Positions 1 to 64,000 of a DNA stretch of 64,000 nucleotides are shown here, piece after piece (the first letter of the stretch is position 1; each line of letters starts with the position of its first letter). A program made the translations under genes and the position numbers. Origin of the DNA: Loigolactobacillus coryniformis subsp. coryniformis KCTC 3167 = DSM 20001 (GTDB lineage Bacteria; Bacillota; Bacilli; Lactobacillales; Lactobacillaceae); contig NZ_CP017713.1 of the NCBI RefSeq assembly GCF_002706425.1, forward strand, positions 930,001 to 994,000, written 5' to 3'. The notes under the pieces are model-generated. The model was not told the origin of the DNA. It made no database searches and saw nothing but the letters and a program-made list of their open reading frames with translations.

Positions 1-337
1 ATACTTTTTTACCGCTGAACTTTGCCTTGATGTCATCAAGCCACGCCAAAAATCGGTTTGGGCACCTTAAGTCCAGTGATCAACGATCACTGGCCGCGAA
101 ACGACGTACACAGGCAACCCGTAAAATGACCGATGTCGCTTTAGAATTAGTAGATGATGCAATCAAATCCGGCATCAAGGCCAAGTACGTCTTATTCGAT
201 AGCTGGTATGCATCACCGCGTATGTTTGCGGCATTGCTAAAACGTCATTGTCATGGGATTGGTATGTTGAAAAAAACTAAAAAAGTCTATTTTCGTTATC
301 GTGGCCGAGAAATGGATATTAAGACTTTATACACTAA
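1..337 (+). pseudogene. IS4-family transposase, 5' part (interrupted, runs off window start)
   Basis: The frame is open from base 3, and the reading (TFLPLNFALMSS, then LFDSWYAS) is that of an IS4-type DDE transposase. The second catalytic Asp is in FDSWY near base 200. The start codon lies upstream of the window, so this copy is partial at its 5' end. At base 337 the frame is cut by another IS. Removing that IS and one copy of its 7-8 bp target duplication restores a continuous frame into the segment starting at 1822 (TAC ACT AAC TTA CGG). The gene is therefore disrupted by nested insertion and cannot make an intact transposase. Confidence 0.85.
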
Positions 338-1821
338 CAGCACTTTACAGCTTTTTAAAAAAATTTGGATATAAAAAGGCACGAATGCCTATTCTTTGCT
401 AAAATGAGTTCGACAAAAAACCATTTAGAAAGAAGGATTCGTGTTGAACTCATTTTATCAAAAATCATCACTTTTAACCACCCTCCACGCCTATTTTTCT
501 GATTTAAAAGCGGCTGGCTTGTCTAAGCCAATGGGCCTTAACTATTTTTGGTTGTGTCTAGCGTTGTTAGTGATCGGTGACCGCCACTCGATCCGCCACT
601 TATTTGAACAATTTCTGGGCCGGGTGACGAAGCATTCTTTGAACACGTTTTATCGGGCTTTGGCAGTGATCGGTAACCACTTGCCACAGTTAGAAGTGCG
701 CAACTTGACGTATTTACTGACCTTGATTCCCACTACTTGTCAGGACTTGCCCTTATTATTGGTTCTGGATGACACGGTCCAACCCAAGTTCGGCCACAAA
801 TTTACCGGCGTCAAATATCTATTCGATCACGCCGCACATACGGGTAAGCGGCTCGTCAATGCCCATGATTTCGTTACTTTAGGTCTGATGATCCCAACAC
901 AGCGGGACCAAGATGACCAGCCAGTTTATACGTTCTTGCCGTTAGCCACGCACCTTTATCAGGCGGAACAGGCGACCAAATACCAGCAAGCGGCGCAAAT
1001 GATCAAGACGACTTTGAAATCGATCGCCAGCGACCAACAAGTGTTCCTACTGTGTGACAGTTGGTATCCCAAAGCTGAGATCAACCAACTGGTCATGACG
1101 CAACCTAATCTAGCTATGATCGCCAATGTGCGTAAAGATACCGCCATGTTTGGCTTACCCAAACGCACCGGTAAGCGCGGTCGGCCGCGGAAATATGGTG
1201 ACCAGATCCATTTGGGAAATATTGCATTAAATCTTTGTTCGGCCGGAGATCAGATCGGTATAGTGCGGTGTCTGACACGCTTGATGCCCCAGCCAGTTTA
1301 CATGATCCGCGTACAACGCAAGACGACTTGTCGTCTGTTCATGGCGACGAGCGCGCCCGAAGAATTAGCGGCGATCACAACCGAAACCCTAGCCGTTGAT
1401 CCGACCCAGCTCACCTATCGGACGCCGGAGACCAGCGCCCCTGCGCCAGCGCTACGAGCGTTGGCCTACTATCAAAAACGTTGGGCGATCGAGACCTATT
1501 TTTATGAAATGAAAACATTCTGGCACTTCGGTGATTACGCCGTGCGTTCAGTAGCCAAGATTGAAGCCGATCATCATTTATTGAATACGGCGTATACCTT
1601 GATGATCGTATTGCCATTGACCCAACCTAGTTTAGCTTTTTTGGTAACCAAAAGTTTGCGTGAACGCAAACTCTGGTTAAGTCGGCAAATTCAAGCGGCG
1701 CTGTTTTTGGCTAGTTTAGCGCGGCAAGTGCAAAGGCGGTTAAAAACAACACCGGCCAAAGTGGTGATTCAGTGGTTGGCTTCTTGTTGGTCGGGGGTCA
1801 GTGAAAAGCTGTAAAGTGCTG
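338..1821 (+). mobile_element. Inner IS4-family insertion sequence (nested)
   Basis: Terminal inverted repeats are perfect over 18 bp: CAGCACTTTACAGCTTTT at 338-355 and its complement at 1804-1821. They are flanked by a direct repeat, ACACTAA, at 331-337 and 1822-1828 (8 bp if the ambiguous C is counted). The element carries one transposase gene whose stop codon lies inside the right inverted repeat. Intact ends, intact gene and perfect target duplication suggest a recent, possibly still mobile insertion. Confidence 0.92.
441..1814 (+). CDS. IS4-family transposase (inner element)
   Basis: This 457-residue DDE transposase belongs to the intact inner element. Visible motifs are LVLDDT (first Asp, about residue 110), LLCDSWYPK (second Asp, about residue 205) and YQKRWAIETYFYEMK (about residue 345). 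The last fits the Y-(2)-R-(3)-E-(6)-K signature of IS4-family enzymes and carries the catalytic Glu. The start is GTG at 441, preceded by AGAAGGA. The stop at 1812-1814 lies in the right terminal repeat. No frameshift or missing catalytic residue is seen, so the enzyme is probably functional. Confidence 0.9.
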   Translation: MLNSFYQKSSLLTTLHAYFSDLKAAGLSKPMGLNYFWLCLALLVIGDRHSIRHLFEQFLGRVTKHSLNTFYRALAVIGNHLPQLEVRNLTYLLTLIPTTCQDLPLLLVLDDTVQPKFGHKFTGVKYLFDHAAHTGKRLVNAHDFVTLGLMIPTQRDQDDQPVYTFLPLATHLYQAEQATKYQQAAQMIKTTLKSIASDQQVFLLCDSWYPKAEINQLVMTQPNLAMIANVRKDTAMFGLPKRTGKRGRPRKYGDQIHLGNIALNLCSAGDQIGIVRCLTRLMPQPVYMIRVQRKTTCRLFMATSAPEELAAITTETLAVDPTQLTYRTPETSAPAPALRALAYYQKRWAIETYFYEMKTFWHFGDYAVRSVAKIEADHHLLNTAYTLMIVLPLTQPSLAFLVTKSLRERKLWLSRQIQAALFLASLARQVQRRLKTTPAKVVIQWLASCWSGVSEKL

Positions 1822-2381
1822 ACACTAACTTACGGCGCAGTAAATGGCCAATTAAGGATAGCTATCTATACAGTCCAATCGTCACATTTGAAGTTGATGG
1901 CGAAAAAATCCCAATGAAGTTAGTCTTCGTAACCAAACGTGGCCAGGCTGATCAATATCTTGTGTTGGCGACCACAATGACTGACCTAAGACCAGAAGCA
2001 ATCATTCAGATGTACGGTCGGCGTTGGCAGATCGAATGTTATTTTAAAGTCGCTAAACAATACCTGCAATTTGATCAGACTCAAGTCCAAAGCTATGATG
2101 GGCTTTGCGGTCACCTAGCAATGGTCATGTTAAGCTATGACGTCCTTGCATTGGCGCAACGTGAAAATACGGACGACAGGACGCTGGGTGACTTATTCTT
2201 CGATTATGGACGACCGTTGCCTGATATTAAGTTAGTAAGTGCGTTGAATTGGCTGATACAAACAATTACTGGTCTAGGTGAAAAACTCGACATGGCGGTT
2301 GAAACATTAACTATTATTTTTGACGAATTTATAAAAGCATTACCGAATAGCCTGGCCAGGCTACTCGGTAATGCTCAATGA
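1822..2381 (+). pseudogene. IS4-family transposase, 3' part of the outer element
   Basis: This continues the frame interrupted at 337. It reads through LRRSKWPIKDSYLYSP and then MKLVFVTKRG. The YREK-type signature is present in YGRRWQIECYFKVAK (Y-2-R-3-E-6-K). The C-terminus ends with NSLARLLGNAQ. It has no start codon or ribosome site of its own, and the ATG at 1914 is internal. This transposase is different in sequence from the one that interrupts it. Confidence 0.85.
2337..2374. repeat. 19-bp palindrome at 3' end of outer transposase gene
   Basis: Arms at 2337-2355 and 2356-2374 (GCATTACCGAATAGCCTGG and its complement, one G-T wobble) meet with no spacer. The palindrome lies inside the last codons of the outer transposase. 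It could act as a transcription barrier or translation block at the IS end. No T-run follows on either strand, so it is not a standard terminator. Confidence 0.6.
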
Positions 2382-2493
2382 AGTGGAAACTAGTAATATA
2401 TCGTGCCATAACCGTTTGACATCAATGGTTACGGTCTATTTGATACTTTCAACCTTTAGTAATATATTTTAGTAGCGTTGAAGCATCCGGTAA

Positions 2494-3291
2494 TTATTTA
2501 ACCTCGACTTCTACATCCGCAAAGTACTTGCTAAAGTGAGCAACGTAATGACCCTTTTGTAAATGTGGTGGCAAGAGGAAGGTACCGCTAGAAACTTTAG
2601 TACCGGCGGGATAAGCAACGCCTTGTTCAGCCAATTTACCAACTAGCCATTTTAGTGAGTTTAAAGGGTTGCCTAAAACTTCGGATGATTTACCAGTGCC
2701 TAATTCTTTGCCGTCTAAAGTTAGGGTACAATCAACGGTTGCTAAATCGGCAACTGTAACTTTTTCGGTCGTATCAGCTCCGTAAACAACGCGGCCACCA
2801 ACAGCGCCATCGGCCACGACCAAGTATTTAGAAAGGGCTGGGAACCAATCACTGAAACGAGAATCAGGTAATTCAACACCAGCAGCGACGCCAACTTTAG
2901 CTAGTAATTGTTCCAGTGTATCACTAGGTAAAAGGGCTTCTTTAGCAGTGAAAACCATTTCGACTTCTAACAATGGATCCATTAAATCACTGAGTGGCAA
3001 CTGGGCTGGGCTACTGAGCCAAGCTGATTTAGTTTCAGCACCGTAAAAAGGTGAGTCAGAGTCGAACATTTTTTGCGTTTCCTCAGAAGTTAGACTGACT
3101 TTATAACCAGCTACTGGTTCTTTTTTGAGTTCAGTAAAGGCATGTTGGACACGATAAGCAGTATCAAAGTCAGGAACAGAAGCTTCCCAGTCACTGGCCT
3201 TTAGGGGCTTTTGTGTGGTTAAGGCCTGATGTAAAGCGTTAGCGACCTTAGTTTCAGTTGCGGATTGAACAGTTAATGTATTTTCACTCAT
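2494..3291 (-). CDS. 2-keto-4-pentenoate hydratase / FAH-family protein
   Basis: This 265-residue protein belongs to the MhpD-like hydratase/decarboxylase branch of the fumarylacetoacetate hydrolase superfamily. Members act on short 2-keto acids with a divalent metal. Visible motifs are AGYKVSLTSEE (about 60-71), DPLLEVEMVF with the metal-binding Glu pair (about 106-115), and ELPDSRF (about 140). GKSSEVLGNPLNSLKWL and SSGTF are also present. The ATG is preceded by AGGGAGAT. The gene is monocistronic and sits behind a T-box leader with an apparent isoleucine specifier, which suggests induction on amino-acid starvation. The exact substrate is unknown; a branched-chain keto-acid derivative is only a guess. 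Confidence 0.8.
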   Translation of the reverse strand: MSENTLTVQSATETKVANALHQALTTQKPLKASDWEASVPDFDTAYRVQHAFTELKKEPVAGYKVSLTSEETQKMFDSDSPFYGAETKSAWLSSPAQLPLSDLMDPLLEVEMVFTAKEALLPSDTLEQLLAKVGVAAGVELPDSRFSDWFPALSKYLVVADGAVGGRVVYGADTTEKVTVADLATVDCTLTLDGKELGTGKSSEVLGNPLNSLKWLVGKLAEQGVAYPAGTKVSSGTFLLPPHLQKGHYVAHFSKYFADVEVEVK

Positions 3292-3330
3292 AAAAAAGAT
3301 CTCCCTAAAGATAGATTTAAACTTGTTACT

Positions 3331-3605
3331 AAAAAAGCGCCCCAGAAATACAATTGTATTTCCGGGACGCTACGGCGCGGTACCACCCAAATTCTTACTG
3401 TTATTACTAACAATAACTTAGTCACGTACGGTTATTCACGATACGCTAGCAGGGTAATGGCTGCAGCCAATGGGCGTTACTTAAATTCGACCCATAACTC
3501 AGAGGTGATTTTCATTGATTGATGACTAATTCCCTTTCACCTAACGGAACTCGCTGCTAGTCGAAATCAACTACTCTTCCTCTTCTTAGTAACTCATTTA
3601 TTTTT
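3331..3605 (-). promoter_or_regulatory. T-box leader, apparent Ile (AUC) specifier
   Basis: Read on the minus strand, the T-box core GGGUGGUACCGCG lies at 3388-3376. It is followed by an intrinsic terminator (arms within 3371-3337, then a U6 run to 3331). Stem I shows the AGUA S-turn strand (GAGUAG) facing UGAAAAUCA. The upper helix UUGAUU/AAUCAA and the lower helix AGAGG/CCUCU pair perfectly around the loop. This places the specifier triplet AUC at 3509-3507. By analogy with other T-boxes, uncharged tRNA-Ile would pair there and at the T-box bulge and prevent termination. The specifier was assigned by eye. Confidence 0.88.
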
Positions 3606-3616
3606 AATTTAAATCT

Positions 3617-3645
3617 AATATAGTCGCCTTTAATCGATCTGTCAA
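3617..3645 (-). promoter_or_regulatory. Sigma-A promoter of the T-box transcript
   Basis: The minus-strand -35 is TTGACA (3645-3640) and the -10 is TATATT (3622-3617), with 17 bp spacing. This places transcription start just before the T-box stem I. Confidence 0.85.
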
Positions 3646-3650
3646 GCATA

Positions 3651-3686
3651 AAAAAATAACTGACGTAGAAGCTCACGTCAGTTATT
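3651..3686 (-). terminator. Terminator of cfa
   Basis: A perfect 12-bp stem (AATAACTGACGT and its complement, 3655-3666 and 3675-3686) is followed on the minus strand by a T6 run. It lies 5 bases beyond the cfa stop and just before the promoter of the next minus-strand gene. Confidence 0.88.
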
Positions 3687-3691
3687 ACTTG

Positions 3692-4885
3692 TTATTTAAT
3701 TTCTTTTTCGTAAATATAATCACGGGTCATCGGTAAGTATTTACCAGAAGCACCTTTTGAAATTAAGAACTGAATGACATCGATATTACCGGATTCGAAT
3801 GAAGCAGCAGCCGCTTGGAGATAAACATCCCACATGCGGATAAAGCGTTCATCTTGTAATTTGGCAATTTCATCACGGTGTTCGTTGAAATTCTTGTCCC
3901 AAATTTCTAGCGTGTGTTGGTAGTGCCGGCGTAAAGGCTCAACATCATCAATTTGTAAACCAGCATCAATGATATGTTGCGTATTTTCAACTAAGCCAGG
4001 AACGTAGCCACCAGGGAAGATATACTTAGTTAGCCAAGCGTTAGTGGCACCACCTTGTTGCCGCGTGATACCGTGGATCAAAGCGACACCATCGTCTTTA
4101 AGGTATTTGGCAACTGTTTTAAAGTAAAGTTCCAAATTTTCTTGACCAACGTGTTCGAACATCCCAACTGAAGTGACGTAATCAAATGGTTCGTGCTTCA
4201 ATTCGCGATAGTCGACTAATTGGACATCAGCCACATCCTCTAAACCACGATCAGCAATTTGTTTAGTGACGTAGTTGTATTGTTCTTGGCTCAATGTGAT
4301 CCCAGTAACTTTTAAACCATATTCTTCAGCAGCCGTTAACATCAAAGTTCCCCAGCCACAGCCAATATCTAATAATGTCCGACCAGCTTGTGGGTCTAAC
4401 TTGTTGATGATATGGCGAACTTTATTCATTTGAGCTTGCTCTAATGTGTCTTCAGGTGTTTGGAAATAGGCACAAGAGTAGGTCATGGTTGAATCCAACC
4501 ATAATTGGTAGAAGTCATTACCGACATCATAGTGGCTCTGCACGTCTTCTTTACTGTGCTTTTCGTTATGTGATTGTTTTGGTAAGAAACGAATGTACTT
4601 CGAGTTGCGCATAAAACTATCTGCGTTCTCGTAAGCTGCGGTTAGTAATTTTTGAATACTATATGGGCCGCCAGTGATTTCGATCTTTCCATCCATATAA
4701 CCTTCACCTAAAGCCAGCGAAGCGTTGTTCAAGATCTCTTTCATCGGGATTGCTTCTTTAAGCGTGATCGTAACTTCGGGCTCACCATCGCCGTAAACCG
4801 TGCTCTTACCATCCCAATAATTAACTTTAACTGGAATGTTGAATGAATGACCGAAAAGAGTCTTATAGAACGTTTTTTCAAGCAT
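3692..4885 (-). CDS. cfa: Cyclopropane-fatty-acyl-phospholipid synthase
   Basis: The 397-residue enzyme transfers a methylene group from S-adenosylmethionine to cis double bonds of membrane phospholipid acyl chains, which hardens membranes against acid and solvents. The N-terminal lipid-binding domain is followed by [15 protein letters not shown] (about 117-131) and TYSCAYF. The SAM-binding [11 protein letters not shown] (about 171-181), VGMFEHVG (about 240) and the C-terminal helical region follow. The length matches Gram-positive Cfa. The ATG is preceded by GGAAGGA. The gene is monocistronic with its own terminator, and a candidate promoter lies 50-80 bases upstream. Confidence 0.95.
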
Positions 4886-4911
4886 TGAAACTATCCTTCC
4901 TCTCGTAAAAA

Positions 4912-4967
4912 ATGCTTATAAAACATAAGCATAAAAACAGTATACGCTTATTTTTTAGCGCTGATAA
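4912..4967 (-). promoter_or_regulatory. Candidate cfa promoter with 5' UTR palindrome
   Basis: The minus strand has TTATCA (4967-4962), a 17-bp spacer and TATACT (4944-4939). Immediately downstream in the transcript is ATGCTTAT/ATAAGCAT, an 8-bp inverted repeat with a 5-base loop (4912-4932). It may be a stabilising hairpin or an operator. Confidence 0.5.
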
Positions 4968-5137
4968 GTAAGTTGCAGAAATTATTGTGCGAAAATGGTA
5001 TACTTGCTAGCAGAATAGTAAACGAATTATCGCTGGCTAATAAGAAGAAACTAAATTTTGTGTGGCTATAATTTGCCATAAGAGTGAATGCTATCGATTA
5101 GACTAGGCCAAAGAGCGGCAAGTCTAAGTCGCATCGG

Positions 5138-5408
5138 CCGTAACAACAAATTTATTAGCGCACTTGGCTAATAAATTACCTTAATTGTGAAGTAGAGCCA
5201 TGTTTCTTGCGGTAAGTATTTTGCCACAAGAATGGCCATCGTCCGTAACAACAAAATTTATTAGCGCACTTGGCTAATAAATTACCTTAATTGTGAAGTA
5301 GAGCCATGTTTCTTGCGGTAAGTATTTTGCCACAAGAATGGCCATCGTCCGTAACAACAAAATTTATTAGCGCACTTGGCTAATAAATTACCTTAATTGT
5401 GAAGTAGA
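5138..5408 (+). repeat. 106-bp tandem repeats, hairpin-rich leader of the pdp-like gene
   Basis: Copies are 5138-5242 (105 bp, one A missing), 5243-5348 (106 bp) and a partial 5349-5408. They are otherwise identical by eye. A degenerate extra copy seems to precede them from about 5025. Each unit has an 11-bp perfect hairpin (AATTTATTAGC with GCTAATAAATT) and a second hairpin (TTCTTGCGG with CCACAAGAA). The partial copy ends just before the ribosome site AAGGTAGG of the next gene. The stretch 4886-5425 otherwise holds only a possible -10 (TATACT, 4999-5004). The motif matches no riboswitch class known to the annotator. Confidence 0.85.
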
Positions 5409-5425
5409 AAGGTAGGCTAATTAAT

Positions 5426-6715
5426 TTGCAAGTGCTTGATTTAATGAATAAACGTCGTCGTGGTGAAAAACTAACTACGGCAGAAATTACTTTTATTACG
5501 AAAGCAATTGTCGCCAAAGAGATGACGACTGCGCAGGTGGGGGCCTTTTTAGATACGTTTAGTTATCACGATATGGAAACTACGGCGGAGCTGACTGATT
5601 TAACGATGGCGTTGGCATATTCTGGTGGAATCTATGATCTTAGTGATTTGCCGGGGATCAAAGTTGCGCCGTTAACAACTGATGGTTTAGGCGACAAAAC
5701 TAGTTTAGTTTTATTACCGTTGGTTGCTAGCTTAGGCGTACCGATTTTGCAAGTTGTGACACCTTTGGCTGAAGAAATGACTAGTCCTTTGGCGCGCTTA
5801 GCTGCAGTGCCGCAGTTACGGACTAAATTGGCCGCTGATGAATTTGTGACGACTTTGAAAAAAGTTAACGCAGTAGCTGCGGCACCAGTGGCTGAATTAG
5901 CGCCGTTACAGCAACAACTTGCTAAACTAGAAATAGAAACAGACACGACTGCGGTACCGGCATTACTGACGAGTCACTTACTTAGCCTAGCAATCGCTGC
6001 TGGTGTCGATGCATTGGTCGTTGATATTAAGACCGGCAATAACGGCTTGTCACTGAAACAAGCGCAACAAGTCGCAAAATTAGCGGTTGCGGTTGGTGCT
6101 GAAGTGGGCCGGCGAACTTTAGCGGTGATTTCCGATCTTAATCAACCGATCGGTGATGCTGTGGGTGCCAGTTGGGAAATTCGTGAAGTGATCGCTACCT
6201 TAAAAGGTGGTGGTCCAGCTGACCTACGTGAGTTAGTGCTTTCACTTGGAGCACAATTAGCTGTCTTAGGAGGCTATCTTGGGACCGTTGCTGATGCACG
6301 TGAAGCTTTGAGTGCCAATTTAGAAAACGGTCAAGCACTAGCTAAATTCCATGAGTGGCTAGTTGCCCAAGACGGCGATGCCAGTATTGTGGAGCAACCT
6401 GATTTATTAGCAACTGCAGAATTTACGGCAACAGCGCGAGCACCACGCTCAGGCTATATAGCAGCATGGGATATGGCACAATTAAAGCAGTTGCGGCAAT
6501 TACTTGGGCAAACCGCTGGTGTTGGTTTTGTTTTGAATAAGAAAATCGGCGACTCAGTTGAAGCCGGTGAAACCTTGGCAACTGTTTATAGTGCGGCGGC
6601 TGATATTCAACCGGTATTAAAATTAGCACAGCAGGCGGCCACGATTGCGGATAAGGCGCCGGAACATCGTTTATTGTACGATGTGATCGATAGTGCCTTG
6701 GAACAAACTGATTAA
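5426..6715 (+). CDS. Divergent pyrimidine-nucleoside phosphorylase homologue, probably catalytically altered
   Basis: This 429-residue protein has the whole fold of thymidine/pyrimidine-nucleoside phosphorylase: an N-terminal alpha domain (MQVLDLMNKRRRGEKLT), a central alpha/beta domain and a C-terminal domain (APRSGYIAAWD, VGFVLNKKIGDSVEAGE). The active-site motifs are gone. KHSTGG is replaced by PLTTDG. The SGRGLGHTGGT signature reads VTPLAEEMTSP. The LYALRDVTATVDS and SKK pyrimidine-binding stretch reads IETDTTAVPALL and SLA. GDKTSL and VDIKTG remain. It may be a non-catalytic or repurposed paralogue. The TTG start at 5426 follows AAGGTAGG at 9-base spacing and gives the family N-terminus. 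Confidence 0.8.
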   Translation: MQVLDLMNKRRRGEKLTTAEITFITKAIVAKEMTTAQVGAFLDTFSYHDMETTAELTDLTMALAYSGGIYDLSDLPGIKVAPLTTDGLGDKTSLVLLPLVASLGVPILQVVTPLAEEMTSPLARLAAVPQLRTKLAADEFVTTLKKVNAVAAAPVAELAPLQQQLAKLEIETDTTAVPALLTSHLLSLAIAAGVDALVVDIKTGNNGLSLKQAQQVAKLAVAVGAEVGRRTLAVISDLNQPIGDAVGASWEIREVIATLKGGGPADLRELVLSLGAQLAVLGGYLGTVADAREALSANLENGQALAKFHEWLVAQDGDASIVEQPDLLATAEFTATARAPRSGYIAAWDMAQLKQLRQLLGQTAGVGFVLNKKIGDSVEAGETLATVYSAAADIQPVLKLAQQAATIADKAPEHRLLYDVIDSALEQTD

Positions 6716-6719
6716 ACTG

Positions 6720-6748
6720 AAGCTCGGCAAATTTTGCTGGGCTTTTTT
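6720..6748 (+). terminator. Terminator after the pdp-like gene
   Basis: AAGCTCGGCAAA pairs with TTTGCTGGGCTT with two G-U wobbles, followed by a T6 run. Confidence 0.75.
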
Positions 6749-6783
6749 ATATTTATTAATAGATGATAACGGTTACAGGCTGT

Positions 6784-6791
6784 GCTATAAT
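6784..6791 (+). promoter_or_regulatory. Extended -10 promoter of the fetAB-like operon
   Basis: The TGC-TATAAT box has its hexamer at 6786-6791, about 60 bases before the first gene. No good -35 is seen. Confidence 0.6.
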
Positions 6792-6850
6792 GGGGCATCA
6801 TCAAGTGCTGTGTTTTATAGATCAAATAGCTTTGAAATAGGGGTGGGGGA

Positions 6851-7498
6851 ATGACATTATTAGAATTACAAGATATTGGTTATCAGGTTGCGGGGCAAAA
6901 TGTGTTGCAGCACATTGAACTCACTGTAGCAGCACAGGATTATATTACGATCACAGGTCCGTCAGGTAGTGGTAAAAGCACGTTATTACGCGTAATTGCC
7001 GGACTTTTAACTAGAACTAGCGGCCAGTTATTGTTGGCTGGTAAAGAGTGGGCGGAATATGATCCGATTTTGTATCGACGCGAGGTTTCATATGCGGTAC
7101 AACAGCCGCAATTATTTGGACAAACTGTAGCCGATAATCTCCGGTTTCCGTTTCAAATCCGGCAGCAGGATTTTGATCAAAAACGAGCCGTTGCGGCGCT
7201 GGCCAGTGTGAACTTACCAGCCGCTTATCTAGATAAGCCGATCAATGATCTGTCCGGTGGGGAGCGCCAGCGGGTCGCTATTTTACGCAATCTACTTTTT
7301 CCACCACAAATCTTGTTATTAGATGAGATCAGTACAGGACTAGATAATGAGAATAAAGCGATCCTGCATCAGGAAATTATGCGCGTCAATCAGGAAAATG
7401 GGGTAACGATTTTGGCGGTGACCCACGATAATGAGGAGATCAGTGGTGCCAATCGATTGATCAAAATCGTGGCTGGAAAAATGGAGGCGAATCAATGA
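6851..7498 (+). CDS. fetA: ABC exporter ATP-binding protein, FetA-like
   Basis: This 215-residue ATPase has Walker A GPSGSGKSTLL (about 36-46), Q-loop AVQQPQLFG (about 83), signature LSGGERQRVAI (about 132-142), Walker B ILLLDEIS (about 152-159) and switch His in VTHDNEE. It overlaps the membrane partner by 4 bases (ATGA), so the two are translationally coupled. With a UPF0014/FetB membrane partner it forms the FetAB class, linked in E. coli to iron export and peroxide tolerance. That substrate is known from homologues and has not been shown here. The ribosome site is GGGGTGGGG. Confidence 0.85.
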   Translation: MTLLELQDIGYQVAGQNVLQHIELTVAAQDYITITGPSGSGKSTLLRVIAGLLTRTSGQLLLAGKEWAEYDPILYRREVSYAVQQPQLFGQTVADNLRFPFQIRQQDFDQKRAVAALASVNLPAAYLDKPINDLSGGERQRVAILRNLLFPPQILLLDEISTGLDNENKAILHQEIMRVNQENGVTILAVTHDNEEISGANRLIKIVAGKMEANQ

Positions 7499-8250
7499 AT
7501 TTAGCGGTCAGTAATACTACTTTGATTTTTGCCGCTTTACTCGTTTTTGTGGCGTTGTATATCGGCTATCGTGAAAAGTTAGGCGTCGATAAAGACATTA
7601 TAATCGGCGTCGTGCGGGCAATTATTCAACTGGTTGTGGTTGGTTACTTATTGAAATACGTTTTTCGCATCAATAATGTGTGGCTGACTTTGATTTTGAT
7701 CTTGATTATTATTTTTAACGCCGCATATAATGCCAATAAACGGGCTGCTGGTATTCGGCATGCATTGCCAATTTCATTGTTGGCGATTTTATCAAGTACC
7801 GGATTAACCTTAGCGGTGCTGGTTTTTTCGGGTTCAATTCGTTTCATTCCATCACAAATGATTCCCATCTCTGGTATGATCGCCAGTAATTCAATGGTGG
7901 CGATCGGCCTTTGTTACCGTAACATGAATAGTAGCTTTCGTGATCGGCGTCAACAGGTGCTAGAACGTTTGGCCCTAGGTGCTGATTTACGACTAGCTTC
8001 GATCGATATCGTTCGTGAAAGTATTCGTACTGGGATGGCACCAACAATTGATTCAGCTAAAACTGTAGGTATTGTGAGCTTGCCAGGGATGATGTCCGGT
8101 TTGATTTTTGCTGGCGTCGATCCTGTACACGCAATTAAATACCAAATTTTAGTGACGTTCATGTTATTGTCGGCGACCAGTATTGGGTCGGTGATTGCTT
8201 GTTACTTGGCGTATAAGCAATTTTATAATGAACAGAAGCAGTTGTTGTAG
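7495..8250 (+). CDS. fetB: ABC exporter permease, FetB/UPF0014 family
   Basis: This 251-residue membrane protein has about seven hydrophobic segments. Family hallmarks are VVRAIIQLVVVGYLL (about 38-52), NAAYNANKR, MIPISGMIASNSMVAIGL (about 121-138), LALGAD and the loop TVGIVSLPGMMSGLIFAGVDP (about 190-210). It starts with ATG overlapping the stop of the ATPase gene, and the pair ends at a strong terminator. It likely exports a metal ion (iron in the best-studied homologue). Confidence 0.85.
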   Translation: MNLAVSNTTLIFAALLVFVALYIGYREKLGVDKDIIIGVVRAIIQLVVVGYLLKYVFRINNVWLTLILILIIIFNAAYNANKRAAGIRHALPISLLAILSSTGLTLAVLVFSGSIRFIPSQMIPISGMIASNSMVAIGLCYRNMNSSFRDRRQQVLERLALGADLRLASIDIVRESIRTGMAPTIDSAKTVGIVSLPGMMSGLIFAGVDPVHAIKYQILVTFMLLSATSIGSVIACYLAYKQFYNEQKQLL

Positions 8251-8267
8251 GCATAAAAGATTGAATG

Positions 8268-8306
8268 GTTCAGCGGTAAGCTTTGCGGCTTACGCTGGAC
8301 TTTTTT
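8268..8306 (+). terminator. Terminator of the fetAB-like operon
   Basis: GTTCAGCGGTAAGC pairs with GCTTACGCTGGAC with a single bulge, followed by TTTTTT. Confidence 0.85.
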
Positions 8307-8345
8307 AATTGAACATGAATCAGAAAATTAAAATTGGTTAAGCTA

Positions 8346-8384
8346 GGGGTTGTGACATAAGTAATTTATGTTCAACTCCTTTTT
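8346..8384 (+). repeat. Repeated hairpin, copy 1 (GGTTGTGACATA family)
   Basis: GGGGTTGTGACATAA and TTTATGTTCAACTCC can pair with mismatches, and T5 follows. The core GGTTGTGACATA..GTAAT..TATGTT recurs in the hairpin at 33034-33080 after rhaD. It may be a second terminator or a dispersed hairpin element. Confidence 0.55.
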
Positions 8385-8916
8385 GCACTTATGAATAATA
8401 TTGTTAAAACTATGCCACAAGGCAAATTTTTTCGTTTAGCTACGGCCAACCAATAATCCACTGTGTGCATTTGTACGCCGCCTTAGGCTAATTTCTAAAA
8501 AATGGACGCTTGATGGCACACGTTTATTTTTGTTCTACTTTCTATATTTTTATTCTATTAAATCGTATTGAGACTCACTATACTATAACTGTAGTAAAGC
8601 TAGACCAGTTAACTTTAATTGCGATTAAAATAATATTTCTACTATATACCAATTGTATCTGATACTATTCCAATGCTTTTTTTAAACTTGACCAGTAAAT
8701 AACGAGCTTAATCAATGTTAGCGTTTTCGTTATGCTATAAGTATAGAAAGCGGTAACGTCAAAAGTTCTATGAAAACCGTGGTTCAGAAGGTGGTGTAGA
8801 TGCAACTGTAGAAATCGACTTAAGGATTGAGTGGTCTAGTTGGTTAGTTCTGTACGCGCACAGTATTAATCCGGCCAATCGCCCGTTTCGAGGCAACACA
8901 AAGTCAGCTTAGACAA
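8385..8916. other. Gene-poor interval with an orphan promoter and cre-like site
   Basis: This is an AT-rich stretch with no supported gene. It holds an extended -10 (TGC-TATAAG, hexamer 8736-8741) followed at 8745-8758 by AGAAAGCGGTAACG, matching 11 of 14 positions of the CcpA cre consensus. An open stretch at about 8770-8910 reads FYENRGSEGGVDATVEIDL, which could be a gene remnant but is not recognised. The promoter and cre might be the ancestral control region of the sorbitol operon, now cut off by the IS at about 8.9-10.5 kb. Confidence 0.4.
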
Positions 8917-10517
8917 GTTTGATTCTAGTCCTAAACTAATGCTTGCTTATGCAGTTGGTAATTGGCTTTGTGCTAGATCAATCAAGGCCAACCATTTATC
9001 GTACATGCGCGGTTTATTGTCCAGCTCTGGTAGGTGTACCGGCACCTTATAATCTAGCGCTTCGTGCGGGCGTAAAAAGTTATAAGCCGCTGAATATAAG
9101 GCGGTATAACTGGCTGAACCGGTTGGTGAGTTAAAACCAGTGGCCGACCGATAATTGCCCTTAAAACTACGGTTTAAACGCTCAATTGTTTGTTTCAAGA
9201 AACGATACTCTTTACTGATTGGATCTTTGTTGGTCAACCCTACTACTTGCTTGATTTTAAAATTGATCCCTTGTTGAGCAAAATAAAGTTGTGCTACTTG
9301 ATAAATGGGATTGGCGTCGACTACGAACTGTAGGTCGGCTGGACGTTCGGACATCTTCTGTAGGACTTGATTGATGGCAACGACCGCTGATTCAGTTGTG
9401 CGGTTGGGCGTTATATAGTCGGCTAGAATTAGCTTTTTAACCGCGTCGTAAAAGTAAAAGATATAGTTCCACTTACCTTTGACCTTGACGTAAGTCTCAT
9501 CACCAACTAATTGGTTGGAAAGTTCGTAAGGATAGTTAGCCCAGAATGGTCGAATAACGGTCGCTACCGCCTCTTCGTAGTTGTGAATGGTTTGGTGGGA
9601 GATCTTAACGCCGTGAACGTCGTACATGATGGCTGCGGTACGACGGGCCGACAGGCCATAGTTAATGTGATAGGTCAGGACAAGCCCTAAAACCTCAGGG
9701 CTGGCTTGGATCTTACTCAAATCGACCTTGGCTTGAACTGGCGAACTAGCCGCTAAGCCTTTGAGATCGAATTTAAAGTTACGGAAAGTGTAGCGTACTT
9801 TGAAGCTAGATGGCTGTTCCTTGAATTGTTTGGCTTCAGCTACGGATAACTGCTTGATTTGTTTTAAACGAAATGAACATTGGTCATTAGGACAACGTAA
9901 CACATCGAAGTTACTACGGTGGTGATGAGCTTCCAATCGATGTTGGCAGTATGGGCAACGAAGTACCACCGCTTTCTTCTTCTGCGCATCACCATTTTGG
10001 AAGCTAAAAGCGCAGATCTTACACTTAAGCTGATTACCTTTACCGTTATTAGCGTATAGATAGTCGCTTGGGGCATTACAGCGTGGGCAACGTTGGTTCT
10101 GGAACGTGATCACGGTGCCTTGTCGGCGCCGAATTGGTTTTAGATCTTTGCCGGTTTTGGTCATGTAGTCAATGATCAGTTGCTCATAATTAAGTGATTC
10201 TGGACCAATATCGGCTGCTAAAATTGGTAATTTATCGTCAACTTGAAATTGATTAAAGCGTTTATAGGTTGGTTTATCGGTGCTGGGCAAGCGCGAATGG
10301 TCAAAAATATCAATCAGCTGGGCCAACAAAAAGATGATCAATGCACGTTGGAACTTGATTATTTGGACTAAATAAGTTAATAATGGTGTAAGCACTCGGA
10401 TCTCCTTCTTTCTTGGAATTCTTGTTGGTTGCACACCAAGGATAACAGAAGAATTGGTCCGGGTGTTTTTTAATTTCACTTAGATAATACAAAACCATTA
10501 GAAACAATAATTAAAAC
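8917..10517 (-). mobile_element. Insertion sequence with zinc-ribbon DDE transposase (ends tentative)
   Basis: One transposase gene fills the element. A 7-bp direct repeat TAGACAA at 8910-8916 and 10518-10524 could be the target duplication, and the inner ends begin GTTTGATT and GTTTTAATT. A 7-bp match in such a region is expected by chance nearly once, so the ends are provisional. The element stands between a promoter/cre-like site and gutF. Confidence 0.55.
8947..10395 (-). CDS. DDE transposase with N-terminal zinc fingers (IS6/IS240-like catalytic domain)
   Basis: This protein has about 482 residues. Zn-binding pairs CPRC, CKIC, CPYC and CPNDQC lie at about 95-180, followed by an HTH-like part (YGLSARRTAAIMYDVHGVKISHQTIHNY). 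The DDE core follows: VGDETYVKVKGKW with the first Asp, VVDANPIYQ with the second, and KQTIERLNRSFKGNYR with the Glu. The usual IS6 transposase is about 230 residues, so the zinc-ribbon extension is the distinguishing trait. The chosen start is GTG at 10395 after AAGGAG; the same frame is open to 10479 but has no ribosome site there. Confidence 0.8.
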   Translation of the reverse strand: MLTPLLTYLVQIIKFQRALIIFLLAQLIDIFDHSRLPSTDKPTYKRFNQFQVDDKLPILAADIGPESLNYEQLIIDYMTKTGKDLKPIRRRQGTVITFQNQRCPRCNAPSDYLYANNGKGNQLKCKICAFSFQNGDAQKKKAVVLRCPYCQHRLEAHHHRSNFDVLRCPNDQCSFRLKQIKQLSVAEAKQFKEQPSSFKVRYTFRNFKFDLKGLAASSPVQAKVDLSKIQASPEVLGLVLTYHINYGLSARRTAAIMYDVHGVKISHQTIHNYEEAVATVIRPFWANYPYELSNQLVGDETYVKVKGKWNYIFYFYDAVKKLILADYITPNRTTESAVVAINQVLQKMSERPADLQFVVDANPIYQVAQLYFAQQGINFKIKQVVGLTNKDPISKEYRFLKQTIERLNRSFKGNYRSATGFNSPTGSASYTALYSAAYNFLRPHEALDYKVPVHLPELDNKPRMYDKWLALIDLAQSQLPTA

Positions 10518-10570
10518 TAGACAAAATCGGGTACGTTTGACAGTACCTAGAAAGCAAGGAGGTAATTAGT

Positions 10571-11374
10571 ATGTTAGCAAATTGGTTAGAATTACAAGGT
10601 AAAACGGTGGTCGTAACGGGTGGCTCTTCTGGTATTGGTGATGCGATCGTGCGTGAGTTAGTCACACAAAATGTAAACGTTGTTAATGCTGATTTAAAAG
10701 AAGGCAAATTTCAGGCTAAGAACCTAATGTTTGTCCAAACAGATGTCACTTCACCTGCAGCAGTTGAATCTTTAGTTGAACAAGTTGTGGCTAAATATGG
10801 AACAATCGATGGATTGGTCAATAATGCTGGTATTAATTTGCCACGGCTATTGGTAGACGATAAACAACCAAAGGGACAATATGAATTAACTGAAGCTGCC
10901 TTCAATAAGATGTTTGCGGTCAATGTTAAAAGCGTTTTCTTAATGAGCCAAGCAGTTGGGCGGATTTTAGTGCACAAGCACGAGGGCGTCATTGTTAATA
11001 TGTCATCTGAAGCAGGACTTGAAGGCTCGATTGGTCAAAGTGTTTATTCAGCTACTAAGGGCGCGATTAATAGCTTTACGCGGTCATGGGCAAAGGAACT
11101 TGGCCAGTATAATGTGCGCGTAGTTGGGATTGCACCAGGAATCATGGAAGCAACTGGTTTGCGCACACCGGCTTATGAAGAAGCTTTAGCCTATACACGG
11201 CATAAAACGGTTGAACAATTACGTGCTGGCTATAAGAGTACAAGTACGACACCACTTGGCCGTAGTGGGCATTTGTCAGAAGTTGCTGATTTAGTTTGTT
11301 ACTATTTATCCAATCGTTCCAGCTATATTACTGGGGTAACGACAAATATTGCTGGCGGGAAATCGCGTGGTTAG
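10571..11374 (+). CDS. gutF: Sorbitol-6-phosphate 2-dehydrogenase
   Basis: This 267-residue short-chain dehydrogenase oxidises sorbitol-6-phosphate to fructose-6-phosphate with NAD. It has the nucleotide motif TGGSSGIG (about 16-23), NNAG (about 86-89), catalytic Ser in NMSSEAG, and YSATKG (Tyr-x3-Lys, about 157-162). It is the first gene of a set ordered dehydrogenase, PRD regulator, GutM, EIIC, EIIBC, EIIA, the order known for lactobacillus gutFRMCBA. The ribosome site AAGGAGGT is strong. No convincing promoter remains between the IS and this gene. Confidence 0.92.
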   Translation: MLANWLELQGKTVVVTGGSSGIGDAIVRELVTQNVNVVNADLKEGKFQAKNLMFVQTDVTSPAAVESLVEQVVAKYGTIDGLVNNAGINLPRLLVDDKQPKGQYELTEAAFNKMFAVNVKSVFLMSQAVGRILVHKHEGVIVNMSSEAGLEGSIGQSVYSATKGAINSFTRSWAKELGQYNVRVVGIAPGIMEATGLRTPAYEEALAYTRHKTVEQLRAGYKSTSTTPLGRSGHLSEVADLVCYYLSNRSSYITGVTTNIAGGKSRG

Positions 11375-11426
11375 ATGGTTGATTTAAGCTAGCAATATTA
11401 ATTTATAGAAATGAGGCGTAGCGCGA

Positions 11427-13286
11427 ATGGACAATCAAGATTATCGTTTATTGAAGCGATTTATCACTCGTGAGTCAATTCCCGTGGCTGAATTGATTGC
11501 TAGTGAAAATATTTCGCAGAAAACTTTACAGAAACGTTTGGCAAAGTTAAATGAGAATATACATGGTATTGGCCAAATTAAGGAACGGCATGGTCGCTAT
11601 TTTCTTCAAGTTATTGATTATCATGGCTTGAGTCGACTGCAATCCGGTTATTTACGTGAATCACTAGACTTTAACGATAGTGAAAAACGGCAGGCCTATA
11701 TTATTCAGCAATTAGTAACGACAACCGGCTATGTTGTTCAAGATGATTTAGCTGATACATTAATGATCAGTCGCAGTACCTTAAGCAAGGATTTAGACAA
11801 ATTACGGCGTACGTTACGTGTTTACGATGCAGAAATTGTGGCGCAATCTAATCATGGTATTAAGTTAGTTCTAGACCAGGCTTATCAATTGCCATTACTA
11901 TTACTCAATGAGGTCTATGATTATTTTGCGGCTAATTATCCGTTAACGCCTGCGGTGCAGCAAGCGTTAGCCGCTGTTTCAAACCAGATCAATGATCAAA
12001 CGACCGCCACACGTTTACAGAAGTTGACCGCTATTATGTCGTTTTTGTGGCGGGATGATCGGCAAATTGATTTACATGTAGCCCATTATCAAAATTTAGT
12101 AAGATTAACGCCAGAGTGGCAGCAATTATTTCGCGCTTTATCGGCGCAACGCCAAACTAATTTGACGGCAACTGAACAGGACTTTATTTGTTTTCCTGTT
12201 AATTTAAAGTACTCCTCGTTGTTATCTCATTCCTTAGTCGCGCAACAATTAGATAAGAATCAAGCTTTATTACAGCAAATCAAGCGCCAGATCGAGGTAC
12301 ATGTTCAAGTTGAATTAGATTATGCTGAATTTTATACGCAAGTCAAATATCATTTACTTTTTCTGTGTTATCGTAGTTTGTTTAACATGCCTGCTAGCGA
12401 AATTTTTACCAACGAGATCATTAAGAATTATCCCGTTGCGGCCGAATTGGCATTGATTGCACTGAATACATTAGAGCAGGGATTAGGTGCCATTATTCCG
12501 ACCACAGAAGCGACTTATTTAACGGTATATTTTCAGTTAGCTTTGGATGCGGTTCAAGATCAACAGCATGTCGCACAGCAAGTTGGAATCGTCGGTAACA
12601 TTGGCTTAGGTGCTCAGCACTTTTTGAAAAAGCAGCTAGCGGAGGTCTTTGCTGATCAAATTAAGGTAGTTGCCATAACCGATAAAGCGCAATTGAAGCA
12701 ACCTGATTTACCTTTCTTATTAATTTTTTCTGATCAACCATTGGATTTAGGGGATAATCGGATTCCAGTGATTCGAATCGATGATTTATTTAGAACTGAA
12801 GAGTTGACCACTAAAATCACTTTATCGCTAGTCCATAAAGCAATTATGGCGCAAGCATGTCATTTGCAAATAACTTATTTGACACCGCAAGCTGATTATC
12901 AAGCAACCGTTGATCAAATGATTGAACAGGCCACACTTAAAGGCGAATTGGCTCCTAGTTTTAAGCAGATGTGGCATCAACGCGAACTTCAGGGCAGTAG
13001 TGTTTTCGAAAATGGGATTGCATTGCCCCATACGATCAATGAAATCGCCAAACCAGTCATTTTTCTACAAATTGGTATCTTACAAAAGCCATTGCTGGTA
13101 AATAAGCGCAAAGTACATTTGATTTTCTTACTAGGTATTCCGCAACAGTTAAATCAACAGCTGAATCGAGTATTGGATACGTTGTATGATTTCATTTTTA
13201 GTGTGGTCCGTCAGGAAAATGTCTTACAAAATCTGTTGCATTATCGTCTGGATCAACCGATTGAACAACTAACGGAGGGGATTTAA
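11427..13286 (+). CDS. gutR: PRD-containing transcriptional regulator of the sorbitol operon
   Basis: This 619-residue BglG/MtlR-type activator has N-terminal HTH domains (VAELIASENISQKTLQKRLAKL; DDLADTLMISRSTLSKDLDKL). Two PTS regulation domains follow with His near VAHYQNL, CYRSLFN and the third quarter of the protein. A weak EIIB-like segment is next, and a C-terminal EIIA-like domain has FENGIALPHTIN (about residue 530) with the phosphorylatable His. PTS phosphorylation tunes activity. It would switch on the gut genes when sorbitol is imported. Its stop overlaps the start of gutM by one base (TAATG). Confidence 0.9.
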   Translation: MDNQDYRLLKRFITRESIPVAELIASENISQKTLQKRLAKLNENIHGIGQIKERHGRYFLQVIDYHGLSRLQSGYLRESLDFNDSEKRQAYIIQQLVTTTGYVVQDDLADTLMISRSTLSKDLDKLRRTLRVYDAEIVAQSNHGIKLVLDQAYQLPLLLLNEVYDYFAANYPLTPAVQQALAAVSNQINDQTTATRLQKLTAIMSFLWRDDRQIDLHVAHYQNLVRLTPEWQQLFRALSAQRQTNLTATEQDFICFPVNLKYSSLLSHSLVAQQLDKNQALLQQIKRQIEVHVQVELDYAEFYTQVKYHLLFLCYRSLFNMPASEIFTNEIIKNYPVAAELALIALNTLEQGLGAIIPTTEATYLTVYFQLALDAVQDQQHVAQQVGIVGNIGLGAQHFLKKQLAEVFADQIKVVAITDKAQLKQPDLPFLLIFSDQPLDLGDNRIPVIRIDDLFRTEELTTKITLSLVHKAIMAQACHLQITYLTPQADYQATVDQMIEQATLKGELAPSFKQMWHQRELQGSSVFENGIALPHTINEIAKPVIFLQIGILQKPLLVNKRKVHLIFLLGIPQQLNQQLNRVLDTLYDFIFSVVRQENVLQNLLHYRLDQPIEQLTEGI

Positions 13287-13774
13287 TGCTGATTATTATT
13301 TTGATTATTTTCGTTGCCTTTATTCTACAGGCCGGACTGGGATTTTTACAGTTACGAAATTTTACTCACCATTATCAGGCTCTTCGGCGGCAAGGACGAG
13401 TGTTGATTGGACGCAATCCTAAACGATTGCAAGCGGGCACGTTACTTTTGATTGCTTTAGATCAAGATGGCGTGATTCGCGCTTGCCAATTAATGAAAGG
13501 GGTTACTATTTTTGCTCGTTTTCAAACGGTGACTCGCTTCAATGGGCAGTCCTTTCTGGAAGTAGCTACAGATTATAAGCAGCTAGCACGTGAGTCCAGA
13601 TTATTAAGACAATGTTTATTGAATGCTTATCAAACGTTGATCAAATATCACAGTGGTCAGTTAAACGAGCATGATTTTAGCGGTCAAACGAACTTTTTTG
13701 ATTTGCCACTAATCACTTATATTCGTAATCAACTACAACACTTTGGCCATTATCTAAAGAAAGTAGGCAGTTAA
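13286..13774 (+). CDS. gutM: GutM/SrlM-family activator of the sorbitol operon
   Basis: This 162-residue protein has an N-terminal membrane-anchor-like helix (LIIILIIFVAFILQAGLGFLQ), then a soluble basic domain with GRNPKRLQAGTLLLIALD. SrlM/GutM proteins accompany sorbitol PTS genes and help transcription of the operon; in L. casei GutM is needed for full expression. It overlaps gutR by one base and is one base from gutC, so the operon is tightly coupled. Confidence 0.88.
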   Translation: MLIIILIIFVAFILQAGLGFLQLRNFTHHYQALRRQGRVLIGRNPKRLQAGTLLLIALDQDGVIRACQLMKGVTIFARFQTVTRFNGQSFLEVATDYKQLARESRLLRQCLLNAYQTLIKYHSGQLNEHDFSGQTNFFDLPLITYIRNQLQHFGHYLKKVGS

Positions 13775-13775
13775 T

Positions 13776-14339
13776 ATGCATTATATTACAGATTTTGCAT
13801 CAGGTTTTATGAACTTATTCCAGACTGGTGCTAAGACTTTTATTAGTTGGATGTCAACGATCGTACCAGTGGTTTTGTTATTGTTGGTTTTAATGAATAC
13901 GATCATTGCCTTTTTAGGCGAAGAGCGAATGGAAAAAATCGCTAAGGCATCGTCAAGAAATGTTTTGACTCGTTATATGTTATTACCATTTCTAGCGGCA
14001 TTCATGCTAGGCAATCCAATGTCGTTTACGCTAGGTCGATTTATGCCAGAGTTTTACAAGCCCAGCTATTATGCGGCAATGGCGCAGTTTAACCATACCA
14101 GTAATGGGGTTTTCCCGCATATTAATCCAGGTGAATTATTCATTTGGATGGGCATTGCACAGGGGGTCCAAAAATTAGGCTTGAATACGATGGATCTAGC
14201 CATACGTTACTTGTTAGTTGGTTTGATTATGAACTTCATTGGCGGCTGGGTCACCGACTTGACGACTGCATATGTTTGCAAGTCAAGCGGCGTGACCTTA
14301 TCCAAACAAGTTGCACTTAATTCTAAAGCCACTGAATAA
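13776..14339 (+). CDS. gutC: Sorbitol PTS EIIC component (EIIC2-type)
   Basis: This 187-residue membrane protein of the glucitol PTS (SrlA family) has hydrophobic segments at about 20-48, 68-85 and 125-165. Family motifs are ITDFASGFMNLFQTGAKTF, LGNPMSFTLGRFMPEFYKPSYYAA and NHTSNGVFPHINPGELF. With the adjacent EIIBC subunit it forms the sorbitol channel. The start lies one base after the gutM stop, and a short spacer leads to gutB. Confidence 0.92.
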   Translation: MHYITDFASGFMNLFQTGAKTFISWMSTIVPVVLLLLVLMNTIIAFLGEERMEKIAKASSRNVLTRYMLLPFLAAFMLGNPMSFTLGRFMPEFYKPSYYAAMAQFNHTSNGVFPHINPGELFIWMGIAQGVQKLGLNTMDLAIRYLLVGLIMNFIGGWVTDLTTAYVCKSSGVTLSKQVALNSKATE

Positions 14340-14365
14340 TTTCGAACATCAAGGAGGTTTGCATC

Positions 14366-15373
14366 ATGAGTTGGCATAGTATTCGTATTGTAAAAGGTAG
14401 TGGCGGCTACGGCGGACCACTAACCATTACCCCAACTGAACAGAAGCATAAATTTATCTATGTTACCGGCGGCGAACGCCCAAGCATCGTGGATAAAATT
14501 GAAAAATTAACCGGTATGAAAGCAGTCGACGGCTTTAAAACCGCAATTCCTGACGAAGAAACTGCGCTGGCTGTTATTGACTGTGGTGGTACCTTGCGCT
14601 GTGGTATTTATCCCAAGAAGGGAATCTTGACGGTGAATGTATTGCCTACTGGTAAAAGCGGTCCCTTGCAACAATTTATTCATCCCGAAATTTATGTTTC
14701 AGCAGTTGGCGATAAACAAATTACGTTAGTTGATGAGACTACTACTGAACCAGCCACTGCTGAAACTGAAACCGAAAAGGCGGCCGTAACTGAGACTCCT
14801 AAATACGAAACCGGTAAAAATATTACTGACCAACTACAACATAAAAGTATTATCGCCAAAATTGGGATCGGTGCTGGTAAAGTCGTTGCAACGTTTAATC
14901 AGGCCGCAAAGGATTCTGTCCAAACTGTGATCAATACAATTATTCCTTTTATGGCATTTGTTGCCCTATTAATTGGTATTATTCAAGGATCTGGGATCGG
15001 CAAGATCTTTGCTAAGCTAATGTCGCCTTTAGCTGGTAATGTGATTGGTTTATGTGTGATCGGATTCATTTGTTCCTTACCGTTCTTGTCACCATTGTTA
15101 GGTCCTGGTGCAGTTATTGGTCAAGTTGTGGGTACATTAATTGGTTTGGAAATTGGTAAAGGCAATATTCCACCGCAATATGCTTTACCAGCACTATTCG
15201 CAATCAATACGCAAAACGCTTGTGATTTTATTCCAGTTGGTTTGGGGTTAGAGGAAGCAGAAGCTAAAACGGTTGAAGTCGGTGTGCCGTCAGTGCTTTA
15301 TTCCCGCTTTATCAATGGGGTGCCACGGGTGATCGTTGCTTGGTTAGCTAGTTTTGGCTTATACGCGAAGTAA
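14366..15373 (+). CDS. gutB: Sorbitol PTS EIIBC component
   Basis: This 335-residue subunit (SrlE family) has an N-terminal EIIB domain with the phosphorylated Cys in IDCGGTLRCGIYPKKG (about 74-89). A charged Glu/Thr-rich linker (about 120-155) follows, then a C-terminal membrane domain with TVINTIIPFMAFVALLIGI and LSPLLGPGAVIGQVVG. It receives phosphate from GutA and passes it to sorbitol during import. The ribosome site AAGGAGG is strong. Confidence 0.92.
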   Translation: MSWHSIRIVKGSGGYGGPLTITPTEQKHKFIYVTGGERPSIVDKIEKLTGMKAVDGFKTAIPDEETALAVIDCGGTLRCGIYPKKGILTVNVLPTGKSGPLQQFIHPEIYVSAVGDKQITLVDETTTEPATAETETEKAAVTETPKYETGKNITDQLQHKSIIAKIGIGAGKVVATFNQAAKDSVQTVINTIIPFMAFVALLIGIIQGSGIGKIFAKLMSPLAGNVIGLCVIGFICSLPFLSPLLGPGAVIGQVVGTLIGLEIGKGNIPPQYALPALFAINTQNACDFIPVGLGLEEAEAKTVEVGVPSVLYSRFINGVPRVIVAWLASFGLYAK

Positions 15374-15397
15374 TAAATTAATCGGGAGGAATTCAAT

Positions 15398-15772
15398 ATG
15401 GATCAGACTAAAACAGTTGTTTTTGAAACGCACGTGAATGAGATTGGGACTGAAGCTAAAGACTTTGCTGCAATTAACATGATGATTTTCTTCGGTAATG
15501 AAGCACCAGCAGCTTTGCGTCCTTCGTGCTATTTAATTGATGTGGTGCCAGTACAACAGACCATTGTCCCTGGCATGGTGTTGTTAATTGATCAGCAAGC
15601 TTACAAAGTAACCGCGGTTGGCGGCGAAGTTCAGACTAATTTAAGCAATTTAGGTCATATCTCTGTTGTTTTTAATGGCGCAACTAAACCAGAGCTAGCA
15701 GGGACAATGTATGTGGAAGCTAAGGATTATCCTGTTGTCAGTGTTGGCAGTCAAGTCCAATTATTAGCCTAA
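15398..15772 (+). CDS. gutA: Sorbitol PTS EIIA component
   Basis: This 124-residue cytoplasmic phosphocarrier of the glucitol EIIA family has the phospho-His motif NLSNLGHISVVFNG (about 80-93). EIIA takes phosphate from HPr and gives it to the EIIB Cys. It is the last gene of the operon, has a GGGAGG ribosome site, and is closed by a terminator shared with the convergent araC gene. Confidence 0.93.
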   Translation: MDQTKTVVFETHVNEIGTEAKDFAAINMMIFFGNEAPAALRPSCYLIDVVPVQQTIVPGMVLLIDQQAYKVTAVGGEVQTNLSNLGHISVVFNGATKPELAGTMYVEAKDYPVVSVGSQVQLLA

Positions 15773-15773
15773 T

Positions 15774-15803
15774 AAAAATGAGCCGCTTTTGGGCTCATTT
15801 TTT
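15774..15803. terminator. Bidirectional terminator between gutA and an araC gene
   Basis: AAAAATGAGCC (15774-15784) pairs with GGCTCATTTTT (15792-15802), with A and T runs on both sides, so it can end transcription from both strands. Confidence 0.9.
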
Positions 15804-16941
15804 AGTGGCGAAATTTAGAAGGAGTAGTACCAGTATAGTGACGAAAAACCCGGGTGAAGTGGCTTGGATCAGCAAAATTTAACATAGTGGCGATTTCTTG
15901 AATTGGGCGGTTGGAAAACTTTAAGAGATAACGGCCTTCGACTACCTTACGTTGTAAAATAAATTGTTTTAGTGATAAGCCAGTGGCTTGTTTGATCGTG
16001 TGTGATAAAGTCGCCGGTGCACAGTTTAATGCCGCAGCCACTTGTTCAACGCTTAGTGGCTGATAAATATGTTGTTGCAGGTACTGTTCTACTTGGTAGA
16101 CAGTAGTGGGTAGTTGTTGGCGTTGATAACGTTGTACCAAGTGTGTGTAGTAAGCGATGATTTGTCGAGTAAAATCTTTGTAATTTTTTAAATCAACTGA
16201 TTTTTCTGCTTCGCGAATCAACTTATCGCCTTTGAAATAAGATTCGCCAGCTGGGACACCACCAGCATTAGCAGCACGAGAAACGATAACGACTGTGACA
16301 ATAATAAATTCCTTAATGCGTCTAAGCGGATCATTGCTTAACATACCAATATATTCCGGGATCGCTAATAATTGATCACCTAAACTGGTTGCACGATTTA
16401 AATTACCGGCAGTAATTGCGGCGAGTAATAACTTTTCGCGCTCATAAATACTGTTCATTTCTTGATAATGCGTGACTTCGTTAGTTTTTAATTCCTCTAA
16501 TAGTAAATCACGTAATGAATAATCGGCGATCAATTTATCTAATTTTGGTGTTAAATGGATTTTTGGCGTGGCTGCCTTATGATATAGCGCTAAATAAATC
16601 GTTGTGGCTAATTTGCGGACATAATCTTTATCAATGGCAGTATGACTAATACTTGGTGCGTCCAATGAAATAAAACACAGCCAAAAGCCATTCCAATGGT
16701 GTTCTGTTAATTTAGGCATACATAAAATTAGTAGTTGCCAATGCGTCACTGTGAATAACTGTGGTTGGGCTGATTTAAATAATGGCAGTCGCTGCACCAC
16801 TTGGGTTGGGTGTAAGGTGACGGCCATATCGCGTTGCACTTGGGTGATCAATTGTCCAGAGCTAGTAAATTCACAAAACGAAAAATTTAATAACTGGCTA
16901 AATTGTTGCATTAAACTAAGCTGTGGATTTGTTTGTACCAT
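15802..16941 (-). CDS. AraC-family transcriptional regulator
   Basis: This 379-residue regulator has a long N-terminal sensing region of unrecognised type. The C-terminal AraC HTH pair (from about residue 280) reads LSVEQVAAALNCAPATLSHTIK and then PIQEIATMLNFADPSHFTRVFRHYTGTTPSKFR. It is divergent from the nagE-type PTS gene, so it probably controls that gene, itself or both. Its own -10 overlaps a cre-like site, which suggests carbon catabolite control. The ATG follows AAGGAGT. Confidence 0.85.
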   Translation of the reverse strand: MVQTNPQLSLMQQFSQLLNFSFCEFTSSGQLITQVQRDMAVTLHPTQVVQRLPLFKSAQPQLFTVTHWQLLILCMPKLTEHHWNGFWLCFISLDAPSISHTAIDKDYVRKLATTIYLALYHKAATPKIHLTPKLDKLIADYSLRDLLLEELKTNEVTHYQEMNSIYEREKLLLAAITAGNLNRATSLGDQLLAIPEYIGMLSNDPLRRIKEFIIVTVVIVSRAANAGGVPAGESYFKGDKLIREAEKSVDLKNYKDFTRQIIAYYTHLVQRYQRQQLPTTVYQVEQYLQQHIYQPLSVEQVAAALNCAPATLSHTIKQATGLSLKQFILQRKVVEGRYLLKFSNRPIQEIATMLNFADPSHFTRVFRHYTGTTPSKFRH

Positions 16942-17296
16942 GAATGTACTCCTTTGTTCGTTAAGTAGTATAAACTTATTATAACGGTTTCAGCCGTTTT
17001 GTTTTCAATAAAGTCGGTTGTAACTTTTTTATAATAAACAGAAATGCTTTCTGCAAATAGTTTTATTTAATAAGTTTTTCATGAAAGTAATCGTTTTCTG
17101 AAAAATATACCAAAAAACTCTGTTATACTTAATGTACACACTAGATTAGATAAGCATTGACTTTTAGCGATTAGCTTTGATATATACCAATTTCAATAGT
17201 GGTATTTATGCTACTTAATTTTAATAGCTTATTTCAGGAATACAGGTGTGCAATTTTGGCTAGAACGTGATTCGTGAGTATATTGGAGGTCTTTGG
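16942..17296. other. Divergent control region between araC and the PTS gene
   Basis: For the araC gene, the minus strand has TATAAT (16983-16978) overlapped by the cre-like TGAAACCGTTATAA (16992-16979, 12 of 14 consensus positions). For the PTS gene, the plus strand has TTGACT (17157-17162), an 18-bp spacer and TATATA (17181-17186). An extended -10, TGT-TATACT, lies further up at 17121-17129. AACGG/CCGTT is a short inverted repeat at the cre. AraC binding is expected here but no repeat pair is certain. Confidence 0.6.
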
Positions 17297-19273
17297 ATGA
17301 AAACTTATTTTCAGCGTATGGGTCGCTCGCTAATGCTGCCTGTTGCAACTTTACCGGCGGCAGCGATCTTAGTTGGTATTGGTCATTGGTTACCAGAAAA
17401 TTGGGCCGCAGCGCAGTTTTTACAAGCTGGTGGTAACGCAATTTTGACTAATTTGGCGTTGTTATTTGCCGTTGGGTTAGGTTTAGGAATGTCGCAAGAT
17501 AAAGATGGTTCAGCTGCTTTAGCTGGTGTCGTAGCGTTTATTGTTCCTACATATGTCTTGGCTCCAGCGCAAGTATCAACTTTATTAGGCATTACAACAG
17601 CGAAGGTTGATCCGGCGTTTGCGGCGATTTCTTCTAACGTATTTATCGGTATTATTGCCGGATTAGTTGCGGCGACGATGTATAATCGTTTCCATGAAGT
17701 TAAGCTGCCAATGGCGATCTCATTTTTCAGTGGGAAACGTTTGGTGCCGATCATGGCTGCTTTAACGATGTTGGTTATTTCGTTAGTCTTACTATTTGTT
17801 TGGCCGCCGATTTATCAGGCGTTAGTTGCCTTCGGTAAATTTATTGTTGGTTTAGGCGCAATTGGCGCTGGTTTATATGGTTTCTTCAATCGTTTGTTGA
17901 TTCCAACCGGCTTACATCAAGCATTAAACTCAGTTTTCTGGTTTAATGTTGCCGGAATCAACGATATTGGCAATTTCTGGGCTAGTAAAGGAACGCGTGG
18001 CATTACCGGGATGTACATGGCTGGTTTTTTCCCAGTGATGATGTTTGGTTTGCCTGCCGGCGCGTACGCAATTTATCGCAATGCACGGCCAGAACGGAAA
18101 AAGGAAACCGCGTCATTAATGTTGGCCGCGGGCTTTGCTTCCTTCTTTACTGGGGTCACTGAACCGCTAGAGTTTTCCTTTATGTTTGTGGCTTGGCCGC
18201 TATATGTGATCCACGCAGTTTTCACTGGTTTATCATTAGCTTTCGCGGCTGCCATGCACTGGACCGCTGGTTTCACTTTTAGTGGCGGCTTGGTCGACTT
18301 TATCTTGAGTTTGAAAGTACCGATTGCCAATCAACCATTGATGTTGTTGGTACAAGGTGTTGTGATGGCAGTGATCTACTACTTTGGTTTTGATTTTGCC
18401 ATTAAGAAATTTAATTTAATGACGCCGGGACGCGAAGCGATAGCTACCAATAATGATGCCACTGTGGGCGTCGCTATTGGGGATGACGATGACAAATATT
18501 CGATTGCCGCCAAGAAAATTTACGCAGCGATTGGTGGCACCGATAATATTAAGGTAGTCGATAACTGCACGACTCGCTTGCGCTTACAGCTAAATGATAC
18601 GGCGAAAATCGATCAAAATGCGATCAAGGCTGCAGGCGTTGCTGGCTTAAACGTTTTAGATAAAACTAATCTGCAGATTGTTGTGGGGACGGAAGTTCAG
18701 TTTGTTGCCGCTGCTTTGGCTAAAATAAATCAAGCCAAGGTACCACTTGATCAAATTGAATCAACAGCAGCTCCGGTGGCAATGCCAGTCACTGGTGATG
18801 TAACTGTTGGGGCGACCGAAACTTTGTACAGTGTGGCTAACGGACAATACGTTGCAATCGAGGATGTGAATGATTCAACGTTTGCACAGAAAATGTTAGG
18901 TGATGGTTTTGCCATTGAGCCGGATAGTGGTGAAATTGTGGCTCCAGTTGACGCTAAAGTGATGTCGGTTTTTCCAACTAAACACGCGATTGGTTTTAAA
19001 ACTGCAGCGGGCTTGGAGATCTTGCTACACATGGGCATTGATACGGTACAACTAAACGGTGAACCATTTGAAGTAACTGTTGCAGCAGACCAAGAAGTTA
19101 AGCACGGGGATGTTGTGGCTCACGTTGATTTAGATGCCATCAAAGCTGCCGGAAAGCAGACAACGATGATCGTGATCATTACCAATATGGCGCATGTCGG
19201 CTATCTAAAGGTAGCACCAGTGACTGCAAAATTAGTAACGAATACAGCAGTAGCCCAGGTGACAACTAAATAA
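17297..19273 (+). CDS. nagE: PTS transporter EIICBA, N-acetylglucosamine/glucose type
   Basis: This 658-residue three-domain permease imports and phosphorylates a hexose, most likely N-acetylglucosamine. The EIIC domain is at about 1-365 (LMLPVATLPAAAIL at the N-terminus; TGVTEPLEFSFMFVAWPLY; HWTAGFTFSGG). EIIB has its Cys in KVVDNCTTRLRL (about 425). EIIA has its His in LLHMGIDTVQLNGEPF (about 575). The FSF...AGFTFSGG pattern favours NagE over PtsG, but glucose cannot be excluded. The start is ATG at 17297 after TTGGAGGT. An upstream in-frame GTG at 17267 lacks a ribosome site. Confidence 0.9.
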   Translation: MKTYFQRMGRSLMLPVATLPAAAILVGIGHWLPENWAAAQFLQAGGNAILTNLALLFAVGLGLGMSQDKDGSAALAGVVAFIVPTYVLAPAQVSTLLGITTAKVDPAFAAISSNVFIGIIAGLVAATMYNRFHEVKLPMAISFFSGKRLVPIMAALTMLVISLVLLFVWPPIYQALVAFGKFIVGLGAIGAGLYGFFNRLLIPTGLHQALNSVFWFNVAGINDIGNFWASKGTRGITGMYMAGFFPVMMFGLPAGAYAIYRNARPERKKETASLMLAAGFASFFTGVTEPLEFSFMFVAWPLYVIHAVFTGLSLAFAAAMHWTAGFTFSGGLVDFILSLKVPIANQPLMLLVQGVVMAVIYYFGFDFAIKKFNLMTPGREAIATNNDATVGVAIGDDDDKYSIAAKKIYAAIGGTDNIKVVDNCTTRLRLQLNDTAKIDQNAIKAAGVAGLNVLDKTNLQIVVGTEVQFVAAALAKINQAKVPLDQIESTAAPVAMPVTGDVTVGATETLYSVANGQYVAIEDVNDSTFAQKMLGDGFAIEPDSGEIVAPVDAKVMSVFPTKHAIGFKTAAGLEILLHMGIDTVQLNGEPFEVTVAADQEVKHGDVVAHVDLDAIKAAGKQTTMIVIITNMAHVGYLKVAPVTAKLVTNTAVAQVTTK

Positions 19274-19278
19274 GGTTT

Positions 19279-19308
19279 AAGCACACTCAGATCTGAGTGT
19301 GCTTTTTT
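19279..19308 (+). terminator. Terminator of the PTS gene; target of a group IIC intron
   Basis: A perfect 13-bp palindrome (AAGCACACTCAGA with its complement) is followed by T6. The intron starts two bases after the T run, the standard target geometry for group IIC introns. Confidence 0.92.
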
Positions 19309-19309
19309 G

Positions 19310-21216
19310 GTGCGCCCGGCATGGGCGTCAACTAGGTGGTGAAAGTCCACTGCGGGCCGTAGTAGTCGGAACCGCTAGCCAAAGGCAAGGCCTTTATCGT
19401 GAGGTGAAGACTGAAGGAAGCCTGATGAGCAAAGTACTGCACCGATGAACAAGAAGCAGCTATAAGGCCGGAAGTAACTGGATAAGGTGGCCAAACACAC
19501 TGAAGTCCGATACTACCCGAAGTTACGACAGTAAAGCTGACGGTGACATGGTACGAAAGTTGACGTTCTTACCCGGGGAGACCTGTACACACAATCCTGA
19601 TTTTCTTAGGGAATACCCAAATGACAAGGAAATATGAGTTCAAAGCAAGTCAGAAATGGCTGGTTAAGTGTACAGGAGTCAGCCGAGGTCATAGTAGTGG
19701 GTAACCATGAAGGACCAAACAATAATAACTCATATTGCGACTGGAAGTGAAGACGATGCGAAAATCGCAGAAAACAGAACAAGCTGACCGCCAGCGGATG
19801 ATAGGTCTGGAAGACCAAAGACAAACTGGGGCGCGTAGTATCGCCTCCGGTGAAGGAGAAAAGATGAGTGGCACTCAGTTTCAAGCATTAGTTTTGGCCC
19901 GCAACAACCTGAATTTGGCTTATCAACGTGTGGTTAGGAACAAAGGGGCGGCCGGAGTTGACGGTATGACCGTTGATGAATTGAAACCGTACCTGAAAGT
20001 ACATCGCGAAGAATTACTCGCAGAATTGGCCAATGGGACTTATAAACCGGCACCAGTCAAGCAAGTCTCAATTCCAAAGCCCAACGGTGGAACGCGTAAG
20101 CTTGGCATTCCGACCGTGATCGACCGGCTAGTCCAGCAGGCCGTGGCCCAGGTCCTTTCGCCGATATATGAACAGATCTTCGCCAACAATAGTTTTGGTT
20201 TTCGACCCCAACGCAGTGCACATGACGCAGTTCAACAGGTCGTTCAGCTAGATAATGCGGGTTATCACTATGTGGTTGATCTGGATTTGAAGGCCTACTT
20301 CGATACGGTTAATCATGACATGCTTATGAAGTTTCTCAAGCAGCGAATTAGTGACCGCTGGGTACTACGGCTCATTCGCCGTTTTCTGACTAGTGGCACC
20401 ATGAATGGGCAATTGTTTGAACGCAGTGAGAAAGGCACACCGCAAGGCGGGCCGATCTCGCCACTGTTAGCGAATATTTATCTCAACGAATTCGACCAAG
20501 AACTAGCTAGGCGCGGTCATGAATTTGTCCGTTACGCCGATGACTGCAATATCTTTGTTAAAAGTCCACGCGCGGGCCAACGAGTCCTCGCTAGTGTGAC
20601 TCGTTTTCTCGAGCATGAGTTAAAACTCATGCTCAATCAGGAAAAGACACAAGTGGTCGCCACCAACAGAATGAAGTTCTTAGGGTTTACGTTGGGCCAC
20701 ACTAAAGGTAGGGCTTTTCCCTATCCGGTGTGGTCAGCGAAGCAGCGAGTTAAACAAGCATTGAGGCGGCTGACTAAGCGTAATCGTGGTGTATCCGAAG
20801 ACCAAATAATGGCAGAGATTCGTCAAAAGATGCGCGGTTGGTTGCAGTATTACAGCTTGGGTAGAATGAAGCGGTTCATCACGGAATTAGATGCGTGGCT
20901 GCGGTCACGTATTCGCCAGTACATTTGGAAACAATGGAAGAAAGCCAAAACTAGAGAGAACAACTTGAGCGGATTAGGATTTACGAAAGATGAAGCTAAG
21001 CTATCCGCTAACACGCGTAAAGGGTACTGGCGGACAGCGCATAGTAAAACGCTGTGCCGTACCCTAACTAACAAAGAGCTGGAACGTCGTGGACTCATTA
21101 ACTTGAGTCAGACGCTCCAGCAAATTCAGAGTGCTTAAATTATTGAACCGCCGTATACGGAACCGTACGTACGGTGGTGTGAGAGGACGGTAACTTACAA
21201 TTACCTCCTACTCGAT
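19310..21216 (+). mobile_element. Group IIC intron, copy A1
   Basis: The 1907-bp intron starts GTGCGCCCGG. A structured 5' region (19310-19755) comes first, then the maturase gene. The conserved domain V hairpin (GAACCGCCGTATACGG..GGTGTGAGAGGACGG, about 21145-21190) follows. Domain VI ends CTACTCGAT. The 5' exon is a terminator stem and T run. A second copy at 49737-51643 is identical except for at least two bases (19738 C/A, 20709 T/C), so one copy is a recent descendant of the other or of a shared parent. Confidence 0.93.
19756..21138 (+). CDS. ltrA: Group IIC intron reverse transcriptase/maturase (copy A1)
   Basis: This protein of about 460 residues drives intron splicing and retrohoming. 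RT blocks are IPKPNGGTRKLGIPTVIDRLVQQAV (read in parts), FGFRPQRSAHDA, LDLKAYFDTVNH, GTPQGGPISPLLANIYL, the catalytic FVRYADDCNIFV (Asp pair) and LMLNQEKT. Then comes the maturase (X) domain with GWLQYYSLGRMKR and RQYIWKQWKK. No HNH endonuclease domain follows, as is typical of class C. The ATG at 19756 has GGAAG 8 bases upstream. Confidence 0.93.
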   Translation: MRKSQKTEQADRQRMIGLEDQRQTGARSIASGEGEKMSGTQFQALVLARNNLNLAYQRVVRNKGAAGVDGMTVDELKPYLKVHREELLAELANGTYKPAPVKQVSIPKPNGGTRKLGIPTVIDRLVQQAVAQVLSPIYEQIFANNSFGFRPQRSAHDAVQQVVQLDNAGYHYVVDLDLKAYFDTVNHDMLMKFLKQRISDRWVLRLIRRFLTSGTMNGQLFERSEKGTPQGGPISPLLANIYLNEFDQELARRGHEFVRYADDCNIFVKSPRAGQRVLASVTRFLEHELKLMLNQEKTQVVATNRMKFLGFTLGHTKGRAFPYPVWSAKQRVKQALRRLTKRNRGVSEDQIMAEIRQKMRGWLQYYSLGRMKRFITELDAWLRSRIRQYIWKQWKKAKTRENNLSGLGFTKDEAKLSANTRKGYWRTAHSKTLCRTLTNKELERRGLINLSQTLQQIQSA

Positions 21217-21225
21217 TGTTAATGC

Positions 21226-21254
21226 TTGACCTAAAGGCAGCACCAGCCTATATT
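21226..21254 (+). promoter_or_regulatory. Promoter of the zinc-type oxidoreductase gene
   Basis: TTGACC (21226-21231) and TATATT (21249-21254) are spaced 17 bp. The promoter begins 10 bases after the intron end, so the intron does not separate the gene from its promoter. Confidence 0.75.
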
Positions 21255-21325
21255 ACTTTAGTATAAGGGGCTAAGCTGTATTTAACGCTTTTTACCTTGA
21301 TTACGGAATAGGAGCGATTATATAG

Positions 21326-22315
21326 ATGACAACAATTAAAACCATTGAAATTGATCAGGGTCAGTTTATTGACGGACAAAAAGAAAGTGAGTTAGCGCAA
21401 GGCCACGATTTACTCGTAAAGGTTGCGGCAGTTTCACTTAATCCAGTTGATCTAAAGCATGTAGCGACTTTTAAAGCTGGTGATCTGCGCATCGTTGGTT
21501 ATGATAGTGTGGGTACGGTGATCGGTGTCGGTGAGCAGGTGACTGATTTTCAAATTGGTGATCAAGTTTACTATGCCGGGACGACCACGCGTGATGGCAG
21601 TTTTCAGGAAGCACAATTGATCGATGAACGGTTAGTTGCCAAAAAGCCGGCACAACTGGCGGTTGCGGAAGCGGCGGCTTTTCCGCTAGTTAGTTTAACA
21701 GCGTACGAATTATTGTTTGAAAAATTTAATTTTATTGCTCAAGCTGGTGCGAATAAAGGTAAATCAATCCTACTCGTCAACGGTGCTGGTGGCGTTGGTT
21801 CGGTGGCTAGTCAATTGGCTAAATGGGCAGGGTTAACCGTATATGCGACTGCTAGTCCGCGTAATTTTGATTGGTTGACCCAGCATGGCGTGGATGTTCC
21901 AGTTGATTATCATGCGGGACAACCGAATAGTTTAGAGCAATTTGCTGATAACCAATTCGATGCCATTGCGGTATTTTATAGCATTGAAAGTTATCTACCG
22001 CGGATGGTCGAGCTGGCTAAACCTTTTGGACATATTGGTACGATCGTCGGCACACAAAAGCCGATTGATATCGCACTATTGAAAAATAAGGCGTTATCCT
22101 TTGATTGGGAGTTTATGTTTACCAAAGCACGCGAGCAATACCGCATGGCTAGTCAAGGCCAGATTCTCAGTCAAATAACTGATCTACTAGCTGCTGGTGA
22201 TTTAAAATCGATCACAACTAAAACTTATCAAGGCTTAAATGCTGCTAATTTAAATGCCGCCAGTGAATTACTTGCTGCTGGCCATACGGTTGGTAAAATC
22301 ACCTTGATTGTATAG
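21326..22315 (+). CDS. Medium-chain NADPH:quinone oxidoreductase / zinc-type alcohol dehydrogenase-like
   Basis: This 329-residue MDR-family protein has a GroES-like N-terminal domain (VKVAAVSLNPVDLKH, VGYDSVGTVIGVGEQV) and a Rossmann nucleotide site NGAGGVGSVASQLAKWAG (about 150-167). It lacks the structural Cys cluster and the usual zinc Cys/His pair, which points to the zinc-free quinone-oxidoreductase branch. It likely reduces quinones, enones or aldehydes with NAD(P)H. It is transcribed alone, from its own promoter to a strong terminator. Confidence 0.82.
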   Translation: MTTIKTIEIDQGQFIDGQKESELAQGHDLLVKVAAVSLNPVDLKHVATFKAGDLRIVGYDSVGTVIGVGEQVTDFQIGDQVYYAGTTTRDGSFQEAQLIDERLVAKKPAQLAVAEAAAFPLVSLTAYELLFEKFNFIAQAGANKGKSILLVNGAGGVGSVASQLAKWAGLTVYATASPRNFDWLTQHGVDVPVDYHAGQPNSLEQFADNQFDAIAVFYSIESYLPRMVELAKPFGHIGTIVGTQKPIDIALLKNKALSFDWEFMFTKAREQYRMASQGQILSQITDLLAAGDLKSITTKTYQGLNAANLNAASELLAAGHTVGKITLIV

Positions 22316-22320
22316 TAGAG

Positions 22321-22358
22321 ATGCTCACCTTAGGGCTTATCCTAGGTGAGCATTTTTT
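22321..22358 (+). terminator. Terminator of the oxidoreductase gene
   Basis: ATGCTCACCTTAGG pairs with CCTAGGTGAGCAT with one bulged base, followed by T6. Confidence 0.88.
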
Positions 22359-22464
22359 AGACTTGATCATAAGCATAACATGCTGCAAAGTTTAGTTGCT
22401 GATAGCGAGATGCTACTATTAGGGTAGGAATGAGAGTCCCCTTATTGGAAGGAGTCGATCAAAC

Positions 22465-22917
22465 ATGGTATTAGAAATAATCACGCTACCGGCACAGATC
22501 ATTATTGGGTTAGAAGCGGTGGTTCCGGTGACTGATTTAGCAGGGATGAGTGAAGCTAAGACTGAGTTGATTGCCAAATTAAAGGCGGAACAGGCAGCTT
22601 TGACTTCCACTGCAGTTGATGATGAGTTTTATGGGGTTAATTTTGCAACGGATGAGTAGAATTATTTAGTTGGTGTCAAAGTAGCGATGACTGATCCATT
22701 GGAGACCAATTATTTGGTGGCTGCTGGTTTGTATGCTGTATTTACAACTACAATTAAGCAGCGAGCAGCGGCTGATCAATTTATTGCTGATGCCTATGGG
22801 ATTTTAGCACAGTCAGCCGAATATGTAGTGGCGGCCAATCATAATTTAGAGGTGATCACGCCACTGATCACTGGAACGGGCGCTTTTCGTCTCTATATTC
22901 CGGTTGCCGCTAAATAG
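22465..22917 (+). pseudogene. GyrI-like/effector-binding domain protein broken by an in-frame TAG
   Basis: Two open stretches, 22465-22659 and 22687-22917, are in the same frame. The reading GVNFATDE-stop-NYLVGVKVA bridges them, and the C-terminal part has VAAGLYAVFTTTIK and EVITPLITGTGAFRLYIPV. Both halves fit one small effector-binding (AraC/GyrI-like) protein of about 150 residues. The amber codon at 22657-22659 could come from a CAG Gln by one transition. The ribosome site GGAAGGAG is intact, so the loss looks recent. A sequencing error or readthrough cannot be excluded. Confidence 0.75.
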
Positions 22918-22926
22918 CAGCAAACA

Positions 22927-22960
22927 AAAAAGTCACCGACTATTTTGTGGATGGCTTTTT
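22927..22960 (+). terminator. Terminator; target of intron B
   Basis: AAAAAGTCACC pairs with GGATGGCTTTTT with one bulge. The group IIC intron starts 5 bases after the T run. Confidence 0.65.
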
Positions 22961-22964
22961 CGCG

Positions 22965-24859
22965 GTGCGCTCGGCATGGGCGTCAGCTAGACGGTGAAAG
23001 TCCGTTGCGGGCCGTAGTAGTCGGAACCGCTAGCCAAGGGCAAGGGTGTCCATCGCGAGGTGGAATCTGAAGGAAGCCTGATGAGCAAAGTACCGCACCG
23101 ATGAACAAGAAGCAGCTATAAGGCCGAAGATGACTGGATAAGGTGGCTACACACACTAAAGTCCAATACTACTCGAAGTCATGACGGTAAAGCTGACGGT
23201 GACATGTTACGAAAGTTGACGTTCTTATCCGGGGAGGCCTGCTAGTCAAGTTATAGCGCGACGGAATATGGCAAACCCAGCAGTGATGGTGGGCTGAGAT
23301 TAGCAGGAGTCAGCCGAGGTCATAGTAAGTCTATCTTTGGTAGACCGAAGGGCTGAACAATAGTAAATCAACTGAGATTATGGAGGTGACAATAGTGCGA
23401 AAATCGCAGAAAACAGAATTAGCTGACTACCGACAGAGGAATAGGCTGGAAGCCAAAGGTTATGCCGGAGCGCGTAGTACTATTGGCGGTGAAGTAAATC
23501 AGTTGGTTGGTGAAACCAAATTAATGGACGCTATCTTGAAACGTAACAACCTGAATGACGCCTATCTGCGGATTAAGCGAAATAAAGGTGTTGCGGGAAT
23601 TGATGGTATGTCGATTAAGGCGATGTTACCTTACCTAAAGGAACACCGCGAGTCGCTAATTGAAGCAGTTAGAACGGGCCATTATCAGCCTAAGCCAGTC
23701 AAACGGGTACGAATCCCGAAACCGAATGGTGGGCAGCGTAAGCTGGGCATTCCTACGGTTATTGATCGGTTACGGCAACAAGCGGTGGCGCAAGTTTTGA
23801 ATCGAATCTACGAACCAAAGTTTATCGATAATAGTTATGGCTTTCGCCCACAACGCAGTGCGCATCAGGCGCTATTACGTGCCTGTCGGTACTACAATGA
23901 GGGCTACAAAGTAGTCGTGGACTTGGATATGAAACAATACTTTGACACGGTGAATCACGATAAGTTAATGGCAATTCTAGCACGAGATATTCATGAATCA
24001 ATGGTTCTACGGCTCATTCGCCGCTTTCTGACCAGCGGTATCATGGTCAACCAACTGCTCATTGCCAATGAACAAGGTACACCACAAGGTGGCAATTTGT
24101 CGCCGTTGTTAGCGAATATTTACCTAAATGAATTTGACCAACTGCTTAAAGCGCGGGGCCATAAATTTGTGCGTTACGCCGATGACTGTAATATTTATGT
24201 CAAAAGTAAACGTGCGGGTACGCGCGTGTTAGCCAGTTGTACCAAGTACCTAGAGGGCAAACTGAAACTAACCGTCAACCAAGTAAAGAGTATCGTTGGC
24301 AGTCCAACTAAACAGAAGTTTTTAGGTTTCTGTATTTCACCGACTAAGCAGGGAGCGCGGTTGCGCCCCCATCGCCAAGCCAAGTTACGAATCAAGGCTA
24401 AACTAAAGCAAATCACCAAACGTAATCGCGGTCGTAGTCTTGACTTGATTATGCACGAAGTTCGCCAAGTAATGACTGGCTGGCTCAACTATTATGGCAT
24501 TGGTCGCATGAAGGAGTTTATCCATGGGCTGAATCAGTGGCTCAAGCACCGATTGCGCCAATATGCTTGGAAACAGTGGAAGAAGATTGGTACGAAAATT
24601 GTCAATTTGATCAAACTAGGTATTTCCAGACACGATGCCTGGATTTGGGCCAATACCCGTAAGGGCTACTGGGCCATAAGTGGTCACGGTGTCGTCAACT
24701 ATTCGATGAAAAACGAAGTGCTCGCCCGTTGGGGATATCAAGATATCGCCCAACAGTACGAGCACATTCACTCAAACTATTGAACCGCCGTATACGGAAC
24801 CGTACGTACGATGGTGTGAGAGGACGGTAATTGAACTAATCAATTACTTCCTACTCGAT
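22965..24859 (+). mobile_element. Group IIC intron, type B
   Basis: The 1895-bp intron starts GTGCGCTCGG and shares much of the 5' RNA core with copies A1/A2 (GGGCCGTAGTAGTCGGAACC). The encoded protein is clearly different from theirs. Domain V is at about 24788-24830 and the 3' end is CTACTCGAT. It stands between the broken GyrI-like gene and the convergent alcohol dehydrogenase gene. A decayed 3' fragment of the same type occurs at 34325-34803. Confidence 0.92.
23395..24783 (+). CDS. ltrA: Group IIC intron reverse transcriptase/maturase (type B)
   Basis: This protein has about 462 residues. RT motifs are YGFRPQRSAHQALLR, LDMKQYFDTVNHDKL, GTPQGGNLSPLLANIYLNEF, FVRYADDCNIYV (catalytic Asp pair) and LTVNQVKS. 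The maturase domain has GWLNYYGIGRMKEF and RQYAWKQWKK. There is no endonuclease domain. The chosen start is GTG at 23395 with GGAGGTG seven bases upstream; an ATG at 23380 would place the ribosome site inside the gene. The protein differs throughout from the A-type maturase, so the two lineages arrived separately. Confidence 0.92.
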   Translation: MRKSQKTELADYRQRNRLEAKGYAGARSTIGGEVNQLVGETKLMDAILKRNNLNDAYLRIKRNKGVAGIDGMSIKAMLPYLKEHRESLIEAVRTGHYQPKPVKRVRIPKPNGGQRKLGIPTVIDRLRQQAVAQVLNRIYEPKFIDNSYGFRPQRSAHQALLRACRYYNEGYKVVVDLDMKQYFDTVNHDKLMAILARDIHESMVLRLIRRFLTSGIMVNQLLIANEQGTPQGGNLSPLLANIYLNEFDQLLKARGHKFVRYADDCNIYVKSKRAGTRVLASCTKYLEGKLKLTVNQVKSIVGSPTKQKFLGFCISPTKQGARLRPHRQAKLRIKAKLKQITKRNRGRSLDLIMHEVRQVMTGWLNYYGIGRMKEFIHGLNQWLKHRLRQYAWKQWKKIGTKIVNLIKLGISRHDAWIWANTRKGYWAISGHGVVNYSMKNEVLARWGYQDIAQQYEHIHSNY

Positions 24860-24885
24860 TCTATAGACTATGAAGAAAATTTAAG

Positions 24886-26007
24886 TTATTTACCTGGTTG
24901 GTAGTCAGGATCAATGACCAAAATTGGCTTGATCGTTTTGCCGCTGATGGAATCAGCGTTAGCTTGGTTGATTTCTGCAAACTTGTAGAACTTTTCAGTT
25001 TTATCGAAGTCAAACATTCCTTGACGATAAAATTCAAGTAAACGTGGGATATCAATTTGTGGAATTGAATCGCCCATGTTAACACCAATCACAGATTTGT
25101 CATCAACACAAAGATCATTCCAAGTGTCAACATCAATGTGGTGTGCAGTAACGGCGATACATGCAGAGACACCGCCTTGTGCCAATGCTTTAATAGAAGA
25201 TTCCATTACGGCAGTGACCCCAGTTGTATCAACTGCATAAGTGACCCCATGACCGTTTGTCAGTGCTTTGATAGCTGCAACTGGATCTTCATTTTTACTG
25301 TTGATCGTGTTAGTTGCGCCTAATTCCTTAGCCAAGGCCAAACGTTCGTCAACGATATCAACGGCGATAACGCGAGTACAACCAGAGATCCGGCCGGCCA
25401 TCATGGCAGCCAAACCGACGGCACCAGTACCGAAGACCGCGATCGTATCACCAGGACGTGGTTGTAGTGTGTTCAAAACGGTACCACTACCAGTGACGTA
25501 ACCACAGCCTAAAGGTCCTAATTTCCGTAGGTCTAGATCCTTAGGAACTTTGACTGCATTACGTTCCCGAACAACCGTGGTCGTGGTGAATGAAGACTGA
25601 TCGAACATATCAGCAATTTTTTCACCATTTTCAGTAAAGTGTGCAGTTCCATCAGGGCGGACACCGGAAAGGTTGTTATCCGCATAATGTAAACATTGAG
25701 TTGGGATACCTTTTAGACAATTTTCACAATTGCCGCAAGCATAAAACGACATGATCACATGATCACCAGGCTTGAAGTTTTGTACATGGGAGCCGACTTT
25801 TTCAACGATCCCAGAACCTTCATGGCCGAGAATGATCGGGTAACCAATTGTAGCATCACCTTTACGCAATGCTTCATCAGAATGGCAAACACCACTTGCT
25901 ACCATGTGGACTTGAATATCGTCGTCTTGCATTTCCGCAAGTTCGATATCATTCTTCATTGTGAATTGTGCACCTTGTTTATCAACAACAGCTGCCTGAA
26001 TTTTCAA
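24886..26007 (-). CDS. NAD-dependent zinc alcohol dehydrogenase
   Basis: This 373-residue class III/benzyl-type alcohol dehydrogenase has the catalytic zinc motif GHEGSGIVEKVG (about 63-74). The structural zinc ligands are CGNCENC and Cys in PTQC (about 92-108). The Rossmann motif is AVFGTGAVGLAA (about 190-200) with Asp in AVDIVDERL setting NAD preference. It reduces aldehydes or oxidises alcohols. The start is TTG with AAGGAG 9 bases upstream. It has its own promoter and two palindromes, and lies downstream of the rhamnose-linked araC gene on the same strand. Confidence 0.9.
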   Translation of the reverse strand: MKIQAAVVDKQGAQFTMKNDIELAEMQDDDIQVHMVASGVCHSDEALRKGDATIGYPIILGHEGSGIVEKVGSHVQNFKPGDHVIMSFYACGNCENCLKGIPTQCLHYADNNLSGVRPDGTAHFTENGEKIADMFDQSSFTTTTVVRERNAVKVPKDLDLRKLGPLGCGYVTGSGTVLNTLQPRPGDTIAVFGTGAVGLAAMMAGRISGCTRVIAVDIVDERLALAKELGATNTINSKNEDPVAAIKALTNGHGVTYAVDTTGVTAVMESSIKALAQGGVSACIAVTAHHIDVDTWNDLCVDDKSVIGVNMGDSIPQIDIPRLLEFYRQGMFDFDKTEKFYKFAEINQANADSISGKTIKPILVIDPDYQPGK

Positions 26008-26049
26008 TATATGTCACTCCTTGATGGACTAAATTTGTTTTCATTGAGA

Positions 26050-26149
26050 ATTATTTCACATAAATATTACGAATGCAATCACTCAAGGACTGATTAAGCT
26101 AAGTGGTGAAGATATGATAACGTTATCTAATTTATAAAGCGCTTTATAA
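26050..26149 (-). promoter_or_regulatory. Promoter and two palindromic operators of the alcohol dehydrogenase gene
   Basis: The minus-strand -35 is TTGCAT (26078-26073) and the -10 is AATAAT (26055-26050), with 17-bp spacing. Upstream lie two perfect palindromes: GATAACGTTATC (26116-26127) and TTATAAAGCGCTTTATAA (26132-26149). The second has the AAAGCGCTTT core of a cre site. Activator or repressor sites upstream of -35 are inferred. Confidence 0.65.
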
Positions 26150-26214
26150 TAGCTGCTTCATGAAACTGACAGCATCTATTCATAATTTTTAGTATCATAT
26201 ATACATATTAACAG

Positions 26215-27207
26215 TTATTTGCTGGCCTGTTTGCGTGCAGCACTGGGCATGATATGGTATTGCTTTTTATATTTATCATAGAAAAAATTTTTGTTTGAAA
26301 TCCCAACTTTCTCAATAATATCAGTGATCGGTAGGGTCGTTGAAGTGATCAAAGTATGGGCTTGGATCATGCGTTCTTGTGTTAATGCTTCAGAAAAGGT
26401 TTTGCCAACCTCTTGTTTAAAGATATTGCTCAAATAGTTCTTATTATAATTATATTTCCGAGCAATTTTATCTAAAGTAATATTTTGGTAGTTCTGAATG
26501 ATGTCACGTAGGATCTTGATCATTAACTGTTGGCTGGACGAGGCCTGTTTTGTTTGAATGGTATAGTTACGAACCAATTGTGTCAATAAAATCGAGAGGT
26601 AACTCTTAATGATTGAATCGGAAAATTCGCGATTGGAAAAATATTCCTCAATGATTGTATCTAAAGTCACGCGAACTTCACTATTTTCGGCCTGTTTATG
26701 GAAGATCAAATAATTGTTTTGTGGATCACCATCCTTATTAGTTACCCGATTAATTAGAAATTCATAAAGAATACTTTTATTGCGGCGCAGATCGTTTAAC
26801 AAGTTGATGCTGATATTTTGATCTCTAAATAGCAGGTTGATCAAAATATCATTGTCGCCAAGATAACCGATCGAATGCTGGCTACCAACATCTAATAACA
26901 CTAAATCACCAGCTTTTAAATGGACCTTCTTACCATTGATTATTTCATCGGCCTTACCAGACAACATATAATTCATTTCGAGAAAAGTGTGGGTGTGCGT
27001 CGGGTAAGGGGCGTAGCGATTATGCTTGCTAATATAAATATCTTTATTGCGGAAAAAATAATTATTTAAAACTGGTATATGTCGTGTTGCAGATAAACCG
27101 GTATTAATGGCCGAGGTTGGAATGTCATCGTGAAAAATATCACTATTTTTTTGCTCTTGTTCAATTAACGTGGGTTCTTTAAGTAAATCAAGGATACTTT
27201 GCTTCAA
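26215..27207 (-). CDS. AraC-family regulator, probable rhamnose regulator
   Basis: This 330-residue protein has an N-terminal cupin sensor with YPTHTHTFLEMNYMLSG and LKAGDLVLLDVGSQHS (about 75-120). The C-terminal AraC HTH pair has ITLDKIARKYNYNKNYLSNIFKQEVG and PITDIIEKVGISNKNFFYDKYKK. It is divergent from the rhamnose gene cluster, so it probably senses rhamnose or a metabolite and activates the cluster. That role is inferred from position. The ribosome site is AGGAGG. Confidence 0.85.
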   Translation of the reverse strand: MKQSILDLLKEPTLIEQEQKNSDIFHDDIPTSAINTGLSATRHIPVLNNYFFRNKDIYISKHNRYAPYPTHTHTFLEMNYMLSGKADEIINGKKVHLKAGDLVLLDVGSQHSIGYLGDNDILINLLFRDQNISINLLNDLRRNKSILYEFLINRVTNKDGDPQNNYLIFHKQAENSEVRVTLDTIIEEYFSNREFSDSIIKSYLSILLTQLVRNYTIQTKQASSSQQLMIKILRDIIQNYQNITLDKIARKYNYNKNYLSNIFKQEVGKTFSEALTQERMIQAHTLITSTTLPITDIIEKVGISNKNFFYDKYKKQYHIMPSAARKQASK

Positions 27208-27250
27208 AACGAGGTGCCTCCTGTAAATATGATATTTTTGTTCAGACTTT

Positions 27251-27318
27251 ATGATATTGCCATCATATCATGAAAGCGGTTAATATGAAATTGCAATTAA
27301 GTCATTATTATTTATTAT
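27251..27318 (+). promoter_or_regulatory. Rhamnose operon control region: inverted repeat, cre-like site, promoter
   Basis: ATGATAT (27251-27257) and ATATCAT (27265-27271) form an inverted repeat and possible regulator site. TGAAAGCGGTTAAT (27271-27284) matches 12 of 14 cre positions. The candidate promoter is TTGCAA (27291-27296), a 16-bp spacer and TATTAT (27313-27318). This fits glucose repression plus AraC-type activation. Confidence 0.6.
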
Positions 27319-27337
27319 TCTTTTAGGAGGTTAAGGC

Positions 27338-28642
27338 ATGGCTGAAGGATCATTAAAGTCCACGGTACGTGTTTCAATCACAAATTTCCTTGATTCGGGT
27401 TGTATTGTTGCCGGATCAGTTGGGATGGCGTCTTGGAGCTCACACTTTGGTCTTAGCACATTTCAAATAGGTATTTTAGGTGCCTTGTCGGCTAACGCAT
27501 TTGGGGCCGCTTTAGGCGCACTGATCGGGGGACCTTTATCTGATAAGTATGGCCGTCGTTTCATTTATGTTTATGACATGTTAGTTTATATGGTCGGTTG
27601 CTTGATGTGCGTATTTGCTAATAGTTTTGCGTTCCTGTTAGCAGGTTTCATCATCACTGGGATCGCCGTTGGTGCTGGGGTTCCAGCATCCTGGTCATAT
27701 ATTGGTGAAACAGCTGCAGGTAATGAACGGGCAAAAAATATTGGGGTTTCCCAGTTTGCTTGGTCACTTGGTCCAGCAGTGATTTTCATTGCGGCATTAT
27801 TGGTCGCACCATTAGGCTTGTTAGGTTACCGCTTGATTTTTGTTGGTTTGGCTATCGTTGCTTTTATCGCTTGGAACTTGCAGCGGACATTGCCAGAATC
27901 ACAAGATTGGTTGGATCAGAAGGCGGAAGAAAAGAAGACTGGACATAAGAGCAAGGCAGATGCCCATCCGTACCGCACCTTATTCTCCAACAAAACTTCC
28001 ATCAAATGGTTATTCTTCCTGATCGGTGTTTACGCTTTATGGAATTTAGTTGCTGGTTCTCAAGGTATGTTTTTACCGTATATTTTTGAAAGTGTTGTTA
28101 AGCTTGATGCAACACAATCTAGTTTGTTGAATATTGTGATCTGGGTATTGACCGCTTGTGGCACTTACTTTGGTTTTGCCAAGTATGGCGATAAAGTTAA
28201 TCATCGTTTGTTCTTCGCAATCGGTGCAACAATGGCATTACTTTCCTGGATTATCTTGACCCTCTTTGGGATGAGTCAATCATGGGCATTATGGATTTTC
28301 GCCGCACTTTGGGGGATCTCAGCCGGGATCGGTGCTCAAGCTTGGTATGCGCTATGGGCAACTGAGCTTTTCCCGACCCAGTTCCGGGCTGGTTCTCAAG
28401 GTATTATGTTCTTTATTGTTCGTGCTTCTGCCGGTGCTTATACGATTTTTGTTCCAACTATTATGGAAAAACTTGGTTTCAGTGTTGGTGGTTATATTAT
28501 GATCGCAATTCTGATCGTATCCTTGCTAGTTGGGATCATTTGGACACCGAAGACCCGCGGCAAGAGCTTGGAAGAGATCACCAAGGAACAATATGGGGAA
28601 GACTTCCTGACACAAAGTCAACGCGATACACTGAATAAATAA
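27338..28642 (+). CDS. MFS sugar transporter, probable L-rhamnose permease
   Basis: This 434-residue major facilitator protein has about 12 membrane segments. Family motifs are GGPLSDKYGRRFIYVYD (loop 2-3), GIAVGAGVPASWSYIGETAAGNERAKN and the C-terminal PKTRGKSLEEIT, a sugar-porter-type ending. It is the first gene of the cluster, 20 bases before the rhamnulokinase gene, so it most likely imports rhamnose. The start has a TTAGGAGG ribosome site. Confidence 0.85.
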   Translation: MAEGSLKSTVRVSITNFLDSGCIVAGSVGMASWSSHFGLSTFQIGILGALSANAFGAALGALIGGPLSDKYGRRFIYVYDMLVYMVGCLMCVFANSFAFLLAGFIITGIAVGAGVPASWSYIGETAAGNERAKNIGVSQFAWSLGPAVIFIAALLVAPLGLLGYRLIFVGLAIVAFIAWNLQRTLPESQDWLDQKAEEKKTGHKSKADAHPYRTLFSNKTSIKWLFFLIGVYALWNLVAGSQGMFLPYIFESVVKLDATQSSLLNIVIWVLTACGTYFGFAKYGDKVNHRLFFAIGATMALLSWIILTLFGMSQSWALWIFAALWGISAGIGAQAWYALWATELFPTQFRAGSQGIMFFIVRASAGAYTIFVPTIMEKLGFSVGGYIMIAILIVSLLVGIIWTPKTRGKSLEEITKEQYGEDFLTQSQRDTLNK

Positions 28643-28662
28643 TGAATTTGAGGTGTTAACGA

Positions 28663-30117
28663 ATGAATACGTATGTAGCAGTTGATATCGGTGCTTCAAG
28701 TGGTCGCTTGATCCTCGGCACGGTTGCTGAAGGTCGGTTGAAACTTGAAGAAGTGCATCGGTTTAAAAATGGATTTAATAGTGAAGATGGCCATGATTGT
28801 TGGCAGATCGACCATCTTGTTGATGAAATATTAGCCGGTTTAGTCAAAATCAAAGCCCGCGGCATTAATCGCGTTAACTTAGGTATTGATACTTGGGCAG
28901 TTGATTACGTGCTAGTTGATGAAGATGGCAATAAATTACATGATCCGATTGCCTATCGTGATTCGCGAACTAATTCAGCGATCACTAATTTAACTTCAAC
29001 CTTACCAAAAGAATATATTTATGAAAAAACGGGTATTCAGTTCCAGAATTTCAATACCTTATATCAGCTTTATACCGAAGATAAGGCCGTTCTTGAAAAG
29101 ACGGATAAGATCATGATGATCCCAGACTATTTAGGCTATATTCTGACCGGTAATGCAGTTACTGAAGTCACTAATGCGTCAACCACGCAGATGTTGAATT
29201 TACGGCAAGGGCTGTTTGACAAAGATCTGATGAGTGAAGTTAATGTTGAAGCTGATCAGTTCCCGCATTTAGTTGAAGCGGGCACCTTATTAGGGGCTGT
29301 CCGGCGTAAATGGCGTAAACGTTATGATATTCCGGAAACTGATGTGATTACGACCGCGACCCATGATACGGCCAGCGCAGTTGTTGGTACGCCAGGCTTT
29401 GGCGATAACTGGGCCTTTCTAAGTTCAGGTACTTGGTCATTGCTGGGGGCCGAACTTAATACGCCAGAAAATGGGTTGGCTGCTTTTCGTGAGAATTACA
29501 CCAATGAGTGGGGTGCTTACGGGACTTACCGTTTCCTGAAAAATATTATGGGCCTGTGGATCATCCAAAAGGTAAAAGAAGAACTGAACGATCAGTATTC
29601 CTTTGCTGAATTGGCGGCACTTGCGGAAAAGGAGGAATCGTTTAAAGTCTTCATTGACGTTAACGATCTGCGTTTCCAAAATCCGGAGAATATGATCCAA
29701 GAATTACAGGCTTATGCTAAGGAAACTAACCAATTTGTACCCAAAACACCAGGTGAAATTGCGCGGGCGATCTACGATAATTTGTCCTTATATTATGCGG
29801 ATTCAGTCCATAAACTGAGTACGATCATCGGGCATCCGATCACGACCTTGAACATTGTCGGTGGCGGCTCTAATGTTGCTTTGATGAATCAGTTGACCGC
29901 GGATCTTGGTGGCGTGACGGTGGTTGCTGGGCCAGGTGAAGCAACTGCTATCGGTAACATTATCGTACAGATGATCACCAGTGGTGAGCTTAAGGATGTG
30001 GTTGCCGGGCGGCATTTGATCGCCGATTCATTCAACTTAAAGACCTTTGTGCCCCAGGCAGATGCCTATCAAGGTGTTTTAGCTAAATACCAAGCATTCT
30101 TGGCCAGTAACCAATAA
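28663..30117 (+). CDS. rhaB: Rhamnulokinase
   Basis: This 484-residue FGGY-family kinase phosphorylates L-rhamnulose at O1 with ATP. Motifs are [15 protein letters not shown] (phosphate 1, N-terminus), [15 protein letters not shown] (about 67-81), [13 protein letters not shown] (about 233), [13 protein letters not shown] and the adenosine region [21 protein letters not shown] (about 400-420). The ribosome site is GAGGTG. It forms the second step of the rhamnose route with rhaA and rhaD. Confidence 0.95.
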
Positions 30118-30160
30118 TTTAGGTCATAAATCAAAACTTGTAAGGAGAGGTGTGTAATTG

Positions 30161-30475
30161 ATGAAGCGGATCGCACAAGTGATGTACATTAATCCAGATT
30201 CTTATGACGAATACGCTAAGCGGCATGCAGAACTTTGGCCAGAAATGAAAACTGCGCTTAAGGAACATGGGGCTACCAACTATTCGATCTATCTCAATCG
30301 CGCTAACGGTCAGACTTTGGCGTACTTGGAAGTACCTGATGTTGCTGCTTATAATGCCATTGCTAATACTGATATTTGTAAGAAGTGGTGGCACTATATG
30401 GCGCCGATCATGAAGACAAACCCTGATGAAAGTCCGGTAGCCGATGATCTTGAAGAAGTCTTTCATTTAGATTAA
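30161..30475 (+). CDS. rhaM: L-rhamnose mutarotase
   Basis: This 104-residue homodimeric protein interconverts alpha and beta L-rhamnose. It has [20 protein letters not shown] (about 18-37), NYSIYL and [17 protein letters not shown] near the C-terminus, with the family's conserved His, Trp and Met. The chosen start is ATG at 30161 after AAGGAGAGG; the preceding TTG is less likely. It lies between the kinase and isomerase genes. Confidence 0.93.
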
Positions 30476-30549
30476 TGCCGGCGTAAGTTGTATTAATTAA
30501 GGATTTAAATTTTAAAAAACTAATCTTAGCAAAAAGAGGAGCTATTATA

Positions 30550-31815
30550 ATGGTTCAAAAACAATCAGTTGATCAAGCTTATGAAATTGCCAAGGCACGT
30601 TATGCTGAACTTGGTGTTGATACCGAAGCAGTTATGGCAGAATTAAAGAAAGTTAAATTGTCACTTCATTGCTGGCAAGGCGATGATATCCATGGTTTCC
30701 TATTCCCAGGTCAAGCCTTAACTGGTGGGATCGGTGTCAGTGGTAACTACCCTGGTATTGCCCGCACCCCAGATGAATTATCTGGCGATCTACACGAAGC
30801 ATTGTCATTGATTCCTGGTAGTCATAAAGTTCAATTACATGCTATTTATGCAGTTACTAATAAAAAGAAGGACTTAGACGAAATCGAACCAGAAGATTTC
30901 AAGTATTGGGTCGACTGGGCTAAACAAGAAAGAATTGGCTTGGATATGAACGGCACCTTCTTCTCTCATCCTAAGGTCAAGGAAAACTTTACTTTAGCTA
31001 GCCCTGAAGCAGGTATCCGTGATTTCTGGATCGAACATGGTAAACGGACTCGTGCAGTTGCTAATTACTTCGGTGAACAATTAGGCCAACAATCAGTTAA
31101 TAACTTGTGGATTCCAGATGGCTTTAAAGACAATCCAGTTGATAAAGCAACACCGCGTTTGCGCTTAATCAAGTCATTAGACGCGATTGACGAAAAACAA
31201 TATGACGAAAAGAACACGATTGAAGCCTTCGAAGGTAAATTATTCGGGACAGGGATCGAATCTTACACGGTTGGTTCACATTTATTCTACAATAACTATG
31301 CCATCACCCGGAACAAGTTATGGACGATCGACGCTGGACACTGGCATCCAACCGAAGATGTTTCGGATAAGTTCTCTGCCTTCTTACCATTTGGTAAAGG
31401 GTTGATGTTACATGTTTCTCGTCCTGTTCGTTGGGATAGTGATCATGTTGTTATCTTCGATGAAGCATTGGTTCGGATCACACGTTCATTGGTTCGGGAC
31501 AACGAATTAAGCAAGACTAATATCGGCCTTGATTTCTTCGATGCAACGATCAACCGGGTTGCAGCTTGGGTCATTGGTGCGCGCGCAACACAAAAGGCTT
31601 TATTACAAGCTATGCTCGAACCAATTGATCAATTGAAGAAAGCCGAATTGAACTACGACTTCACCCAACGTTTAGTTGAAACTGAAGAATTGAAATCTTA
31701 TCCATTTGCCGCTGTTTGGGATAAATTCTGCCAAGACAATGGCACACCTGTTGGCATGGACTGGATGAAGAATATTCGTCAATATGAAAAAGACGTTCAA
31801 TTCAAGCGTGACTAA
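30550..31815 (+). CDS. rhaA: L-rhamnose isomerase
   Basis: This 421-residue Mn-dependent enzyme converts L-rhamnose to L-rhamnulose, the first catabolic step. Hallmarks are LSLHCWQGDD (about 37-46), VGSHLFYNNYAITR, DAGHWHPTEDVSDKFS (metal ligands, about 260) and HVSRPVRWDSDHVV. The length is standard. The ribosome site is AGAGGAG. A 280-bp spacer with a repeat element and hairpin separates it from rhaD. Confidence 0.95.
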   Translation: MVQKQSVDQAYEIAKARYAELGVDTEAVMAELKKVKLSLHCWQGDDIHGFLFPGQALTGGIGVSGNYPGIARTPDELSGDLHEALSLIPGSHKVQLHAIYAVTNKKKDLDEIEPEDFKYWVDWAKQERIGLDMNGTFFSHPKVKENFTLASPEAGIRDFWIEHGKRTRAVANYFGEQLGQQSVNNLWIPDGFKDNPVDKATPRLRLIKSLDAIDEKQYDEKNTIEAFEGKLFGTGIESYTVGSHLFYNNYAITRNKLWTIDAGHWHPTEDVSDKFSAFLPFGKGLMLHVSRPVRWDSDHVVIFDEALVRITRSLVRDNELSKTNIGLDFFDATINRVAAWVIGARATQKALLQAMLEPIDQLKKAELNYDFTQRLVETEELKSYPFAAVWDKFCQDNGTPVGMDWMKNIRQYEKDVQFKRD

Positions 31816-31822
31816 ACTAAGA

Positions 31823-32003
31823 AGGTGTCTGGAAAAGCGTTCAGATTTTGCGTACTAGCTTACTACTACGCAATAGCTCCCTCTATTGTGAAGGAGTAGG
31901 CTAGGCGACAAAGGGCTCTGGTTTGCGAATTAGTAACCCTGTCTGGTATTTGTTAGATAGAGTTGTTAAGAACAAACGACAATGCTTTTTCAACCTCGTT
32001 TTA
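31823..32003. repeat. Intergenic inverted-repeat element, copy 1
   Basis: The left end GGTGTCTGGAAAAGC and right end GCTTTTTCAACCTCG are roughly complementary. The inner stretch TTCAGATTTTGCGTACTAGC resembles the element at 46822-46892 (TCCAGATTTTAAGCACTAGC). No protein is encoded, so it resembles a small non-autonomous repeat (MITE- or REP-like). It sits inside the rhamnose operon. Confidence 0.5.
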
Positions 32004-32015
32004 ACCTAAAAGATT

Positions 32016-32045
32016 ATTGCTCCGTGTAAAGACGGAGCAATTTTC
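32016..32045 (+). terminator. Hairpin between rhaA and rhaD
   Basis: A perfect 10-bp stem, ATTGCTCCGT/ACGGAGCAAT with a 6-base loop, is followed by only four T. It may be a partial terminator lowering rhaD expression or protecting the rhaA mRNA end. Confidence 0.6.
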
Positions 32046-32096
32046 GCTGAAACAGATTTAAAAAATACAAATCCTTAAGTAACGAAAAGGAGATCA

Positions 32097-32954
32097 TTGA
32101 TCTTGACTAAAGAAAAATTTATTAATTCACCATATGCTGACGAAATGCGTAAAATCACCCTCGGTTTGTACACTCACGGCTGGGACGAACGGAATGGCGG
32201 TAATGTTAGTTATCGTTTGACCAAAGAAGAAGTCAGCCAATATGCTGATGTTGACACAGTATTGCGTAACGTAAAAATTGATTTTGATGCTAGTGAATTA
32301 GCGGGTCAATACTTCTTAGTTACTGGTACTGGTCGCTACTTCAAGAATGTTTATGATCATTGTGAACGCGATGCTGGCTTGGTTCAGATCGCCGCAGATG
32401 GCCATAGTGTCGACATTCATTGGGGCTTCAACGATGGCGGCCAACCCACCAGTGAATTCCCAGCACATTTGATGACCCATATCAATCGTCTAAAAGTAGA
32501 TTCTGACCAACGCATCGTTATGCATTGCCACCCAACTAATTTAGTTGGCATGAGTTTCACGGTACCGTTAGATGAAAAAACATTTAGCCGTATTTTATGG
32601 AAAATGCAAGCAGAATCAATCGTTGTCTTCCCTGAAGGTCTTGGTGTGATTCCTTATATGACACCTGGTACTAATGATATTGGTGCAGCAACTGCGGCTA
32701 AAATGAAAGACTTCCGGGTTGTTTTGTGGCCACATCACGGGATCTTTGCCGCTGGTGATTCGATGGATGAAACCTTTGGCTTGATCGAAACAGTTGAAAA
32801 AGCTGCTTTGATCTATACAACTGTTCAAGCACAAGGCGGCCATTTCTTACAAGAAATTACGGATAAAGACTTGGCTGATTTGGCGGCTCGTTTCAGTATC
32901 AAACCAAATCCTGATTTCTTAACTGGGAAATCGTTGGTAGAAGGTAAAAAATAG
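32097..32954 (+). CDS. rhaD: Rhamnulose-1-phosphate aldolase
   Basis: This 285-residue class II aldolase cleaves L-rhamnulose-1-phosphate to dihydroxyacetone phosphate and L-lactaldehyde. It has [11 protein letters not shown] (about 27-37), EFPAHLMTH (catalytic Glu), [12 protein letters not shown] (zinc His pair, about 141-152), [10 protein letters not shown] and [10 protein letters not shown] (zinc His). The start is TTG at 32097 (4 bases after AAAAGGAG) or TTG at 32103 (10 bases after). No ATG fits. Confidence 0.93.
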
Positions 32955-33033
32955 TCTACTTTCAATGGTAAGTGAGTTTTATAAAGTGGTTAAAATTACT
33001 TTATGGAACATGCTTCAACGCTAATGTTCGAAA

Positions 33034-33080
33034 AACAAAGAGGTTGTGACATATGTAATGTATGTTGCGACCTCTTTGTT
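33034..33080 (+). terminator. Terminator after rhaD (GGTTGTGACATA family hairpin, copy 2)
   Basis: AACAAAGAGGTTGTGACATA pairs with TATGTTGCGACCTCTTTGTT with one or two mismatches. The loop core is shared with 8346-8384. Confidence 0.75.
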
Positions 33081-33104
33081 ATTTAAAGCTCAATTGGTTA
33101 GGGG

Positions 33105-33821
33105 ATGAGCAACATCGATGAGCGACGATCAAATGATTTAATGATGCGCTGGGGGTATCTTGGTTTATCACTATTGATCAATGCGACTGGCCATTCATTG
33201 ACCATTGCAACTAATTTAGGAAGCGCCGTTTGGACTGCTTCGGCGGTGAATTTATATCATTTATGGCCCTTAAGTTTGCGGCTGACCTTATTTATTTGCG
33301 GTGTTTTAGTGGCCTTAGCAAATATGGTTTTGACCCGCAAACTTTCGTGGCGGCGTTTTTTAGGTAATTTACTTTTTATCACGCCGTTTAGTTATTTAAT
33401 TCAATTATTTACGCAGGCTATTGTGCATTTAGGTATTAATCAGCTACCATTAGGATTAAGAGTTGTTGTGGATATTTTTGGTATTCTTTGTGTTGCTTTA
33501 GCAACGTCGATTTATCAACGGGCCAATATTGTGTTGCATCCCAATGATGATTTCATGCAAATATTACGCTTCCGCTACTTAAAAGGCAGTGCGACGATTG
33601 CCCAAATGGTCCATTATATTCCGCCAGTATTGATCATGCTCATAACTTTCCTTGTGTCCGGACATTTATTTGCTGTCAATATTGGCACTGTGGTTTGTTT
33701 GTTTTTTCAGGGGACGTTCATTGGCTTCTTTGATGGACATACTTTTAAGCGTTTAAAGCATTATGGTATTAGCGGGCTGTCACGGGTCACTGCAGTTCAA
33801 TCGGTTACCGGACATAAGTAG
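33105..33821 (+). CDS. YczE-like integral membrane protein
   Basis: This 238-residue protein has five or six hydrophobic segments (LGLSLLINATGHSLTIATNLGS; LTLFICGVLVALANMVL; FLGNLLFITPFSYLIQLF; VVVDIFGILCVALATSIY; IPPVLIMLITFLVSGHLFAVNIGTV read in parts). The pattern fits the YczE/YyaS family of unknown function, often beside regulators or transporters. The start follows AGGGG closely, and a later ATG cluster at about 33141 is possible. No enzymatic motif is seen. Confidence 0.65.
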   Translation: MSNIDERRSNDLMMRWGYLGLSLLINATGHSLTIATNLGSAVWTASAVNLYHLWPLSLRLTLFICGVLVALANMVLTRKLSWRRFLGNLLFITPFSYLIQLFTQAIVHLGINQLPLGLRVVVDIFGILCVALATSIYQRANIVLHPNDDFMQILRFRYLKGSATIAQMVHYIPPVLIMLITFLVSGHLFAVNIGTVVCLFFQGTFIGFFDGHTFKRLKHYGISGLSRVTAVQSVTGHK

Positions 33822-33856
33822 ATAAGGACAGTCGCTTGAGCAGGGAGGTCAAGCAA

Positions 33857-34048
33857 GTGCGAAGTTTTAGTTACAAAGGTCTAAAAAGTTACTTAACAAC
33901 GTTAGGCGATTTTAGTGAAATCGATGTTTATGTGATGGAAACGCCTAGTCGGTGCTACCATGTGTATGTCCATCAGTTACAAGATCTAGAGCAACTGACA
34001 CGACAAGCTATTTTTAATGTTGATAATAATAAAATTGAGCATGGTTGA
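33857..34048 (+). CDS. Small hypothetical protein
   Basis: This 63-residue protein is not recognised. The chosen start is GTG at 33857 with AGGGAGG 8 bases upstream; a TTG at 33836 lies before the ribosome site. It has no membrane segment. It reads as an alternating beta/alpha fold (VRSFSYKGLKSYL; IDVYVMETPSRCYHVYVHQL; LEQLTRQAIF). It sits 35 bases after the YczE-like gene and before a strong terminator, so the two are probably co-transcribed. Confidence 0.65.
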   Translation: MRSFSYKGLKSYLTTLGDFSEIDVYVMETPSRCYHVYVHQLQDLEQLTRQAIFNVDNNKIEHG

Positions 34049-34050
34049 CA

Positions 34051-34096
34051 AAAAAACTAGTAGCGCTGAGGTTTAATTCAGCGCCACTAGTTTTTT
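34051..34096. terminator. Bidirectional terminator
   Basis: AAAAAACTAGTAGCGCTGA pairs with TCAGCGCCACTAGTTTTTT with one mismatch, with A and T runs on both sides. Confidence 0.9.
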
Positions 34097-34138
34097 ACTT
34101 TTATTATTTTTAGATTAAAGGGTAGCACCACCAGCGTA

Positions 34139-34324
34139 TTATTTACCGGTGTACTCTTGATCCTTAGTTGCGACGGTTAAACCGACAATGTTTTTGTGAT
34201 AGCCAGGTGTGAAGAGACTGACGACATAGCTGATAACAAAGGCCGAGATAAAGGAAACACAACTAACAATAAAAGGTGAAACCGCGGCTGCCTGAACAAA
34301 ATAAGTGATGATCGCAGCTGCGAT
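34139..34324 (-). pseudogene. C-terminal remnant of a membrane transporter (possibly SSS family)
   Basis: About 61 codons on the minus strand read two hydrophobic helices (IAAAIITYFVQAAAVSPF; VSFISAFVISYVVSLF) then TPGYHKNIVGLTVATKDQEY. It looks like the tail of a sodium-solute-symporter-like permease, but the family is not certain. The upstream coding part is missing: at about 34324/34325 the sequence switches to a group II intron fragment in the opposite direction. It is a truncated gene, not a small protein. Confidence 0.7.
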
Positions 34325-34803
34325 CAAGCCAAATTACGAATCAAGGCTAAACTAAAGCAAATCACCAAACGTAATCGCGGTCGTAGTCTTGACCTGATTA
34401 TGCACGAAATTCGCCAAGTAATGACTGGCTGGCTCAACTATTATGGCATTGGTCACATGAAGAAGTTTATCCATGAGCTGAATCAGTGGCTCAAGCACCG
34501 ATTGCGTCAATATGTCTGGAAACAGTGGAAGAAGATTGGCACGAAAATCGTCAATTTGATCTAGATATTTCCAGACACGATACCTGGATTTGGGCCAATA
34601 CCCGTAAGGGCTACTTGGGCCATAAGTGGTCACGGTGTCGTCAACTATTCGATGAAAAACGAAGTGCTCGCCCGTTGGGGATATCAAGATATCGCCCAAC
34701 AGTACGAGCACATTTACTCAAACTATTGAACCGCCGTATACGGAACCGTACGTACGATGGTGTGAGAGGACGGTAATTGAACTAATCAATTACTTCCTAC
34801 TCG
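34325..34803 (+). mobile_element. 3' remnant of a type B group IIC intron
   Basis: From 34325 the sequence follows intron B from about 24373 through the maturase C-terminus (KQITKRNRGRSLDL.., YAWKQWKK region), domain V and CTACTCG. The 5' three quarters are missing. The coding part carries an in-frame stop at about 34561, a 4-base loss at about 34563, and an extra T at about 34615, so it is dead. The 3' end lacks the final AT seen in the full copies and lies 10 bases from the ABC permease stop. Confidence 0.9.
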
Positions 34804-34813
34804 CGTTTTAAAG

Positions 34814-35575
34814 TTATGCGTGGCGGTAGATTCGTGTACCAAGCAAGTAAGAAACAATAGTGATACCGACTAACCAAGCTAATGCAATCCAGCCATGATC
34901 ACCGATCGGCTGGGCCGCCAGTAATTGCCGGAGTGCTTGGATCACATGGGTCATTGGTTGGTTTTCCGCAAAAATACGGACGAACTTGGGCATCCCCGTC
35001 ACGGGTACAAAGGCCGAACTGATAAATAACAGTAACAACACTAAGTAAGAGAAGGCACTGGCGCCGTCAATACTGTTGGCTGCCAAGGCAAAGGGGACTG
35101 ATAACCAAGTGACAGCAATTGCAAAACCAATTAGCAGTAATAGTACCAGCAGCCATTCACCTAAGGAAGCATCGCTACGAAAGCCGACTATGAACCCAAC
35201 TGCTAAAACAATCAAAGTTGAAGTCATCATAAAAACGACTGAAGCTACTGCTTGACCGTTGAGCACAGCTGATTTTGAGATTGGTAGTGTTTTGAAGCGG
35301 TCAAACATACCGGAAGTTTTGTCCATATTGATCCGTAGTGCAGTATAAGCAGAGCCAGTGGCGACTGTCATTAGCAAGATGCCCGGTAATACATAGTTGA
35401 CGTATTGCGCGTGGCTGATGCCATCGATCTGAATTGCGCCACCAAAAATATAAACCATTAATAGCAATAAAGCGATTGGCATCAAAACAACGGTGATGAT
35501 CGTATCCAGACTGCGTAGATTATGTTTGATCAGCCGTCCAGCCAGTGTGAAAGTATCGCTAATAAAAGTCATCAC
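34814..35575 (-). CDS. ABC-2 type transporter permease (DrrB-like)
   Basis: This 253-residue membrane protein has six predicted segments and the ABC-2 motifs DTIITVVLMPIALLLLMVYIFGG and FKTLPISKSAVLNGQ. It pairs with the ATPase encoded immediately upstream (adjacent stop and start). Such pairs export drugs, lipids or peptides; the substrate is unknown. It is the last gene of a four-gene PadR-led set. No terminator remains downstream because an intron remnant abuts it. Confidence 0.88.
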   Translation of the reverse strand: MMTFISDTFTLAGRLIKHNLRSLDTIITVVLMPIALLLLMVYIFGGAIQIDGISHAQYVNYVLPGILLMTVATGSAYTALRINMDKTSGMFDRFKTLPISKSAVLNGQAVASVVFMMTSTLIVLAVGFIVGFRSDASLGEWLLVLLLLIGFAIAVTWLSVPFALAANSIDGASAFSYLVLLLLFISSAFVPVTGMPKFVRIFAENQPMTHVIQALRQLLAAQPIGDHGWIALAWLVGITIVSYLLGTRIYRHA

Positions 35576-36493
35576 TTAAGCCTCCTTGGTTAATTGCAAG
35601 AAAACATCATCCAATGTTGGTGCGGTGACTTGGAAGTTTGTCGGTTGCAAATCGTTTTTTGTTAAAAGAGAAAGAACTTCTAATGCAGTGGTAACACTAT
35701 CGGGCAGCACCACTGTCATTGTGACCTCGTCAGTCGTTTGTGGTTGGGAATTTTTGAGTAGCGGTAACGCTAATTGTAATTTGTCCGGTGTTACAAAGGT
35801 CAGTAGCATTTTTTCTGGTCCCGCTAAATGTTTCATTTCTGTTGGTGTGCCGGTAGCAATGATCGTACCTTGACCAAGAAAACCAATTTCATCAGCCAAT
35901 TGGTCAGCTTCCTCTAGATATTGTGTGGTCAAGAAAATCGTTTTGCCTTGCTGTTTTAGACCACGAATTGCTTGCCATAGATCGTTGCGACTAGTCGGAT
36001 CCAGGCCGGTGGTTGGTTCATCGAGAAAAAGAATCTCCGGATCGCCGACTAAACTCATCGCCAGATCTAGTCGCCGCCGCATTCCGCCAGAATAATCAGC
36101 AACTCGTTTATTAGCCGCAGCGGTCAATTTAAATTGTGCTAAAAGATCGTTAGCAACTTGTTGCGGCTGTTTGATATGCCGTAGCTTGGCAATCAAAACT
36201 AAATTTTCGCTACCGGTCAAAACATCGTCGACCGTTGAATTTTGTGCACTAAAACTGAATAAACGTTGGATCTTACGTAAATCTGTTTTGACATCTAGTT
36301 GGTTAACAGTGACTGCACCCGCATCTGCATCAAGTAATCCTGTAATGATTTTTAGTAAAGTGCTTTTACCACTCCCGTTGGCACCAAGTAAGGCGTAGAT
36401 ACTGCCACGAGTGACATCGAGGCTGACCCCAGTTAAGACTTTTTGTTCTTTGAACTGTTTTTGAATTCGTTCAATGGTGATGATTTTAGGCAT
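35576..36493 (-). CDS. ABC transporter ATP-binding protein (DrrA-like)
   Basis: This 305-residue ATPase has Walker A LGANGSGKSTLLK (about 32-44), signature YSGGMRRRLDLAMSL (about 130), Walker B ILFLDEPTTGLDP (about 152-164) and switch His region LTTQYLEEAD (Gln in place of the more usual His, as in many DrrA proteins). A C-terminal extension of about 90 residues follows. It drives export by the neighbouring permease. The ribosome site is AGGAGG. Confidence 0.9.
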   Translation of the reverse strand: MPKIITIERIQKQFKEQKVLTGVSLDVTRGSIYALLGANGSGKSTLLKIITGLLDADAGAVTVNQLDVKTDLRKIQRLFSFSAQNSTVDDVLTGSENLVLIAKLRHIKQPQQVANDLLAQFKLTAAANKRVADYSGGMRRRLDLAMSLVGDPEILFLDEPTTGLDPTSRNDLWQAIRGLKQQGKTIFLTTQYLEEADQLADEIGFLGQGTIIATGTPTEMKHLAGPEKMLLTFVTPDKLQLALPLLKNSQPQTTDEVTMTVVLPDSVTTALEVLSLLTKNDLQPTNFQVTAPTLDDVFLQLTKEA

Positions 36494-36504
36494 GGTGGGT
36501 CCTC

Positions 36505-36846
36505 CTAACTATTTTTTTTATAACTTTTACGCAATTGATTACGTTTTTTATCGATCCAAGTTTCTTCAGGGTATTCGCTGAGTAGATTATCAGCAAAGTC
36601 GGCGATATCAGCACCGACGACATCTTCAACGCTGGAGCCATCAGCAGCTGCCGCTTCGAACATTTCCAGGACTGAGCCTAATATATCGTAAATACCACTG
36701 CCTTTAGCCCAATTCATTAGATACTTTTCTAAAGCATCCTGTGCTTGTTTGAACTCTGGTGGTAAAGCGTTGACTCGTTTGCGATAATCACGATAAGTTT
36801 TCTTTTCTGCCCGCATTTTTTTTAAATAATTGATCATATTAATCAT
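36505..36846 (-). CDS. DUF1048 family protein
   Basis: This 113-residue, mostly helical protein begins MINMINYLKKMRAEKKTYRDY, then has YLMNWAKGSGIYDILGSVLEMFEAAAADG and a basic tail. DUF1048 proteins typically sit between a PadR regulator and a DrrAB-type ABC transporter in Firmicutes; their function is unknown. It overlaps the padR gene by 8 bases, so translation is coupled. Confidence 0.85.
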   Translation of the reverse strand: MINMINYLKKMRAEKKTYRDYRKRVNALPPEFKQAQDALEKYLMNWAKGSGIYDILGSVLEMFEAAAADGSSVEDVVGADIADFADNLLSEYPEETWIDKKRNQLRKSYKKNS

Positions 36847-37165
36847 CCTCCCCTTGTAATTTAGCCATTTGCGCGGATAGAAAAGCCCAATGCTGCCAAA
36901 AAGTGGCTAGGGTAGTTTCACCAGCGGCATTTAAGCGATAAAACTTACGTGCAGGCCCTAGACTAGACTTTTTCTTTTCGACTGTGACCAGTTGATGTTT
37001 TTCCAAACGCATTAAAATAGTATAAACAGTTCCTTCGACGACATCTTCAAAGCCGTGATCATTAAGGTATTTGGTGATCTCGTAGCCGTAGGTTTCGCCG
37101 GTGCTGATTTTTTGCAGAACGATACCTTCGAGAACACCTTTTAGCATTTCCGTCGAAATTTTCAT
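36839..37165 (-). CDS. PadR-family transcriptional regulator
   Basis: This 108-residue winged-helix repressor has LKGVLEGIVLQKISTGETYGYEITKYL (about 8-34), VVEGTVYTILMRLEKHQLVTVEKK (recognition helix and wing) and RKFYRLNAAGE. It most likely represses its own operon, which encodes the exporter, and releases on ligand binding. The promoter upstream overlaps an inverted repeat. Confidence 0.92.
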   Translation of the reverse strand: MKISTEMLKGVLEGIVLQKISTGETYGYEITKYLNDHGFEDVVEGTVYTILMRLEKHQLVTVEKKKSSLGPARKFYRLNAAGETTLATFWQHWAFLSAQMAKLQGEDD

Positions 37166-37206
37166 CTTTTGATAACCCCCACTACTTTGTATTAATGAGT
37201 ACTGCT

Positions 37207-37237
37207 ACATAGTATAACGAGGTAGCTATGTTGTCAA
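37207..37237 (-). promoter_or_regulatory. padR operon promoter with overlapping inverted repeat
   Basis: The minus strand has TTGACA (37237-37232) and TATACT (37216-37211), spaced 15 bp, which is short. ACATAG (37207-37212) and CTATGT (37226-37231) flank the spacer and -10 and form a likely PadR operator. Confidence 0.65.
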
Positions 37238-37249
37238 CTCATTTAAATA

Positions 37250-37280
37250 AAAAAATATCGTAGTCAAATTGACTACGATA
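37250..37280 (-). terminator. Terminator of the VOC gene
   Basis: TATCGTAGTCAA and TTGACTACGATA form a perfect 12-bp inverted repeat around one base, followed on the minus strand by T7. Confidence 0.88.
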
Positions 37281-37286
37281 AGAAGA

Positions 37287-37691
37287 TTATGCAGCGCGAT
37301 GAACTAATTGCCACGTAATGCCGAATTGATCAGTGACCCAGGCGGCTTTATCAAATTGAGCGATTGGTTCAGGTCCCATCAAAACGTGACCAGAACTAGC
37401 CAATGTTGTGAAAATGCGGTCAAATAGGTGAGTGTCACTAAATTCAATGAATTGTGACGTCTGCCAGCTGGCAGGCGGCGCTTCTTTTGGAGTGAAGTCG
37501 AGGGCGTAAAATGATTGCCCCATGAGTGTAAAGCTGGCGTTGTAAACTTTACCGGTCAATTCTGGTTGCTCGTCACCGAAATAAGTTAGTTCGATCAATT
37601 CGCTATTGGGAAAAAGTTGCACATAAAAATTCACAGCGGCTGCAGCGGTGCCGGGGAAACTAAAAAATGAAATTGGCCGATCTTGTTCCAT
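37287..37691 (-). CDS. VOC-fold protein, PhnB/YjdN-like
   Basis: This 134-residue protein of the vicinal oxygen chelate superfamily has FFSFPGTAAAAVNFYVQLFPNSEL (about 9-32), YNASFTLMGQSFYALD, SQFIEFSD and the C-terminal TDQFGITWQLVHR. The 3-demethylubiquinone-methyltransferase-like annotation is common for this branch but no such activity is shown. It is transcribed alone. Confidence 0.85.
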   Translation of the reverse strand: MEQDRPISFFSFPGTAAAAVNFYVQLFPNSELIELTYFGDEQPELTGKVYNASFTLMGQSFYALDFTPKEAPPASWQTSQFIEFSDTHLFDRIFTTLASSGHVLMGPEPIAQFDKAAWVTDQFGITWQLVHRAA

Positions 37692-37781
37692 GCAAATACA
37701 CTTCCTTAAATAACTTATTTTATTTTTAGTTTATCATGGTAACGCTAACATAAAAACTTTTTTGCGTAACTGGAAAAAGCC

Positions 37782-37812
37782 TTGACCTTGACGTTACGTT
37801 AACCTGTAAGCT
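37782..37812 (+). promoter_or_regulatory. MerR-type promoter with 19-bp spacer
   Basis: TTGACC (37782-37787) and TAAGCT (37807-37812) are 19 bp apart. The dyad CCTTGACG/CGTTAACC fills the spacer. MerR proteins activate such over-long promoters by twisting DNA, so the regulator gene is probably autoregulated. Confidence 0.7.
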
Positions 37813-37861
37813 AACTTATAAGCAAGTGATTTACGGAATAAATACAAATGGAGGTGTTCAA

Positions 37862-38620
37862 GTGTATACGATTCAACAATTAGCACAGTTAGCTGGGGTC
37901 AGCACGCGAACCTTACGTTACTATGATCAAATTGGCTTGCTCAAAGCACCGCGTGATACAAACGGCTACCGGTTATATGGTGAAACCGAGGTTGATCGTC
38001 TACAGGAGATCTGTTTTCTCCGTTTGTTTGAACTGAAATTAGACCAGATCCAGCAGATCATTCAGCAGCCAGCAGCGACGCGCATGCAAGCCCTGCGGCA
38101 ACAGCGTACCAAAATTGTGCATGAGCAAGCGCGTTTAGCACGTTTACTGCAGACGCTGGATCAGGTATTGGACACAGAGAAAGGAGTCACCACAATGACT
38201 GATCAAGAAAAATTTGCGGCTTTTAAAGCCGAACAGGTCGCAACAAATGAAAATAACTATGGTAAAGAAATTAGAGCTAAGTATGGTGAAGAAGCGGTCG
38301 CGCAAAGTAATCAGCGATATTTGAACTTAACCGCCGCTGAAATGGGCGCGATGGAACGCATTGATGCGGAACTAATGGTAACGTTGGCTGAAGTGATCGC
38401 TAGTCAGCAGCTTAATAGTCCAGCAGCAAGGCGTGTTTTTACGCGCCATAAAAAATGGCTCAGCTACTCTTGGTCCACTTATTCTGCTGCAGCTCATCGG
38501 GGATTGGGCGAAATGTATATCAATGATCCACGGTTTGCAAAATACTATAATGAGGGCGCTCATTCACCGGAAGCGGCAAACTGGCTCAACCGAATTATTC
38601 AACAATATGCTCACGACTAA
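37862..38620 (+). CDS. MerR-family regulator with TipAS-type effector domain
   Basis: This protein has about 252 residues. The N-terminal MerR HTH reads MYTIQQLAQLAGVSTRTLRYYDQIGLL with GYRLYGETEVDRLQEI, then a coiled dimerisation helix. From about residue 115 a TipAS-like helical ligand domain (FAAFKAEQVATNENNYGKEIRAKYGE, then SPEAANWLNRIIQQY) follows. TipAS domains bind hydrophobic antibiotics. The start is GTG at 37862 after GGAGGTG; an upstream ATG at 37850 is out of frame. Confidence 0.88.
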   Translation: MYTIQQLAQLAGVSTRTLRYYDQIGLLKAPRDTNGYRLYGETEVDRLQEICFLRLFELKLDQIQQIIQQPAATRMQALRQQRTKIVHEQARLARLLQTLDQVLDTEKGVTTMTDQEKFAAFKAEQVATNENNYGKEIRAKYGEEAVAQSNQRYLNLTAAEMGAMERIDAELMVTLAEVIASQQLNSPAARRVFTRHKKWLSYSWSTYSAAAHRGLGEMYINDPRFAKYYNEGAHSPEAANWLNRIIQQYAHD

Positions 38621-38688
38621 CATCATTGGATTGCCGCGCGTAGGTAGCGTAGGAACTGATTGATGGCCGCATTTTGCGGCTGGCGTGG

Positions 38689-39510
38689 TTAGATCAATTG
38701 TAGTTCGCTAAAAATAGGTGTCGTTAACGGCCGCAAATTTAGCTTAGTCGTCATGAAAGGTGCAGCTGAACGTTGAAATAGTAGCGTGACTTGTTGCAAA
38801 TTTTCAACGACACTTAGGATCGTTTCAATATGAGTGCTTTCAAAGCGCACATTGGGTGTGAAACCAGCGTGCTCGCACAAACTGATCACTTGCTCATAAA
38901 CACCAGAACCAGGCGGTAATAAAGTAAACTCGAAATCAGCTAATTCAGTCATGCTGATTTCTTTTTTTTGCGCTAAGGGATGAGTGACCGGTAAAATAAC
39001 CATCAACTGGTCGCGATAAAGATTTTCACTTTGGTAGGACTTATTTAAGTGTTCCGTTTGCAGGTCGCGAACAATGGCGATATCAAAGCTGTTCGTTTGT
39101 AATTTTTCGACCAACTGATCACCCTCTAATTCTTGTAAGCGTAAATTGATCTGGGGATAATCAGCCATGAATTTCGTTAATGCCTGCATTAGCCCGTATT
39201 GCGAGAGAATAGGGACTGTGCCGATCAGTAAACTACCTCGCTTAAGTGTTTGATATTCCTGCAATTCAGTTTGCATCAGGCTGTACTGTGTCGTGATCAG
39301 CTTGGCATAGCGATAAAAGGATTCGCCTGCCTCCGTGATCTCAAGCTGACGCCGATTTTGTGTGCTGACCAAAGTGACCCCAACGATATTTTGAATGGTG
39401 TGCAAACGCTTGGATAACGCTGATTGAGTCATATTTAGTTGCTCAGCGGCGCGGGAAATATTTTTCGTTTGGTAAATCTGGATGAAAGCTTGTAGGTCTG
39501 CGAGATTCAT
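38689..39510 (-). CDS. LysR-family regulator with C-terminus cut by a nonsense codon
   Basis: This 273-residue regulator has an HTH at the N-terminus (LQAFIQIYQTKNISRAAEQLNMTQSALSKRLHTIQ) and a substrate-binding domain (GSLLIGTVPILSQYGL; LLPPGSGVYEQV). The stop TAA at 38691-38689 is followed in frame by PRQPQNAAINQFLRYLRAAIQ and a TGA at 38625-38623, 3 bases from the convergent merR stop. That extra 21-residue tail looks like a normal LysR C-terminal helix, so the TAA is probably a recent mutation. It is divergent from lpdB and may regulate aromatic acid decarboxylation. Confidence 0.85.
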   Translation of the reverse strand: MNLADLQAFIQIYQTKNISRAAEQLNMTQSALSKRLHTIQNIVGVTLVSTQNRRQLEITEAGESFYRYAKLITTQYSLMQTELQEYQTLKRGSLLIGTVPILSQYGLMQALTKFMADYPQINLRLQELEGDQLVEKLQTNSFDIAIVRDLQTEHLNKSYQSENLYRDQLMVILPVTHPLAQKKEISMTELADFEFTLLPPGSGVYEQVISLCEHAGFTPNVRFESTHIETILSVVENLQQVTLLFQRSAAPFMTTKLNLRPLTTPIFSELQLI

Positions 39511-39855
39511 CGTCTTGTTCCTCCTGTTCTACAAATAAAATTTCACGATTATTTGTTCTTGATTTAGTAGGTGTAGGTCATTAAGGATAACTAACTTGTC
39601 TAAACGCGAACTGTTTTGGTCAGCGTTGAAGATATGTGCTAATAGTCCATTTAGGAATAATAATAAGCCTAACCCGATTTGTTCGCAATTATTGACGCTG
39701 GTAAACTAGAGAGTGTTGAAGAAGCGCCAATCATGCTTTTTTAACATGTTTGCGCAAATTCAGTTATGGCTTACAATAAACAGTAAGCAATAGACAACTT
39801 TTTTAAACGCAATTAGACTAACGAAACGATAAAAATAAAAAACGGAGGCTTTAAC
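39511..39855. other. Divergent promoter region between lysR and lpdB
   Basis: The 345-bp stretch has no gene. A weak plus-strand promoter is TTGCGC (39749-39754), a 16-bp spacer and TACAAT (39771-39776). LysR sites of the T-N11-A type are expected here but none stands out by eye. Confidence 0.45.
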
Positions 39856-40431
39856 ATGCGGCGTATTATTATTGGTGTTACGGGTGCTTCAGGGACAATT
39901 TATGCGATCGATCTATTGCAAAAACTAGCGCAGATCCCGGATGTTGAAACGCATTTAGTTTTAAGCCAGTGGGCGAAACAAAATTTGGCTTTAGAAACTG
40001 ATTTTTCTTTAAAAGAAGTTCAGGCAATGGCCGATGTGACTTATAACATTAATGATCAAGGGGCGGCTATTGCTAGTGGCTCGTTTCTTAACGACGGCAT
40101 GGTGATCGTGCCGGCCAGTATGAAAACTGTTGCGGGAATTGCCACCGGTTTTGGGGATAATTTGATTTCGCGGGCGGCCGATGTCGCTTTAAAGGAACAA
40201 CGTAAATTGGTGATCGTACCACGGGAAACGCCTTTAAGTGTGATCCATTTAGAGAATTTAACTAAATTGGCACGATTAGGCGTCCAAATTATTCCACCGA
40301 TTCCAGCTTTTTACGATCATCCACAAACGATACAAGATCTAGTTAATCATCAAACAATGAAATTATTGGATGCACTGGCGATCCCCAATCATGCGGCACC
40401 ACGTTGGCAAGGGGATGGGGTGACCAAATGA
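39856..40431 (+). CDS. lpdB: UbiX-type flavin prenyltransferase
   Basis: This 191-residue enzyme makes prenylated FMN from FMN and dimethylallyl phosphate, the cofactor for UbiD-type decarboxylases. It has RRIIIGVTGASGTIYAIDLLQKL (read in parts), GSFLNDGMVIVPASMKTVAGIATGFGDNLISRAADVALKEQRKL (Ser and Lys of the active site region) and VPRETPLSVIHLENL. It overlaps the next gene by 4 bases. With that gene it matches lpdB-lpdD, the gallate/protocatechuate decarboxylase accessory pair; the catalytic LpdC gene is not in the window. Confidence 0.9.
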   Translation: MRRIIIGVTGASGTIYAIDLLQKLAQIPDVETHLVLSQWAKQNLALETDFSLKEVQAMADVTYNINDQGAAIASGSFLNDGMVIVPASMKTVAGIATGFGDNLISRAADVALKEQRKLVIVPRETPLSVIHLENLTKLARLGVQIIPPIPAFYDHPQTIQDLVNHQTMKLLDALAIPNHAAPRWQGDGVTK

Positions 40432-40844
40432 GTCAAGCTACCTTTAGTGTTACCACAAGTGAGTATACAATGGCTGCCCAGGTGCAGCAGATTGGCCCTG
40501 ACGTTATGATCAATATTACTGGTGGTGATCATCCCCATATTGGCACGGTGACTACCTTTGGCGTGACCACCGCTTTAGCCACGGTACGTTTTCCTAGCCA
40601 CGATGGGCGTGTGCACAAGGATGATGTGCTGGCAACAATGGTCGCACAACAGATCAAACCGCAAATTACCGGCAGTTGTACGATCACAGCTGGTGTACAC
40701 GTTGATCAGATCAGCCAGGAGCAGATCAATGCCGCCGCGGGGATGGCGCAAAAGCTGGGTCAGCAAATCAGCGCGTGGCTGGTGGCCCATCCAGTGATTG
40801 GCAGTGGACCACAATACTACAGTGATAACGAACAGCCAAAATAA
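40428..40844 (+). CDS. lpdD: LpdD-like prenylated-flavin chaperone / decarboxylase subunit
   Basis: This 138-residue protein has INITGGDHPHIGTVTTFG, VRFPSHDGRVHKDD and CTITAGVHVDQISQEQINAAAGMA. This is typical of the small LpdD-domain subunit found with lactobacillus gallate decarboxylase. It likely helps load prenyl-FMN into LpdC or stabilises it. The start is ATG at 40428 overlapping the lpdB stop (ATGA). A more upstream start would overlap lpdB further and lacks a ribosome site. Confidence 0.85.
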   Translation: MSQATFSVTTSEYTMAAQVQQIGPDVMINITGGDHPHIGTVTTFGVTTALATVRFPSHDGRVHKDDVLATMVAQQIKPQITGSCTITAGVHVDQISQEQINAAAGMAQKLGQQISAWLVAHPVIGSGPQYYSDNEQPK

Positions 40845-40851
40845 ACGACGG

Positions 40852-40880
40852 TTGACAGTTCTACTTTTCCGCGGTAATCT
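40852..40880 (+). promoter_or_regulatory. Promoter of the Met T-box transcript
   Basis: TTGACA (40852-40857), a 17-bp spacer and TAATCT (40875-40880) lie about 10 bases before T-box stem I. Confidence 0.8.
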
Positions 40881-40894
40881 TTAAATATTGATTA

Positions 40895-41136
40895 GAAAAA
40901 GATGAGTAGATTGTGACGTCGTTTAGTGAGCTTCTGGCAAGTGGGAAGAAGTCGACTTAGCAGTTGAAGATGGTCTTTGGATCGAATCAGTGGTGAGCGT
41001 AAGGTAAGCCACTGACGGAATGCGTTCGTTATTACGCAGAGCTAAGTAAGCTCACTGAGGAAATAATTATTATTTCGTATTTAAGGTGGTACCGCGATTT
41101 CGTCGCCCTTGACATTTAGTCAGGGGCGTTTTTTTA
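40895..41136 (+). promoter_or_regulatory. T-box leader with methionine (AUG) specifier
   Basis: The stem I lower helix AAAGA/UCUUU and the GAGUAG S-turn face UGAAGAUGG, placing the specifier AUG at 40970-40972. The T-box core AAGGUGGUACCGCG is at 41083-41096. The terminator CGCCCUUGAC/GUCAGGGGCG is at 41104-41128 with U7. Uncharged tRNA-Met would allow readthrough into the MetE-like gene, which fits its function. Confidence 0.93.
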
Positions 41137-41167
41137 TTTTAAACGTTATTAAGGGGAGGAATTTTTT

Positions 41168-42283
41168 ATGGCAACAGCACCATATCGTTTTGATCAGGTT
41201 GGGAGTTTATTACGGACAGCACCACTTAAGCAGGCTCACGAGCAGTTTAAAGTAGGTGACATTGACGCAGCGGAATTACAAAAAGTTCAGCAAGCAGAGA
41301 TCAAAAAAATTGTCGCTAAACAGGTAGAACTAGGCTTGCATGCAGTTACTGATGGTGAGTTTAGCCGTTCGTGGTGGCACCTTGACTTTTTATGGGGATT
41401 AACCGGCGTCGATAAATATGATTATGAAAAAAGTTACAAGTTCCACGGTAGTAAAACGCGGACGGATAACGTCACCTTGACTGGTAAAGTGGCTTACAAT
41501 CCGGATCATCCGTTTTTTGCCGCATTTAGTTATTTGCAGTCATTAGTTCCTGATGGCGTAGTGGCTAAACAAACGATTCCGTCACCAAGCATGTTGTTCC
41601 GTGACAACCGCAGTGATAACGCGGAAAAATTCTATGCCAATCATACCGACTATTTAGATGATCTGGCTACCGCTTATCATAAAACTTTATTGCGTTTTTA
41701 TTCATTAGGTTGTCAGTACATTCAATTAGATGACACCACCTGGGCCTTTTTGATCGATCGATTAAACGCCACTAAAGATGACCCGGCAGCACATAAGGAA
41801 TATGAACAAATGGCAGAAGATATCGTGTACGTTGTCAATAAATTATTAACCAATTTGCCAACTGATTTAACGGTTACAACGCATATTTGTCGCGGTAATT
41901 TCCGTTCAACCTTCCTGTTTTCTGGCGGTTACGATGTTGTTGCCGATTATTTAGGCGAATTAAACTACGATGGTTTGTTCCTTGAATACGATAACGATCG
42001 TGCCGGTGACTTTGCGCCTTTGGCAAAAATCTGGAATCATGAACCGAAGAAACGGATCGTATTGGGCTTGGTGACTTCTAAATTTCCTGAATTAGAAGAT
42101 CAAGCAACGTTGATCAAACGAATTCATGAAGCGGCACACCACGTACCGTTAGCTAATTTAGCGTTGTCGACGCAATGTGGTTTTGCCTCTACTGAAGAAG
42201 GTAATCAACTGACTGCAGAGCAACAGTGGGCTAAATTAAAGCTAGTTATCACGACCGCAAAACAAGTTTGGCCCGAAGCCTAA
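41168..42283 (+). CDS. MetE C-terminal-like methyltransferase (YxjG/YxjH type)
   Basis: This 371-residue protein corresponds to the catalytic barrel of cobalamin-independent methionine synthase. It begins FDQVGSLLRTAPLKQA. It has VTDGEFSRSWWHLDFLWGL (about 55-73), YIQLDDTTWAFL, the zinc ligands TTHICRGNF (His-x-Cys, about 237-245) and LSTQCGFAS (last Cys). It lacks the N-terminal folate-binding half of MetE, so the methyl donor is uncertain. The Met T-box control supports a methionine role. The ribosome site is GGGGAGG. Confidence 0.9.
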   Translation: MATAPYRFDQVGSLLRTAPLKQAHEQFKVGDIDAAELQKVQQAEIKKIVAKQVELGLHAVTDGEFSRSWWHLDFLWGLTGVDKYDYEKSYKFHGSKTRTDNVTLTGKVAYNPDHPFFAAFSYLQSLVPDGVVAKQTIPSPSMLFRDNRSDNAEKFYANHTDYLDDLATAYHKTLLRFYSLGCQYIQLDDTTWAFLIDRLNATKDDPAAHKEYEQMAEDIVYVVNKLLTNLPTDLTVTTHICRGNFRSTFLFSGGYDVVADYLGELNYDGLFLEYDNDRAGDFAPLAKIWNHEPKKRIVLGLVTSKFPELEDQATLIKRIHEAAHHVPLANLALSTQCGFASTEEGNQLTAEQQWAKLKLVITTAKQVWPEA

Positions 42284-42331
42284 CTAGCACTGTCTGTGTG
42301 CACTAAGCCATAGGGCAGAAAGAATTGCAAA

Positions 42332-42373
42332 AGAAGCTCCTACGTCACTGAATTATGGCGTGGGAGCTTCTTT
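42332..42373 (+). terminator. Terminator after the MetE-like gene
   Basis: AGAAGCTCCTACGTC pairs with GGCGTGGGAGCTTCT with a mismatch and wobbles, followed by a short T run. It may also serve rsgA from the other strand. Confidence 0.8.
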
Positions 42374-42385
42374 ATATTGATAAGT

Positions 42386-43378
42386 TTAACGACGGCGTAA
42401 GTTTTTCTTGTTACCGACCATCCGCTTAATTTTAGCGGCCGTTATCTGGCGGCTATTCATCGTTGAATATTCAGTTTCACGCAATAATCGCCGATAATCA
42501 GCTAAACGCTGGGCACTTAATTCACCGTTGGCGATCGCAGCCTGTACTGCGCAACCAGGTTCTTGTTCGTGCTGGCAATCGTTGAAGCGACATTGCTGCG
42601 CTAAACTAGTAATGTCAGGAAAACTTTGCGCGGTGGCAGTGGTAGTACTGCTGGCGACACCAACACCACGGATTCCTGGTGAATCGATCAACGCCGCACC
42701 GTTAGGCAAATAGAAAAGCTGCCGTGCAGTCGTTGTGTGCCGACCTTTGTCATCGCCACCACGGACTGCTTTGGTACTTTGTAGCTGTTGCGCGGCGAGG
42801 ATATTGAGCAGGGTCGATTTACCAACACCAGAAGAACCAACAAAAACGGCGGTGGTCGTTGGTTGTAGATAGGCATTCAATTGTTCACGTGCTACTAATG
42901 GTGTCGTACTAGTCGTGGTAATGATTGGTACACCAAAAGCAATCGCTTCTAATTCGAGCTGACGTTGGACCAATAATTCAGGTTCTAAATCAGCTTTAGT
43001 CAAGACGATCACTGGCGTTGCCCCACTATCCCAGACTAAGGTCAGGTAACGTTCGACACGGTTAGTACTGAAGTCGGCGTTGAGCGACATTGTAATAAAA
43101 ACCGTCGTCACGTTGGCAGCAATCGCTTGATCTTGTTGGTTACTCGCTCGTGTTAGTAAGGTTTGTCGTGGCAGTAAAGTAGTGATCAAAAATTTATCTT
43201 GATCATAGACTTGACCGCTGACAAAATCACCAATTAGCGGTAACGTATCAGCGAGCTGCATCCGTCCAGCTAAGGTGGCTTGGTGCACACTACGGTCAGC
43301 AAAAATCACTTGATATTGATCGTGACTTTGAAAAATAATTTGGGCAGTATTTAATGAATCGTTGGGAAAATTAAGCAT
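42386..43378 (-). CDS. rsgA: Ribosome small-subunit biogenesis GTPase RsgA
   Basis: This 330-residue circularly permuted GTPase helps late 30S maturation. The N-terminal OB fold (QVIFADRSVHQATLAGRMQL) is followed by G4 VLTKADLEP, G1 GSSGVGKSTLLN (about 182-193), G2 region RHTTTARQLF, G3 DSPGIRG and a zinc knuckle CRFNDCQHEQEPGCAV (about 270-285). The length is usual. The ATG follows ATTGGAGGACTAAAC. The ribosome site and start codon lie inside a foldable leader, so translation is probably regulated. Confidence 0.95.
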   Translation of the reverse strand: MLNFPNDSLNTAQIIFQSHDQYQVIFADRSVHQATLAGRMQLADTLPLIGDFVSGQVYDQDKFLITTLLPRQTLLTRASNQQDQAIAANVTTVFITMSLNADFSTNRVERYLTLVWDSGATPVIVLTKADLEPELLVQRQLELEAIAFGVPIITTTSTTPLVAREQLNAYLQPTTTAVFVGSSGVGKSTLLNILAAQQLQSTKAVRGGDDKGRHTTTARQLFYLPNGAALIDSPGIRGVGVASSTTTATAQSFPDITSLAQQCRFNDCQHEQEPGCAVQAAIANGELSAQRLADYRRLLRETEYSTMNSRQITAAKIKRMVGNKKNLRRR

Positions 43379-43460
43379 GTTTAGTCCTCCAATGTTTTTT
43401 TAGTTCGACGTATTGGAGGCGTCACTACGACTATTTGTGCGCAGTGTCCTCCCTAAACAT
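43376..43460 (-). promoter_or_regulatory. Structured rsgA leader: predicted three-way junction hiding SD and start
   Basis: On the minus-strand RNA, P1 is AUGUUUAG (43460-43453) with CUAAACAU (43384-43377, includes AU of the start codon). P2 is CACUGCG (43446-43440) with CGUAGUG (43429-43423). P3 is CCUCCAAU (43419-43412) with AUUGGAGG (43393-43386, the ribosome site). All base pairs are Watson-Crick except one G-U in P2. The junction strand holds an unpaired GGAGG (43452-43448) that could displace the ribosome site by pairing with CCUCC. It is not a riboswitch class known to the annotator. Confidence 0.7.
43381..43425 (-). CDS. Possible upstream leader peptide of rsgA (14 codons)
   Basis: GTG at 43425 opens a frame reading MTPPIRRTKKTLED and stopping TAA at 43383-43381, two bases before the rsgA ATG. 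Its codons run through P3 and into P1, so translating it would melt the structure that hides the rsgA start. A ribosome site GGGAGGA lies upstream but only close to the GTG if hairpin P2 forms, and the GTG itself is in P2. It may be fortuitous. Confidence 0.3.
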   Translation of the reverse strand: MTPPIRRTKKTLED

Positions 43461-43515
43461 AACTTCTTCTGGCTTTAACATATTGCATTGCTCGCTTTCT
43501 GATTAAGATGGATTT

Positions 43516-43524
43516 AGTATAACA
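43516..43524 (-). promoter_or_regulatory. Extended -10 promoter of rsgA
   Basis: The minus strand has TGT-TATACT with its hexamer at 43521-43516. It gives a leader of about 130 nt. No clear -35 is seen. Confidence 0.55.
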
Positions 43525-43575
43525 AATTTGGGGGCAAATAGCAGGGCTTTGAATGGCTAAAAATTAAACCTATAG

Positions 43576-43620
43576 AAAAAGTGAGCCATCCAAATGAATG
43601 ACTTGGATGGCTCACTTTTT
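43576..43620 (-). terminator. Terminator of the antiporter-lipoprotein operon
   Basis: AAAAAGTGAGCCATCCAA pairs perfectly with TTGGATGGCTCACTTTTT. It abuts the stop codon of the lipoprotein gene. Confidence 0.92.
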
Positions 43621-44186
43621 CATTCGTCAACTTGTTGCCGTTCTAAAATGTTGCCTCGTTTAGCATCGATACGCATACGTACTGTATGGTGCGCGCGACT
43701 ATGAATCAGCAGTTCATAATAGGTGATCTGCCGTTGGCGGGCTAAAGTATAACCAACAATGTGACCATCGTTGATCTCACTAATAGCGATCTGCTTGATC
43801 GTAGTCAATGATTTCAAGCCGTTTAAGTTGAGTGTTGCGCGTTCAGCGTTTTGCTTGGTCAATTTAGTGTGTGTTTTCTTGGTGATGATCGGCTGCATTG
43901 CGTTGACCGCTAAGTGGTAATAGCGCTGATGCTGTCGTGCTTGGACGTGGTACTGATAAAAGCGTCCATGCTTGGTCAAACTAATTTGTAACAACTGGGC
44001 GTGGGGAAGTTCTTTGTGAACTAGCCGCGCGACTTGTTTGCCAGAAACTTTGGCGGTGAAGATCCCCTGACTAGGATCTTGGCGATAAGGTGCTGCCGCT
44101 TTTTTAGCGGTGTTAGGTTGGACGATACCGCAACCGCTGAGTAGCAGTAAAACTAAAAACAGCGGCCATAAACGTTTGAATTTCAC
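43620..44186 (-). CDS. Hypothetical lipoprotein
   Basis: This 188-residue protein has a signal peptide and lipobox LLLLSGC (Cys at about residue 19), then a soluble basic domain with ATLNLNGLKSLTTIKQIAISEINDGHIVGYTL and a PepSY-like ending (MRIDAKRGNILERQQ). It is likely anchored outside the membrane. It lies 26 bases after the antiporter gene and shares its terminator, so it may modulate that transporter. The GTG start has AGGAAGGA upstream. Function is unknown. Confidence 0.75.
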   Translation of the reverse strand: MKFKRLWPLFLVLLLLSGCGIVQPNTAKKAAAPYRQDPSQGIFTAKVSGKQVARLVHKELPHAQLLQISLTKHGRFYQYHVQARQHQRYYHLAVNAMQPIITKKTHTKLTKQNAERATLNLNGLKSLTTIKQIAISEINDGHIVGYTLARQRQITYYELLIHSRAHHTVRMRIDAKRGNILERQQVDE

Positions 44187-44212
44187 AAATGAATTCCTTC
44201 CTGATCGTTAAT

Positions 44213-46051
44213 TTAATTACGAATGCCGAGCAAACGGCGAATCTCTGGCACTGCACTTTTATCGCCAGTGAAAATTAAGTGATCGTCTTGTTCGATAAAA
44301 GTATCACCGTGTGGAGCGATAAAATGGCCGTTGCGGTAAATCCGACTGATCGTGATATTTTCAATGAAAGGTAATGATTGTAGTTCGCGACCGGCGAAGC
44401 GACGGTTGTGCACAGTCACTTCATACAAGCCGGCGTCGTTATCGGTCAATAATTTCAGTGTTGATGGTGATTCGATCATTTCACGCAGCATACTGATGTT
44501 GATGTCAAAACTATTATAGATCTCAACCCCTTGTTCGGCGAGTACATCGTAACGATCATCAGCGACGTCACGGGCTTCAAAGCGAGCAATGACCCGCGGC
44601 ACTTGTTGTTTGATGGCCGTCGTGGCTAGCCGAACGTTGACGTCATGATCGAGGTGACCGAGTACTAAAATATCGGTAGTAAAGGCATCGGCTTTTTGTA
44701 GCGTAGCTTCAGTTAGATCTGGTAGTAAAGTTACGTTGTTAGCTTCACTATTATAGGTCCGGTAATTTTTGGGCTGATCGGTCAGCATGCGAATATCGTA
44801 CCAACCTTGCGATAAACGTTGTGCAACCGGGATCGTTAGGATATTTGTGCCAATAAAGGTAACTCGTGTTTTGACCAAGTCTTCCTTTTCTGGCTGGTAA
44901 AGTTGGTTAAAAATAATTGGTGAAAAAATACAAGTTAATACGGCGGCTAAAACAAAAGCACCTGATTGTTGCGTGGTAATCACATGTAAGTTTTGTGCTA
45001 CCTGCAAGGTTGGTAAAACTAAGGTAATCGTAGTTGAGGTCAAAAACCCACTCGCAATCGCATTCTTCATGGTAAAGCGTTGCCGGAAGATCAGCACAGG
45101 GACTGCTTTGGCCAGTAAGAAACAAATGAAAAAAATTGGGATCAGAATCAGCGAGTCACGATCAGCCAGCAAGGTGCGTAGATTTAATTTGGCACCTGTA
45201 GTAATGAAGAAAATCGGAATGAAGAAGCCATAACCGATCGAAGTTAATTTATCCCGCGTGACTTTGCTTGGTTGTAATAATTTCATTACGATACCTGCTA
45301 GAAAGGCACCGAGAATATTTTCAGCACCGACCTGTTCGGCAATCGTCACTAAGGTGAAAATCAGGAAAAAGGCCAAACGAATATCTAATTGCGTGGTCGT
45401 TTTATCAATTTTAGCAAAGAAACGATAGATACTGCGAAAACGCATTAACAGAATAATTGCGGCAAGAAAGATCAATAAAACTAACCATAGACGTGCAGAA
45501 TGGCCACCGTTTAACGCAGCATATGCCGTCAAAGCTAGTAATGGAATGATTTCACCTAGCGCAGCAGTTAGTAGAATCGTTTGTCCCAGCGCCTTGCTGA
45601 GTAATTCCTTTTCGGTTAACGCCGCGATCACAACACCTAGTGCAACAGTGGAAAATAGAATTGTGGCTAATAAAATATCGCTGAACAGACCGGTAAGCTG
45701 TAACAACCAACCAAGTAGACCGGCGACCAGTAAAATACTAGCGTAACTACTGATCGCTAATTTTAAGGGAGACCACTTTGCCGGTGGGGCACCATTTAAG
45801 CTTTTTTGCGGTTTAAATAGATCAAAGTCGATCTCCATACCGGAGAGGAAGATCAAAATGATCACACCTAAAGTTGATAGTTGGTTCAAACTGGCGGTCA
45901 GTGAAACCCAATTAAGTAGACTTTTACCTAAAATAATACCGACGATAATTTCGGCAACCGCAGTCGGGACGACAGAAATTTTAAAACGTGCCATGACTAG
46001 TGGCGTCATTAGCGCCGCCAATAAAACGATCAATAATGATAATTGGACCAT
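44213..46051 (-). CDS. CPA2-family cation:proton antiporter with RCK domain
   Basis: This 612-residue protein has about 12 membrane segments at 1-380 (VVPTAVAEIIVGIILGKSLLNW; ILIFLSGMEIDFDLF; GAENILGAFLAGIVMKLL). A TrkA-N/RCK nucleotide-binding domain follows (VTFIGTNILTIPVAQRL, about 397), then a TrkA-C domain (LQSLPFIENITISRIYRNGHFIAP). It resembles KefB/MagA-type K+ or Na+/H+ exchangers used in pH or ion balance. The ion is not determined. The ribosome site is AGGAGGC. Confidence 0.88.
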   Translation of the reverse strand: MVQLSLLIVLLAALMTPLVMARFKISVVPTAVAEIIVGIILGKSLLNWVSLTASLNQLSTLGVIILIFLSGMEIDFDLFKPQKSLNGAPPAKWSPLKLAISSYASILLVAGLLGWLLQLTGLFSDILLATILFSTVALGVVIAALTEKELLSKALGQTILLTAALGEIIPLLALTAYAALNGGHSARLWLVLLIFLAAIILLMRFRSIYRFFAKIDKTTTQLDIRLAFFLIFTLVTIAEQVGAENILGAFLAGIVMKLLQPSKVTRDKLTSIGYGFFIPIFFITTGAKLNLRTLLADRDSLILIPIFFICFLLAKAVPVLIFRQRFTMKNAIASGFLTSTTITLVLPTLQVAQNLHVITTQQSGAFVLAAVLTCIFSPIIFNQLYQPEKEDLVKTRVTFIGTNILTIPVAQRLSQGWYDIRMLTDQPKNYRTYNSEANNVTLLPDLTEATLQKADAFTTDILVLGHLDHDVNVRLATTAIKQQVPRVIARFEARDVADDRYDVLAEQGVEIYNSFDINISMLREMIESPSTLKLLTDNDAGLYEVTVHNRRFAGRELQSLPFIENITISRIYRNGHFIAPHGDTFIEQDDHLIFTGDKSAVPEIRRLLGIRN

Positions 46052-46140
46052 GAAGCGGCCTCCTTTAGCTTATATGTGAAAATTAATTGTTGCGATGAAA
46101 AGCACTGTCGCTGGTTTTCACAATACCTTTGTAACTCACG

Positions 46141-46779
46141 CTAAATAAATTTACTTTTGATGAAATTATATAAACCAACACTAACACTTGGCAAGAGGGC
46201 TACGATAACGATACTTAATAAAATCAACGAAAAATGGGCTTGAACAAATGGTAACGCACCAAGGTAATAGCCTAGTAAGCTACCAGCACTGACCCATAGC
46301 GCAACGCCGAGAAAGTTGTAAAGCGCAAACCGCGGATGCGTCATTTTAAACATGCCTGCGATCAAAGGGACGAATGTGCGAATCATTGGGACGAAACGGC
46401 CAAAAATCACTGTTTTACCACCATGACGCACAAAAAAATCGGTTGCGTTTTGCAAACGATCGACCCGAATGTGACGTTTGAAAAACTTCCAGCGACCTAA
46501 ATGACGACCAATTTCAAAATTAACCGTGTCGCCGATCAAAGCAGCAAAGAAAAAAGTTAGGCTCAACAACCAGATATCCAGAAAAAAACCATGTCGTGCC
46601 GCTAGCGTGCTGCTAATAAAAATAATTGATTCACCAGGTAAAAAGGGGAAAATTACTAAGCCAGTTTCGGCGAAGATCATTAAGAATAAAATAGCGTAAC
46701 TCCAGCGACCAAAATATTGAAAAATCGGTAATAATAACACTTCTAAATGGGTTAGCCCATAAAGGATGGTGTGCAACAT
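46141..46779 (-). CDS. DedA-family membrane protein
   Basis: This 212-residue protein of the DedA/SNARE-associated family has FAETGLVIFPFLPGESIIF (about 36-54), LIGDTVNFEIGRHLGRW (about 81-97), FGRFVPMIRTFVPLIAGMFKM with the conserved Arg residues (about 120-140), and two C-terminal helices. DedA proteins include flippases for undecaprenyl phosphate and other lipids. It lies upstream of the antiporter on the same strand with a 90-bp gap. Confidence 0.9.
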   Translation of the reverse strand: MLHTILYGLTHLEVLLLPIFQYFGRWSYAILFLMIFAETGLVIFPFLPGESIIFISSTLAARHGFFLDIWLLSLTFFFAALIGDTVNFEIGRHLGRWKFFKRHIRVDRLQNATDFFVRHGGKTVIFGRFVPMIRTFVPLIAGMFKMTHPRFALYNFLGVALWVSAGSLLGYYLGALPFVQAHFSLILLSIVIVALLPSVSVGLYNFIKSKFI

Positions 46780-47251
46780 CTGTGATCCCTCGCTTATTTG
46801 TTACTCGTAATACTCTTAGAGCGTGATTGAAAAAGCATCCAGATTTTAAGCACTAGCCTAGCAAGACACAGAAATCTGCCTTTTCAACCACGTTTATACC
46901 AAATTATTGGTAAAAACTAATCTAGCATTAAGTTATAAACAGTTCTTAGTTTACGCTTTGCCATTGCTTACTGCTAGTATTGACTTTTGAGCTTTACGTG
47001 AATTTAAAAAACACCATGTAGCCGCTTAGTTGTATCGCTTTCGTTGAAGTGCTAAAATGGTTTATCCGAAATTATTTAATTTGGTTAATAACGAGATAGA
47101 AAACAGTGAATTGTTTTCAGACTTAGCGACAAACTAAGATTTTCCTATTTTGGTATAAAGGTGTTTTTGTAACGAGCTTTGCAGCAATGACACAATTCAC
47201 GATTATGGAGTGGAAACTTGTTTTTAATTGAGAGAGAGGTTGGCAGGACTT
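46780..47251. other. Intergenic region with repeat element and helD promoter
   Basis: The inverted-repeat element copy 2 lies at 46822-46892. A candidate promoter TTGTAT (47030-47035), 17-bp spacer and TAAAAT (47053-47058) serves helD. Nothing else is recognised. Confidence 0.55.
46822..46892. repeat. Intergenic inverted-repeat element, copy 2
   Basis: The ends CGTGATTGAAAAAGCA and TGCCTTTTCAACCACG are complementary with few mismatches, and AGATTT/AAATCT continues the stem. It resembles 31823-32003. The short size and lack of a gene suggest a small non-autonomous repeat. Confidence 0.55.
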
Positions 47252-49555
47252 ATGGCTGATACGGAAAAACAACGAGAACAAGCGCGTGTTGACGATGTGA
47301 TCACGAAAATCAAACGAACGGAAGCGGAGTTAGAAAGTAAAATTGCCGCTGCTAAGACTGATGAAAAACGAATCAATGACAATTTTTACAACGATGTGCG
47401 GTTGAACGTTGGTTCATATGAATCGATGATGGATACCGCGTTATCCATTCGCCAGCAACAACAAATGCTGAATGAACGGAATAATAGTTGGCGCCACTCG
47501 ACTCAACAATTGGACGTCTTACAACGATTAGAGAAGACCCCTTATTTTGCGCGGATCGACTTTAAGGAGACCAGTGCTAAGGCAGCAGAAACAATCTATA
47601 TTGGCTTAAGTTCCTTTACCGATAAGCAGGATCATTTTCTGGTTTATGATTGGCGAGCACCGATCTCCTCGATCTACTACGATGGTAATTTAGGCCGCGT
47701 TACTTACCAAACACCGGATGGTGAACAGGCAGTTGATATCACCTTGAAGCGGCAATTTCTGATTGCTGATGGTGAGATCAAAACGATGTTTGATACTCAA
47801 GAAACCATTGGCGATCAAATGCTGATGGAAGTGTTAGGTGAGCAAGCGGACACGAAGATGAAGAGTATCGTGACTACGATCCAACGGGAACAGAACCAAA
47901 TTATTCGTGATACCAGTGCGCGGCTATTATTTGTGCAGGGGGCTGCCGGTTCCGGTAAAACGTCAGCCATCATGCAACGGGTGGCGTATTTACTCTATCG
48001 TTATCGTGGCAATCTAAATTCTAGTCAAGTGATCATGTTCTCGCCGAACCAGTTATTTAATGATTATGTGTCCAACGTCTTGCCTGAACTCGGCGAACAG
48101 AACATGGTGCAGTTGACTTACTATCAATACGCGGCGCGGCGGATTCCTAATTTAAAAGTCGAGGACCTGTTCACCCAATTTGAAAAAAATGAATCAGCGG
48201 TCGATAGGCGGATCAATCAACTTAAAGGTAGCTTAGCCTTTTTCCGGGCAACTAAAAAGTATGCTAACAGTTTAGGTAAAAGTGGCATGCGTTTCCGCGA
48301 TGTTAAGTTGCGCAATGAAGTGTTCATTGATCATAAACGGATCGAAAAAACTTACTACAAATACAATAGTAATTACCGCCTGGGCAATCGGTTGAATGCT
48401 ACCAAAGAAGAGTTACTGCGTTATTTTGGTCATCGGATCGACACCGAAATGAAGGCTAAATGGGTCAGTGAATTCATTCAGAACTTGGATGAAGAAGGCA
48501 TGCGCAAATGGTATGGCAATCATCCCCGCAATTTTGAAAACGGGGATAAAGAATTTCGTTTCTTGGCGCGGCGTGTGGTGACATCTGCTTTCGATAGTGT
48601 CCGGCGTGGCGTAATCCGCAATCGTTTCTTAAATATTAAAGCGCAGTATATTGACTTCTTGCGGCAAATTCCACAAATCATTAATTTGAAGCAATTCGGG
48701 TTGACTGAAGAAGAATGGCAACTAAATGTAAATCAAGTTTTAGCGCAGTTACGCCAAAAACAATTGGCAACCGCTGATGTTACACCATACCTTTATCTGT
48801 ACGATTTAATGACGGGCAAACACGGTGATCGCGAGATTCGCTATCTGTTTATTGATGAAATTCAGGATTACACACCTTATCAATTAAGTTTCTTGAAATT
48901 CAGCTTCCCGAACGCGCGCTTTACTTTGTTAGGTGATCTGAATCAGGCTATTTTCACACAAGAAAGTAGTCACAGTTTACTGAAGGAGTTAGCAACGATG
49001 TTCAAACCGGAGGAAACGCGAGTCGTTCAGTTGACCCAATCTTATCGGTCAACACAGCAGATCACCGATTTTACCAAAGCCATTTTACGCAATGGTGAGG
49101 CAGTCACGGCCTTCAATCGCCAAGATGCTTTGCCGAATGTGCTGATCGCACAAACCGAGGAAAGATTACTCGCTGCAGTACAAAAACAATTAGCCGAGAA
49201 TACTGCGGCTAAGCGTGTTACGGCAATCATTACCAAAACTTTACCTGAAAGCAAAGACCTATACGAAAAATTGCGGGCGCAAGGTGAAAAGGTAACTTTG
49301 ATTCGTTCAGAAAATCAGCGTTTAGCTGCTGGAACGATTATCGTGCCTTCATATTTAGCCAAAGGTTTGGAATTTGATGCGATCATTGCTTGGCAAGTGA
49401 CGGCTGCAAATTACGGTGCTGATGATCAACGGCAATTGCTGTACACGATTGCTTCACGCGCGATGCATCGCTTGACAATTCTGGCACAAGGTGAACTTTC
49501 GCCGCTATTGGCAGAAGTACCTACCGCTGCCTATACGTTGACCAAGTTAGACTGA
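47252..49555 (+). CDS. helD: RNA polymerase recycling motor ATPase HelD
   Basis: This UvrD/Rep-like protein of about 767 residues frees RNA polymerase from DNA. The N-terminal coiled-coil arm (RVDDVITKIKRTEAELESKIAAAK) enters the secondary channel. The Walker A is GAAGSGKTSAIMQR (about 232-245). A long insertion follows. The Walker B region is FIDEIQDYTPYQ (about 535), then LLGDLNQAIF and QSYRSTQQI. The C-terminal motif VPSYLAKGLEFDAI follows. The start is ambiguous: ATG 47252 is chosen to fit family N-termini; TTG 47228 or 47240 are possible. Confidence 0.9.
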   Translation: MADTEKQREQARVDDVITKIKRTEAELESKIAAAKTDEKRINDNFYNDVRLNVGSYESMMDTALSIRQQQQMLNERNNSWRHSTQQLDVLQRLEKTPYFARIDFKETSAKAAETIYIGLSSFTDKQDHFLVYDWRAPISSIYYDGNLGRVTYQTPDGEQAVDITLKRQFLIADGEIKTMFDTQETIGDQMLMEVLGEQADTKMKSIVTTIQREQNQIIRDTSARLLFVQGAAGSGKTSAIMQRVAYLLYRYRGNLNSSQVIMFSPNQLFNDYVSNVLPELGEQNMVQLTYYQYAARRIPNLKVEDLFTQFEKNESAVDRRINQLKGSLAFFRATKKYANSLGKSGMRFRDVKLRNEVFIDHKRIEKTYYKYNSNYRLGNRLNATKEELLRYFGHRIDTEMKAKWVSEFIQNLDEEGMRKWYGNHPRNFENGDKEFRFLARRVVTSAFDSVRRGVIRNRFLNIKAQYIDFLRQIPQIINLKQFGLTEEEWQLNVNQVLAQLRQKQLATADVTPYLYLYDLMTGKHGDREIRYLFIDEIQDYTPYQLSFLKFSFPNARFTLLGDLNQAIFTQESSHSLLKELATMFKPEETRVVQLTQSYRSTQQITDFTKAILRNGEAVTAFNRQDALPNVLIAQTEERLLAAVQKQLAENTAAKRVTAIITKTLPESKDLYEKLRAQGEKVTLIRSENQRLAAGTIIVPSYLAKGLEFDAIIAWQVTAANYGADDQRQLLYTIASRAMHRLTILAQGELSPLLAEVPTAAYTLTKLD

Positions 49556-49561
49556 GCTAAG

Positions 49562-49589
49562 TTGCTTTTCTAGTGAAAACGGTTATAAT
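49562..49589 (+). promoter_or_regulatory. Promoter of the thiamine salvage operon
   Basis: TTGCTT (49562-49567), a 16-bp spacer and TATAAT (49584-49589) lie just before the TPP aptamer. Confidence 0.75.
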
Positions 49590-49603
49590 TTAAATTAATT
49601 GAA

Positions 49604-49735
49604 AGCAGGGGAGCTGTTGTGAACAGCTGAGAGGAAAATAAATTTTCGACCCTTTAAACCTGATTGGTTAAGACCAGCGTAGGGAGCTATTTAGACGGTA
49701 GAAGCACATCCTAGGCAATGGGATGTGCTTTTTTT
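49604..49735 (+). promoter_or_regulatory. TPP riboswitch with intrinsic terminator
   Basis: THI-box landmarks are GGGGAGCUGUU pairing with GAACAGCUG, CUGAGAGG (49627-49634), ACCUGAU (49658-49664) and GCGUAGGGAGC (49677-49687). The expression platform is the terminator AAGCACAUCC/GGAUGUGCUU (49702-49711, 49721-49730) with U7. With thiamine pyrophosphate bound, transcription should stop. Without it, the transcript runs into a group IIC intron and on to thiM. Confidence 0.95.
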
Positions 49736-49736
49736 G

Positions 49737-51643
49737 GTGCGCCCGGCATGGGCGTCAACTAGGTGGTGAAAGTCCACTGCGGGCCGTAGTAGTCGGAACC
49801 GCTAGCCAAAGGCAAGGCCTTTATCGTGAGGTGAAGACTGAAGGAAGCCTGATGAGCAAAGTACTGCACCGATGAACAAGAAGCAGCTATAAGGCCGGAA
49901 GTAACTGGATAAGGTGGCCAAACACACTGAAGTCCGATACTACCCGAAGTTACGACAGTAAAGCTGACGGTGACATGGTACGAAAGTTGACGTTCTTACC
50001 CGGGGAGACCTGTACACACAATCCTGATTTTCTTAGGGAATACCCAAATGACAAGGAAATATGAGTTCAAAGCAAGTCAGAAATGGCTGGTTAAGTGTAC
50101 AGGAGTCAGCCGAGGTCATAGTAGTGGGTAACCATGAAGGACCAAACAATAATAACTCATATTGAGACTGGAAGTGAAGACGATGCGAAAATCGCAGAAA
50201 ACAGAACAAGCTGACCGCCAGCGGATGATAGGTCTGGAAGACCAAAGACAAACTGGGGCGCGTAGTATCGCCTCCGGTGAAGGAGAAAAGATGAGTGGCA
50301 CTCAGTTTCAAGCATTAGTTTTGGCCCGCAACAACCTGAATTTGGCTTATCAACGTGTGGTTAGGAACAAAGGGGCGGCCGGAGTTGACGGTATGACCGT
50401 TGATGAATTGAAACCGTACCTGAAAGTACATCGCGAAGAATTACTCGCAGAATTGGCCAATGGGACTTATAAACCGGCACCAGTCAAGCAAGTCTCAATT
50501 CCAAAGCCCAACGGTGGAACGCGTAAGCTTGGCATTCCGACCGTGATCGACCGGCTAGTCCAGCAGGCCGTGGCCCAGGTCCTTTCGCCGATATATGAAC
50601 AGATCTTCGCCAACAATAGTTTTGGTTTTCGACCCCAACGCAGTGCACATGACGCAGTTCAACAGGTCGTTCAGCTAGATAATGCGGGTTATCACTATGT
50701 GGTTGATCTGGATTTGAAGGCCTACTTCGATACGGTTAATCATGACATGCTTATGAAGTTTCTCAAGCAGCGAATTAGTGACCGCTGGGTACTACGGCTC
50801 ATTCGCCGTTTTCTGACTAGTGGCACCATGAATGGGCAATTGTTTGAACGCAGTGAGAAAGGCACACCGCAAGGCGGGCCGATCTCGCCACTGTTAGCGA
50901 ATATTTATCTCAACGAATTCGACCAAGAACTAGCTAGGCGCGGTCATGAATTTGTCCGTTACGCCGATGACTGCAATATCTTTGTTAAAAGTCCACGCGC
51001 GGGCCAACGAGTCCTCGCTAGTGTGACTCGTTTTCTCGAGCATGAGTTAAAACTCATGCTCAATCAGGAAAAGACACAAGTGGTCGCCACCAACAGAATG
51101 AAGTTCTTAGGGTTTACGTTGGGCCACACTAAAGGCAGGGCTTTTCCCTATCCGGTGTGGTCAGCGAAGCAGCGAGTTAAACAAGCATTGAGGCGGCTGA
51201 CTAAGCGTAATCGTGGTGTATCCGAAGACCAAATAATGGCAGAGATTCGTCAAAAGATGCGCGGTTGGTTGCAGTATTACAGCTTGGGTAGAATGAAGCG
51301 GTTCATCACGGAATTAGATGCGTGGCTGCGGTCACGTATTCGCCAGTACATTTGGAAACAATGGAAGAAAGCCAAAACTAGAGAGAACAACTTGAGCGGA
51401 TTAGGATTTACGAAAGATGAAGCTAAGCTATCCGCTAACACGCGTAAAGGGTACTGGCGGACAGCGCATAGTAAAACGCTGTGCCGTACCCTAACTAACA
51501 AAGAGCTGGAACGTCGTGGACTCATTAACTTGAGTCAGACGCTCCAGCAAATTCAGAGTGCTTAAATTATTGAACCGCCGTATACGGAACCGTACGTACG
51601 GTGGTGTGAGAGGACGGTAACTTACAATTACCTCCTACTCGAT
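49737..51643 (+). mobile_element. Group IIC intron, copy A2, inside the thiamine operon leader
   Basis: This 1907-bp intron is collinear with copy A1 at an exact offset of 30427 bp, with at least two substitutions (50165 A versus C, 51136 C versus T). It begins GTGCG two bases after the terminator T run and ends CTACTCGAT just before the thiM ribosome site. Splicing would join the riboswitch terminator end to TTGGGCTTTCAAG and thiM. Confidence 0.94.
50183..51565 (+). CDS. ltrA: Group IIC intron reverse transcriptase/maturase (copy A2)
   Basis: This protein is identical to the A1 maturase over the RT and maturase domains as far as can be read; the 51136 base change is silent at protein level (KGRAF retained). 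The catalytic YADD, GTPQGG and maturase GWLQYYSLGRMKR motifs are all intact. The ATG at 50183 follows GGAAG. Expression presumably depends on readthrough of the TPP riboswitch terminator. Confidence 0.93.
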   Translation: MRKSQKTEQADRQRMIGLEDQRQTGARSIASGEGEKMSGTQFQALVLARNNLNLAYQRVVRNKGAAGVDGMTVDELKPYLKVHREELLAELANGTYKPAPVKQVSIPKPNGGTRKLGIPTVIDRLVQQAVAQVLSPIYEQIFANNSFGFRPQRSAHDAVQQVVQLDNAGYHYVVDLDLKAYFDTVNHDMLMKFLKQRISDRWVLRLIRRFLTSGTMNGQLFERSEKGTPQGGPISPLLANIYLNEFDQELARRGHEFVRYADDCNIFVKSPRAGQRVLASVTRFLEHELKLMLNQEKTQVVATNRMKFLGFTLGHTKGRAFPYPVWSAKQRVKQALRRLTKRNRGVSEDQIMAEIRQKMRGWLQYYSLGRMKRFITELDAWLRSRIRQYIWKQWKKAKTRENNLSGLGFTKDEAKLSANTRKGYWRTAHSKTLCRTLTNKELERRGLINLSQTLQQIQSA

Positions 51644-51675
51644 TTGGGCTTTCAAGAAAAATAAGGAGGTAGAGT

Positions 51676-52482
51676 ATGCAACTTTCATTATTAACACAAT
51701 TGCGTCAGCAAAATCCAGTGGTGCTGAATATTTCTAACTTTGTGACTGTACAGGATGTCGCTAATGGATTGAATGCAATTGGCGCTTCACCGATCATGTC
51801 CGAGGAGGTCGCAGAGGCTGAGGCTTTGGTGCAAATGAGCGGCGCAGTAGCATTAAATTTAGGTGCTTTTACGCAGCAACAATTAACCCAGATACGGCAA
51901 ACGGGTAAGTTGGCTAATCAATATCATAAGCCACTGATCGTGGATCCCGTTGCGATCGGCGCAGTGGCTTATCGGCGCACGATTGCCACCCAGTTATTGC
52001 AGGATTTTCAAGTCGATATTATTCGTGGTAATGCTGGTGAGATTGCAGCTCTTGCTGATGTAACGTGGCAGGCCAAAGGAATCGATGCTGGAGCCGGTGA
52101 CGGTGATTTAGTTGCGATCGCGCAAGCAGCTGCACAGAAACAGCATTGTGTCGTGATCTTAAGTGGACCGACTGACGTGATAACGGATGGTCAGCGAGTC
52201 GTTCAAATTCAAAATGGCACGCCGTTATTTCAACTGCACGTGGGTTCCGGGGATATGCTGTCTAGCATTGTTGCTGCATTTGCGGCGGTAAGTGCTGGTG
52301 ATTACTTTACAGCGGCGCAAACGGCTTGCTTAGTTTTTGCGAGTGCCGGTGAGCGTGTGGCGGCGCAGTTATCTCAGGAGCGACCAGGTACTTTTGCAGC
52401 GCAATTGATCGATGAACTACATTTGATCACCACGGAAGCGGTGGTGCAGATTGCACGCTATACGGTGAGAAAGGATGAATAG
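51676..52482 (+). CDS. thiM: Hydroxyethylthiazole kinase
   Basis: This 268-residue enzyme phosphorylates 4-methyl-5-(2-hydroxyethyl)thiazole for thiamine salvage. It has VVLNISNFVTVQDVANGLNAIGASPIMS (read in parts, about 14-41), KPLIVDPVAIGAVAYR, IIRGNAGEIAAL, VVILSGPTDVITDG and the ATP-site VGSGDMLSSIVAAF (about 190-203). The ribosome site AAGGAGGT lies 25 bases after the intron end. It is the first gene of thiM-thiD-thiE-cytX. Confidence 0.94.
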   Translation: MQLSLLTQLRQQNPVVLNISNFVTVQDVANGLNAIGASPIMSEEVAEAEALVQMSGAVALNLGAFTQQQLTQIRQTGKLANQYHKPLIVDPVAIGAVAYRRTIATQLLQDFQVDIIRGNAGEIAALADVTWQAKGIDAGAGDGDLVAIAQAAAQKQHCVVILSGPTDVITDGQRVVQIQNGTPLFQLHVGSGDMLSSIVAAFAAVSAGDYFTAAQTACLVFASAGERVAAQLSQERPGTFAAQLIDELHLITTEAVVQIARYTVRKDE

Positions 52483-52483
52483 A

Positions 52484-53305
52484 ATGACAGAAATTAATGC
52501 ATTTCCACAAACCTTGACGATCGCCGGGACTGATTCCGGTGGTGGTGCGGGTATTATGGCGGATATCAAAACAATGCAAGAACGGCATACATTTGCGGCA
52601 GCAGTTGTGGTCGCAGTTACGGCGCAGAATACTTTAGGTGTACAGGACTTTATGGCGTTACCTACTAAATTGATCGATGAACAATTTGCTTCATTGGCGG
52701 CGGATTTAAAAATTAGTGCATGCAAAACAGGCATGCTGGCTGATGCTGAACACGTTAAAATTGTCGCTGCTAATTTGCGTAAGTATGATTTTGGTCCGTT
52801 GACGGTTGATCCAGTGATGATTGCTAAAGGCGGGGCACCACTATTAGCAGCGGATGCAATTGACAGTGTTAAGCAATTATTATTGCCGTTGGCGACATTA
52901 GTAACGCCCAACCTACCGGAAGCACAACGTTTGACGGGGATGACGATCTCTAACGCGGCCGAAACGGAAGCAGCAGCGCACTATTTACAACAATTAGGCG
53001 CTAAAAATGTTTTGATCAAAGGTGGTCACGCTGACCAAAGTGAAGTTCGTGATTTTGCATTATTGGCGTCAGGGGATTCGTTCTGGGTCAGCGCACCACG
53101 TGTGGCGACAAAGCGAACGCATGGTACTGGTGATACGTTATCATCCTGCATTACTGCGGAATTGGCAAAAGGAAAAACAATGGCACAAGCAATTCGGCTG
53201 GCAAAAAAATTTGTGGCTGCGGCAATTGCAGAGACAATTCAAGTTGGCCATGGTCACGGGCCGCTTAATCATTGGGCTTATCGGGGGGCAGAAGCATGGG
53301 ATTAA
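52484..53305 (+). CDS. thiD: Hydroxymethylpyrimidine/phosphomethylpyrimidine kinase
   Basis: This enzyme has about 273 residues and phosphorylates HMP twice to HMP pyrophosphate. It has LTIAGTDSGGGAGIMADIKTMQ (read in parts), AVTAQNTLGV, SACKTGMLAD, VDPVMIAKGGAPLL, VTPNLPEAQRLTG, VLIKGGH and THGTGDTLSSCITA (catalytic Asp region). The chosen start is ATG at 52484 with AAAGGA 8 bases upstream; ATG 52475 sits on the ribosome site. One base separates it from thiM and its end overlaps thiE. Confidence 0.94.
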   Translation: MTEINAFPQTLTIAGTDSGGGAGIMADIKTMQERHTFAAAVVVAVTAQNTLGVQDFMALPTKLIDEQFASLAADLKISACKTGMLADAEHVKIVAANLRKYDFGPLTVDPVMIAKGGAPLLAADAIDSVKQLLLPLATLVTPNLPEAQRLTGMTISNAAETEAAAHYLQQLGAKNVLIKGGHADQSEVRDFALLASGDSFWVSAPRVATKRTHGTGDTLSSCITAELAKGKTMAQAIRLAKKFVAAAIAETIQVGHGHGPLNHWAYRGAEAWD

Positions 53306-53940
53306 CTTTTAAAACGACACAATTACAAGCCTATTTTGTTTGTGGTAGTCAGGATGTACCTGGCCGCGATTTAGTTATGGTAGTTAAGAACGCAATCGCA
53401 GCTGGAATCACGGCATTTCAATTTCGGGACAAAGGAGCTGGTTCACAATTAACCGCCGCACAACGATTGGTGACTGCACGGCAGTTAAGAACAATGTGCC
53501 AAGCAGCGCAAATTCCATTTATTGTGGATGATGATGTTGAGCTTGCTCTAGCGGTAGCGGCTGATGGTATTCATGTTGGCCAATCAGATGAGCAAATTCA
53601 ACGAGTCGTGCAACAAGTTCAGGGGCAATTATTTATCGGTTACTCCTGCTCAAATCTAGCCGAGATCACAGCAGCTAATCAAATTGTTGGGATCGATTAT
53701 TATGGTAGTGGACCAGTGTTTCAAACTGGATCAAAAGCAGATGCGAGCCCAGTAATTGGTTTAGATGGTTTAACTCAATTGGTGGCTGCGGCTAAGCGGC
53801 CGGTGGTTGCCATTGGCGGTATTACTGAATCACAATTAACGCCAATCCGCCAAACCGGTGCTGCCGGCTCAGCAGTGATCTCCATGATTGCACAAAGTAC
53901 TGACTTGAAACGAACTGTAAAAGCAATGCGCCAGGCTTGA
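53296..53940 (+). CDS. thiE: Thiamine-phosphate synthase
   Basis: This TIM-barrel enzyme has about 214 residues and joins HMP-PP and thiazole phosphate to form thiamine phosphate. It has AYFVCGSQDVPGRDL, FQFRDKGAGSQLT, FIVDDDVELALAVAADGIHVGQSDE (read in parts, about 77-101), GYSCSNLAE, DYYGSGPVFQT and VVAIGGI. ATG 53296 follows GGGGGGCAG and overlaps the thiD end by 10 bases. An upstream TTG in frame is less likely. Confidence 0.93.
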   Translation: MGLTFKTTQLQAYFVCGSQDVPGRDLVMVVKNAIAAGITAFQFRDKGAGSQLTAAQRLVTARQLRTMCQAAQIPFIVDDDVELALAVAADGIHVGQSDEQIQRVVQQVQGQLFIGYSCSNLAEITAANQIVGIDYYGSGPVFQTGSKADASPVIGLDGLTQLVAAAKRPVVAIGGITESQLTPIRQTGAAGSAVISMIAQSTDLKRTVKAMRQA

Positions 53941-53999
53941 ATATAGCCACGTAATTGCGCGTATTTTAATGGTCATCACTTTAAAATAGGGGGAGACAG

Positions 54000-55175
54000 A
54001 TGACAGAAGGGGAAATTTTACGTAGTCAATTTTTATTGTGGGTCGGGGCAGCTATTTCGATTGCCGAAATGGTTACGGGAACGTTGCTGGCACCTTTAGG
54101 ATTAGCTAAAGGTGTGGCGGCAATTTTAGTTGGTCACGCCATCGGCTGTTTATTATTTTTGTTACCAGCAGGCTATATTGGTGCGAAAAAACAGCAAACG
54201 GCGATCCAATCAACTGCCGACACCTTTGGTCAACAGGGCGTATGGGCCTTTTCACTGCTAAATGCTTTGCAGCTTTTGGGATGGACGGCAGTAATGATCG
54301 TCAATGCTGCACAGGCAATGAATGGGGTCGCACGTCAATTGTTTAATTTTCATAGTTTTTTAGCAATGAGTCTTGTGGTGGCCGCCTTTATCGTACTTTG
54401 GCTATTAATGGATACACAGTTATTGTTGCGAATCAATAATTTAGTGGTCAGTCTGTTGTTTTTAGGGACATTATTGATTCTCTTTATTATTCTACGTGCA
54501 CCAACAATGGCTATTCATTTAAGTGGGACAACAATGTCATTTGGTGCGGCGGTTGAGCTAAATGTAACAATGGCATTGTCTTGGTTACCATTAATTGGCG
54601 ATTATACGCGCGCTACTAAGCAAGCATTGCCCATTGCTTTGACCAGTTCGCTGGGTTATTTTTTAGGTAGTTCCTTTATGTTCTTGATCGGTTTACTGAT
54701 AGTTACATGCACTGGGGCGACTGACGTAACTAAGCTATTAGCAACTAGTGGTCTTGGATTAGTGGCATTATTGATCATTATTTTTTCGACAGTGACAACG
54801 ACTTTTATGGACGCATATTCGGCGGCAACTAATATTGGTCAACTAGTGCATATTCAGCACACTAATTTACTTGCTATTGGGGTGACCTTAGTTGGTCTAG
54901 TAATTGCGCTGGTGATTTCAATGACTCGTTACGAAAATTTCTTATATTTCATCGGTTCAGTGTTCACGCCGCTATATGCGATTGTGTTCACGACTTACTT
55001 TGTGACTAAGAAGAGTTTGCCTAAGGTGGTCAATTTAATATTATGGTTGCTAGGTGTATGGGGCTATTATCAGTTGCAAAAAGTTGATCTGGAGCTAGGT
55101 ACGACCTTCTTATTGTTAGTGGTCATGGCGGTGTTAGTTGTCATTTGTAGTCGAATTCAACAATACTGGGCATAA
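54000..55175 (+). CDS. cytX: Putative hydroxymethylpyrimidine transporter CytX (NCS1 family)
   Basis: This 391-residue, 12-segment NCS1 permease is of the cytosine/purine branch used for thiamine precursor uptake. It has FLLWVGAAISIAEMVTGTLLAPLG (read in parts), GHAIGCLLFLLPAGYIGAKK, STADTFGQQG, LSWLPLIGDYTRATK (about 196-210) and STVTTTFMDAYSAATNIGQL. Its place at the end of a TPP-controlled operon supports HMP or related pyrimidine uptake. It starts at ATG 54000 after a GGGGGAGA ribosome site. Confidence 0.9.
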   Translation: MTEGEILRSQFLLWVGAAISIAEMVTGTLLAPLGLAKGVAAILVGHAIGCLLFLLPAGYIGAKKQQTAIQSTADTFGQQGVWAFSLLNALQLLGWTAVMIVNAAQAMNGVARQLFNFHSFLAMSLVVAAFIVLWLLMDTQLLLRINNLVVSLLFLGTLLILFIILRAPTMAIHLSGTTMSFGAAVELNVTMALSWLPLIGDYTRATKQALPIALTSSLGYFLGSSFMFLIGLLIVTCTGATDVTKLLATSGLGLVALLIIIFSTVTTTFMDAYSAATNIGQLVHIQHTNLLAIGVTLVGLVIALVISMTRYENFLYFIGSVFTPLYAIVFTTYFVTKKSLPKVVNLILWLLGVWGYYQLQKVDLELGTTFLLLVVMAVLVVICSRIQQYWA

Positions 55176-55277
55176 CACGCGCATATCGTCGAATAAGTTG
55201 CCCCCAATCAAACGTAAAATTGTGCTAGAATATCTGTAAGGTATACAGGCACTATTATGGTTGGGGGGATGATATGG

Positions 55278-55676
55278 ATGGAAAATTATCAAATCAGCTT
55301 CAATAATAAGATCAAACCTGATACGGTGACGGTGGCTTACACGGCGACACATAAAGAGTTGGATGGTCGGCAACGGGTTTTATATCGTGGAGAAGCAGTT
55401 TTTCAACGCGACGTGGTACCGCCGTTATTACTTAAAACTGGGGAAGTTGCGATCCATGCGATCGAGCAAGTAATGATCGGTTTGAAAAAGAATTATCAAT
55501 TAGTTAAAGTAACGTTTGCGCAACCACAGAATTCAACGTTACTAGGTGTACCTAATTTTGAAACGTTTAGTCGTTATCTAGTTGAGCGTAAGTTACTGCA
55601 TTGTGTACCGACACATACGGTTTCTGGAGAGACCGTAGTTGATATAAAATTTGAACAAGAATTACGAATTGGGTAA
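55278..55676 (+). CDS. Conserved-looking small hypothetical protein
   Basis: This protein has about 132 residues and is not recognised. It has no signal or membrane segment and reads as beta strands with one helix (ISFNNKIKPDTVTVAYTAT; RVLYRGEAVFQRDVVPPLLL; AIHAIEQVMIGLKKNYQLVKVTF). ATG 55278 has GGGGGG 9 bases upstream; ATG 55257 and 55269 are alternatives. An extended -10 (TGC-TAGAAT, 55226-55231) precedes it. It may fit a ribonuclease-H-like or reductase-partner fold, but this is only a guess. Confidence 0.65.
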   Translation: MENYQISFNNKIKPDTVTVAYTATHKELDGRQRVLYRGEAVFQRDVVPPLLLKTGEVAIHAIEQVMIGLKKNYQLVKVTFAQPQNSTLLGVPNFETFSRYLVERKLLHCVPTHTVSGETVVDIKFEQELRIG

Positions 55677-55678
55677 AT

Positions 55679-55718
55679 AAAAACGAGTTTAGCGTGAATA
55701 AACGCCGAACTCGTTTTT
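55679..55718. terminator. Bidirectional terminator
   Basis: AAAAACGAGTT pairs with AACTCGTTTTT, and GCGT/ACGC extends the stem internally. A and T runs lie on both flanks. Confidence 0.88.
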
Positions 55719-55720
55719 AT

Positions 55721-56587
55721 TTAGTCAATATTTTCAAAGTCACGTGACCACACAACACCCATGACTTTGCGGCCGGTGTGGACGCCGAGTACTGGGCCTA
55801 AGCTGCTGGTATCAATGGTTGCTTCCGGAAAAGTTTGCTTGAGGTCAGCGACCCATTCATCACTTGTTGCTTGATTATCACCGTCGATCACATCAATGCG
55901 GACAGGGTAATCGACCGTATTGATAAAATCATTGATGTCTGCTTTAATGTGGCTGAATGCCCGCCGCATGGTCCGTTCCTTGGCCGCCGCGATGATTTGA
56001 CCAGCATCGTTAAACCGTAGGATTGGTTTGATTCGCAGCATATTACCGAGAATTGCCGAAGCATTACTTAAGCGGCCAGTACGGACTAAATGACTAAGAT
56101 CGTCAACCACGAAGTCAACGTGCTGGGTCGCCCGTAATTCTGCTAGTGCGGCCATGATCGTTTCAACTGACTTACCTTCACGAACTAACTTGGCGGCTAG
56201 CATCGCTTGATTGGCTTCTGCAGCAGTAGTCAATTTAGAATCGAAGGGGTAGACCTTGATATTGGTAATATTAGGCAAATAAGCTTCAAGATTATTGATA
56301 AAGCTAGTGATACCACTGGAAAGGTGAATACTGATCACTGCTTCATAGCCTTGGGCAGCCAGATCGTCGTAGACGGCTTGAATCTGACCCATGGAGATCT
56401 GTGCAGTTGTGGGCAATTCTTTCTCATTAGCGAGTTTTTCGTAAAATTCTTTATTGGTAATATCAACATTTTCTTTATAAGTATGTTGGCCAAAAATGAC
56501 AGTAATGGGAACAACAGTAATGTTATTGGCAGCAGCTTGTTCTTTAGTTAAATAACTGGCACTATCAGTAACAACAGCAATTTTCAT
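55721..56587 (-). CDS. DegV-family fatty-acid-binding protein
   Basis: This 288-residue protein begins MKIAVVTDSASYLTKEQ, typical of DegV. It has TTAQISMGQIQAVYDDL, VISIHLSSGITSFINN (about 82-97), FVVDDLSHLVRTGRLSNASAILGNMLRIKPIL (read in parts, about 155-186), and the C-terminal LGPVLGVHTGRKVMGVVW. DegV (FakB-type) proteins present fatty acids to FakA kinase for phospholipid synthesis; the FakA partner is not in the window. Confidence 0.92.
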   Translation of the reverse strand: MKIAVVTDSASYLTKEQAAANNITVVPITVIFGQHTYKENVDITNKEFYEKLANEKELPTTAQISMGQIQAVYDDLAAQGYEAVISIHLSSGITSFINNLEAYLPNITNIKVYPFDSKLTTAAEANQAMLAAKLVREGKSVETIMAALAELRATQHVDFVVDDLSHLVRTGRLSNASAILGNMLRIKPILRFNDAGQIIAAAKERTMRRAFSHIKADINDFINTVDYPVRIDVIDGDNQATSDEWVADLKQTFPEATIDTSSLGPVLGVHTGRKVMGVVWSRDFENID

Positions 56588-57031
56588 TTTAAACTCCTTT
56601 TGACGTAAACATTAAATTTAAGTTTAGTGGACTGCTATATTTATATAGCCTAATTATTTTTATTGTAGATTATAAAAAGTGTGTAGCCTTATTTTACGCT
56701 AGTTGTTAAAGTATTGCGACTATGTTTTCTGGGTAAACGTGATGGTACCGTTTTAAATCTTAAAAAGAGGCTATATATTTTAACATGGTATATTTTAATA
56801 GTGAAAAGTGCCTAGTTTGAAAAGAACTTTTACAGGATTTTGTAACTGTTTAGGTTGAGATAAAATCAAGTGGTGTATCGATTCGTTGGGGATTATTACC
56901 ACTGAGTTTTGTTTTAGTATGCAGCACTGATTTGCGATTAAATTTAATGAAAACCTGTGCTATAATTCTGGTAATGCTTACACGACATAAAAACTCGTTA
57001 CGCGGGTAAAATTCTGTATGGGGGTAGTCAA
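56588..57031. other. Intergenic region with one promoter
   Basis: The 444-bp AT-rich stretch has no gene. It holds a small palindrome GCTATAT/ATATAGC near 56630 and an extended -10 TGC-TATAAT (hexamer 56961-56966) that should drive the thioesterase gene. Confidence 0.5.
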
Positions 57032-57499
57032 ATGTCTACGAAAAGTTGTCAATCATCGCTGGTAACGCACCAACATCGTGTTCGCTACCAAGATCTGAAT
57101 TCACATCAGACTTTGCATGGTGGGCAATTACTCCATTTTGTGGATGATCAAGTCGCAGAATCAGCGCGTCGTTTTGGCCATCACCGCGTTGTTACTGGTA
57201 GTGTTGATCGTTTTGATTTTATTCTACCGCTACAGTACGGGGAACAATTTACAATCAGCAGTTTTGTCAGCGGTGGTACTCAGCGTTCGCTGGAAGTGTA
57301 TGCGTATGTGCTCAATGCACAACATGAGTTAGCTGCGGAGGCTTTTTTGTCATTGATCAGTATGGTGCAGCAGCCAGATTGGCCGCAAGTGCGCCCGGAA
57401 AGTCAATTAGAGCAGGTTGTTTGCGCGGGCTATGCTCAACGCTATGCAGCTAACCTTGCACAGCGCCAAGCAATCGCTGCTAGGCAAGCTTTATTGTAA
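57032..57499 (+). CDS. Hotdog-fold acyl-CoA thioesterase (YkhA-like)
   Basis: This 155-residue protein has HRVRYQDLNSHQTLHGGQLLHFVDDQVAESARR (read in parts, about 16-48; Asn, His-Gly-Gly and Asp of the YciA/YkhA active site), VVTGSVDRFDFILPLQYGE and LSLISMVQ. It hydrolyses acyl-CoA thioesters. The start is an ATG at 57032 preceded by GGGGGTAG, with the promoter about 65 bases upstream. Confidence 0.85.
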   Translation: MSTKSCQSSLVTHQHRVRYQDLNSHQTLHGGQLLHFVDDQVAESARRFGHHRVVTGSVDRFDFILPLQYGEQFTISSFVSGGTQRSLEVYAYVLNAQHELAAEAFLSLISMVQQPDWPQVRPESQLEQVVCAGYAQRYAANLAQRQAIAARQALL

Positions 57500-57610
57500 G
57501 TCGTGTTTGGAAAATGATGCAAGGTTAGCATTTACCGTGGATTCAACCTGAACATGGTTGAAAATTCTGAGCGCTTTTCCCAACACACTCTATTTTCGGA
57601 GGAACTTGGT

Positions 57611-58534
57611 TTGCAAAATGAAATGAATTATTACAAGATTGAACGCCATGAATGGAAAAAGTTTTATCGCAATGGTATGGCGCCATTATCGCAAGCGGAT
57701 TTGGATCAGGCTAAGTCGCTGAATGATCGGATCTCTTTAGCTGACGTTAAGGAAATTTATATGCCACTACGCCATTTGATCCACGTTTACTACAATCAAT
57801 ATCAAAGCCAACAGCAGGATCGAGCGGACTTTCTCAGATTACGCTCACACAAAGCACCATTTATTGTTGGTATTGCCGGTAGTGTCGCTGTTGGTAAAAG
57901 TACGACGGCGCGTTTGTTGGAGATCTTATTGACGCGGGCTTATCCGACTAAGAAAATTCAAAATATTACAACGGATGGCTTTTTGTATTCAAACGCGGAA
58001 TTAAAAAAGCGTGGTTTGTTAGCGCGCAAAGGTTTTCCAGAAAGTTACAACATGAAACGATTGATTGCGTTCATGAATGCAGTCAAAAATAATTTAGGGC
58101 CAGTAAAAGCACCGAAATATTCGCATCAAAGTTACGATATTATTGCGAACAAGTACGATTTGATCGATTCGCCGGATATTTTGATCGTTGAAGGCATCAA
58201 CGTTTTACAATTGCCCAGCAATCAACAAATCTATGTCAGTGACTTTTTTGATTTTTCGATCTATGTGGACGCCGATCCAGTGTTGATTGAGCAGTGGTAT
58301 TTGGATCGTTTCAAGGTATTGTTGGATACCGCTTTTACTGATCCGACGAATTACTATTACCCATACGCGATCGGTGACCGTAAGGCTGCGATCGATATGG
58401 CGAAGAATGTGTGGATGACCAACGATCTACCGAATTTGCGTGATTATATCTTACCGACCCGTAGCCGTGCTGATGTGATTCTACATAAAACGAATAATCA
58501 TCGGATCAACGAGATCTATTTACGCAAGTTTTAA
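57611..58534 (+). CDS. coaA: Type I pantothenate kinase
   Basis: This enzyme has about 307 residues and phosphorylates pantothenate in the first step of coenzyme A synthesis. It has Walker [22 protein letters not shown] (read in parts, about 92-105), [36 protein letters not shown] and [11 protein letters not shown]. The chosen start is TTG at 57611, 7 bases after GGAGGA, giving the usual N-terminus ([18 protein letters not shown]). An upstream ATG at 57554 has no ribosome site. Confidence 0.92.
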
Positions 58535-58659
58535 TTTTTTGAAACGATTATTGAAAATGAGAGTCTTCTTCAAACAGTTGACCTAGAGCGTTGCAATCAG
58601 TAGAATAGGTTTATTGAAAAAAGTTATGAAAGTCAATATATTATAATGAGGTGAATTTG

Positions 58660-60216
58660 TTGGCAACGACGAACATGCAAGATTTTGATAAAATTATCGT
58701 GCTCGATTTCGGTAGTCAGTACAACCAATTAATCACCCGGCGGATTCGTGAATTCGGGATCTATTCCGAATTAATGTCGCATAAAATAACTGCGGCGGAG
58801 ATCAAGACACTGAATCCAAAAGGCATTATCTTTTCTGGTGGACCCAATAGTGTTTATGATGAAGGGGCCTTCCAAGTTGATCCAGAAATCTACCAATTGG
58901 GTATTCCAATCTTAGGTATCTGTTATGGTATGCAATTAATGGCTCAGGACCTTCCTGGTGGTGTGGTCGAAAATGCTAACAATAGTGAATATGGTCGCGC
59001 CGATATTCATGTGACTGATCCAGATGCCGTTATGTTCAAGGATTTGCCAACAGATCAATACGTTTGGATGAGCCACGGCGACTTAGTGACTAAGGTACCT
59101 GATGGTTTTGTGCAGACAGCAACTAGCAAGAACTGCCCAATCGCAGCAATGGCTGATGATAAGCGTAAGTTCTACGGTTTACAGTTCCATACTGAAGTGC
59201 AAAACACAGAATTTGGTTCTGAAATTTTACGTCACTTTGCCTTTGATGTAGTAGGTGCGCGCGATAATTGGTCAATGGATGATTTTATCGACTTGCAGAT
59301 TGAAAAAATTCGCAAACAAGTCGGTGACCGTAAAGTCTTATTAGGCTTATCTGGTGGGGTTGATAGCTCCGTTGTCGGCGTATTATTGCACAAAGCAATC
59401 GGCGACCAATTGACCAGCATTTTTGTTGATCATGGCTTGTTGCGTAAAGGTGAAGCCAAACAAGTGATGGACAGTTTAGCCGGCAAATTCGGTTTAAACA
59501 TCATCAAGGTTGACGCCCAAAAACGCTTCTTGGATAAATTAACTGGCGTTTCTGATCCAGAAAAGAAACGTAAGATCATCGGTAATGAATTTATCCAAGT
59601 CTTCAATGATGAAGCCACTAAGTTAAAAGGCATCGACTTCTTAGCTCAAGGCACGTTGTATACTGATGTCATCGAAAGTGGTACTGATACGGCCCAAACA
59701 ATCAAGTCACATCATAACGTTGGTGGCTTGCCCGAAGACATGCATTTCCAATTGATCGAACCATTGCGGACTTTATTTAAAGATGAAGCCCGTGAATTAG
59801 GTGAAAAATTAGGTATGCCTGAAGATTTAGTTTGGCGTCAACCATTCCCTGGCCCTGGCTTAGGGATTCGTGTGATCGGTGAGATTACTGAAGATAAGTT
59901 AGAAATCGTGCGCGATAGTGATTTGATTCTCCGCGAAGAAATCAAAAATGCTGGCTTAGACCGCGATATTTGGCAATACTTTACTGTCTTGCCAGGTATC
60001 CGCAGCGTTGGCGTCATGGGTGATGGCCGGACCTATGACTATACAGTTGGTATCCGCGCCGTTAACTCGATCGACGGGATGACCGCAGACTTTGCTCGCA
60101 TTCCATGGGATGTGTTACAGAAAATCTCTGTGCGGATCGTTAACGAGGTCGATCACGTTAACCGTATCGTGTATGATATTACCTCCAAGCCGCCGGCGAC
60201 TGTAGAATGGGAATAA
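58660..60216 (+). CDS. guaA: GMP synthase (glutamine-hydrolysing)
   Basis: This 518-residue enzyme makes GMP from XMP, ATP and glutamine. The glutamine amidotransferase domain has [10 protein letters not shown], the nucleophile [12 protein letters not shown] (Cys at about 87) and [11 protein letters not shown]. The PP-loop is [17 protein letters not shown] (about 229-245). The C-terminal dimerisation domain has [15 protein letters not shown] and ends PPATVEWE. The start is TTG 58660, six bases after GAGGTG; GTG 58651 is within the ribosome site. An IS3 element follows downstream. Confidence 0.95.
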
Positions 60217-60283
60217 AAGGTACATGTAAATTGAACCCAGAATGTTGATTTAACGGCATTTTCGGAAGATACAAAGGATACGA

Positions 60284-60364
60284 TTGGCGGGGTAATTGTT
60301 AGGTTCCCCGCCAAAATCCCCGCCAAGTTTTGGCCGAATGAGGGCTGAGCTGGCGGGGATTTTT
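60284..60364 (+). terminator. Two hairpins with interchangeable arms after guaA
   Basis: Arm 1 GGCGGGG (60286-60292), arm 2 CCCCGCC (60306-60312), arm 3 CCCCGCC (60318-60324) and arm 4 GGCGGGG (60352-60358) are present. Pair 3-4 (10 bp, ATCCCCGCCA/TGGCGGGGAT) is followed by T5 and is a good terminator for guaA. Pair 1-2 forms a 9-bp hairpin. Arms 1-3 or 2-4 could also pair. The rest of 60217-60484 holds no gene. Confidence 0.7.
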
Positions 60365-60547
60365 CGTAAATTATAAAGCTATAATTCGTGGTAAAATTAG
60401 TGAAACTGATTGATGGCGGTGACGATTGGGATGTCCTCTGAAAGAAAAAGTGTACTTGAAATGACGTGGATGTAAGCTGATTCCTGAGACAACTTTTAAG
60501 AGAGGGTATAATGAATAAATCATCTCTCAAAAGGAAGGAATTTTTAC

Positions 60548-60799
60548 ATGCCAACTCGTTACGACAAAGAATTCAAACAAAACATTATCAACCTATATAA
60601 GCAAGGCGAATCAGCCGCCCAACTGGCCAGAGAATATGGCATTGGCTATTCAACCGTTCATAAGTGGATCCAGGGCCAAGCCAAAACTCAATCCGGTAAA
60701 TCGCCAGACGAAATTAAAGCGATGGAAAAGCGGCTGGCTTCCCTGTCTGAGGAGAACGAAATCCTAAAAAAAGCCCTGGGCTTCCTTGCGCAGAAGTAA
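60548..60799 (+). CDS. IS3-family transposase OrfA
   Basis: This 83-residue HTH protein (MPTRYDKEFKQNIINLYKQG; AAQLAREYGIGYSTVHKWI) ends in a leucine-zipper-like helix (EMEKRLASLSEENEILKKAL region). It binds the inverted repeats. The slippery run A7 at 60766-60772 (zero frame CTA AAA AAA GCC) permits -1 frameshifting to make the OrfAB transposase. The ribosome site is AAGGAAGG. Confidence 0.9.
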   Translation: MPTRYDKEFKQNIINLYKQGESAAQLAREYGIGYSTVHKWIQGQAKTQSGKSPDEIKAMEKRLASLSEENEILKKALGFLAQK

Positions 60800-60852
60800 C
60801 CAATATTTTTGATTACATTCACCAAGAAAGCCATAACCACCAGGTAACTAAG

Positions 60853-61695
60853 ATGTGCCGAATCCTCGGTGTTTCCAGAGCTCAGTATTATCGTTATCGA
60901 TCCCCAAAGCCTTCAAAACGCCGGGCCGAAGATGCGGACTTAAAACAACGGATTCTGCGGATCTTTGCGGAATTCAAGCAGCGATACGGCGTTATGAAGA
61001 TCCACCATGAATTGAATCTGGAACTTCAACCACTGCAGCGTCGGTGCAGCCCAAGACGGATTTCCCGGCTCATGAAGGAACTGGATATCCACTCCGTTAC
61101 CGTCAATAAATGGAAAGCGGCTTCGGCTTCCAAAACCAAGGTTGAACAGCGTCCCAACTTGCTTAAGCAGGATTTCTCGACCACTGGTTTAAATCAAAAA
61201 TGGACCGCTGATATGACCTATATTCAAACGAAGCGTAATGGCTGGTGTTACTTATCAACCATCATGGATCTGCACTCAAGACGAATTATCGACTATTCAT
61301 TCTCAAAAAAGATGGCTACTGATTTAGTCTTAAAGACCCTGGAAAGCGCGGTTAAAAATCGAACCATTACTGGGGACCTGATTATCCACACAGACTTAGG
61401 ATCACAGTACACCAGCGATGATTACAACCAACGGTTAACAGAACTACATATCCGCCACTCTTACAGCCGTAAGGAGTGTCCATACGATAATGCACCAATG
61501 GAATCTTTTCATGCTTCCCTCAAAAAGGAATGTGTTTATCCAGTGCCGGTCTTTGAGAATTATGAAACTGCCGCTGCTGTCCTTTTTGAATATGTGCATG
61601 CTTTCTACAATAGGAAGAGAATTCATAGTTCACTGGGCTACCAGACCCCTTTACAAGTTGAAATCGCAACACTTACGAGCCAAATGGCCGCCTGA
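60853..61695 (+). CDS. IS3-family transposase OrfB (DDE integrase domain)
   Basis: The 280-residue ORF from ATG 60853 is normally expressed as an OrfAB fusion: the -1 frame from the A7 site reads VTNIFDYIHQES and VTKMCRILGVSRAQYYRYR. It has an HTH_21 region (RYGVMKIHHELN), then the DDE core WTADMTYIQTKRNGWCYLSTIMDLHSRRI (first Asp), IIHTDLGSQYTSDDY (second Asp), and YSRKECPYDNAPMESFHASLKKE (Glu). All three catalytic residues are present, so the enzyme appears functional. Confidence 0.92.
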   Translation: MCRILGVSRAQYYRYRSPKPSKRRAEDADLKQRILRIFAEFKQRYGVMKIHHELNLELQPLQRRCSPRRISRLMKELDIHSVTVNKWKAASASKTKVEQRPNLLKQDFSTTGLNQKWTADMTYIQTKRNGWCYLSTIMDLHSRRIIDYSFSKKMATDLVLKTLESAVKNRTITGDLIIHTDLGSQYTSDDYNQRLTELHIRHSYSRKECPYDNAPMESFHASLKKECVYPVPVFENYETAAAVLFEYVHAFYNRKRIHSSLGYQTPLQVEIATLTSQMAA

Positions 61696-61799
61696 TTTAA
61701 TGCTTTCCAGGGTTCAAATAAGTTATTAATCGCGATTAATGATTTATTTGAGCTGTGGAAGGTAAACGCGGTTCTGAATGTCTCTTAAAATCTGTCTCA

Positions 61800-62163
61800 A
61801 ATATTGACTTCAATCCAGTATTTAAGTATTAATGGGATTTACACTACTTAGAAAAACATAAGTTATCTATTTTTTCCAACATTTTGGCTTATACGGCGGT
61901 CATTAGAAAAATCCAAAGATTTGCTTGAATATACACTATTAACCTTATGTTATTTGTTGAAAATGACAAGATGGCTGTTCGTGACAGTAATAAATTACAA
62001 ATTCAACTTTAACCAATGTGATAACAATTGCTTATCACGTCCTAGCACAGAAGTTAACGATGATAATCTGTTGGTTAACGACTATTTTTGGTACTTTGGT
62101 CGCGACAGACATCCAGGGAAAGTCGTATAATGAAATTATGCTTACAAAATCGGAGGTAACCTT
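61800..62163. other. Intergenic region before pepN
   Basis: This AT-rich stretch has no supported gene. A likely -10 TATAAT (62126-62131) lies about 35 bases before the pepN start. No clear -35 is seen. The ribosome site is CGGAGGTAACC. Confidence 0.5.
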
Positions 62164-64000
62164 ATGGCAGAATTGACGCATTTTTATCAGACTTTCCAGC
62201 CAACACATTATGATGTTTATTTAGATATTGATCGGGCTGCAAAAACAATCACCGGTAAGACAACGATTACTGGGTCAGCACAAACCTCAGCAATTGCGAT
62301 CCATCAAAAAGATTTAGCGGTTGCGGCGGTGCAAGCTGACGGTCAGGCTGTACCGTTTACGATCGATGCCGCTGCAGAAGCCATTCGTATTGAACTAGCT
62401 AAGGTGGGACAAACCACTTTGACGATCGAGTACACGGCACCGCTAACTGATAGTATGATGGGCATCTATCCGTCTTATTACGAAGTCGCCGGAGTTAAAA
62501 AGCAAATCATTGGCACGCAGTTTGAAACGACTGCGGCGCGCCAAGCTTTTCCTTGTGTCGATGAACCAGAAGCCAAGGCGACCTTTGATTTGGCCATTAA
62601 ATTTGACGAACGTCCTGGTGAAACGATCTTAGCGAACATGCCTGAAAATCGTGTGGCTGATGGTGTTCACTATTTTGATACGACTGTGCGGATGTCCACT
62701 TATTTAGTTGCGTTTGCCTTTGGCGAATTACAAAGTAAAATCACGACCACTAAAAGTGGCGTCAAGGTCGGCGTTTTTGGCACCAAGGCACATCAAGCTA
62801 ATGAACTAGATTTTGCATTAGATATCGCTAAACGTTCGATCGAGTTCTACGAAGATTTTTACCAAACACCTTATCCCTTGCCACATTCTTGGCAGTTAGC
62901 CTTGCCTGATTTTTCGGCTGGGGCGATGGAAAATTGGGGCTTAGTCACTTATCGGGAAGCTTATTTATTGTTAGATCCGGATAACACAGCCTTGGATACG
63001 AAGCAACGGGTGGCAACTGTGATCGCCCATGAGTTAGCGCATCAATGGTTCGGCGATTTGGTGACGATGAAGTGGTGGGATGATCTTTGGTTGAATGAAA
63101 GTTTTGCCAATATGATGGAATATGTTGCTACCGATGCCTTAGAGCCTGATTGGCATATTTGGGAATCCTTCCAGACGTCTGAAGCCGCTGCGGCTTTGCA
63201 ACGGGATGCTACCGATGGGGTACAGTCCGTTCACGTGCAGGTGGAAGATCCTGCTGAAATCGATGCCTTATTTGATAGTGCGATCGTTTACGCTAAAGGC
63301 GCACGGATGTTGGTTATGGCGCGTGCTTTGGTTGGCGATGACGCCTTACGGGCTGGCTTGAAGAATTATTTTGCGGCACACCAATTTGGTAATGCCACTG
63401 GGGCTGATTTGTGGGCGGCTTTAGGCGCCGCTGCACAGCTCGATGTTGGGGCGATCATGAATTCTTGGCTGGAACAGCCAGGCTACCCAGTCGTTACGGC
63501 AGCAGTCGTGGATGGACAATTAACCTTGACGCAACAACAATTCTTTGTTGGTGAGGGTCAGGAAGTCGGCCGGCAATGGCAGATTCCATTGAATAGTAAT
63601 TACGCGGCCGCACCTGCTATTTTCAAGGATAAAACGGTCACGCTAGGTAATTATACGGAGCTACGTGCGGCCAACGGTAAGCCATTCCGCTTAAATGTTG
63701 GCAATGAATCGCATTTTATCGTTAAATACGATCAAACTTTGTTGGCTGATATTTTGGCTAATGTGACTGATTTAACGGCAATCGATCAACTACAATTATT
63801 GCAGGATCTACGCTTATTAGCCGAAAGTGGTCAGATCTCGTATGCAACGGTAGTGCCATTGTTACCAAGATTTGCCAATAGCCATTCGAAAGTGGTTAAC
63901 GAAGCTTTGTATCAAGTCGCTGGCAATTTGAAAAAATTCGTTGTGCCCGATTCAGCGGAAGAGAAAAGCTTAAAAGCGTTCTTTGATCAATTAAGTGCTG
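62164..64000 (+). CDS. pepN: Aminopeptidase N-type metallopeptidase, M1 family (3' end beyond window)
   Basis: At least 612 residues are visible from ATG 62164, open to the window end. It is a lysine/general aminopeptidase of lactic acid bacteria that trims peptides in the cytoplasm. The N-terminal beta domain begins LTHFYQTFQPTHYDVYLDIDR. FETTAARQAFPCVDEPEAKATFDL follows (read in parts). The substrate motif is GAMENWG (about 256-262). The zinc site is HELAHQWFGD with Glu in LNESFANMMEY (about 291-324). Full length in the family is about 845 residues, so roughly the C-terminal quarter is missing here. Confidence 0.95.
   Translation, partial: MAELTHFYQTFQPTHYDVYLDIDRAAKTITGKTTITGSAQTSAIAIHQKDLAVAAVQADGQAVPFTIDAAAEAIRIELAKVGQTTLTIEYTAPLTDSMMGIYPSYYEVAGVKKQIIGTQFETTAARQAFPCVDEPEAKATFDLAIKFDERPGETILANMPENRVADGVHYFDTTVRMSTYLVAFAFGELQSKITTTKSGVKVGVFGTKAHQANELDFALDIAKRSIEFYEDFYQTPYPLPHSWQLALPDFSAGAMENWGLVTYREAYLLLDPDNTALDTKQRVATVIAHELAHQWFGDLVTMKWWDDLWLNESFANMMEYVATDALEPDWHIWESFQTSEAAAALQRDATDGVQSVHVQVEDPAEIDALFDSAIVYAKGARMLVMARALVGDDALRAGLKNYFAAHQFGNATGADLWAALGAAAQLDVGAIMNSWLEQPGYPVVTAAVVDGQLTLTQQQFFVGEGQEVGRQWQIPLNSNYAAAPAIFKDKTVTLGNYTELRAANGKPFRLNVGNESHFIVKYDQTLLADILANVTDLTAIDQLQLLQDLRLLAESGQISYATVVPLLPRFANSHSKVVNEALYQVAGNLKKFVVPDSAEEKSLKAFFDQLSA

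Follow-up and report, generated by a model that had tools for sequence, protein, structure and literature searches.

The gene for a second RsgA paralogue of Loigolactobacillus coryniformis, here called rsgA2, is preceded by a leader that, judging from modelled RNA folds, probably operates as an ErmC-like, ribosome-operated translational attenuator that is switched on when a ribosome stalls in a short leader open reading frame (ORF). Computation shows three stems, a leader ORF, the conservation of both, and an effect of the position of the ribosome on the exposure of the rsgA2 ribosome site. The gene lies in the window, by which we mean the whole 64,000-nt stretch of contig NZ_CP017713.1 that was analysed; positions are counted from its first letter. 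From upstream to downstream, the relevant features are as follows.

43603-43584, minus strand: terminator-like hairpin downstream of the preceding gene, from a pattern scan.
43521-43516, minus strand: extended -10 box TGTTATACT (TATACT) of a presumed promoter, kept in 4/4 loci.
43481-43431, minus strand: leader ORF MLKPEEVMFREDTAHK, followed by a stop, with a weak ribosome site, GAAAGCGAG; present in 4/4 Loigolactobacillus rsgA2 loci.
43469-43461, minus strand: leader codons 5-7, E-E-V, which by their position relative to GGAGG stand where other leaders have E-I-V.
43460-43453, minus strand: 5′ strand of P1, AUGUUUAG; similarly placed helices occur in relatives.
43452-43448, minus strand: upstream (spare) GGAGG, a competitor for CCUCC, with an equivalent element in relatives.
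43446-43440, minus strand: 5′ strand of P2, CACUGCG, with two compensatory double changes among four genomes.
43429-43423, minus strand: 3′ strand of P2, CGUAGUG; the leader-ORF stop UAG (43433-43431) lies inside the P2 loop.
43419-43412, minus strand: 5′ strand of P3, CCUCCAAU, the CCUCC of which is common to both exclusive hairpins.
43393-43386, minus strand: 3′ strand of P3, AUUGGAGG, containing the rsgA2 ribosome site GGAGG (43390-43386).
43384-43377, minus strand: 3′ strand of P1, CUAAACAU, overlapping the rsgA2 start codon (43378-43376).
42386..43378, minus strand: rsgA2, the second RsgA paralogue, a 330-aa RsgA GTPase (Pfam, TIGR00157).

The rsgA2 product matches Pfam RsgA_GTPase with an E of 2.4e-48 and TIGR00157 with 157 bits (cut-off 100), and the same genome encodes another RsgA that is 31% identical to it. 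To our knowledge, no role has been established for the second RsgA of some bacteria. The gene was found in 4 of the 8 Loigolactobacillus genomes searched (E 1e-60) and, with the RsgA2 of L009 as the query, in 6 of 397 Lactobacillaceae genomes at E 1e-100, while a plasmid search with the RsgA2 protein returned 136 records, all below 60% identity.

A preliminary description had fitted the stems P1, P2, and P3 into 85 nt, with P3 over the rsgA ribosome site and P1 over part of its AUG, and had proposed that CCUCC can be taken either by that ribosome site or by the spare GGAGG, giving a switch with two states. Indeed, all three stems lie where they had been placed on the minus (rsgA) strand, the coordinates of P3 and P1 agree with the proposed masking, and the computed folds with their exclusive pairings support the switch. 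The 85-nt leader folds at -25.6 kcal/mol (z -4.52), which none of 200 shuffles equalled, and the opposite strand of the same stretch has a z of -2.12 (7/200 shuffles as good). When 181 nt of context are included, z is no better than -0.85 and 38/200 shuffles fold as well; thus, thermodynamics alone is insufficient for the case. The minimum fold in the window consists of P1, P2, GGAGG:CCUCC, and a weak extra stem (-25.6, or -22.4 without the weak stem), against -25.5 for the three-way junction, and the pure junction was therefore rejected as the only state, the two being about equal in the window. An ErmC-type leader should have two pairings that exclude each other, one of them masking the main ribosome site, and such pairings are found both in the window and in relatives.

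The earlier statement that the fold belongs to no known riboswitch class was borne out, as no Rfam family matched at the leader at gathering score, all 14 matches of a permissive scan of 43300-43640 fell far under that score, and none of 20 related loci had an Rfam match at the leader. A riboswitch or other known RNA family was rejected on these grounds, and so was a mobile repeat, a leader-derived pattern being present once in the genome. Elsewhere in the window, Rfam matched group II introns at 19393-21216, 23049-24859, and 49820-51643, the first and third with identical scores and the third starting about 120 nt past a TPP riboswitch match (49597-49702). It also matched T-box leaders at 40884-41113, upstream of a B12-independent methionine synthase-like gene (41168-42283), and at 3360-3596, as well as the Listeria sRNA family rli38 at 60202-60365 (56.4 bits; gathering score 49).

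The leader ORF (43481-43431), which the preliminary description had missed, traverses P1, the spare GGAGG, and the 5′ strand of P2, and the spare GGAGG is coding within it (AGG GAG GAC, R-E-D). As in an ErmC-type leader, the ORF has its own ribosome site, weak in the window and stronger in most of the relatives read. Upstream, TTTGTTATACT, which holds the extended -10 box, is invariant in all four Loigolactobacillus rsgA2 loci; the box at 43521-43516 was not reported by a consensus promoter scan of the window. Provided that this box is genuine, the transcript begins upstream of the entire motif. The pattern scan found two terminator-like sites in the window, with 1.2 expected by chance.

The four Loigolactobacillus leader peptides (MLKPEEVMFREDTAHK, MLKPEEVMFREDAVRA, MLKPEEVMFREDTVRA, and MLTMPAEVMFREDAVRA) are all terminated by TAG, and their ORFs have 16 or 17 codons, a difference of one whole codon only. 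As for the conservation and covariation of the stems, on which the preliminary description had made its reading depend, P1-P3 are kept in the four genomes (98.9% of cells paired), and double changes occur only in P2, with P1, P3, and GGAGG:CCUCC showing no variation within the genus. P2 has two compensatory double changes and 96.4% of cells paired, a modest covariation given that 31/500 shuffles reach two double-change pairs and 22/500 reach the covariation score. The minimum folds of L004 and L005 are the three-way junction with nine pairs each in P1 and P3 (-29.8 and -31.4). In L003 (-30.5), the minimum is likewise a junction, in which P1 has nine pairs, P3 is displaced by one, and GAG:CUC forms a helix of 3 bp; P1 and P3 of the window each lack the ninth pair. 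L031 (Loigolactobacillus binensis) and L005 lie on the same contig stretch.

Beyond the genus, 28 rsgA2 loci were retrieved at E 1e-80 from 301 Lactobacillaceae genomes, and a leader ORF lies upstream of the gene in 27 of them (L024 was left out). Thirteen have a leader of the window type or a variant of it, and the other 14 have a different type, a 4-5-codon ORF (e.g. MSVSR) that precedes the match by 226-288 nt, T-runs being closer to the gene. This short-ORF type (MSVSR, MSAVC, or MAVID, each with a stop and then T-runs) was seen in L011, L012, L014, L017, L019-L023, and L025-L029, where rsgA2 seems to start mostly with TTG. The rsgA2 of L034 (Lapidilactobacillus), which is outside the 28-locus set, has no evident leader of the window kind. 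In L010 (G027), rsgA2 carries one in-frame TAG, yet a leader of the window type is retained.

A wider comparison covered 80 RsgA loci from named records, with script-picked ORFs of at least 150 codons from the same loci as controls. Leaders like MYSKQKLEIVTNGEVCAQ and MFNKHIAEIVANGEGCAK lie upstream of many of these RsgA genes, and their G-E-V is encoded by GGG GAG GTN, which means that the upstream GGAGG belongs to the leader coding sequence; several Lactobacillaceae leaders have the stop TAG at the position of this GGG. The common anatomy comprises a leader ORF (often with E-I-V), the upstream GGAGG, CCUCC, and the rsgA2 ribosome site, resulting in exclusive hairpins. In tests designed after the leaders had been seen, a compact version of this anatomy was found at 23/80 RsgA loci versus 1/191 control ORFs (0.12 expected by shuffling), and a broader one at 28/80 versus 6/191 (1.8 by shuffling), two of these 28 (L092 and L105) being doubtful because of long spacings; the anatomy is thus absent from 57/80 loci by the compact and 52/80 by the broader test. 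Both tests missed L031, and the compact test matched 2 of 31 further loci (L008, in another frame, and L010) and missed all four Loigolactobacillus leaders. It found no match in the 300 nt upstream of the canonical rsgA of the window's genome, a result to be read together with its failure on the window's own leader. A first version of the test (16/80 RsgA loci, 9/172 controls, 1.15 by shuffling) was replaced owing to a poor choice of ribosome sites. By eye, some Bacillus-type loci have a leader ORF with a terminator-like hairpin instead: the rsgA2 leaders of the Bacillus relatives L060, L095, L097, L104, L110, and perhaps L092 resemble transcription attenuators, in which an upstream stretch like CACAGCCC stands against GGGCUGUG in the terminator-like hairpin.

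Similar leaders also precede genes other than rsgA2. The covariance model R1, built from 11 rsgA2 leaders (its 12 pairs are formed in 92.2% of cells, and double changes occur in 4 of them, a number reached by 14/500 shuffles), matched 16 times in 15 of the 398 Bacillota genomes searched: nine before rsgA2, two before GNAT acetyltransferase genes, three before genes with an HRNHCP motif, one leader copy, and one chance match. The leader copy (L126) is a second copy without an rsgA match, and the chance match (L125, E 0.0096) was dropped as no leader ORF was seen. Among 398 Bacilli, R1 found four matches in three genomes, two before rsgA2 and two before GNAT genes, with one genome having both, and an additional search of 10 genomes produced one further rsgA2 leader. 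Altogether, the leaders before GNAT genes are L116, L119, L130, and L131, and those before RNHCP-like genes are L122-L124; Pfam confirms GNAT for L116 and L130 and RNHCP for L034, the remaining names being given by resemblance. As a membership test for the divergent window leader, R1 failed, since it gave 17.3 bits (E 0.55), less than another match in the window (27285-27330, 20.0 bits), and at E 0.01 it had no match in the window's own genome. The window leader is tied to the E-I-V family through anatomy and register, not through score.

The only control match of the compact test is the leader MLTTIPIVTVVAGEVCPD, followed by a stop, before the RNHCP gene of L034, so the control match is itself such a leader. 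This gene lies near rsgA2 in Lapidilactobacillus: at L034:3900-5169 (Lapidilactobacillus achengensis), rsgA2 is followed by a CD3324-family gene, with a possible leader ORF MTKTYFESESCHA (and stop) upstream, and then by the RNHCP gene with its E-I-V-like leader. A search for the RNHCP family yielded 6 of 251 Lactobacillaceae genomes, four with stand-alone genes and two with RsgA-RNHCP fusions, and none in the window's own genome. All four stand-alone genes have a similar leader by eye, three of them distinct (MHKNYTSASVR, MFNNLASAIVR, and that of L034 twice); the strict test picks one of the four (L139), and the fusions have a different leader ORF. In these fusions (L142 and L143, Lactobacillaceae), RsgA with a C-terminal RNHCP domain occupies a single open frame of 454 and 458 codons, respectively, and the short upstream ORF reads MPIAVK and a stop. 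On the function of RNHCP proteins, we found nothing in the parts of the open-access literature available.

E-I-V or its equivalent was placed in 54 of 60 leaders, with the I-equivalent at codon 9 in 33/54, a sample biased by the fact that many leaders were found via their similarity to others. In Loigolactobacillus, the I-equivalent is codon 6 or 7, and the triplet in the window reads E-E-V. As 39 of the 40 Ile codons are AUU, the stretch is constrained as RNA too, and selection at the peptide level is not proven. Attenuation by isoleucine starvation is unlikely, the I-equivalent being Ser, Leu, Val, Glu, or Asp in 14/54 leaders. The E-I-V codons tend to pair with a stretch adjoining the main ribosome site or start codon, for example GCAUUGUG:CACAAUGC in L007, L009, and L133, GAUUGUAAC:GUUACAAUU in L079, and AGAUUGUAGU:ACUACAAUUU in L115; outside Lactobacillaceae, the partner in most helices precedes the ribosome site instead of lying at the start codon. 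The mean pairing of this P1-type helix in its own leader exceeded that of swapped leaders in 300/300 swaps, and a helix score of at least 6 was reached by 25/54 leaders (swapped mean 12.2, maximum 19), with the tested stretch moved by one codon in the four Loigolactobacillus leaders to cover P1. The P1 of the preliminary description may therefore be the counterpart of the E-I-V helix.

A translating ribosome covers the mRNA from about -13 to +15 around the P site, and this footprint was assumed, not fitted, when we computed the exposure of the main ribosome site in 51 of the 60 leaders (L016, L035, L044, L045, L056, L094, L100, L106, and L124 were left out). They comprised 4 leaders from Loigolactobacillus, 8 from Lactobacillaceae, 7 before GNAT/RNHCP genes, and 32 from other Bacillota. 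In the Lactobacillaceae group, exposure rises from 0.04 when the leader is unoccupied to a peak of 0.38 with the I-equivalent in the A site and drops to 0.10 at the next codon. The GNAT/RNHCP leaders behave similarly (0.19 unoccupied, a peak of 0.55 at the I-equivalent, then 0.31 and, one codon further, 0.10), and in Loigolactobacillus the peak of 0.36 comes one codon before the I-equivalent (0.14 unoccupied, 0.22 at the I-equivalent, 0.01 at the next codon). Leaders of other Bacillota have values of 0.51 unoccupied, 0.54 at the I-equivalent, 0.12 at the next codon, and about 0.5-0.6 at every earlier position. Thus, in the model, the site closes in all four groups once the ribosome passes the E-I-V region, and in three of the four its opening requires a ribosome near E-I-V. 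For the window alone, the computed exposure of the ribosome site is 0.24 unoccupied, 0.42 with the ribosome at P|E, 0.41 at E|E, and 0.00 at E|V, and that of the start codon, 0.03 at first, goes no higher than 0.13. Leading edges of +14 to +17 give similar curves, shifted by at most one codon, and +12 moves the Loigolactobacillus peak by two.

Such exposure profiles are consistent with the following course of events. At rest, the RNA would mostly mask the ribosome site and start codon, P1 + P2 + P3 being balanced with P1 + P2 + GGAGG:CCUCC. A ribosome running through the leader ORF would cover the upstream GGAGG, leaving CCUCC to pair with the rsgA2 ribosome site and turning rsgA2 off. If a ribosome were held as codons 5-6 (E-E here, E-I-V elsewhere) enter the A site, P1 would be opened and the upstream GGAGG would be free for CCUCC; this pairing, together with the stalled ribosome, would expose the ribosome site and, less strongly, the start codon, so that RsgA2 would be made. 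The leader ORF is presumably translated, and ribosomes would stall in it, most plausibly owing to an antibiotic that inhibits translation or to comparable translation stress, a situation in which a second, inducible RsgA would help. One of the two RsgA paralogues of Streptomyces coelicolor is reported to follow a WblC- and tetracycline-dependent pattern, and wblC has an upstream ORF (uORF), according to the available part of the source (PMC7157823); this parallel favours antibiotic stress.

A different account, unlikely but deserving some weight, holds that the leader ORF serves as a gauge of initiation frequency: when it is translated often, the rsgA2 site would close, and with scarce or defective 30S subunits GGAGG:CCUCC would stay and RsgA2 would be made, a homeostatic feedback for a 30S assembly factor that needs no specific stall. 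In the 32 leaders of other Bacillota, where the site is as open without a ribosome as with one at the I-equivalent (0.51 versus 0.54), the absence of leader translation would suffice, which makes such a sensor possible there, and the constraint on the Ile codon as RNA fits it as well. So does the role of RsgA as a late 30S factor, as given in the available part of PMC6912228. However, the unoccupied site is mostly closed in Loigolactobacillus, Lactobacillaceae, and the GNAT/RNHCP group, where it opens most with a ribosome near E-I-V, and the recurrence of E-I-V or a similar triplet before unrelated genes, at codon 9 in most leaders of the biased sample, speaks against such a sensor.

We consider it improbable that the masking is passive, with hairpins that do no more than keep basal expression low or respond to temperature and a leader ORF that is incidental. 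The weak ribosome site of the ORF in the window would suit this view, but relatives show the leader ORF, the extra GGAGG, and the exclusive pairing more often than controls do, and the P1-type helix is better paired in its own leaders than in swapped ones. Least credible is the riboswitch-like feedback of the preliminary description, in which the leader would directly mimic or sense the anti-SD, free 30S subunits, GTP, or ppGpp. In its favour, the window has two near-equal folds, the target gene acts on 30S, and GGAGG could conceivably bind free 30S. Against it, this GGAGG lies inside a conserved leader ORF, the leader is matched by no Rfam family, leaders of comparable layout are found before GNAT and RNHCP genes, and a ribosome that translates or stalls accounts best for the switch.

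One leader design appears to be reused for several genes. As a possibility that we rate as somewhat doubtful, we tentatively suggest that Bacillota have a scattered set of ribosome-defence genes, each coupled to a leader and all united by an undescribed arrest-type peptide (typically M-x6-E-I-V). The set would comprise an inducible second RsgA, RNHCP (in some Lactobacillaceae as a fusion with RsgA), and GNAT, and stalling at the same codons would turn on each of them. The proposal is testable: the second RsgA would be a stress-induced ribosome factor, perhaps involved in intrinsic tolerance to translation inhibitors, and RNHCP proteins would belong to the same response.

ErmC-type attenuators combine a leader peptide with exclusive hairpins, and the main gene's ribosome site becomes accessible when a ribosome stalls on the leader. 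The rsgA2 leader shares the leader peptide and the exclusive hairpins, and according to the computed geometry a stall would free its main ribosome site as well; it differs in its main gene, which encodes a paralogue of a 30S assembly GTPase, in its leader peptide, and in P1 also hiding the start codon. We found no description of an rsgA leader ORF in the parts of the open-access literature available. Among the systems described there, the uORF toiL of the Escherichia coli topAI-yjhQ operon is one on which stalled ribosomes, with several antibiotic classes, open the ribosome site of the main gene (PMC12121999), as is proposed here for rsgA2, in another phylum and with another gene and structure. 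The uORFC-6-1 motif, found mainly in Bacillales, combines a uORF and an RNA structure before hflX, a gene for a ribosome-associated GTPase, as is the case with rsgA2, and antibiotic stalling has been proposed for it (PMC8632094). Its peptide has a conserved Arg-Leu-Arg, which we looked for in the window leader MLKPEEVMFREDTAHK and found absent, and its influence is described, in the available part of that source, as being on transcription (PMC8632094). The WblC/WhiB7 regulon relies on a transcription factor acting in trans, as opposed to a leader on each gene here (PMC7157823, as far as its available part goes). Control by a uORF is also reported before ARE5 ABCF genes (PMC12421871); as the accessible parts of these reports indicate, uORF control before hflX, topAI, and ARE5 ABCF genes is of an already known kind.
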